Virus record (IMG/VR): IMGVR_UViG_3300048924_000253
Location: 1 to 22,656 of that record
Reading direction: 5' to 3' (one strand)
Origin: a virus
Length of the DNA: 22,656 nt
Numbering within the stretch: the first letter of the stretch is position 1; each line of letters starts with the position of its first letter. This document shows, in pieces, positions 1 through 22,656 of this stretch. Below the pieces are notes generated by a model that worked only from the letters and a program-made list of their open reading frames with translations, was not told where the DNA came from and did no database searches. Position numbers and translations under genes: made by a program.

Positions 1-71
1 GTTTAAGGCAACGGTCTTGAAAACCGTCGACTGTAACAGGTCCATGAGTTCGAATCCCATCGCCTCCGCCA
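1..71 (+). tRNA. tRNA-Ser (UGA anticodon), 3' portion only
   Basis: The window opens inside a tRNA. The anticodon stem ACGGT/ACCGT encloses the loop CTTGAAA, giving anticodon TGA (serine, UCA codons). A long variable arm follows, as expected for a class II tRNA. The T loop is TTCGAAT, and the acceptor 3' strand CGCCTCC is followed by G and an encoded CCA (69-71). The T stem has an A47-C57 mismatch. The 5' half lies outside the window. tRNA 3' ends are common integrase targets, so this is a candidate prophage or island boundary, but that is inference. Confidence 0.93.
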
Positions 72-80
72 TATTTGTAC

Positions 81-115
81 CGACAAAGCCCTGATTAGTC
101 AGGGCTTTGTCGTTT
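81..115 (+). terminator. Intrinsic terminator after tRNA-Ser
   Basis: A perfect 14-bp inverted repeat (81-94 with 99-112) has a TTAG loop and is followed by a short TTT run. It sits 9 bases after the tRNA CCA end and probably terminates the tRNA transcript. The stem ends symmetrically, so it could also act on the other strand. Confidence 0.85.
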
Positions 116-150
116 CTGGGGTTTGAGAATCGGCGCAGCTTTTTAGAGGC

Positions 151-194
151 GTTACAAAACTATTCGGTAACCGTTACAAAACTTTCCGGTTTTT
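151..194. repeat. Imperfect 22-bp tandem repeat upstream of the small gene
   Basis: The 11-mer GTTACAAAACT occurs at 151-161 and again at 173-183, exactly 22 bp apart (about two helical turns). The rest of each 22-bp unit is partly similar. An inverted GTAAC/GTTAC pair (167-171, 173-177) spans the junction. The location, about 90 bp upstream of the ATG at 284, would suit an activator or repressor site. No known regulator is recognised. Confidence 0.55.
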
Positions 195-283
195 CCCATC
201 CTGCGGCGTCCTGCCGATCGTTAAACATCCTTCATGTAACGCGATGCTACGCTGTCCTCAAAACAGAGGATTTGCGATTTGCG

Positions 284-493
284 ATGCCACATTCAGACCT
301 GCTCCCCTCCCTGCTGTACAAGATCAACGAAAACCAACTCGCCCTCGAAGCCGCCATCATGGAGCTATCGAACTGGGTGGAGGTGCGCGGCTCAGCCGAC
401 GTAGCCGACAATGTTCGCGGCGCCTTGGACACCATCGACAAGAACGAAGAGTTCATCAAGCTGACGCTGGCCGTGTTGATGGCGCCAGAGTGA
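284..493 (+). CDS. Small conserved-looking hypothetical protein (69 aa)
   Basis: I do not recognise the family. The product is a short, acidic, probably all-helical soluble protein with no signal peptide or membrane segment. I chose the ATG at 284 because the upstream codons of this open frame run through the tandem repeat and the tRNA terminator, so they are unlikely to be coding. A GAGGA sequence lies about 13 bases upstream, which is rather far. Codon use within 284-493 is Pseudomonas-like, rich in GCC, CTG and ATC. The gene stands alone between the tRNA and the T6SS module. It could be a chromosomal gene or the first gene of an integrated element; nothing in the sequence decides this. Confidence 0.6.
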   Translation: MPHSDLLPSLLYKINENQLALEAAIMELSNWVEVRGSADVADNVRGALDTIDKNEEFIKLTLAVLMAPE

Positions 494-902
494 CGGTAAT
501 CGGTCAAGAAGAAAACACTCGATTCCTAGTACCCCATGCCGGGGGCATAAAACACCTAACCTATTGTTTTTAAAGGGATACATGCCTTATTCAGTCGAGC
601 AAAATATCCGTAGTTTTGTGCTTATGCAAACGAGAAACCGTGGCCTCCAGCGGTGGTTTTGCGCGCCCCCTCCCCCGGCGTCCTGCCGACTGAACACAAT
701 TCACACCTCCCCCGCACCACCCGCGGATGAACCTGCGTCACGAATGGGGCAACCACACCAGACGCTCCGCACGAGGCGCGAACACCAAGGCGGGTACGGC
801 CCACGCAGTCAACTGTCAACCTAAACATTGTAAATATTGTTGTACGCAACTTCCGCCTGGGGCATTCTTCGCGACGCACATTTACATGGACGGTAATATT
901 TG
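494..902. other. Gene-poor intergenic region
   Basis: No convincing gene is seen. The open frames here have proline/arginine-rich, low-complexity translations and no good ribosome binding sites. A 13-bp sequence GGCGTCCTGCCGA at 677-689 is an exact copy of 205-217, upstream of the previous gene. The last 80 bases are AT-rich and probably carry the promoter of the T6SS module, but no clear -35/-10 pair can be assigned. Confidence 0.5.
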
Positions 903-1589
903 ATGCGCCCTGCACCTATGGATGTGCCCATCCCCTGCGCCTGCACACTCGATACCTCGCTTCATCCCAACGGCCTGAAAACCTCATTACGCCTTTATGG
1001 ACTAGTTCGCATCGTCGGTTTCAGCAACATACCTGCGAGCACGCCGGTTGAAATTCTTTGCGCGGCGTCCGGCAAAGGCAAGGCGATTCGGGCCTTCGTT
1101 TCAAGGCTGGACGCTGAGTTGGTTGCCAGGTCAATGCCTGACTCAGGCTATCGTGTCGTACCGCTGGCACAATTCGACCCCACTGGATTTATCCAGCAAC
1201 ACCAGGGTTGGCTGACCGTCCACATCACCTGTGGTTTTTCCTCGCAGCGCGACACGTTACGACTTGCAGATGGTGACTTACCAAGCTTGGGCTGGTTTAC
1301 CTATGCCCAGACAGGTCCCTGGAGCCCGGGGCGCTTCATCCACTGGGGCGAAGAAGTCGCCGAGTTATTACTCAGCGCCTACCGCAGCGTTGGCATGCCC
1401 AATTACAACGCCTGGCTCAACCAGCTTGATGGCTATTCCACGCAGGCCATGGACAACTGCGTCGAAATCGCCTGGCAGACGTTGCTGGCCTGCCGTCCCA
1501 TGCGCGAAAACCATCGAGCACTGTTCAACCCTATGGATGAGCGCTGGCACTTTTCCGACTCGCCCATCGACCCCTATTACTCCATTTGA
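903..1589 (+). CDS. Unknown protein encoded upstream of the T6SS PAAR gene
   Basis: A 228-residue soluble protein with no signal peptide, no membrane segment and no family I can name. It contains many aromatic and tryptophan residues in its second half. The ATG at 903 directly follows a TTG at 900; a second possible start is ATG 918. The PAAR gene begins 21 bases after the stop, so the two are probably co-transcribed. Genes in this position often encode loading adaptors for the tip or effector, but this is not a recognisable DUF4123, DUF1795 or DUF2169 protein. An adaptor role is inference from position only. Confidence 0.8.
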   Translation: MRPAPMDVPIPCACTLDTSLHPNGLKTSLRLYGLVRIVGFSNIPASTPVEILCAASGKGKAIRAFVSRLDAELVARSMPDSGYRVVPLAQFDPTGFIQQHQGWLTVHITCGFSSQRDTLRLADGDLPSLGWFTYAQTGPWSPGRFIHWGEEVAELLLSAYRSVGMPNYNAWLNQLDGYSTQAMDNCVEIAWQTLLACRPMRENHRALFNPMDERWHFSDSPIDPYYSI

Positions 1590-1610
1590 AACCTTGAAAA
1601 GGAACTTCCC

Positions 1611-2108
1611 ATGAGTGGCAAACCTGCTGCCCGAGTGACAGACCCCACCAATTGTCCGCTTCCAGGACATGGTACGAATCCGATTGCCAGCGGCTCTCCC
1701 AATGTGAACTTCGATGGCCTTGCCGCCGCCCGAATGACCGATAAATCCGCATGTGGTAGCCCGATCACCGGCGCCGTTAGCGCTACGGTTCTCATCAATG
1801 GGCTAAATGCTGCCACTCAAGGCAGTACCGGTGGTCACGGCAACGTGGTTATGGCTGGATCCGGCACGGTCATTATTGGCGATACCTTCGTACCAGCCCC
1901 CTTCAGCGGCCTGCTGCCGATGCCAGTACACTTCAGCGACAAGTTCAGACTGGTTGACCAAGACTCGGGCGAGCCTCTACCCAATCTTGATTACGCCATC
2001 CAGCGCGCTGACGGCAGCATGGAACACGGCGTAAGTGATCCGATGGGGTATACGCATGTCGTGAGCTCGCACCTGCCCGAAACAATCAAACTGTTTCTGG
2101 AGGACTAA
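1611..2108 (+). CDS. T6SS PAAR spike-tip protein with C-terminal transthyretin-like extension
   Basis: PAAR proteins sharpen the VgrG spike of the type VI secretion machine and carry effectors into neighbouring cells. Residues 1-90 have the characteristic glycine-rich PAAR repeats, beginning with PAARVTDP. The likely zinc ligands are C15, H20, C48 and H76. Residues about 110-165 form a short beta-rich extension (FRLVDQDSGEPLPN onward) of the transthyretin-like kind often found at the ends of T6SS tip proteins, where it docks cargo. AAAGGAA precedes the ATG. No VgrG is encoded here, so this is an orphan tip-cargo module that would need a core T6SS elsewhere. The effector frame starts 4 bases after the stop. 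Confidence 0.93.
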   Translation: MSGKPAARVTDPTNCPLPGHGTNPIASGSPNVNFDGLAAARMTDKSACGSPITGAVSATVLINGLNAATQGSTGGHGNVVMAGSGTVIIGDTFVPAPFSGLLPMPVHFSDKFRLVDQDSGEPLPNLDYAIQRADGSMEHGVSDPMGYTHVVSSHLPETIKLFLED

Positions 2109-2111
2109 GGC

Positions 2112-2249
2112 ATGGCAGTAGATACCCTTCATACAACCGACTGCATACAATCGTCCCTAGTCCAAAGAACAAACTTCATTATTTCTGTTTTCCCGGAGGG
2201 GCAGACAGAGAGCGTCAAAATCTATAATGGTGACTTCCATCATGGCTGA
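2112..2249 (+). pseudogene. N-terminal part of the effector, separated from it by a frameshift
   Basis: The ATG at 2112 has a good ribosome binding site (GGAGGACTAAGG) and lies 4 bases after the PAAR stop. The frame encodes 45 residues (MAVDTLHTTDCIQSSL onward, then a beta-like IISVFPEGQTESVKIYN) and stops at TGA 2247-2249. The catalytic frame (2227-2847) is offset by +1 and has no ribosome binding site at its own first ATG. Dropping T2247 would turn GGC-TGA into GGC-GAA-GTG and join the two frames smoothly. The simplest reading is one gene of about 245 codons with a single inserted base. It may be a mutation, a sequencing error or a recoding site. Confidence 0.6.
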
Positions 2250-2847
2250 AGTGGTTAGCAAAAATGGCAGAAAAATGTCTCCCGTAGCCACAAGAACGGT
2301 GACGCCCGTCAAAGACGCCACCCCAAAAACTGTATCGCTGGACGCCAAGAAACAGATAAGACGTGCCGAGAACGAGGAGTATTTGAAGAATAAGAACGTG
2401 AAGGCATTTTTGTATGCCATTTCTAAAGCCGAAGCCGGTGACTATCACGCGAAATATGGTTACGGCTGGGCACCAGGTTTCCAGACTGGAAAATGGACAT
2501 TTACAGATGAGTCCACACATCCGGGGGCAGGTTATGGTGGAAAAACTACAGCATCGGGCTTGTACCAAATTAATGTTGCCACTTGGCGTGAATATACCGA
2601 AAAGATGGCGCTAACCGACTTTTCCCCTCATACGCAAGACCTTATCGCAGTCGACATACTGCGCACCCTTGGTGTGATCGACAAGATCATTGCCGGCGAC
2701 ATTCCGGGAGCAATGCCGAAGGCGGCAACGAGATGGGCGTCACTTCCCGAGGGGCCTGGCAAAAAGAATCATTACCCGCCACAACCGTATACAGAGTATC
2801 CAGAGTTTCTGGCCAACTACAAATCGTCTGGAGGCACTGTCAAATGA
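2227..2847 (+). CDS. T6SS peptidoglycan effector, lambda R-like GH104 lytic transglycosylase domain
   Basis: The C-terminal 150 residues closely follow the lambda endolysin R (GH104) pattern: FLYAISKAEAGDY with the catalytic-type Glu at residue 69, an ASGLYQINVATW segment, LTDFSPHTQDLIAVD, then ATRWASLPEG and a C-terminal SSGGTVK. The family cleaves the MurNAc-GlcNAc bond of peptidoglycan, and a T6SS-delivered version would act in the target's periplasm. No secretion signal is present, consistent with delivery by the PAAR protein upstream. The first ATG of this frame lacks a ribosome binding site, and the true N-terminus is probably encoded from 2112 in another frame. Base composition is more AT-rich than its neighbours. 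The downstream gene overlaps it by ATGA. Confidence 0.85.
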   Translation: MVTSIMAEVVSKNGRKMSPVATRTVTPVKDATPKTVSLDAKKQIRRAENEEYLKNKNVKAFLYAISKAEAGDYHAKYGYGWAPGFQTGKWTFTDESTHPGAGYGGKTTASGLYQINVATWREYTEKMALTDFSPHTQDLIAVDILRTLGVIDKIIAGDIPGAMPKAATRWASLPEGPGKKNHYPPQPYTEYPEFLANYKSSGGTVK

Positions 2848-3266
2848 AGGCTCCGATCCTCACGTTCGTCGCACTTTTTTACATCGGTATTAGCTCAGCG
2901 TTTGCCGACGGCTCACATGAGGCAAGCGACAAACGCGGGCCGGCCGGCATTGCCGTCGGAGAGCCGTTGGTCGCGGCCCGGGCCAAGCTCGTCAAACAAA
3001 GATGGAAGCCGACGCGGATGCATGCCAATGGCTATGAATATAGTGGCGCGGAGCGGGAGCTGGCTGCACGCAAGTTCTTTGAGGTCGACGTCTGCTCTTT
3101 TGATAGTTCGCGTTGCATCTTGTTTTACTCAAAGAACGGCACTTGCCTGCGCGTCGACACCATTGGCGAACAACTCAATGACATGACGGTTACGCGATGG
3201 GCAGATGAGTGCCCTGATGCGCCCAAGGAGAACGGTAAGAGCGGCGCGGGTAGCAGCGGACTTTAA
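2844..3266 (+). CDS. Predicted periplasmic immunity protein for the GH104 effector
   Basis: A 140-residue protein with a clear Sec signal peptide (hydrophobic residues 4-20, probable cleavage after SSAFA at residue 21). The mature part is about 119 residues with four cysteines (84, 91, 101, 123), which could form two disulfides in the periplasm. It overlaps the effector by ATGA, so translation is coupled. An exported partner directly behind a peptidoglycan-targeting T6SS effector is the usual arrangement for immunity proteins, which bind and inhibit the enzyme in the producer's periplasm. I do not recognise the family by name. The start at 2844 is chosen over the upstream in-frame ATG at 2733 because it gives a proper signal peptide. 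It converges on the Rz gene, 8 bases away. Confidence 0.85.
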   Translation: MKAPILTFVALFYIGISSAFADGSHEASDKRGPAGIAVGEPLVAARAKLVKQRWKPTRMHANGYEYSGAERELAARKFFEVDVCSFDSSRCILFYSKNGTCLRVDTIGEQLNDMTVTRWADECPDAPKENGKSGAGSSGL

Positions 3267-3274
3267 GCTGAATT

Positions 3275-3787
3275 TTATTCTTTTTGGATTTCCTGCACGT
3301 ACGCTTGGCACGCCTGCAGCGCGATCAATCCCCGGTCGCCGATGTCGGTGATGGCGATAATTCGTTGAGCATGCGCCGGGTCAAGTCGGGCGCGAGTTCC
3401 TCCATGAACCACGCCGCCGGCGGCGGTACCGGCTGACACTGAACAGCCACCGGTTGAATCCGCGGCGTCGAGGAGGACTGACAGCCGCAAATCAGAAGTG
3501 GCAAGGCGATCGCGCAGGCGAGCCTGATTGGTTTGAGCATCGGTCAGTTCCTTATGGTGGGTTTGGTCGCTGGCCGACAGCCGCTGCTCGAGCGCCAGGC
3601 GTTTGTCCTGTTCGGTGCGCACTTGGGCGGCGGCCGCGTTGCTGATGGCAGCAAGGTCGTCCTGATGCAGGCCTGCCTGTTCAGCGAGCTGCTTGCCGTA
3701 GCGCCAGTCCTGGACCTTCCAGGTGGCGCCGGCGACGATAAGCACCAGCAGCAGGACACCGGCCGCCTTCCACGCCGCGGCGCTCAT
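3275..3787 (-). CDS. Rz: Rz-like inner-membrane spanin subunit
   Basis: A 170-residue protein with an N-terminal membrane anchor (about residues 8-22, VLLLVLIVAGATW) followed by a long charged, helical, coiled-coil-prone periplasmic region. This is the layout of phage i-spanins, which with an outer-membrane partner fuse the two membranes at the end of lysis. Its start overlaps the endolysin stop (ATGA, 3784-3787). A complete Rz1-type lipoprotein frame is embedded within it. It is the last gene of the late operon and ends 8 bases from the convergent T6SS immunity gene. Confidence 0.88.
   Translation of the reverse strand: MSAAAWKAAGVLLLVLIVAGATWKVQDWRYGKQLAEQAGLHQDDLAAISNAAAAQVRTEQDKRLALEQRLSASDQTHHKELTDAQTNQARLRDRLATSDLRLSVLLDAADSTGGCSVSAGTAAGGVVHGGTRARLDPAHAQRIIAITDIGDRGLIALQACQAYVQEIQKE
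3325..3540 (-). CDS. Rz1: Rz1-like outer-membrane lipoprotein spanin, embedded in Rz
   Basis: A 71-residue frame lying wholly inside Rz in an alternative reading frame, as in lambda. It has an N-terminal signal sequence and a lipobox-like LLICGC, with C20 as the probable lipidated cysteine. A short proline-containing mature region follows (PVPPPAAW). The product should sit in the outer membrane and contact the Rz periplasmic domain. The embedded position and lipobox together make a chance frame unlikely. Confidence 0.85.
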   Translation of the reverse strand: MLKPIRLACAIALPLLICGCQSSSTPRIQPVAVQCQPVPPPAAWFMEELAPDLTRRMLNELSPSPTSATGD

Positions 3788-4209
3788 GGCACCTCCTTGA
3801 AGAAGACGTGCCCGCCGAGCTTCAGCGTCTGCGTGGCCTTCGCGGCCCAGACTGGGGACGTTTTCATGGCGATCGCGTAATAGTGGGTCGCACCGCCGGT
3901 TGGGTCAGACACCTTGCCGTCGATCACCTGGTCAGCAGCAATTCGCGCCTGGGCCAGTTCGCGGAACGGGATTGCCTTCGCACCAGATAGATAGGCGAAG
4001 TTCGGGTCGTTCTTGTTCCAGCAACTGAACTGGTACGGCTTCAGGCACACGCCGGCATAGCCTTCCCCCCACCATGATTTGGTCTTGCCATCATTCACAC
4101 GATTGCGAATGGTCCAGGCCACGGCGATCTGGCCGGCCAGGCTTTCGCCTCGCGCTTCACCCCAGAGGGTTCGGGCAAGGATGTCGCGGTCTTTCTCGAT
4201 TGCAGTCAT
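3784..4209 (-). CDS. Endolysin, SleB/CwlJ-type cell wall hydrolase
   Basis: A 141-residue Hydrolase_2 (SleB/CwlJ-like) enzyme that degrades peptidoglycan at lysis. The hallmark ARTLWGEARGES with the probable catalytic Glu18 is near the N-terminus, followed by AVAWTIRNRV and the central PYQFSCWN segment seen in this family. The ATG at 4209 is preceded by GGAG with 7 bases spacing; the longer frame to 4308 crosses a terminator hairpin and is rejected. There is no signal peptide or SAR segment, so export should need a holin, yet none is seen next to it. Stop and Rz start overlap (ATGA). The lysis enzyme family differs from the GH104 effector 1 kb away. Confidence 0.9.
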   Translation of the reverse strand: MTAIEKDRDILARTLWGEARGESLAGQIAVAWTIRNRVNDGKTKSWWGEGYAGVCLKPYQFSCWNKNDPNFAYLSGAKAIPFRELAQARIAADQVIDGKVSDPTGGATHYYAIAMKTSPVWAAKATQTLKLGGHVFFKEVP

Positions 4210-4221
4210 CACTTTTCTCCA

Positions 4222-4250
4222 GACAAAAATAAACCCGCACTTGGCGGGCA
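4222..4250 (-). terminator. Intrinsic terminator between fibre chaperone and endolysin
   Basis: On the minus strand CCCGC (complement of 4244-4248) pairs with GCGGG (complement of 4234-4238) across a 5-base loop, followed by TTTATTTTTG. It lies between the fibre chaperone stop (4269) and the endolysin ribosome binding site. It could reduce read-through into the lysis genes unless late transcription is antiterminated. Confidence 0.65.
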
Positions 4251-4268
4251 TCGGAGTTGTGGTCTCAG

Positions 4269-4727
4269 TTACGGAGAGGTCGGCCACATCAGCACTGGCA
4301 GACTGCACTCAGGGAAGCCATCAGCTTTTGGCAGATCGCGAAGGGCTTGACGATAATCCAATACGGCTTTGAGTTTGGTGGCTGTTAGTGTTGGTGTTGC
4401 GCCAGCCAGCAACTCGTCTTGATGCCTGATTATCATCCAGTCCGACGAATACAGAAGCTGTACGCGCTCATTCAAAAGGGCAGACACCTTTACGGCATGG
4501 ATTTCTTCTGGCGTTGGGACCGGGTCTGGCTCGGGCAACGGACGGTCGGTAAGAGTCCAGTCAGTACCATTGAATGCGCAGAATTGAGTGACGTTATCGA
4601 AGTCAGGCGGGGCAACTTCTGTAGAGTTTGCTGGGAGAAGAAAAACACCCGGTTCCAGTGGAGATTCAAAGGCGTCTGTTACCCCGACAAACTCCATACT
4701 TGTTGGGTCAAAGCTGTAAACAATCAT
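4269..4727 (-). CDS. Tail fibre assembly chaperone
   Basis: A 152-residue protein of the caudoviral tail fibre assembly type. It has an N-terminal 80-residue region beginning MIVYSFDPTSMEFVG with short beta strands, a proline-rich linker (PLPEPDPVPTPEE), and a C-terminal helical half containing the family-typical ERVQLLYSSDWMIIRHQDE and YRQALRDLP. Such proteins help the adjacent fibre trimerise. It follows the collar fibre gene by 12 bases, the usual order. AGGATAAAG precedes the ATG at 4727. Confidence 0.88.
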   Translation of the reverse strand: MIVYSFDPTSMEFVGVTDAFESPLEPGVFLLPANSTEVAPPDFDNVTQFCAFNGTDWTLTDRPLPEPDPVPTPEEIHAVKVSALLNERVQLLYSSDWMIIRHQDELLAGATPTLTATKLKAVLDYRQALRDLPKADGFPECSLPVLMWPTSP

Positions 4728-4739
4728 TTTTCTTTATCC

Positions 4740-5936
4740 TCAATATTTAATGCAAGCCAGCAACGCAATGTTCTTCATCCGCGTTTCTGAACCACTACCC
4801 GCCGGGCCCGTGCTGCCAGAAGCCCAGTTAGCAACTGTGGTGCTACCACCGCCGGTGGCTGTAGTGAAGAATGTCGCAGAGCCATACGTGTGGGTGTGAA
4901 CAGGGAATTGATCTCCCTGCAGGCTACCGAACACACGACCAGGGTCGAGGCCAACGCCGCCATCCCAGCCGCGAGGAGCTCTGGCACGAACATCAGGTAC
5001 GTTAAACGTGGTTGATCCGTCACCAACACCAAATGGGCAGATGACAACGGTTGTTGTAGAGGTGGCCGTGGCGTTTGCAGACAGCGAGATGGTGCTGGCA
5101 CCGACAGCAGTGATAGTCGCGCCAGCGGGAATACCAGGGCCGCTAATCGGCATGCCGACCCACATAGCTTGCGGGCTGGCCACGCTTGAAATGCTGTTGC
5201 TGCCCGATGTAACCGTACCCGTCACTTGTGCCGTTATCGCAGCGAACAGCGTAGCGTAGGTGGTACGCGATACTGCTGTGCCATACGCCGGCAAATATCC
5301 ACTTGGTGGAGACATTGTTGCAAACCAATCGACGCGTCCCGGCTGACTAAGCAAAGTCATCGCTTGACCAAGCGGCAGCGCGTGCTGGCTTTGGGTGGCC
5401 TGCGCAACTTGCTCGGCAGCCCCGGTGCAGAACAGCAAGATGTAAGAGCCTCCACCAACGGAGCTATTCCACTGAGCCCATGCCTCGCCGTTAGCAACAA
5501 TTTCGCCACCCTGGAGAGCGGAATGAGCCCCCCCGACGAGCGCTACGACACCAAGGCCATCATTGATTGTGCAGGGACCATTATTAGCGTTGGCCGCTTT
5601 GAAACGGATCGGAACGCTTTCGCTACGGGCAGTGATGGCAGGCGTAAAGTTGCACACATAAGCATTGGCCGCTCCGGCATCGACGGCAAAACAGCTCACA
5701 CTTACGGCATCCCGCAGTGTGGAGTCCAGTGCCCCCATATCCAGCCAGGCTGTATTCGTGCTGTTACGCTTTTTCATGCGACCCGTGCCGGTATCCGCCC
5801 AGACCTGGCACGGGAATGTCGGGTTTGGTGTTGCAGCCCCGCTGCTCTGAGACACGAGCGCCTGCAGTGCGCCGTTCACATCAACTCGAAACGTCAATCC
5901 AGGACCGTTATCAATGGTCATATCGTGTTGCGACAT
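4740..5936 (-). CDS. Tail fibre / tail collar domain protein
   Basis: A 398-residue receptor-binding tail protein. The N-terminal 160 residues are a beta-rich shaft-like region. A tail-collar module begins around GRVDWFATMSPPSGYLPAYG and resumes at FGVGDGSTTFNVPDVRARAPRG. The C-terminus ends with a glycine/serine/threonine-rich tip and ETRMKNIALLACIKY, typical of phage collar fibres. Between the two collar halves is an extra Ser/Thr/Gly-rich stretch of about 65 residues. I chose ATG 5936 because AAAGGA lies 7 bases upstream and the J stop is 1 base away; the earlier ATG at 5963 would overlap J. Confidence 0.9.
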   Translation of the reverse strand: MSQHDMTIDNGPGLTFRVDVNGALQALVSQSSGAATPNPTFPCQVWADTGTGRMKKRNSTNTAWLDMGALDSTLRDAVSVSCFAVDAGAANAYVCNFTPAITARSESVPIRFKAANANNGPCTINDGLGVVALVGGAHSALQGGEIVANGEAWAQWNSSVGGGSYILLFCTGAAEQVAQATQSQHALPLGQAMTLLSQPGRVDWFATMSPPSGYLPAYGTAVSRTTYATLFAAITAQVTGTVTSGSNSISSVASPQAMWVGMPISGPGIPAGATITAVGASTISLSANATATSTTTVVICPFGVGDGSTTFNVPDVRARAPRGWDGGVGLDPGRVFGSLQGDQFPVHTHTYGSATFFTTATGGGSTTVANWASGSTGPAGSGSETRMKNIALLACIKY

Positions 5937-5937
5937 A

Positions 5938-8900
5938 TCAGTATCCTTTTGCGATGTAGTCAATCGAGCGGCCCGACTGGGCTACTCCGCTGGAATTGCG
6001 GATGAACACAGTGAATCCGGCTGCGCTCTTGCCTGAAACGTCGAGCCAGTCACCAGGCGACAACCCTTGCGCCGTCAGGCTGATAGCTGGAGGCGCGGCG
6101 AACGGTGGTGAATAGCTGACAACCAGGCCTCCAGCAGGCACGGCCAGGTCATTACCGCTATCGATGCGATCAGGCATGTCGATCACGACCTCAAGCTTGG
6201 AGACGTCGATCCAGTGGGTGGACTGCTGTACGGACCCACGCAGCTCAAAATCGAACTGGCGAGCTCGATAGTCGCCAACCACAAAAGGCTTCCAGGCCGA
6301 CCACACTGCAGGTGAAATGTCCGATGTGCGCACCCACAGCGACAGCGATGCGCCGTTGGGCGGGTCACCATCAATGCTGGTCAACGAATCGAAATCCAGC
6401 ACCGGGTCGATGTAGGTGCCGTCGTCGTAGAGCGCAGCCTCCATATCAGCGGTCAGCCGGCAGTCATAGACGTGGCCAAGGTCAGCCGGTGCAGCAAAGC
6501 GATAGAACGCGGACAGCCGAGAGCCACCGAACTTATCGACTTCTGAGACAAGGGCATCAATGTCCGTCACATCGTCCAGAAGTCCGGCGCCGGAGAGCTT
6601 AAGCAACCCGTTGGTGGCTACTGCATTGACTGCTGCCCCTGTGAAATCAGGCGACTCGGTAATGGTCAGCATCACGTTGGCCGGCAGAGGCACCTGAGCA
6701 TCTGACCAGACCTCGGTGATAGGACCGCCAACGCCCGACGAATCGACGGCTCTTGCCAGGTACTTGCCCGGCAGCAACGCCACCACTGACGACGTAGAGC
6801 GCCCCGCCACCTCGATCAGGGGCAAAGCAGCCTCCCAGGTTGCAGCGGTGTTGCGCGCATGACGAATTTCGATGCTGCCGCCAAGCTTCACGTCCAACTC
6901 CGGAACGGGGTCCCACGCCAGGGTTGCTACGCTATTGATGACGTCGAGCCTCAGCCCAGCCAGAGCCGATGGAGGCGCCAGCAGTGCCTGAGCCGTATAG
7001 GTCTGAATGGAAGCCGCACCGGAAAGGCCAAGGGCCGATTTCGACGTCACGCGAACCGACCACAGGCCCGATGATGCAGAGTCGAAGTCGATGCTGGGCG
7101 TCGACACTTCACCGACATACTCCCAGTTGCCACCCGGCCTCATTACCTCGATCTGATAGCGCATCGCCCGCGCCGGTTGCGTCCAGCTGACCGATAGTCG
7201 TGCGGCAGCCATACCGGTTCCGGTGTCATAGAGCGATTCGAAGAATGTCAGCTGACCGACTGCATCTGGCTTGGCCAGGTTGACGATACTGGTCGGGTTG
7301 TCGACGTCCGGGGTGCCGTACTCGACCTGGTTGAACTTGTCCGAGTCATACGCCACGGCGCTGATCGCATAGGTGCCGTCATCGCCTTCGCTGATGCTCA
7401 CGACGCGGAATTTCTGCGCATCCAGCGCGGCTGTTGAGAACACCCATGGCGCAGAGGCCAGGGGCGCAGAGGCCAGCGGTGGCGATACGTTGATCTGTGT
7501 CGCGCCGACCGTCACCGTGACATTCGCGCTGGCATAGCTGCCATCACTCATGATCATGCCAACCACACCATCGCCCGCCACGCCGATGGGGGCATCCAGT
7601 AGCAGTGTGGAGGCTGTGCTCCCCGCCAGCAGTCGCCCACCATTGCGTGCGCCAGCCCGATTGGCATCAGCGACTTGGATGATGTCGCCCGGCAGAGGCA
7701 GCGCACCGTCAGCACCGACGGCGAAGGTCACGGCCTCCGATTCGGCATACAACAGCCAGCGCCCAAGGCGTCGTGCCTGTCCACGCGAAGTGCAGCCGAT
7801 AGCGACGACGTCGCTCTGCTGAATCCTCCCCCACTTCGCAATCAGCTCAGGCCGCTCAACAATCTCGACCGACTGCTTATATTGCTGACTCGGGTCGTTC
7901 CAAGTGACAGCAGCGACGTTATAGCGCTGATCCGATGCGACCGACTGATAGCTGAAGTCGCCACCAACCACGTTGGCATTGTTGAACAGGTATCGACTGG
8001 AGCGCGGCGCGTCCTGCACAGCGGTCAGCGTCCCGCCCGCCCAGAAGCAAATAGCACGGAACACGGAAACCATATCGTTTACCAGCTTCCAGGCGTCCTG
8101 CTGAGTCGTCAGCGCGAGGTTGCAGGTAAAGCGCGGCTCCCAGCCGCCGTAACCGTTTGGAACCATCGCATCGCAATACTGGGCGATGTTGTACAGCGAC
8201 CACTTATCGACCAGCGCCGTTTCGAGCAATCCCCCCAACCCATAGCGGGTATTGGTCAGCATGTCATACCAGACCCAGGCCGGATTATCAGACCATGCAC
8301 GCTTAAACGAGCCGTTCCATGATGCGCTGTACGTGCGCGTTGCTGGGTCGTAGTTGCTTGGAACCAGAACCTTTAGGCCGCGCACCATGAAGGACATTCG
8401 CGGAATGCTGGAGAACTGCTGAGCATCAATGCTGACGCCGCACAGCGCGGTGTTCGGATAGCGCAGCTTTTCATCCCATAGAAGCGTAAACGAGTCGAAA
8501 AAAGTGCGGTTCTGAACCGTAGAGCTTGTCGAATCGCCCCCCATTCGGGTTGCGCGGATATAGCGCGGCAGGCCGCCAGATACCGGCAAACGCAGATAGT
8601 ACGAAAACTGCGTGCGGCTCATGGTTTTGCCATTGATCAAAATGTCTTCGCACATCTGATACCACGCGCCGCTACCAAGCTTGGCCTCCAGGCGGAAGAG
8701 CGCAGAAGATCCGCCCGTGTCGCCGTTTTGCGTGTTCTGCGAGTACAGCTGCGGAACACTGACAGTCACGCGGACTGCATCCGCATCGGTGTCAGTAATG
8801 GCGCGCTCAATGGCAATCCATGCCTTCAGCTCGACGCCGACGGACTGTTCGGCCTCAAGTCCGGTAATCGGCATATAGCCCTGCCACTGGGTGCCGGTGC

Positions 8901-9153
8901 GCTTATCGATGCTGACGCTGGAAAAGTTGTAACTGCCGTCGGAGTTCTGCAGTGGTACATCGTCGAAGAAGATCCCCTGATCGCCGCCGACGATGCCTTC
9001 TATCTCCCCCTCGCAGATAGCATGCAGCACCCGCACATGCTGACGCGAACGCAGGCTGTCCGGCGCTTCAACGGCGGCGCGCACGGAGCTGCCTCCGCTA
9101 CTGCTTCCGCCACCCTTTCCGCCACCCTTTCTACCGACAATTACTTCGCTCAT
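5938..9153 (-). CDS. J: Lambda J-like central tail tip (host specificity) protein
   Basis: A 1071-residue protein forming the central tip of the siphovirus tail; in lambda, J also binds the receptor. The N-terminus has a glycine/lysine/serine linker (KGGGKGGGSSSGG), then the conserved J start DSLRSRQHVRVLHAICEGEIEG region. Further conserved segments include NPAWVWYDMLTNTRYGLG and FWAGGTLTAVQDAP. Fibronectin-III-like repeats follow around residues 600-800. The C-terminal 60 residues form a small beta domain ending SIDYIAKGY, resembling lectin-like ends of J proteins that work with a separate fibre. The start overlaps the I stop by ATGA. Confidence 0.95.
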   Translation of the reverse strand: MSEVIVGRKGGGKGGGSSSGGSSVRAAVEAPDSLRSRQHVRVLHAICEGEIEGIVGGDQGIFFDDVPLQNSDGSYNFSSVSIDKRTGTQWQGYMPITGLEAEQSVGVELKAWIAIERAITDTDADAVRVTVSVPQLYSQNTQNGDTGGSSALFRLEAKLGSGAWYQMCEDILINGKTMSRTQFSYYLRLPVSGGLPRYIRATRMGGDSTSSTVQNRTFFDSFTLLWDEKLRYPNTALCGVSIDAQQFSSIPRMSFMVRGLKVLVPSNYDPATRTYSASWNGSFKRAWSDNPAWVWYDMLTNTRYGLGGLLETALVDKWSLYNIAQYCDAMVPNGYGGWEPRFTCNLALTTQQDAWKLVNDMVSVFRAICFWAGGTLTAVQDAPRSSRYLFNNANVVGGDFSYQSVASDQRYNVAAVTWNDPSQQYKQSVEIVERPELIAKWGRIQQSDVVAIGCTSRGQARRLGRWLLYAESEAVTFAVGADGALPLPGDIIQVADANRAGARNGGRLLAGSTASTLLLDAPIGVAGDGVVGMIMSDGSYASANVTVTVGATQINVSPPLASAPLASAPWVFSTAALDAQKFRVVSISEGDDGTYAISAVAYDSDKFNQVEYGTPDVDNPTSIVNLAKPDAVGQLTFFESLYDTGTGMAAARLSVSWTQPARAMRYQIEVMRPGGNWEYVGEVSTPSIDFDSASSGLWSVRVTSKSALGLSGAASIQTYTAQALLAPPSALAGLRLDVINSVATLAWDPVPELDVKLGGSIEIRHARNTAATWEAALPLIEVAGRSTSSVVALLPGKYLARAVDSSGVGGPITEVWSDAQVPLPANVMLTITESPDFTGAAVNAVATNGLLKLSGAGLLDDVTDIDALVSEVDKFGGSRLSAFYRFAAPADLGHVYDCRLTADMEAALYDDGTYIDPVLDFDSLTSIDGDPPNGASLSLWVRTSDISPAVWSAWKPFVVGDYRARQFDFELRGSVQQSTHWIDVSKLEVVIDMPDRIDSGNDLAVPAGGLVVSYSPPFAAPPAISLTAQGLSPGDWLDVSGKSAAGFTVFIRNSSGVAQSGRSIDYIAKGY
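7448..7477. repeat. 15-bp tandem duplication inside J
   Basis: GGCGCAGAGGCCAG occurs twice in tandem (7448-7461, 7463-7476) with a 15-bp period. It encodes a duplicated five-residue unit (PLASAPLASAP) in the J protein and keeps the frame. It is a possible site of slipped-strand length variation. Confidence 0.7.
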
Positions 9154-9779
9154 ACCGGTAGAGCCTCCGACCAGGTGCCGACTGTAATGACGCTGGAGCC
9201 GACTAGCATCTGGCCGTAAACAACAGGCACAGGGAGCCCCTGCTGCGTCGAGTTGAACGCACCATTAAACAGATAGCTGGGTTTGTTCTCGGTGCTGGCC
9301 TGCTCTTGCTGACTCCCCGCCTTCGATGACGGTGTTGGCGTCAGCATCTGGGCGACGCCACCAAGAGCCATAGCGATACCGACCTGCATCATTGGCGTAC
9401 CAATCCACGCCAAGGAACCGCCGGAGAAGTAGTTGACCGCGGCGCCAACCACGATCAGTGCAACTCCCATTACGGTCTGGAACAAACCGCCATTCTTACT
9501 GCCTGCAATGATGGGAACGATGCGAATTTCTCTCGTTCCGCTCAGGGCGAACTCACCCTCCCCAACATTCTCGCGGTTACGGAAGATGGCGAAGCGTATG
9601 CCCAGGCGCGACAGTCGCATGATCTCGTCCGCAAAACCTTCAACGGTGCTCCTTAGCGCACCGAACACCTCATTGGCGGTGCCATTCTCGAGCAATTTCT
9701 CATGCTTTCTGCCAAATTTCTGAGCCAGGCTGCCGGATAGTTTGATGGTGGTAATTGGCTGATTATTGGAAGCTGACAT
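9150..9779 (-). CDS. I: Lambda I-like tail tip assembly protein
   Basis: A 209-residue tail assembly protein of the lambda I family. The N-terminal half is a ubiquitin-like fold region (TTIKLSGSLAQKFGRKHE and later EIRIVPIIAGSKNGG). A glycine-rich hydrophobic middle follows (about residues 100-145, two possible membrane-like helices). The C-terminal tail contains NGAFNSTQQGLPVPVVYGQM, which is highly characteristic. It sits directly upstream of J with an ATGA overlap, as in lambda. GGAGAAAAGC precedes the ATG. In lambda K and I overlap, but here about 1.5 kb of extra genes separates them. Confidence 0.93.
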   Translation of the reverse strand: MSASNNQPITTIKLSGSLAQKFGRKHEKLLENGTANEVFGALRSTVEGFADEIMRLSRLGIRFAIFRNRENVGEGEFALSGTREIRIVPIIAGSKNGGLFQTVMGVALIVVGAAVNYFSGGSLAWIGTPMMQVGIAMALGGVAQMLTPTPSSKAGSQQEQASTENKPSYLFNGAFNSTQQGLPVPVVYGQMLVGSSVITVGTWSEALPV

Positions 9780-9791
9780 GCTTTTCTCCGG

Positions 9792-9819
9792 GCAATAAAA
9801 AACCGCCCGGAGGCGGTTT
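9792..9819 (-). terminator. Intrinsic terminator after the lipoprotein gene
   Basis: The perfect 8-bp stem AAACCGCC (9800-9807) / GGCGGTTT (9812-9819) has a 4-base loop. On the minus strand it is followed by TTTATTG, giving a strong U tract. It lies 15 bases after the lipoprotein stop and before the I gene. This promoter-gene-terminator style is typical of morons. Late transcripts coming from K must pass it to reach I and J. Confidence 0.85.
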
Positions 9820-9833
9820 GTAAGCTATCTGAG

Positions 9834-10262
9834 TTAAAAAGAACTGGGCCTGATATCCAGCCCTGCCTGTGAGTCGCCGCCGATACGAAATCGCTTGGTC
9901 TGGCTATTTGTCAGACTGACTGATTGCTCTTTGAGCATGTCTGTCCAGCTACACATTCCGCCGCCACTTTTGTCGGCCCCCATGCCAACAAGGTGGTCGC
10001 CGACAGGAACAAAAAAGCTTACTACCTCGCCAGTATCAATTCTCGCTGCAAGTTGCCCATCAACATGGACAGCTAGGAAGCACCCTCCACCCAAGAAGCC
10101 GGTATCGCGTGTTACGAGTATCGTTCCATACGGCACAGCTGGCTTGCTCTGGAGCGATAAAGCACGATCAGCTGGCACTGGCTTCGCTTTATCCGCTGGT
10201 ACTGGCGAAGTAACGCACCCAGCCAGCGCGACCAGCGCCACGGCCGTCAGAATCTTCCGCAT
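9834..10262 (-). CDS. Prophage moron lipoprotein (PEGA/DUF2846-like)
   Basis: A 142-residue lipoprotein with a short signal peptide and an ideal lipobox LAGC (C16). A proline/alanine/lysine-rich linker follows, then a beta-sandwich-like region with the pattern AVHVDGQLAARIDTGEVVSFFVPVGDH, which resembles PEGA/DUF2846 domains. AGGAGG lies 7 bases before the ATG. It interrupts the K-I gene order, has its own terminator and is unrelated to tail assembly. Envelope lipoproteins beside J in other lambdoid phages (Cor and similar) block superinfection by masking the receptor. That role is only an analogy here. Confidence 0.85.
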   Translation of the reverse strand: MRKILTAVALVALAGCVTSPVPADKAKPVPADRALSLQSKPAVPYGTILVTRDTGFLGGGCFLAVHVDGQLAARIDTGEVVSFFVPVGDHLVGMGADKSGGGMCSWTDMLKEQSVSLTNSQTKRFRIGGDSQAGLDIRPSSF

Positions 10263-10388
10263 GTTAAGCCTCCTTGTGTTTTGGCGACTCTAACAGGGCT
10301 TTTGCTCCTGTACGAATCCCCAGTAACGCCCAGCCAGCCTAAAGTAGTAGCTTTCGGCTATCAATCGACCGTTCACAGGGACAAGGAC

Positions 10389-10832
10389 ATGGCGAAGCGG
10401 GTTTCGAAGGCTGAGAAAGAGATGACTGGCTGGCTGTTCATGATCGCGCTCATCGTCGGAGTGCCAATCTATTTGTTCGACAAGATGAACAGATCGATTG
10501 GATGGCAGATCCCCGCCCTGATTCTGGTCGGTATTCTGCTGCTTCTAATCCTCAATAGCAGCCTCAAGAAGCGAGCACGCCTACGCTATCTTCGAGAGAA
10601 ATATCAGGACGAAGATATCGTCCAAAAAATCCTTGCAAAGACAATCTGGATCGGTCAGACACCAGAACAGCTCACCGACTCCCTCGGCTACCCAGCCGCC
10701 ACCGATCACAAGCTTCTGAAAACCAAGACTCGTGATATCTGGAAGTACCGCCATCAGGGTGCTAACAGGTACGGGCTGCGCATCACTGTCGAGAACAACG
10801 CAGTAACAGGTTGGGACTCGAAATCAAACTAA
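10389..10832 (+). CDS. Moron membrane protein with BamE/SmpA-like C-terminal domain
   Basis: A 147-residue protein encoded against the late operon. It has two membrane helices (about residues 14-30 and 39-57), a basic stretch KKRARLRYLR, and a C-terminal region (84-143) with the pattern IGQTPEQLTDSLGYP ... IWKYRHQG ... ITVENNAVTGWD, like BamE/SmpA-type two-helix/three-strand modules. I chose the ATG at 10389, behind AAGGA, over the upstream ATG at 10281. It is divergent from the lipoprotein gene, so promoters should lie in 10263-10388. Expression from the prophage in lysogens is likely; superinfection exclusion or envelope modification is a guess. Its TAA overlaps the next ATG (TAATG). Confidence 0.85.
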   Translation: MAKRVSKAEKEMTGWLFMIALIVGVPIYLFDKMNRSIGWQIPALILVGILLLLILNSSLKKRARLRYLREKYQDEDIVQKILAKTIWIGQTPEQLTDSLGYPAATDHKLLKTKTRDIWKYRHQGANRYGLRITVENNAVTGWDSKSN

Positions 10833-11007
10833 TGCGCGCCCCGCAAAAAGGATTTCCCAGTCCTTATGGAGCTTCCATGGCATCTACCCGAGCAAGGATG
10901 AGGCAGAATCCGAGGCGAGGAGTGCTGGTGATGGCTACATTGCGCGCTACGGACCCCATAAACCAGGGACAGATGACTTCGTCTGGTCTTCCCTAGGCCA
11001 GAACTGA
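10832..11007 (+). pseudogene. Small coupled ORF, apparently frameshifted at an A run
   Basis: ATG 10832 overlaps the previous stop in a TAATG, which suggests translational coupling. After MRAPQK the natural-looking continuation (ISQSLWSFHGIYPSKDEAE ... GYIARYGPHKPGTDDFVW, ending SSLGQN and TGA 11005-11007) is in the -1 frame. That frame has no start codon of its own after the stop at 10804. One more A in the A5 run at 10845-10849 would restore a 58-residue protein. Either a base has been lost, or the run slips during translation. The 3' end overlaps the stop of the convergent - strand gene by 15 bases. Function unknown. Confidence 0.55.
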
Positions 11008-11220
11008 GGCCAGCGTGATTGAGCCGGGGCCTAAGGCGATTTTGGCCTTCAGTCCCGGCCTTCCGGTGTAGCTCCGACGATAGCCTTGACCGCCAGGCCC
11101 AACCTTGCCGCAAAACTTCAAACGGTCGATCTCTGTTTCGCCATCTAGAATGACGACCTCGGACTCGGCTCCGCAGATCACACCACCTAACATGGCGAAT
11201 AAATCCTTGATGGTCAGCAC
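10993..11220 (-). CDS. Small hypothetical protein after K, possibly carrying an amber codon near its start
   Basis: A frame of 66-75 residues with no recognised family: ICGAESEVVILDGETEIDRLKF, then a glycine-rich basic segment (KVGPGGQGYRRSYTGRPG). Possible starts are GTG 11220 without a ribosome binding site, or ATG 11193 with AAGGA about 10 bases upstream. An ATG at 11241 in the same frame has the best site (GGGAG, 6 bases) but is cut by TAG at codon 5 (11227-11229). The original protein was therefore probably about 82 residues. It sits where lambda I would begin. Confidence 0.55.
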   Translation of the reverse strand: MLTIKDLFAMLGGVICGAESEVVILDGETEIDRLKFCGKVGPGGQGYRRSYTGRPGLKAKIALGPGSITLASVLA

Positions 11221-11266
11221 GTAGCGCTAGCTGGTTTGCATGCTCGTCTCCCGCGGCCCTGCCGTA

Positions 11267-11989
11267 TCATGTAGCTGGTTGCGCATCTCTGTGCCTGAGA
11301 ATGTGCGTCGTGCATTCACGGTAGGCGCGGCCGTAGACCTCGCGACAGCTCAGGCGCCCATAGAGGTGGTGCAACAGCACATCACCGTCCAGCCAGATCG
11401 CGCCGTGGCAAGGTGTCGGGCTACTGATCGCCATGATGATCAGATCGCCGCGCTCAGGCGTATCGACGGGGACGAAGCCGGCCTTGGTGAAGTTGTCGAC
11501 GTACAGATTCTCGCCGTTGTGCCACCAGTCGTCCTTGCGGTGGAAGTCCGGCAAAGTGATGCCGAGCACCTGGCGGTAGTAGTCGCGGACCAGGGTATAG
11601 CAGTCGATGACGCCGTGGACGAACACGCGGCCTTCCAGTGGCAGTTCGCCGGCGGCCGGCATCACGTGCCAAGAAGCGGCGCCATCCTGAAGTCCGATAA
11701 TCCACCAAGCCATGCGGCTGACCGCGTGACTGGCGATGTCGTGTAGGCTCGGCTCGGGCCCGGCGTCCGGGTGCGAATGCACGACCGCGACGATGTCGCC
11801 CAGGTCTTCGGCGGCGACATAGTCCTCTGGATGGAGGATGAAGTGATCCGACTCTTCCGACTGGTTTCGGCACGGCACATAGGAGGGCTTGCCGCGCACG
11901 CTGATGACCAGGCCGACAGACTCACGCGGGTACTCTGCGCGAGCATGCGCCTCGGCGTCAGCCCGGCACTTATTGAATACTTCACTCAT
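11267..11989 (-). CDS. K: Lambda K-like tail tip protein with JAMM and NlpC/P60 domains
   Basis: A 240-residue two-domain tail protein. The N-terminal JAB/MPN domain has an intact JAMM metal motif: E23, H71-S-H73, S81 and D84 (HSHPDAGPEPSLHD). The C-terminal NlpC/P60 domain has Cys130 in GVIDCYTLVRDYY and His195 in CHGAIWL. Proteins of this family act in tail tip assembly and may cut peptidoglycan or process tail proteins. The longer frame to 12187 overlaps L and is rejected; ATG 11989 lies 2 bases after the L stop. The order M-L-K is as in lambda. Confidence 0.94.
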   Translation of the reverse strand: MSEVFNKCRADAEAHARAEYPRESVGLVISVRGKPSYVPCRNQSEESDHFILHPEDYVAAEDLGDIVAVVHSHPDAGPEPSLHDIASHAVSRMAWWIIGLQDGAASWHVMPAAGELPLEGRVFVHGVIDCYTLVRDYYRQVLGITLPDFHRKDDWWHNGENLYVDNFTKAGFVPVDTPERGDLIIMAISSPTPCHGAIWLDGDVLLHHLYGRLSCREVYGRAYRECTTHILRHRDAQPAT

Positions 11990-11991
11990 GG

Positions 11992-12684
11992 TCACAACCT
12001 CGGAACGCGGGCAATGCCCGGGAAGCCGCCGAAAGGAAGCTCGCCATTTTCGCCAAAGCGTTTCTTGCAGCCCCTCATGGTCCGACTGCATTGGTCCTTG
12101 GCGGGATCGCTGGTTGGGTTGTCGGCATAGTCGGCCACCGGGCCGCCGCCATAGCCGCACTCTCCCGATCGGTAAGCCCACAGGCAAGTGCCGGCCACCA
12201 CTTGCCGACGCGGAAGCTTGACGCCCTGCAGATCAAGCGGAGAACCAAGCTCGAACTCGATGGCGGCCGGCGTTTCGTTGGCCTTCCGCGTAATGATCCA
12301 GGTTTCGACCGGGTACTCTTCAGCTGGGTTTGCAGTTGGGTTGCCGGCGGAAAAGTTCACCGCATCCAGATATTTGACCAGCGTGCGGCGGCGCTTAAGC
12401 TTGGCACCGAGCAGGTCGTCATACTGCCGACACAGCGCAGAAATGGTCCCGCCGAAGTTGCCGACCTGCAGTTTCGGGCGGGCCGGCGATCCCTGGCTAG
12501 GCGTAGCAAACTCGGTTCCGTTGAGCGGCCAAGGCGTGTAGACGTTCCCCTGCCAAAAAACCGAGCCAAGCGTTTCGTTCACGCCCGCATGAAAGCGAAG
12601 CGTCTGGTCGGTCAGTACCAGTTCGAAGCCTTCCCATATCGACATGCCGTTCGCGAGCGCTAATTGGCCTTGAAGTGCACTCAC
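11992..12684 (-). CDS. L: Lambda L-like tail tip protein, probable Fe-S protein
   Basis: A 230-residue minor tail protein of the lambda L family. The C-terminal part holds four cysteines (167, 176, 199, 206) in TCLWAYRSGECGYGG and DQCSRTMRGCKKRFG. These match the cysteine region that binds an iron-sulfur cluster in lambda gpL (known for lambda, inferred here). The start is GTG at 12684, overlapping the M stop as GTGA, with GAGGAGG 7 bases upstream. It works with M, K, I and J to build the tail tip on which the tape measure and tube assemble. Confidence 0.94.
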   Translation of the reverse strand: MSALQGQLALANGMSIWEGFELVLTDQTLRFHAGVNETLGSVFWQGNVYTPWPLNGTEFATPSQGSPARPKLQVGNFGGTISALCRQYDDLLGAKLKRRRTLVKYLDAVNFSAGNPTANPAEEYPVETWIITRKANETPAAIEFELGSPLDLQGVKLPRRQVVAGTCLWAYRSGECGYGGGPVADYADNPTSDPAKDQCSRTMRGCKKRFGENGELPFGGFPGIARVPRL

Positions 12685-13010
12685 TCGAACACCTCCTCAA
12701 AGGTTGCTGACAGGCTGTCGATGCCGCGCGCCACATCGGTACGCGTCCACTCCCGACAAACAAAAACCCCGATCGGGTGACCGGGGTGCGTGTAGTTGAA
12801 AGCCTCGACAGCGCCTCTGTTGATCAGGAAGGCATCAATGGCATCAATCTCGGTGTCGATCCGCTTGAACACCAGCGAATACTTGCGCGGCTGTCGGTTG
12901 ATCCCGGTTCCCTGCCGCTGCTCGTACCCATCGCCGAACTTGATGACCTTGACCCTTGGGGTAATCACCCGGGAGGCGTCATAGGTTGCCCGCCATGTAA
13001 ATGTCAGCAT
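12681..13010 (-). CDS. M: Lambda M-like minor tail protein
   Basis: A 109-residue Phage_min_tail family protein. Typical features are ITPRVKVIKFGDGYEQRQGTG near the N-terminus, the KYSLVFKR strand, the FLINRGAVEAFNYTHPG segment and the final VCREWTRTD with a long C-terminal helix. It is a tail tip component next to the tape measure protein. AGGAGG lies 4 bases before the ATG, and the gene begins 9 bases after the tape measure stop. An intrinsic-terminator-like sequence lies within the coding region. Confidence 0.93.
   Translation of the reverse strand: MLTFTWRATYDASRVITPRVKVIKFGDGYEQRQGTGINRQPRKYSLVFKRIDTEIDAIDAFLINRGAVEAFNYTHPGHPIGVFVCREWTRTDVARGIDSLSATFEEVFE
12757..12787 (-). terminator. 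Terminator-like hairpin inside the M gene
   Basis: The stem ACCCCG (complement of 12782-12787) / CGGGGT (complement of 12766-12771) is followed on the minus strand by TTTTGTTTG. It has the form of an intrinsic terminator but lies within the codons for HPGHPIGVFVC, so the sequence may simply be constrained by protein coding. Confidence 0.3.
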
Positions 13011-13019
13011 GATTCCTCC

Positions 13020-15998
13020 TTAGGTGAGTTGCCCGCCGTTACGGCGCGCAGTTGCGATTTCCTGACGGCAGACGACCTTGATAGCTTCTGCCAGGCGTAC
13101 CGGATCGGGTGTTGCGCCGCCTCCATCCGTGGCATCCACGGTGACACTGACATTGACCGTGCTGGAGCTTCCGCCCGCACCGCCACGCACGCCGAGACGA
13201 CCTTGCGAGTCGCGCGCCAGCGGCACAATCGCCTCTGGGCCAGCCTCACCCATCACGCCGGTCTTGCCGTTGGCCATTCCGAACGCGGTCGGCGTGCTGA
13301 CCACGCTGTCGGAGAACGCGCCGCCATTAGCGAACATCTGTACGCCGCCGGACCATGCGCCCCCCTTCGCTTGCGGGAAGTAGGTCGAGGAATAGCCGGC
13401 CTGAGATGCGCCAAGCGAAGTTGACGAGCTGCCACCGAAGTACGAACTAGCTGCAGAAGCAGCCAGGCCGAACAGACCGCTCAGCGCCGAGGAACTGGCC
13501 TGCCGAGTAGCTATGCGAGCCATGTCAGCCAGAATCGACTTGGCAAAGTCACCGAACGACAGCTTCCCGGTAAGGGCGAACTGAGCAGCAGCATCTTCCA
13601 TGGATCTGAACGCATTAGTGAACAGGCTTTTCGTCTGCCCGGCCACGTCGCGCGTCGACTCCAGGTAGTTTTCCCAGGCCGAGGATGCGCCGGCAGTCCA
13701 GCTACCTTGCGCCGACGTCATGTCGTCGTAGTTGGCGACCACCGTGTTGCGCAGGTCCTGCTGGCTCTGTGCGACAGCCTTGAGCTTGGCGTTGTACTCA
13801 TCGAGGCTCATGCCGCGCGAGCCGTCGCCGTACTGGTTGGCTAGGTCGATGCGCTGGGCGTTGGCCTTGTCGTCGATGCCGTTTTGCTGCTCCGTCAGCG
13901 ATCTCTGACGATCACCCTGCCCAAGACCAGAGGCCGTACGCAATCCCTGCTGTCGAAGTGTCTCGACCTGTTGCTGGAGAGCGCTGGTGTACGTGTTGAC
14001 CGCCAATGTCTGCTTGCGTAGTCGACCGTCTTCGTTGGTGGCAATGATCGACAGTTCGCTGTCACTGTCCTGCTGCGCTTTGACCATGGCGCTGCGGGCG
14101 TCGGCGATTTTCTGATCGATCTGGATGACCTGCGCCGCAGTCGTCCCTTTCTTGGTTTTGGCCGCTTCGAGCGCGTCAATTTCTGACTGATAGCTCTGAG
14201 CGACTTCGGTAGCTTCCTGCTGCAGCAAGCTGACGCGCTGCTCGGTATAACTGGCCTGAGAGATAACGCCGGCACGCTGTGATGCCTCAAGCTCTTTTTC
14301 CGCGTTTTTGTAGTAGGCCAACGTTTCGGCCAGTACGTTCTTCGCGTTGTTGAAGCTGGTCAGGTCAACGCTGCCCGCAGCACCCTTCGGATCCTTGAAC
14401 TTATCGTTGATGTTTGCCAGGTTCTTGTCGACGACTGACTGATCAAGACGCTTGTCTTTGGGGTCCGCCTTACGGATATCGTCGAGTTGCCGGCGATATT
14501 CCTTCAGCGCATCTGCGCGTTTTTGCTCATTTGTCCAAGACGACTTGGTAAGTGCGTCGACCTTTGCCATCGCGACAACGGCGTCTTTCTGGACCTTTGC
14601 CTGCTCACCCTCATACTTTGCAATATCAGCTTCAGCGGCCTTCTGGTCCTCCAGCATGTTGAGACGATTGCCGTAGAAATCGATCATCTCCTGCTTGTTT
14701 TGGAACACCCCCACATCACCAGACTGAGCCCGGGCAAGGTCACGCTGAGCCTGTTCGATATCGGAGCCAATGTTGCTGCGACCAATATTTTTCAGGTTGT
14801 CGGCCGCGCGTGCGACAGCGTTGTAACCCTTCTCCCAGAAGCTCAGGTTTTCGAGGATTCTCGGTGTGCGCTCGTTGATGGCGTCCGCGTATTGCTCGGT
14901 CGCCAGCTTCACAGCACCTGCGTGGTCGCCCTGCTCTTCCAAGGCAGCTATCTGCGAATAAACCGAAGCAGTTAGGTAGTGATATTGCTCATTCAGCGCG
15001 GCAGACGCCTTCACTGGCTCGTCTGCTAGCTTGGAAAACTCGGCAACAGTTTCGCTGACGGCTTTGCCGGTAGCCTCCTGCATGGAGACTGCAGCCCTGG
15101 TGATGTCGCCAAAGCTTTCGCCGGCGATCTTGCCATTACCAGCCAGTAATGCGAGGACTTCTGCCGCTTGACCGGTTGTGCCAACAGTCGCACTGACTTG
15201 TCGTGCCAGTTCGCCCATTTGCCCAGCACTGACGCCGGCGAAATTCCCGGTCAGTACCAGTGATTTGTTGTAAGCGTCCTGCTCTTCGCTGCCCTTGTAG
15301 TAGGAAACCCCGAGCGCGGCAACTGCGGCCGTTACCAGCGCGATAGGTGCGAGAACGGCCAGTAGGCTGGCAGCGGAAGCCCCGGCGCCGGCGCCAAGCT
15401 GAGCGACAGCCCGAACTCCGCTCCCCCAATCCCCTGAAGACAGTGCATTGCCTAACTGGACAACGTTTTCCTGGGCCTGACGGGTACCGAGACGAAGTTT
15501 GTCGAACCCAGTGGCGGTTTTTTCGAGTTTGGCGTAATCCTTGTCGATTTTGCTCAGTGACGAATTGTACTGGTCTTGACTGATGCGACCGGCATCGAGG
15601 TGCTTACCCAGTTGCTCAACCTGAGTGTCCAGCTTGGACATTGCCGCCTTGGCCGGATCGATCGCGCCGAGCAGGCTGTTCAGCGCCTTCTGCTCATCCA
15701 GGGTCGACTTGGCCAAGGCCAACTGCTGCTTATCGAGCTGCGCGGTGATCTTGGTAAATTCTGCCTCGCCATAAGCGCCGGTCTGGGTCAGCTTCGCCAG
15801 GCTGTCACGTTGCTTGGCCAGCTCCTGCGTGGTGGTCGCGCCTTTCGACAGCGACTTCTCCAGCGCCTCCATCTCTTTCATCAGGCCGACGGCAGATTGC
15901 TCTGCCCGCTCACCGGACTTTGTCAGCTTGTCGAGATCGGTCGCAGCCTGGGCAGCATCAGCCGAGTCGACCTTAATGCCGAGTTCTGCAATGTTCAT
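13020..15998 (-). CDS. Tail tape measure protein, lambda family
   Basis: A 992-residue protein that sets tail length and is injected with the DNA. The N-terminal 180 residues are coiled coil (repeated TDLDKLTKSGER, LEKSLSKG, LDEQKALNSL). A hydrophobic, membrane-like segment lies near residues 200-235 (SLLAVLAPIALVTAAVAALG). Long helical repeats follow. The C-terminal region carries the lambda tape-measure signature (FTNAFRSMEDAAAQFALTG, then FGDFAKSILADMARIATRQ), and a glycine/serine-rich end with GPEAIVPLARDSQGR. AAGGTGA precedes the ATG. It is the longest gene after J, and its length predicts a tail of siphovirus size. Confidence 0.95.
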   Translation of the reverse strand: MNIAELGIKVDSADAAQAATDLDKLTKSGERAEQSAVGLMKEMEALEKSLSKGATTTQELAKQRDSLAKLTQTGAYGEAEFTKITAQLDKQQLALAKSTLDEQKALNSLLGAIDPAKAAMSKLDTQVEQLGKHLDAGRISQDQYNSSLSKIDKDYAKLEKTATGFDKLRLGTRQAQENVVQLGNALSSGDWGSGVRAVAQLGAGAGASAASLLAVLAPIALVTAAVAALGVSYYKGSEEQDAYNKSLVLTGNFAGVSAGQMGELARQVSATVGTTGQAAEVLALLAGNGKIAGESFGDITRAAVSMQEATGKAVSETVAEFSKLADEPVKASAALNEQYHYLTASVYSQIAALEEQGDHAGAVKLATEQYADAINERTPRILENLSFWEKGYNAVARAADNLKNIGRSNIGSDIEQAQRDLARAQSGDVGVFQNKQEMIDFYGNRLNMLEDQKAAEADIAKYEGEQAKVQKDAVVAMAKVDALTKSSWTNEQKRADALKEYRRQLDDIRKADPKDKRLDQSVVDKNLANINDKFKDPKGAAGSVDLTSFNNAKNVLAETLAYYKNAEKELEASQRAGVISQASYTEQRVSLLQQEATEVAQSYQSEIDALEAAKTKKGTTAAQVIQIDQKIADARSAMVKAQQDSDSELSIIATNEDGRLRKQTLAVNTYTSALQQQVETLRQQGLRTASGLGQGDRQRSLTEQQNGIDDKANAQRIDLANQYGDGSRGMSLDEYNAKLKAVAQSQQDLRNTVVANYDDMTSAQGSWTAGASSAWENYLESTRDVAGQTKSLFTNAFRSMEDAAAQFALTGKLSFGDFAKSILADMARIATRQASSSALSGLFGLAASAASSYFGGSSSTSLGASQAGYSSTYFPQAKGGAWSGGVQMFANGGAFSDSVVSTPTAFGMANGKTGVMGEAGPEAIVPLARDSQGRLGVRGGAGGSSSTVNVSVTVDATDGGGATPDPVRLAEAIKVVCRQEIATARRNGGQLT

Positions 15999-16017
15999 CG
16001 ACTCACCTTGAATAAGC

Positions 16018-16033
16018 GCCCGTCTTCACGGGC
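16018..16033 (-). other. Hairpin at the DUF1799 / tape measure junction
   Basis: GCCCGT (16018-16023) and ACGGGC (16028-16033) form a perfect 6-bp stem with a 4-base loop across the DUF1799 stop codon. On the minus strand it lies about 20 bases before the tape measure ATG and is followed by GCTTATTC rather than a U run. It may be an RNA stability element rather than a terminator. Confidence 0.4.
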
Positions 16034-16298
16034 TGTTGTCGCGGGCTTCAGCCATGACTGCGATGGCTTCCGACTCCATGACGCGGATGTCCTGAAATAC
16101 GCTGGGGCGATCCTTCGCCGGTACGCCGACGAGTCGCATTACATTCGGCAGGACGCCGTAATCGAGGCCAGTTGCGCCGCATGCACCCGTACGCCACTGA
16201 GTCCCCATCGAATCCATGACGAGGAACGCCTTCCAGTTGTCCGGCCAGACTTCGAAAGTCTCGTCATAGTCGTCCGGAGATAGTCCGAATAACGCCAA
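16026..16298 (-). CDS. DUF1799 tail assembly protein, expressed as the -1 frameshift extension of the chaperone
   Basis: This is the phage DUF1799 family: the pattern FEVWPDNWKAFLVMDSMGTQWRTG, GATGLDYGVLPNVMRL and a C-terminal IRVMESEAIAVMAEA. It is the counterpart of lambda T in the G/GT pair. There is no ATG; the first possible start in the open frame is TTG 16298. The open frame continues upstream without a stop to the GGGAAAC slip site, so the protein is most likely made only as a fusion. Reading through would add 107 residues from 16349 to the 127-residue chaperone, giving 234 residues. The fusion recruits tape measure and tail tube during tail assembly. Confidence 0.88.
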   Translation of the reverse strand: MALFGLSPDDYDETFEVWPDNWKAFLVMDSMGTQWRTGACGATGLDYGVLPNVMRLVGVPAKDRPSVFQDIRVMESEAIAVMAEARDNSP

Positions 16299-16345
16299 CT
16301 GTTCGGCCGAAACTGAAGGCTCGTATAGCGCACGAGCGGCGGCGG

Positions 16346-16729
16346 TTAGTTTCCCAGTCGAGCCTTCCCAAAAGCTTCGCTGTAGGCCTTAACCACTTCA
16401 TCCGATACGCCGATACAGCTTTTCACCAAGGCAGTGATCGACTCGTCGTTGAGCTCGTCGTCGAAGCCCCACGACACGACCAGGTCCTTGATTTGATCAA
16501 CGCCCTGCTCTACTTCGGCCGCGGTTACTTCGGAAAGGGAGGGCTGTGTACCCTTGAAGCGCTCGCCAATGGCCTCCGCCTTTTCCTTCCATGAGTCGAA
16601 CAGCTCAGCCAGCGCCGTACGGTCGCGGTACTTGAACGTGAACGGCACCATTGCCGGCGTGCCGCCAACCTGCGGAATGGAAACATCAACGGTGAACGTC
16701 GGTTTCGGCGCGATGGAAAACTTTGCCAT
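16346..16729 (-). CDS. Tail assembly chaperone (lambda G-like)
   Basis: A 127-residue tail assembly chaperone. The N-terminal 50 residues form a beta-rich part (FTVDVSIPQVGGTPAMVPFTFKY). The rest is helical and acidic (LAELFDSWKEKAEAIGERF, EVEQGVDQIKDLVVSWG), ending SEAFGKARLGN. It lies between the tail tube and tape measure genes, as in nearly all siphoviruses. AAGGAATCCTC precedes the ATG. The last two sense codons, GGA AAC, lie in a slippery heptamer that sends a fraction of ribosomes into the DUF1799 frame. Confidence 0.92.
   Translation of the reverse strand: MAKFSIAPKPTFTVDVSIPQVGGTPAMVPFTFKYRDRTALAELFDSWKEKAEAIGERFKGTQPSLSEVTAAEVEQGVDQIKDLVVSWGFDDELNDESITALVKSCIGVSDEVVKAYSEAFGKARLGN
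16349..16355 (-). promoter_or_regulatory. GGGAAAC slippery heptamer, programmed -1 frameshift site
   Basis: On the minus strand the 0-frame codons CTG GGA AAC TAA contain G-GGA-AAC in the exact X-XXY-YYZ phase, directly before the stop. After a -1 slip the frame continues as CTA ACC GCC and runs open into DUF1799. A GCTCGT/ACGAGC hairpin (16319-16337) begins 11 bases downstream and could stimulate slipping. The gene pair and site match the lambda G/GT arrangement. Confidence 0.9.
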
Positions 16730-16738
16730 GAGGATTCC

Positions 16739-17386
16739 TTACGACAGGTAGCGGGTAGGTGCTGCTTGCAGCGCCAGGGAGACGGTGCGAGTAAGCAGGT
16801 TGTTGCGGGAGACCGTCGGCTGCAGAGAGAACGAGGTGTAGGCGCCGTAATACAACTTGTCGGTACCTGGCAGGTTCAGGCGAGCGGCTTGCATAGACTT
16901 CGCGGAATCGGCGGCCGTAACGACGGCCACATAAGGCAGAGACGGGTCGTCGGCGACAGTCAGCACCATGCTGGCGGCGGACTTGTCGGTCGGCAGCTGT
17001 CGGCCTTGCTGGTCTTCAAGGAAGACTATGTCGGCGTAGTTCTGCTCGCCGCCGGAGAAGGCCACATCGGTGATCTGAGGGATTTGAGCCCAGGTCAGCA
17101 CCTTCGTCAGCGTGCCCGCGCCTGAGCCAGCAGGAAAGATCTGGGTGCTGGTGGTGTCGATCGCTTCCAGGGTGATCGCGGTCGCAGTCGCAGTTTTCAC
17201 GCGGACCACTTTGCCGTTAAGCGGAGTCCAACCAGAAGTGAGCTGAACGATGTCGCCGGTCACCAGCGTGGCACCGACAGTGGTGCAGATGGCTTCAGCT
17301 GCATTGGAGATGGCCGAGAATGCGAGCGGAGCGGCGTAGGTAGCAGCATGCTCGAACGTCGCGCCATTCGGGAGTTTGTAGCCCAT
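16739..17386 (-). CDS. Major tail tube protein
   Basis: A 215-residue protein in the tail tube position, between the tail terminator and the assembly chaperone. The sequence is beta-rich and small-residue-rich throughout, with segments such as LPNGATFEHAATYAAPL, TLTKVLTWAQIPQITDVAFSGGEQNYADI and FSLQPTVSRNNLLTRTVSLALQ, and no membrane segment. This fits siphovirus tail tube proteins, which stack as hexamers. AGAGGAAA lies before the ATG at 17386. It is identified by position, size and composition rather than by a strong motif. Confidence 0.85.
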   Translation of the reverse strand: MGYKLPNGATFEHAATYAAPLAFSAISNAAEAICTTVGATLVTGDIVQLTSGWTPLNGKVVRVKTATATAITLEAIDTTSTQIFPAGSGAGTLTKVLTWAQIPQITDVAFSGGEQNYADIVFLEDQQGRQLPTDKSAASMVLTVADDPSLPYVAVVTAADSAKSMQAARLNLPGTDKLYYGAYTSFSLQPTVSRNNLLTRTVSLALQAAPTRYLS

Positions 17387-17408
17387 GGGGGGTTTCCTCT
17401 ATGCAGAA

Positions 17409-17437
17409 ATGACAAAACCCGCTCAATGGCGGGTTCT
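17409..17437 (-). terminator. Intrinsic terminator between tail terminator and tail tube genes
   Basis: A perfect 7-bp stem AACCCGC (17416-17422) / GCGGGTT (17429-17435) has a 6-base loop and is followed on the minus strand by TTGTC after the stem's own TT. It sits in an 71-base gap upstream of the tail tube gene. It may be a partial terminator or protect a separate tube transcript. Confidence 0.6.
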
Positions 17438-17457
17438 GGGTTTGCCCAATGGGCGGA

Positions 17458-17877
17458 TTAGGTGGTGGTGTCGGCTCGATACTGGAACGAGACCGGCAAA
17501 GTTAAGGCGGTTTCTTCTTGCTGCTCAGGACCTGGGTCTAAAGGCGTCATCACTTGGACACTGAAGCCTGTCTTGGTCAACTGATCGTTGAGCGGGTACA
17601 GCGCGGCCAATTCGTCGGCCAGCCCCTCTGCTGCACCGGTACCGCCGCCAACGGGGGTCACGATCGTGACCTGAAACATGCCCGTGTACAGCCGATGCAC
17701 TCCGGCGAGGTCATTACTGTTCGTGCCAGCCGGCAGCAGAAAAGCCCGAAGGTAGGTCTCGCTCACCGTAGGCGTGAAAGCGACATTCTGGTAAGCGATG
17801 CGCAACGCAGGACTGCGTGCGGCCGCCCATGCCTTCAGTCGCCCCTCAAGCATGGATCGGATGATTTTGTGGCTCAT
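17458..17877 (-). CDS. Tail terminator protein (DUF4128-like)
   Basis: A 139-residue protein resembling DUF4128 tail terminators, which cap the tail tube and join it to the head. Features include an N-terminal helix (IIRSMLEGRLKAWAAAR), the ALRIAYQNVAFTP segment, the central LYTGMFQVTIVTPVGGGTG strand, and GLADELAALYPLNDQL. The ATG overlaps the stop of the upstream neck gene (ATGA at 17874-17877), so the two are translationally coupled. Confidence 0.85.
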   Translation of the reverse strand: MSHKIIRSMLEGRLKAWAAARSPALRIAYQNVAFTPTVSETYLRAFLLPAGTNSNDLAGVHRLYTGMFQVTIVTPVGGGTGAAEGLADELAALYPLNDQLTKTGFSVQVMTPLDPGPEQQEETALTLPVSFQYRADTTT

Positions 17878-18470
17878 ACCTGGTTGTTCCTGATGGCCTC
17901 CAGCACAATCTGCTGGAAGCGGGCTACGGTGATGCGGACCATGCCGGCGGGGGCCTGCTTTGAGTGCCCGTATTCCAATGGAATCGCATACGGCAGGTTG
18001 TTGATGAGGTAGGCGGTTTGGCCGGCAGTGAAATCGCTGACAGCAGAAACCAGCGCGGCGATGGCTTCTTGTCCGCTCGGATCAACCCCATCAAACGTGA
18101 CGTTTTCGACGACATCGATTGAGAGATGCCAGTTCGCCCGGAACCGTCCACCGACGTAGCCTTCGGGCGCGACGATATCCATGCCATCGTTCAGCTTTCG
18201 CCCTGGCTTGAGTCGGCCCGCCTTCGTCAGGTTGGCGGGATCGCTGCGCAGATCGCCGTTGTGATCGTCCACGGCCTTGTTGTATTGGCTGGCCACGGCG
18301 TTCTGTGCCCAGATCTCGGGATTCCCCACTGGCGACATGCGGATAACGCTGCTGCCGACCTCGATGATGATCTCGCGCAGGCTGGCGTCGATGGCTTCTG
18401 TGGTTTGGGCGGCGAACTCAGCAAGGCTCAGCGCGAAGCTGCCAGACTGGCCTGCTCCGGCGCGGCTCAT
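17874..18470 (-). CDS. Neck / head-tail joining protein (HK97 gp10-like)
   Basis: A 198-residue protein between the head closure and tail terminator genes, where siphoviruses encode an HK97 gp10-type neck protein. It has a helical N-terminal half (ALSLAEFAAQTTEAIDASLREIII), a central FRANWHLSIDVV strand and the family-typical C-terminal PYAIPLEYGHSKQAPAGMVR. The ATG at 18470 overlaps the upstream stop (ATGA). The longer frame to 18590 is rejected because it would overlap the previous gene by 124 bases and lacks a ribosome binding site. Confidence 0.85.
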   Translation of the reverse strand: MSRAGAGQSGSFALSLAEFAAQTTEAIDASLREIIIEVGSSVIRMSPVGNPEIWAQNAVASQYNKAVDDHNGDLRSDPANLTKAGRLKPGRKLNDGMDIVAPEGYVGGRFRANWHLSIDVVENVTFDGVDPSGQEAIAALVSAVSDFTAGQTAYLINNLPYAIPLEYGHSKQAPAGMVRITVARFQQIVLEAIRNNQV

Positions 18471-18835
18471 GACCGCACCTGCAATTCGTAGAGAATCGGT
18501 GTACCGGCTGGGTTGATCTCTTTCAGCGGAGGGACGATTGACCAGGTGCGACCCTGGACGATGACCTTGTTCAGCAGGTCCGGCGCCCACGCCAGCCCCT
18601 GCGCAGCGATCTTGAGCTTCTTGTCGCCCTGCTTGATGAGGCTGTTGTTCTGGAATTCTTGGCCGGTGAAGTCAAGCAGGATGCCTTGAGCAGTTTGCTC
18701 GGCGACTATGCCGGGGCTGCCAGTGCCGGTATCAGGGTCGTACTCGCCAGCAGTGGTTGCCCGGATGATCACGGGCTGACCGAACTCTGTGATCATCTCC
18801 AGAGCCATCACGGCCATTTCTTCGTAGAAGACCAT
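18467..18835 (-). CDS. Head closure / head-tail stopper-like protein
   Basis: A 122-residue protein in the head-tail stopper position. It is beta-rich with the recognisable pattern EFGQPVIIRATTAGEYDPDTGTG, GILLDFTGQE and the end GTPILYELQVRS, as seen in small head completion proteins of Pseudomonas phages. GGAG lies 7 bases before the ATG at 18835. Later in-frame ATGs exist (MAVMALEM), so the start could be up to 9 codons further in. Function is assigned by position. Confidence 0.78.
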   Translation of the reverse strand: MVFYEEMAVMALEMITEFGQPVIIRATTAGEYDPDTGTGSPGIVAEQTAQGILLDFTGQEFQNNSLIKQGDKKLKIAAQGLAWAPDLLNKVIVQGRTWSIVPPLKEINPAGTPILYELQVRS

Positions 18836-18853
18836 GGTGGCTCCAGTTTTCTG

Positions 18854-19075
18854 TTAATTGGGTGATGAGAGCCAATGCGCCTTTATATCGGCCTTTATTT
18901 TTTCACGCTTTGACAGCAGGTCATTGGCAACACGAACAGCTATATCCACTGCCCTCTGCTCGTTTTCAAGATCCTTGAAACTCATAGCCGAAAGTACGGC
19001 TGCGACATACCTATCCCAAGCCTCAATTTGATCTTGTACTGGCGGAACAAGGCAGTTGACGTTATGAATTGGCAT
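18854..19075 (-). CDS. Small hypothetical protein within the head-tail joining cluster
   Basis: A 73-residue, mostly helical protein (AWDRYVAAVLSAMSF, then LENEQRAVDIAVRVANDLLSKREKI) with no recognised family, signal peptide or membrane segment. Its ribosome binding site GGGAGGG is excellent but lies inside an 8-bp hairpin, which may lower translation. Composition is more AT-rich than the flanking head genes. It may be a late insertion or an accessory protein of head completion. Confidence 0.7.
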   Translation of the reverse strand: MPIHNVNCLVPPVQDQIEAWDRYVAAVLSAMSFKDLENEQRAVDIAVRVANDLLSKREKIKADIKAHWLSSPN

Positions 19076-19081
19076 TCTGAA

Positions 19082-19101
19082 ACCCTCCCTGTTGGAAGGG
19101 T
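19082..19101 (-). promoter_or_regulatory. Hairpin enclosing the ribosome binding site of the 73-residue gene
   Basis: On the minus strand ACCCTTCC and GGGAGGGT pair (8 bp, one G-U) around an AACA loop. The second arm is the Shine-Dalgarno sequence of the gene starting at 19075. Such a fold would hide the site and reduce initiation unless ribosomes translating upstream open it. Confidence 0.5.
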
Positions 19102-19110
19102 AAAGCTAGT

Positions 19111-19614
19111 TCACGCTCTCACTGCAAACAACCCACGACGGTGTAGATAATCGGCAAACTGCGTAATGCTCGGCCGGTCCGGCGCCGCAGGCAACAGTCG
19201 CCCGCTGGTGTTCGGGATCGTCGCGTACTCGCGCGTTACCGCCCCTTCGACACGCTCCAGCGTTACCGCGCCTTTGCGCTTCTCGACCGGATCGATGTCG
19301 TCGGTGTAGATCTCGGCGGCCAAGGCCATCTGGCCGTACTGGATGCGAGCCGGTAGGTAGTTGTCGGGCTTGATCTGGCAGTCCAGCTCAACCCCTCGGC
19401 GCGGCCAGGCCAGAGCCTGATCGCTATCCGTTTTGCGCCCCTTCCAGGTCATGCCATCCATCGCCAAGGCGGACCGGCGAAGCAGTGCTTCTTGCGCTGC
19501 AACGTCCGCAGGGATGGTCACGCCAAACTTGCCGGCGTACATGACCAAGTCTGCGGCGCTCGCGTAGCTTTCGGCGTCAGGCTTGCCGGTACCGTCCTCG
19601 ATGATGAGTGTCAT
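19111..19614 (-). CDS. Head-tail connector/adaptor, DnaT-like family
   Basis: A 167-residue protein of the phage head-tail adaptor group often labelled 'DnaT-like ssDNA-binding'. It starts TLIIEDGTGKPDAESYASAAD and continues with a helical ALLRRSALAMDGMTWKGRKT, then QALAWPRRGVELD. The C-terminal YLHRRGLFAVRA is also typical. In capsid assembly it sits below the portal. Its place right after the capsid cluster fits. The ribosome binding site (GAG about 9 bases upstream) is weak. Confidence 0.85.
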   Translation of the reverse strand: MTLIIEDGTGKPDAESYASAADLVMYAGKFGVTIPADVAAQEALLRRSALAMDGMTWKGRKTDSDQALAWPRRGVELDCQIKPDNYLPARIQYGQMALAAEIYTDDIDPVEKRKGAVTLERVEGAVTREYATIPNTSGRLLPAAPDRPSITQFADYLHRRGLFAVRA

Positions 19615-19677
19615 GGATCAACTCGCTGGATAGAGTTTTGAAGGATTGGCCGCCGGGGTTACCAACAGCCTGCAGTA

Positions 19678-20235
19678 TCACGCCTTGGGCAGATCAACGA
19701 CGAGCTTTTCCAAGGACTCTTTCGAGGCGTTGGCCCGGTAAGTCACGCCTGCAGTGTCGAGCTTAGCCTTCAGGGCTTCGACTTCCACGCCCTCACCTGC
19801 TTTCAGCTCAGTGAGTTCGTTACGCAACTTCTCGTTTTCCGCTGCGAGATCCTCGCGCGTACCGGCCAGAGCTTCCATCTGTAGGCGAATGCCGTCGAGC
19901 GCCTGAAACAGGCGGATTGCGAGCTCGCCGGTTTCCGGTTTTTCGATCTCGCCGGCATCAAGTCCATCAATTACAGCACGGACCGTATCGTTTTCAGCGC
20001 GCAGCTTACCGATCAGCTCTTCCAGTTCAGCCTGGTTACTACCAGCACCAACAACCAACATCAGGTGTTGCTCGACTTCCTTCAGCGTTACTTCGGGCGT
20101 GTTGTCGGCTTCATCGTCGCGACTCTCGGTCACGTTCGCGTCGATGATGCGCAGGCCTGCTTCCTTAGCCAACGCCTTCACGTCTTCCTGGTACTGATGA
20201 AACGGACCGGGCAGATACCAAATTTTGTTGCTCAT
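19678..20235 (-). CDS. Hypothetical coiled-coil protein after the capsid gene
   Basis: A 185-residue acidic protein. The N-terminus (MSNKIWYLPGPFHQYQEDVKALAKEAGLRIID) looks like a compact alpha/beta domain. The middle is strongly coiled-coil (about residues 75-155, with ELEELIGKLRAEND and DLAAENEKLRNELTELK). The C-terminus contains GVTYRANASKESLEKLVVDLP, like a small SAP/HeH-type helix pair. ATG 20235 is favoured over ATG 20241 because GAGGAA is 8 bases from the former and too close to the latter. Related proteins occur between capsid and connector genes in Pseudomonas phages; the role is unknown. Confidence 0.75.
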   Translation of the reverse strand: MSNKIWYLPGPFHQYQEDVKALAKEAGLRIIDANVTESRDDEADNTPEVTLKEVEQHLMLVVGAGSNQAELEELIGKLRAENDTVRAVIDGLDAGEIEKPETGELAIRLFQALDGIRLQMEALAGTREDLAAENEKLRNELTELKAGEGVEVEALKAKLDTAGVTYRANASKESLEKLVVDLPKA

Positions 20236-20249
20236 GATCATTTCCTCGC

Positions 20250-20270
20250 CAAACCGGGCGCGAGGCCCGA
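20250..20270 (-). other. Hairpin between the capsid gene and the coiled-coil gene
   Basis: CGGGC (20255-20259) pairs with GCCCG (20265-20269) with a 5-base loop; on the minus strand GTTTGG follows. It could be a weak terminator that lowers expression downstream of the abundantly made capsid protein. The U tract is poor. Confidence 0.35.
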
Positions 20271-20285
20271 TTCAACCTTTAGGGA

Positions 20286-21254
20286 TTACTTGGAAGCATC
20301 ACCGATCAGGGCAACACCAGCGGTGTCCTTGATGCTGGCTGCGGTTTTGTCCCAGTTGGTGCCGGTGGCCAGCGCTGCGTTAGACGGGGATTTGCCACCG
20401 TTGGTGGTATCCCAGGTGTAACCCTTCAGACCTAAGCCGAAGGTGTAGTCGGTCTGGATTGTGGTCTCGATGCGCTCTTTGCCATTGACGGTTTGAACGT
20501 TCGAGATGATGTCGCGGTTGTCGTGGACCAGCGCAGCACCGCCCACCAACCCCAGGATGATTTCCTTGTTCGGCGTGCCGGTCTGCATTAGCGCCGGAGC
20601 GTCGGTGACGATCGATACTTTGCCGAGGATGTCGACCACGCGGACGTTGCCGGCCACGAACAGATTGGTGGAGTTGCCGATCGCTTGCCCGACCAGTTTG
20701 TGCCAGGTAGTGCCCTGCATGATCTGAGCAACCAACGACTGGCTGGCATCGCCGAACTTAGCATGTGCGTTGTTCAGGCCTGCCTGAGTGATACCGGCGG
20801 TTGCCGATACGTCGTTCACCGCTGCGGCCTGCGCAGTGATCGCAGCGACCAGAGCGGCGATGGCTGTGTTCAGCTGATCCTTCAGCAGAACCTCTGCGAA
20901 CGCCCGGCTAGCCACTTCTATGCCCTGAACAGTTGGACGCTCAAGCCAGGTCATTTGGGATGGTTCATAACGGATTGGACCGAAGCCACCCGCTACCTTG
21001 ACCGAAGTGTTCTTCAGTTCGGTCAGATCGGTGATCGGCGCGGCGCCGTTAGCGGCATAACGATCAACACGACGCTGAGCAGCACCCAGCGCCTGGAAGA
21101 ACGACTCTTGCAAGAAGTCGCCGGTGAAGCCTTCAGGAGACAACACGATCGCGCCGTTACTGGCGGCATTGAATGCCTGAAGCATTTGATCCAGCGTCTC
21201 GAGAGTCGCGGGCATGATGAAGTCGTTGAAGACCTGCATTTGAGACAGGGACAT
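20286..21254 (-). CDS. Major capsid protein
   Basis: A 322-residue protein directly downstream of the scaffold gene and upstream of the connector, with size and composition of an HK97-fold capsid protein. It has an N-terminal helical arm (MQVFNDFIMPATLETLDQML), a middle alanine-rich helical stretch (LNTAIAALVAAITAQAAAV) and a beta-rich C-terminal half (NLFVAGNVRVVDILGKVS, IETTIQTDYTFGLGLKGYTWD). AAGGAA lies before the ATG. No prohead protease gene is seen nearby; a separate scaffold protein is used instead. Assigned mainly by synteny and composition. Confidence 0.88.
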   Translation of the reverse strand: MSLSQMQVFNDFIMPATLETLDQMLQAFNAASNGAIVLSPEGFTGDFLQESFFQALGAAQRRVDRYAANGAAPITDLTELKNTSVKVAGGFGPIRYEPSQMTWLERPTVQGIEVASRAFAEVLLKDQLNTAIAALVAAITAQAAAVNDVSATAGITQAGLNNAHAKFGDASQSLVAQIMQGTTWHKLVGQAIGNSTNLFVAGNVRVVDILGKVSIVTDAPALMQTGTPNKEIILGLVGGAALVHDNRDIISNVQTVNGKERIETTIQTDYTFGLGLKGYTWDTTNGGKSPSNAALATGTNWDKTAASIKDTAGVALIGDASK

Positions 21255-21265
21255 GAATTATTTCC

Positions 21266-21973
21266 TTACTTAAGAGGGAGATCAGAGAACCGTGCAGCAA
21301 GTGCTGCCGTGCGCTCTGCCTTGGTGCCGCCGATATTGCCTTTTGCGGCCCCGCCGCCACCTCCAGCACCGCCGGCCCCGCCGCCAGATGCCTTACTACC
21401 TGCGATCAATGGCGCGAACGCCGTGTCGTTTGCGAATTCTGCTTTCAGCTCATCCAACGTTGCCGCCGAGAGCTTGCCCTGCTGGTCGAGAACGACCACA
21501 ACAGGCTTCCCGTCGCGCTGCTCGACGCTCAGACGGCGTTCGATATGCGGCAACAGGGCTTTTGCGCTACCTGGGATTGCCAGGGCAGACGCGATATCAG
21601 TAGCGGTACGGCCGACAGTCAGATCCCGGATCTGGTTGCTCAGTGTTGTCCGCTCCTGCTCCAGCGTGCCGTTCAGCTCAGCTTCGCGGCGGTTGTACTT
21701 CTCGGACCAGGAGCGTTCGAGCTCTTCGACGTTGCCGGACTTCCGGGCATTCTCTTCGCGCTCCAGGCGGGCCTGATCTTCGGCGTCCTTGCGCGCCTTG
21801 TCGGCAGCCTTCTTCTCGTCCAGCAGTTCCTGAACCTTGGATTTCAGGCCAGAGACATCCTCAGGCTGCGGCAGACCTTCAATGCCGAGTACGAACTTAC
21901 CGTCCTTCTCGGTGTAAAGAGCGCGCACGGCTTCGTCGACACCATCCAGGCTGTCCAGTTGAAATTTCAGCAT
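21266..21973 (-). CDS. Capsid scaffolding protein (GP20-like)
   Basis: A 235-residue acidic protein. The N-terminal segment (KFQLDSLDGVDEAVRALYTEKDGKFVLG) is followed by a long charged coiled coil (about residues 40-115: KVQELLDEKKAADKARK, ARLEREENARK, EQERTTLSNQI). A short beta/helical part and a glycine/alanine-rich linker (GGGAGGAGGGGGAAKG) precede a basic helical tail that probably binds the capsid protein. This is the usual build of phage scaffolds, and it lies 11 bases upstream of the capsid gene. GGGAGA precedes the ATG. Confidence 0.87.
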   Translation of the reverse strand: MLKFQLDSLDGVDEAVRALYTEKDGKFVLGIEGLPQPEDVSGLKSKVQELLDEKKAADKARKDAEDQARLEREENARKSGNVEELERSWSEKYNRREAELNGTLEQERTTLSNQIRDLTVGRTATDIASALAIPGSAKALLPHIERRLSVEQRDGKPVVVVLDQQGKLSAATLDELKAEFANDTAFAPLIAGSKASGGGAGGAGGGGGAAKGNIGGTKAERTAALAARFSDLPLK

Positions 21974-22084
21974 TGGTTGTCTCCCAGAGACGTTGGTGCA
22001 GGCCCTGCCTGCGGAGATAGAAGTGATTTATGAATATGTGGAGAATGTACGCCGGCGAACTTAAATCATGTACCGGAGCAAAAC

Positions 22085-22600
22085 ATGGCGGACGCTGCAC
22101 CTAGTGAAAAAACGAGGCTTGAACAGTGGAGCCCCATTCTTATCCCAGCCATAACTGGGATGCTGATTCTGGTGGGCACGATGAGCTCAAGCGTGACGGG
22201 CTGGATGACGTCCTCACAGTCAGCAGAAATTACTAGCCGACAATCCTGTGTGTCCCGGCTAGATGCACAAGAGCAAAATCTGCGCGCCAAAGCGGATCTA
22301 TTTGTCAGCGCCTTAGGAAATCTGATGGCAATGACTGGCTATAGTGAATTCCAAAACGAGACATACAATACGAGGCTCGATGAACTCATGAAAACGGGCT
22401 ATTCATTCAGTATCTATGCCCCAGCAGAACTTTCCGTATTGAGCCTGAATTTAGTGACTGCTCTAAAAAACGCCCTGCATGAGAAGGACGATAAAATTTC
22501 TGACAAGTATTTAGACTCGTTCAACAAAACGCACGACAAATGGAGAGATGAGTTTCAAAAATTTATGAACTCGATCAATTCTGATCGGAGAAGTTGTTAG
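22085..22600 (+). CDS. Moron membrane protein inserted among the head genes
   Basis: A 171-residue protein encoded against the head operon. It has one membrane helix near the N-terminus (about residues 18-40, ILIPAITGMLILVGTMSSSV), then a long helical, charged, coiled-coil-prone domain (LDAQEQNLRAKADLFVSALG, later KNALHEKDDKISDKY). GGAG lies 7 bases before the ATG. The gene is AT-rich compared with its neighbours, and its stop directly abuts the stop of the next minus-strand gene. Opposite strand, own ribosome binding site and unusual composition mark a lysogenic accessory gene. No family recognised; exclusion or defence is possible but unproven. Confidence 0.82.
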   Translation: MADAAPSEKTRLEQWSPILIPAITGMLILVGTMSSSVTGWMTSSQSAEITSRQSCVSRLDAQEQNLRAKADLFVSALGNLMAMTGYSEFQNETYNTRLDELMKTGYSFSIYAPAELSVLSLNLVTALKNALHEKDDKISDKYLDSFNKTHDKWRDEFQKFMNSINSDRRSC

Positions 22601-22656
22601 TTAAATAAACGCCCGCTCGAACGCCAGAGGCTCTAGGGCACGCATCTGCACCAGTG
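22601..22656 (-). CDS. C-terminal end of an upstream head gene (partial)
   Basis: The minus strand has an open frame entering from the right edge and ending at TAA (22601-22603), encoding LVQMRALEPLAFERAFI. Position immediately before the scaffold gene suggests a head morphogenesis or portal protein, but only 17 complete codons are visible. The function is inferred from gene order alone. Confidence 0.5.
   Translation of the reverse strand, partial: LVQMRALEPLAFERAFI

Follow-up and report, generated by a model that had tools for sequence, protein, structure and literature searches.

The window analyzed here is the whole stretch of 22,656 nucleotides, a 22.7-kb virus record from a Pseudomonas phage in which the tail operon lies on the minus strand in the order H, M, L, K and, beyond an insert, I and J. 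Gene K ends at 11267 and gene I starts at 9779, so that about 1.49 kb separates the two genes. An insertion between K and I had been proposed in a sequence-only reading of this DNA, and it does exist: the two genes overlap by 4 bp in 9 of 87 related loci, which means that an uninterrupted K-I state exists among relatives. The features of the region are listed below from K toward J.

11267-11989, minus strand: gene K, with JAB (Prok-JAB) and NlpC/P60 domains (Pfam, 2e-13 for each domain; phrog_30), the left border of the insert
10993-11220, minus strand: 75-aa gene (p75) in tail-operon orientation (phrog_38193, 2.4e-27; 53% identical in phages D14H and R656)
10807-11008, plus strand: small frame homologous to phrog_4280 (7.9e-14), convergent with the 75-aa gene
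10389-10832, plus strand: gene for a 147-aa membrane protein (mem), opposed to the tail operon (84% identical in contigs L010-L012, at the same junction)
10287-10295, minus strand: extended -10 promoter-like element TGTTAGAGT, 24 nt upstream of the lipoprotein start, of a motif class common before such genes
9834-10262, minus strand: lipoprotein gene, 142 aa, with signal peptide MRKILTAVALVALAGC and lipobox LAGC (phrog_890, 1.7e-40)
10215-10262, minus strand: signal-peptide codons to the lipobox cysteine, left joint of the exchanged block (segment identity and junction alignments)
9800-9819, minus strand: predicted intrinsic terminator with a C(UCCG)G loop and 8 pairs, 5 of them GC, at the end of the lipoprotein unit (from the sequence and its recurrence in relatives)
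9786-9812, minus strand: alternative 11-bp hairpin (minimum free energy fold) that would bury the gene I ribosome-binding site in read-through RNA
9786-9789, minus strand: gene I ribosome-binding site GGAG, directly behind the terminator (from the sequence; spacing conserved in relatives)
9150-9779, minus strand: gene I (phrog_32, 1e-55)
9360-9779, minus strand: gene I codons 1-140, exchanged in relatives along with the mature lipoprotein (identity by segment)
9150-9359, minus strand: gene I codons 141-209 and stop, conserved alongside J (identity by segment)
5938-9153, minus strand: gene J, 3' of the terminator and in need of read-through (open reading frame; J homology in relatives)

The lipoprotein matches the phrog_890 profile over its full length (positions 1-136 of 136) and carries a signal peptide with a lipobox, which is also present in the family alignment. 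Together with the hairpin at 9800-9819, this upholds the earlier claim of a minus-strand lipoprotein with its own terminator, and the proposed direction to the envelope is supported for its product. The promoter-like element on the other side of the gene had been overlooked, as had the 75-aa gene. As a promoter-like element and a terminator flank the gene, it is likely to be an autonomous transcription unit, in agreement with the suggested moron insertion with transcription signals of its own. We infer with fair confidence from these signals that the lipoprotein is expressed in lysogens; promoter, gene and terminator would form one unit that is probably on in the lysogen while the late operon is off.

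A structure model of the lipoprotein (pLDDT 85, 23 sequences) depicts a small beta-sandwich, and cysteines 61 and 104 are conserved in the family alignment. The best structure matches were to unrelated beta-sandwiches (VIA-align Z 8.0 over 92 residues; Foldseek E 3.5e-4), and the modeled fold is read only as a common beta-sandwich with generic matches. No Asp follows the lipobox cysteine, and by the sorting rules that we take to apply here the protein is predicted to reside in the outer membrane, facing the periplasm. From there it would exclude superinfecting phages at an entry step. We hold exclusion with moderate confidence, by analogy: unrelated phage lipoproteins exclude phages, and Vibrio phage Cla has a family member immediately behind its repressor gene and in the same orientation (1 of 25 matched Vibrio records examined). 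A further member lies between K and I in coliphage mEp390. PADLOC defence annotation yielded no match for four insert proteins.

The plus-strand gene at 10389-10832 is coding, as its identity in three other contigs at the same junction indicates. It had been described as BamE-like, and no BamE or SmpA_OmlA profile match was found in Pfam or NCBIfam up to E=1; the AlphaFold model of its product is poor (pLDDT 55). Relatives of this protein occur at four more loci (L099-L102; one Comamonas, two Pseudomonas and one Acidobacteria MAG), where tblastn with 18 window proteins as queries detected no tail gene. The small ORF said to be coupled to the membrane gene did not hold up: the ATG overlapping the mem stop opens a different frame without homologues, and the phrog_4280-homologous frame has no ATG, GTG or TTG between the preceding stop and the match. 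In tblastn searches, the small gene lies tail-to-tail with the 75-aa gene in 7/7 related loci that have it and is present in 0/7 loci with a mem homologue. These parts occur separately in relatives, and the idea of one cassette that works as a whole is not supported; mem and the p75/small pair would instead be passengers of the site. Intact relatives of the phrog_4280-type frame are present in other loci, and in one (L087, 3621-4014) the convergent pair follows gene I rather than lying between K and I.

Relatives were gathered from IMG/VR by gpI similarity (80 loci) and by similarity to the membrane protein (4 loci), and phage records were gathered by lipoprotein, p75 and terminator. Both K and I were present in 87 loci, 78 of them non-redundant (the window and 77 others). 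The K-I gap exceeds 40 bp in 71 of these 78 (median 1386 bp, maximum 4467 bp), in counts that refer to sequences picked by gpI similarity and not to independent events. An intrinsic terminator lies at most 90 nt before I in 69/71 gapped loci, whereas none of the 7 loci with a narrower gap has one and K or L is preceded by one in 3/144 cases; taken singly, the window terminator is within chance (5 terminator-like sites in 8800-12400 versus 3.2 expected). The last gene before I and its terminator is an operon-oriented lipoprotein in 61/71 gapped loci, the other 10 having no such lipoprotein, and two families alternate at this position, phrog_890 (the window's) and phrog_914. Among the 58 lipoprotein genes examined (the 61 less three with an unparsed signal peptide), 41 have an extended -10 element (TGnTAnnnT) ending 15-38 nt before the start, compared with 0 of 144 K or L starts and a mean of 0.8 (maximum 4) in 200 rounds of shuffling. 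The K-I junction is a hot spot with a fixed right end. In several loci among L014-L093 the called J start lies 400-940 nt after I, and further insertions are possible there.

It is very improbable that the insert is a decaying, functionless remnant. The small plus-strand frame without a standard start would fit decay, but divergent contigs show protein-level conservation of the lipoprotein, the membrane gene and the 75-aa gene, and promoter and terminator are retained. Lambdoid morons of the HK97/HK022 type are independent promoter-gene-terminator insertions. Like them, the lipoprotein unit is an extra gene within the tail operon, with a promoter and a terminator recognized at the sequence level, and it is missing from the same place in close relatives. 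Unlike them, a single K-I site is filled in most relatives examined, the lipoprotein comes last, the terminator is joined to the gene I ribosome-binding site, and mature domains are swapped at the signal peptide along with part of gene I.

The sequence-only reading had also held that late RNA must pass the terminator at 9800-9819 to reach I and J, by antitermination or by means of an extra promoter. Read-through stands, whereas an extra promoter does not, as the terminator ends approximately 20 nt before I, too close for one to fit, an arrangement shared by 69/71 gapped loci. With fair confidence, late read-through would be needed to reach I and J, and late transcription of these genes would presumably be antiterminated; the conserved terminator before gene I makes such read-through look obligatory in these Pseudomonas phages. 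In read-through RNA from the window, the minimum free energy fold is the 11-bp hairpin that hides the ribosome-binding site instead of the terminator hairpin (z -3.6 to -3.9), and the unpaired probability of the site is 0.002, compared with 0.54 in controls. This would suit a double lock, in which the terminator is also an anti-RBS hairpin that blocks gene I translation from leaky read-through in the lysogen, but we consider such a lock improbable, because the burial is not general (mean 0.47 in 26 downstream gene families versus 0.46 in controls, p=.57) and would also impede late translation of gene I. The terminator was likewise rejected as a general RNA switch, as accessibility at the family level equals that of controls and other loop sequences lack the pairing, making the fold a peculiarity of the window. 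Own and swapped terminator/RBS duplexes differed (0/500), a comparison confounded by relatedness. A 41-bp element comprising terminator and ribosome-binding site (9780-9820) has short matches at 92-95% identity in Pseudomonas phages that are unrelated elsewhere, and those in PS-1 and R656 lie by the tape-measure gene.

Three contig pairs, drawn from 16 pairs examined, reveal the left border of an exchange between lipoproteins. In L010/L011, L043/L047 and L034/L078, the 300 nt preceding the lipoprotein gene are 90-100% identical and its signal-peptide codons 79-90%, with the mature part at 43-47% in nucleotides (shuffled baseline 46%) and 13-18% as protein. A weaker joint is seen between the window and L018 and L021, where the last 50 nt before the start are 76-78% identical, the signal peptide 79-88%, the first 90 nt of the mature part 47-48%, and the stretch from the lipoprotein stop to the I start 77-80%. 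Two unrelated mature lipoprotein domains thus have one signal-peptide joint in common, and the exchanged block extends from the lipobox to about gpI residue 140, while K, J and the end of gpI stay.

The choice of lipoprotein family goes with gpI. Of the 28 loci in which both J and K are complete, 25 have the same lipoprotein family as their nearest neighbour by gpI (shuffle mean 14.6, p=.0015), compared with 17/28 by K (p=.28), 16/28 by J residues 1-400 (p=.42) and 21/28 by J residues 400-750 (p=.034). No association was found between the lipoprotein family and the last 300 residues of J (10/28, p=.97). This last result speaks against receptor blocking of the Cor/Llp kind, in which the lipoprotein would inactivate the receptor that J recognises and would lie beside I by an accident of the hot spot. 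Such a mode has precedents in the accessible portions of the literature, where T5 Llp blocks FhuA and Rtp45 blocks LptD, both from the periplasmic side, and where the lipoproteins of mEpimmI phages exclude by receptor group; for the window we regard it as unlikely, the more so as satellites without J, described below, still bear the lipoprotein with gene I.

A pairwise comparison of 53 loci (365 pairs with K at least 82% identical) located the association within gpI. Mean identity over gpI residues 1-60 was 0.88 for pairs with lipoproteins at least 80% alike, compared with 0.55 for pairs of other type, whereas the last 45 residues of gpI (0.95/0.94), J residues 1-120 (0.80/0.80) and K (0.89/0.89) were unmoved by lipoprotein type. 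In 1000 rounds of permutation within K clusters the gpI value was reached 0 times. The switch point falls at gpI residue 140. As described in the accessible portions of the cryo-EM papers, lambda gpI is a virion protein that forms the tail plug; when the tail opens, the N-terminal domain and a pair of hydrophobic helices are lost from the resolved structure and are proposed to enter the outer membrane, while the protein from residue 167 onward remains with gpJ. A motif, LGGVA, lies at 148-152 in lambda and at 139-143 in the window (mapped by eye from the printed motif), which puts the switch point at the end of the gpI part that is mobile in lambda.

The linkage could also arise by plain hitchhiking, with neighbours swapped between two convenient joints and the lipoprotein serving another envelope role in lysogenic conversion. 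We regard this as a serious possibility, somewhat short of even odds. Of 151 phage pairs whose gpI N-parts are 85% or more alike, none differs in lipoprotein, although the conserved terminator between the two genes offers a ready recombination site, and this counts against hitchhiking. Conversely, similar lipoproteins are found with different gpI: among phage pairs with lipoproteins 80-90% alike, 37/115 have gpI N-parts below 65%, and there are pairs in which the lipoprotein is nearly identical and gpI differs. Strict matching of lipoprotein and gpI types was considered and rejected, as it held in two phage sets and failed at 80-90% lipoprotein identity and in the satellites; the 37 mismatched pairs and the absence of tracking in satellites (below) indicate that the linkage may result from adjacency. 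The window's own clade contains no close pair in support of it: the locus with the best lipoprotein match (L013, 62%) stands at 55% over gpI 1-60, and the one with the best match over gpI 1-60 (L014, 72%) stands at 31% for the lipoprotein.

From 398 Pseudomonas genomes, the 30 best-scoring loci per lipoprotein family were taken, giving 60 loci that are not a random sample. The lipoprotein adjoins a same-strand gene I in 57 of these 60, lying before it in 47 and after it in 10, and 3 have no gene I within the approximately 3.4-kb locus. Of the 42 non-redundant loci with the lipoprotein before I, 38 agree in lipoprotein family with their nearest neighbour by the gpI N-part (shuffle mean 20.9, p=2e-4), compared with 16/42 by the last 65 gpI residues (p=.93). 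Distant relatives of phrog_890 and phrog_914, many with weak scores, are present in 393 and 331 of the 398 genomes, respectively; the phage lipoproteins may derive from host lipoproteins, and a distribution this close to universal makes a housekeeping-type role possible. In E. coli, considered as a further set for replication, 47 of 5426 genomes gave a match, in no case covering more than 80% of the query.

The 10 loci with the lipoprotein after I differ in context: none has K, L, M, J or H in the surrounding 10 kb or so, and 9/10 have a primase/helicase of the phiAH14b type. According to the accessible portions of PMC4936722, phiAH14b is a 16.8-kb satellite that uses phiAH14a capsids. A search with its helicase gave matches in 47/398 Pseudomonas genomes, and the 43 matches with at least 64% identity over nearly the full query were analyzed as P4-like satellites, weaker and partial ones being left out. 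Gene I is present in 21 of these 43, with a lipoprotein directly after it in 17 of the 21 (15 of phrog_890 type, 2 of phrog_914 type), compared with a lipoprotein in 1 of the 22 satellites without gene I (Fisher p=2e-7). K, L, M and J were found in 0/43. Absences in this set are upper bounds, as some satellite stretches end at contig ends. The co-occurrence indicates that lipoprotein and gene I belong together genetically, which does not imply physical contact, and it counts against hitchhiking, the two genes being together in 17/21 satellites that lack K, L, M and J. In these satellites no correlation was seen between lipoprotein similarity and that of the gpI N-part (rho 0.12, p=.12), and a weak one with the C-part, the end that the lipoprotein adjoins (rho 0.30, p=.04), which is what adjacency alone predicts and favors hitchhiking. 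The gpI proteins of phiAH14b and phiAH14a are 97% identical over the last 65 residues and 65% over the preceding part, and a conserved end is expected if satellite gpI must fit the helper's J.

In total, we put a probability of roughly 55% on the reading that the core of the K-I moron site is an independently transcribed superinfection-exclusion lipoprotein genetically coupled to gpI. The lipoprotein is linked to I in either arrangement, directly before I in phages and directly after I in satellites, and the fact that the two travel together in many phages and phage parasites suggests that they are partners. This coupling was absent from the sequence-only reading. That gpI or its pore is the target is speculative; exchange together with the N-terminal two thirds of gpI, combined with the pairing in satellites, would make incoming gpI or its pore a likelier target than the adsorption receptor. 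A search of titles and abstract openings, a coverage that takes in little of the subscription literature, found no published link between a phage lipoprotein and gpI.

The literature used throughout comprises accessible portions of PMC10884400, PMC11893012, PMC11101478, PMC10721106, PMC12685063, PMC10883804, PMC9586334 and PMC4936722. Like T5 Llp, Rtp45, Cor and the Lpp proteins of mEpimmI phages, the window protein is a small phage lipoprotein predicted on the periplasmic side of the outer membrane, and in mEpimmI phages the gene also lies inside the structural gene cluster. Those proteins have about 60-75 aa and are linked to the receptor or the receptor-binding protein, whereas the window lipoprotein, with about 125 residues in its mature form, is modeled as a beta-sandwich, is linked to gpI instead of the J terminus, and has a putative exclusion function; the mEp021 lipoprotein gene encodes 72 aa compared with 142 aa in the window. 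TP-J34 Ltp and HK97 gp15 are prophage envelope proteins for which escape maps to the tape measure and not to a receptor, as described in the portions at hand. They belong to other families, Ltp acting in Gram-positive hosts and gp15 being an inner-membrane protein, and in the present case gpI would be the partner. Tab of P. aeruginosa phage JBD26 is, as the window lipoprotein gene would be, a prophage defence gene in the late operon with its own promoter, but its description places it on the opposite strand, flanked by the terminase genes, and has it act in the cytoplasm against tail assembly, unlike the operon-oriented lipoprotein of the window. The satellite phiAH14b, whose helper is phiAH14a, has gene I followed by a phrog_890 lipoprotein that the authors liken to Cor; in the accessible portions of that paper both genes are noted and joint action is not proposed, whereas here the pair recurs in 17/43 satellites.

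With gpI as the target of the lipoprotein, exclusion in lambda-like phages would take effect at the tail plug, after adsorption, which could explain both exclusion that crosses receptors and the lone tail-tip gene in satellites, and it would provide a handle on the envelope role of the structurally unresolved N-terminal domain of gpI. Extended further, and tentatively enough that we think it unlikely in its full form, lipoprotein and gpI might constitute a two-part module of entry control, in which the resident lipoprotein intercepts the part of gpI pushed through the outer membrane. Satellites might, speculatively, re-plug helper tails with their own gpI, evading the lipoprotein of a helper lysogen, and guard the cell with their own lipoprotein, and exchange of the block would then amount to a receptor-independent turnover of exclusion specificity. 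In four loci (L303, L305, L309 and L316) a tape-measure-like match lies downstream of the AH14b-type helicase; it would be unusual for a satellite to encode a tape measure. The gene table of PMC4936722 places a second, lone gene I near the repressor in the phiAH14a record, at 13998-14579.
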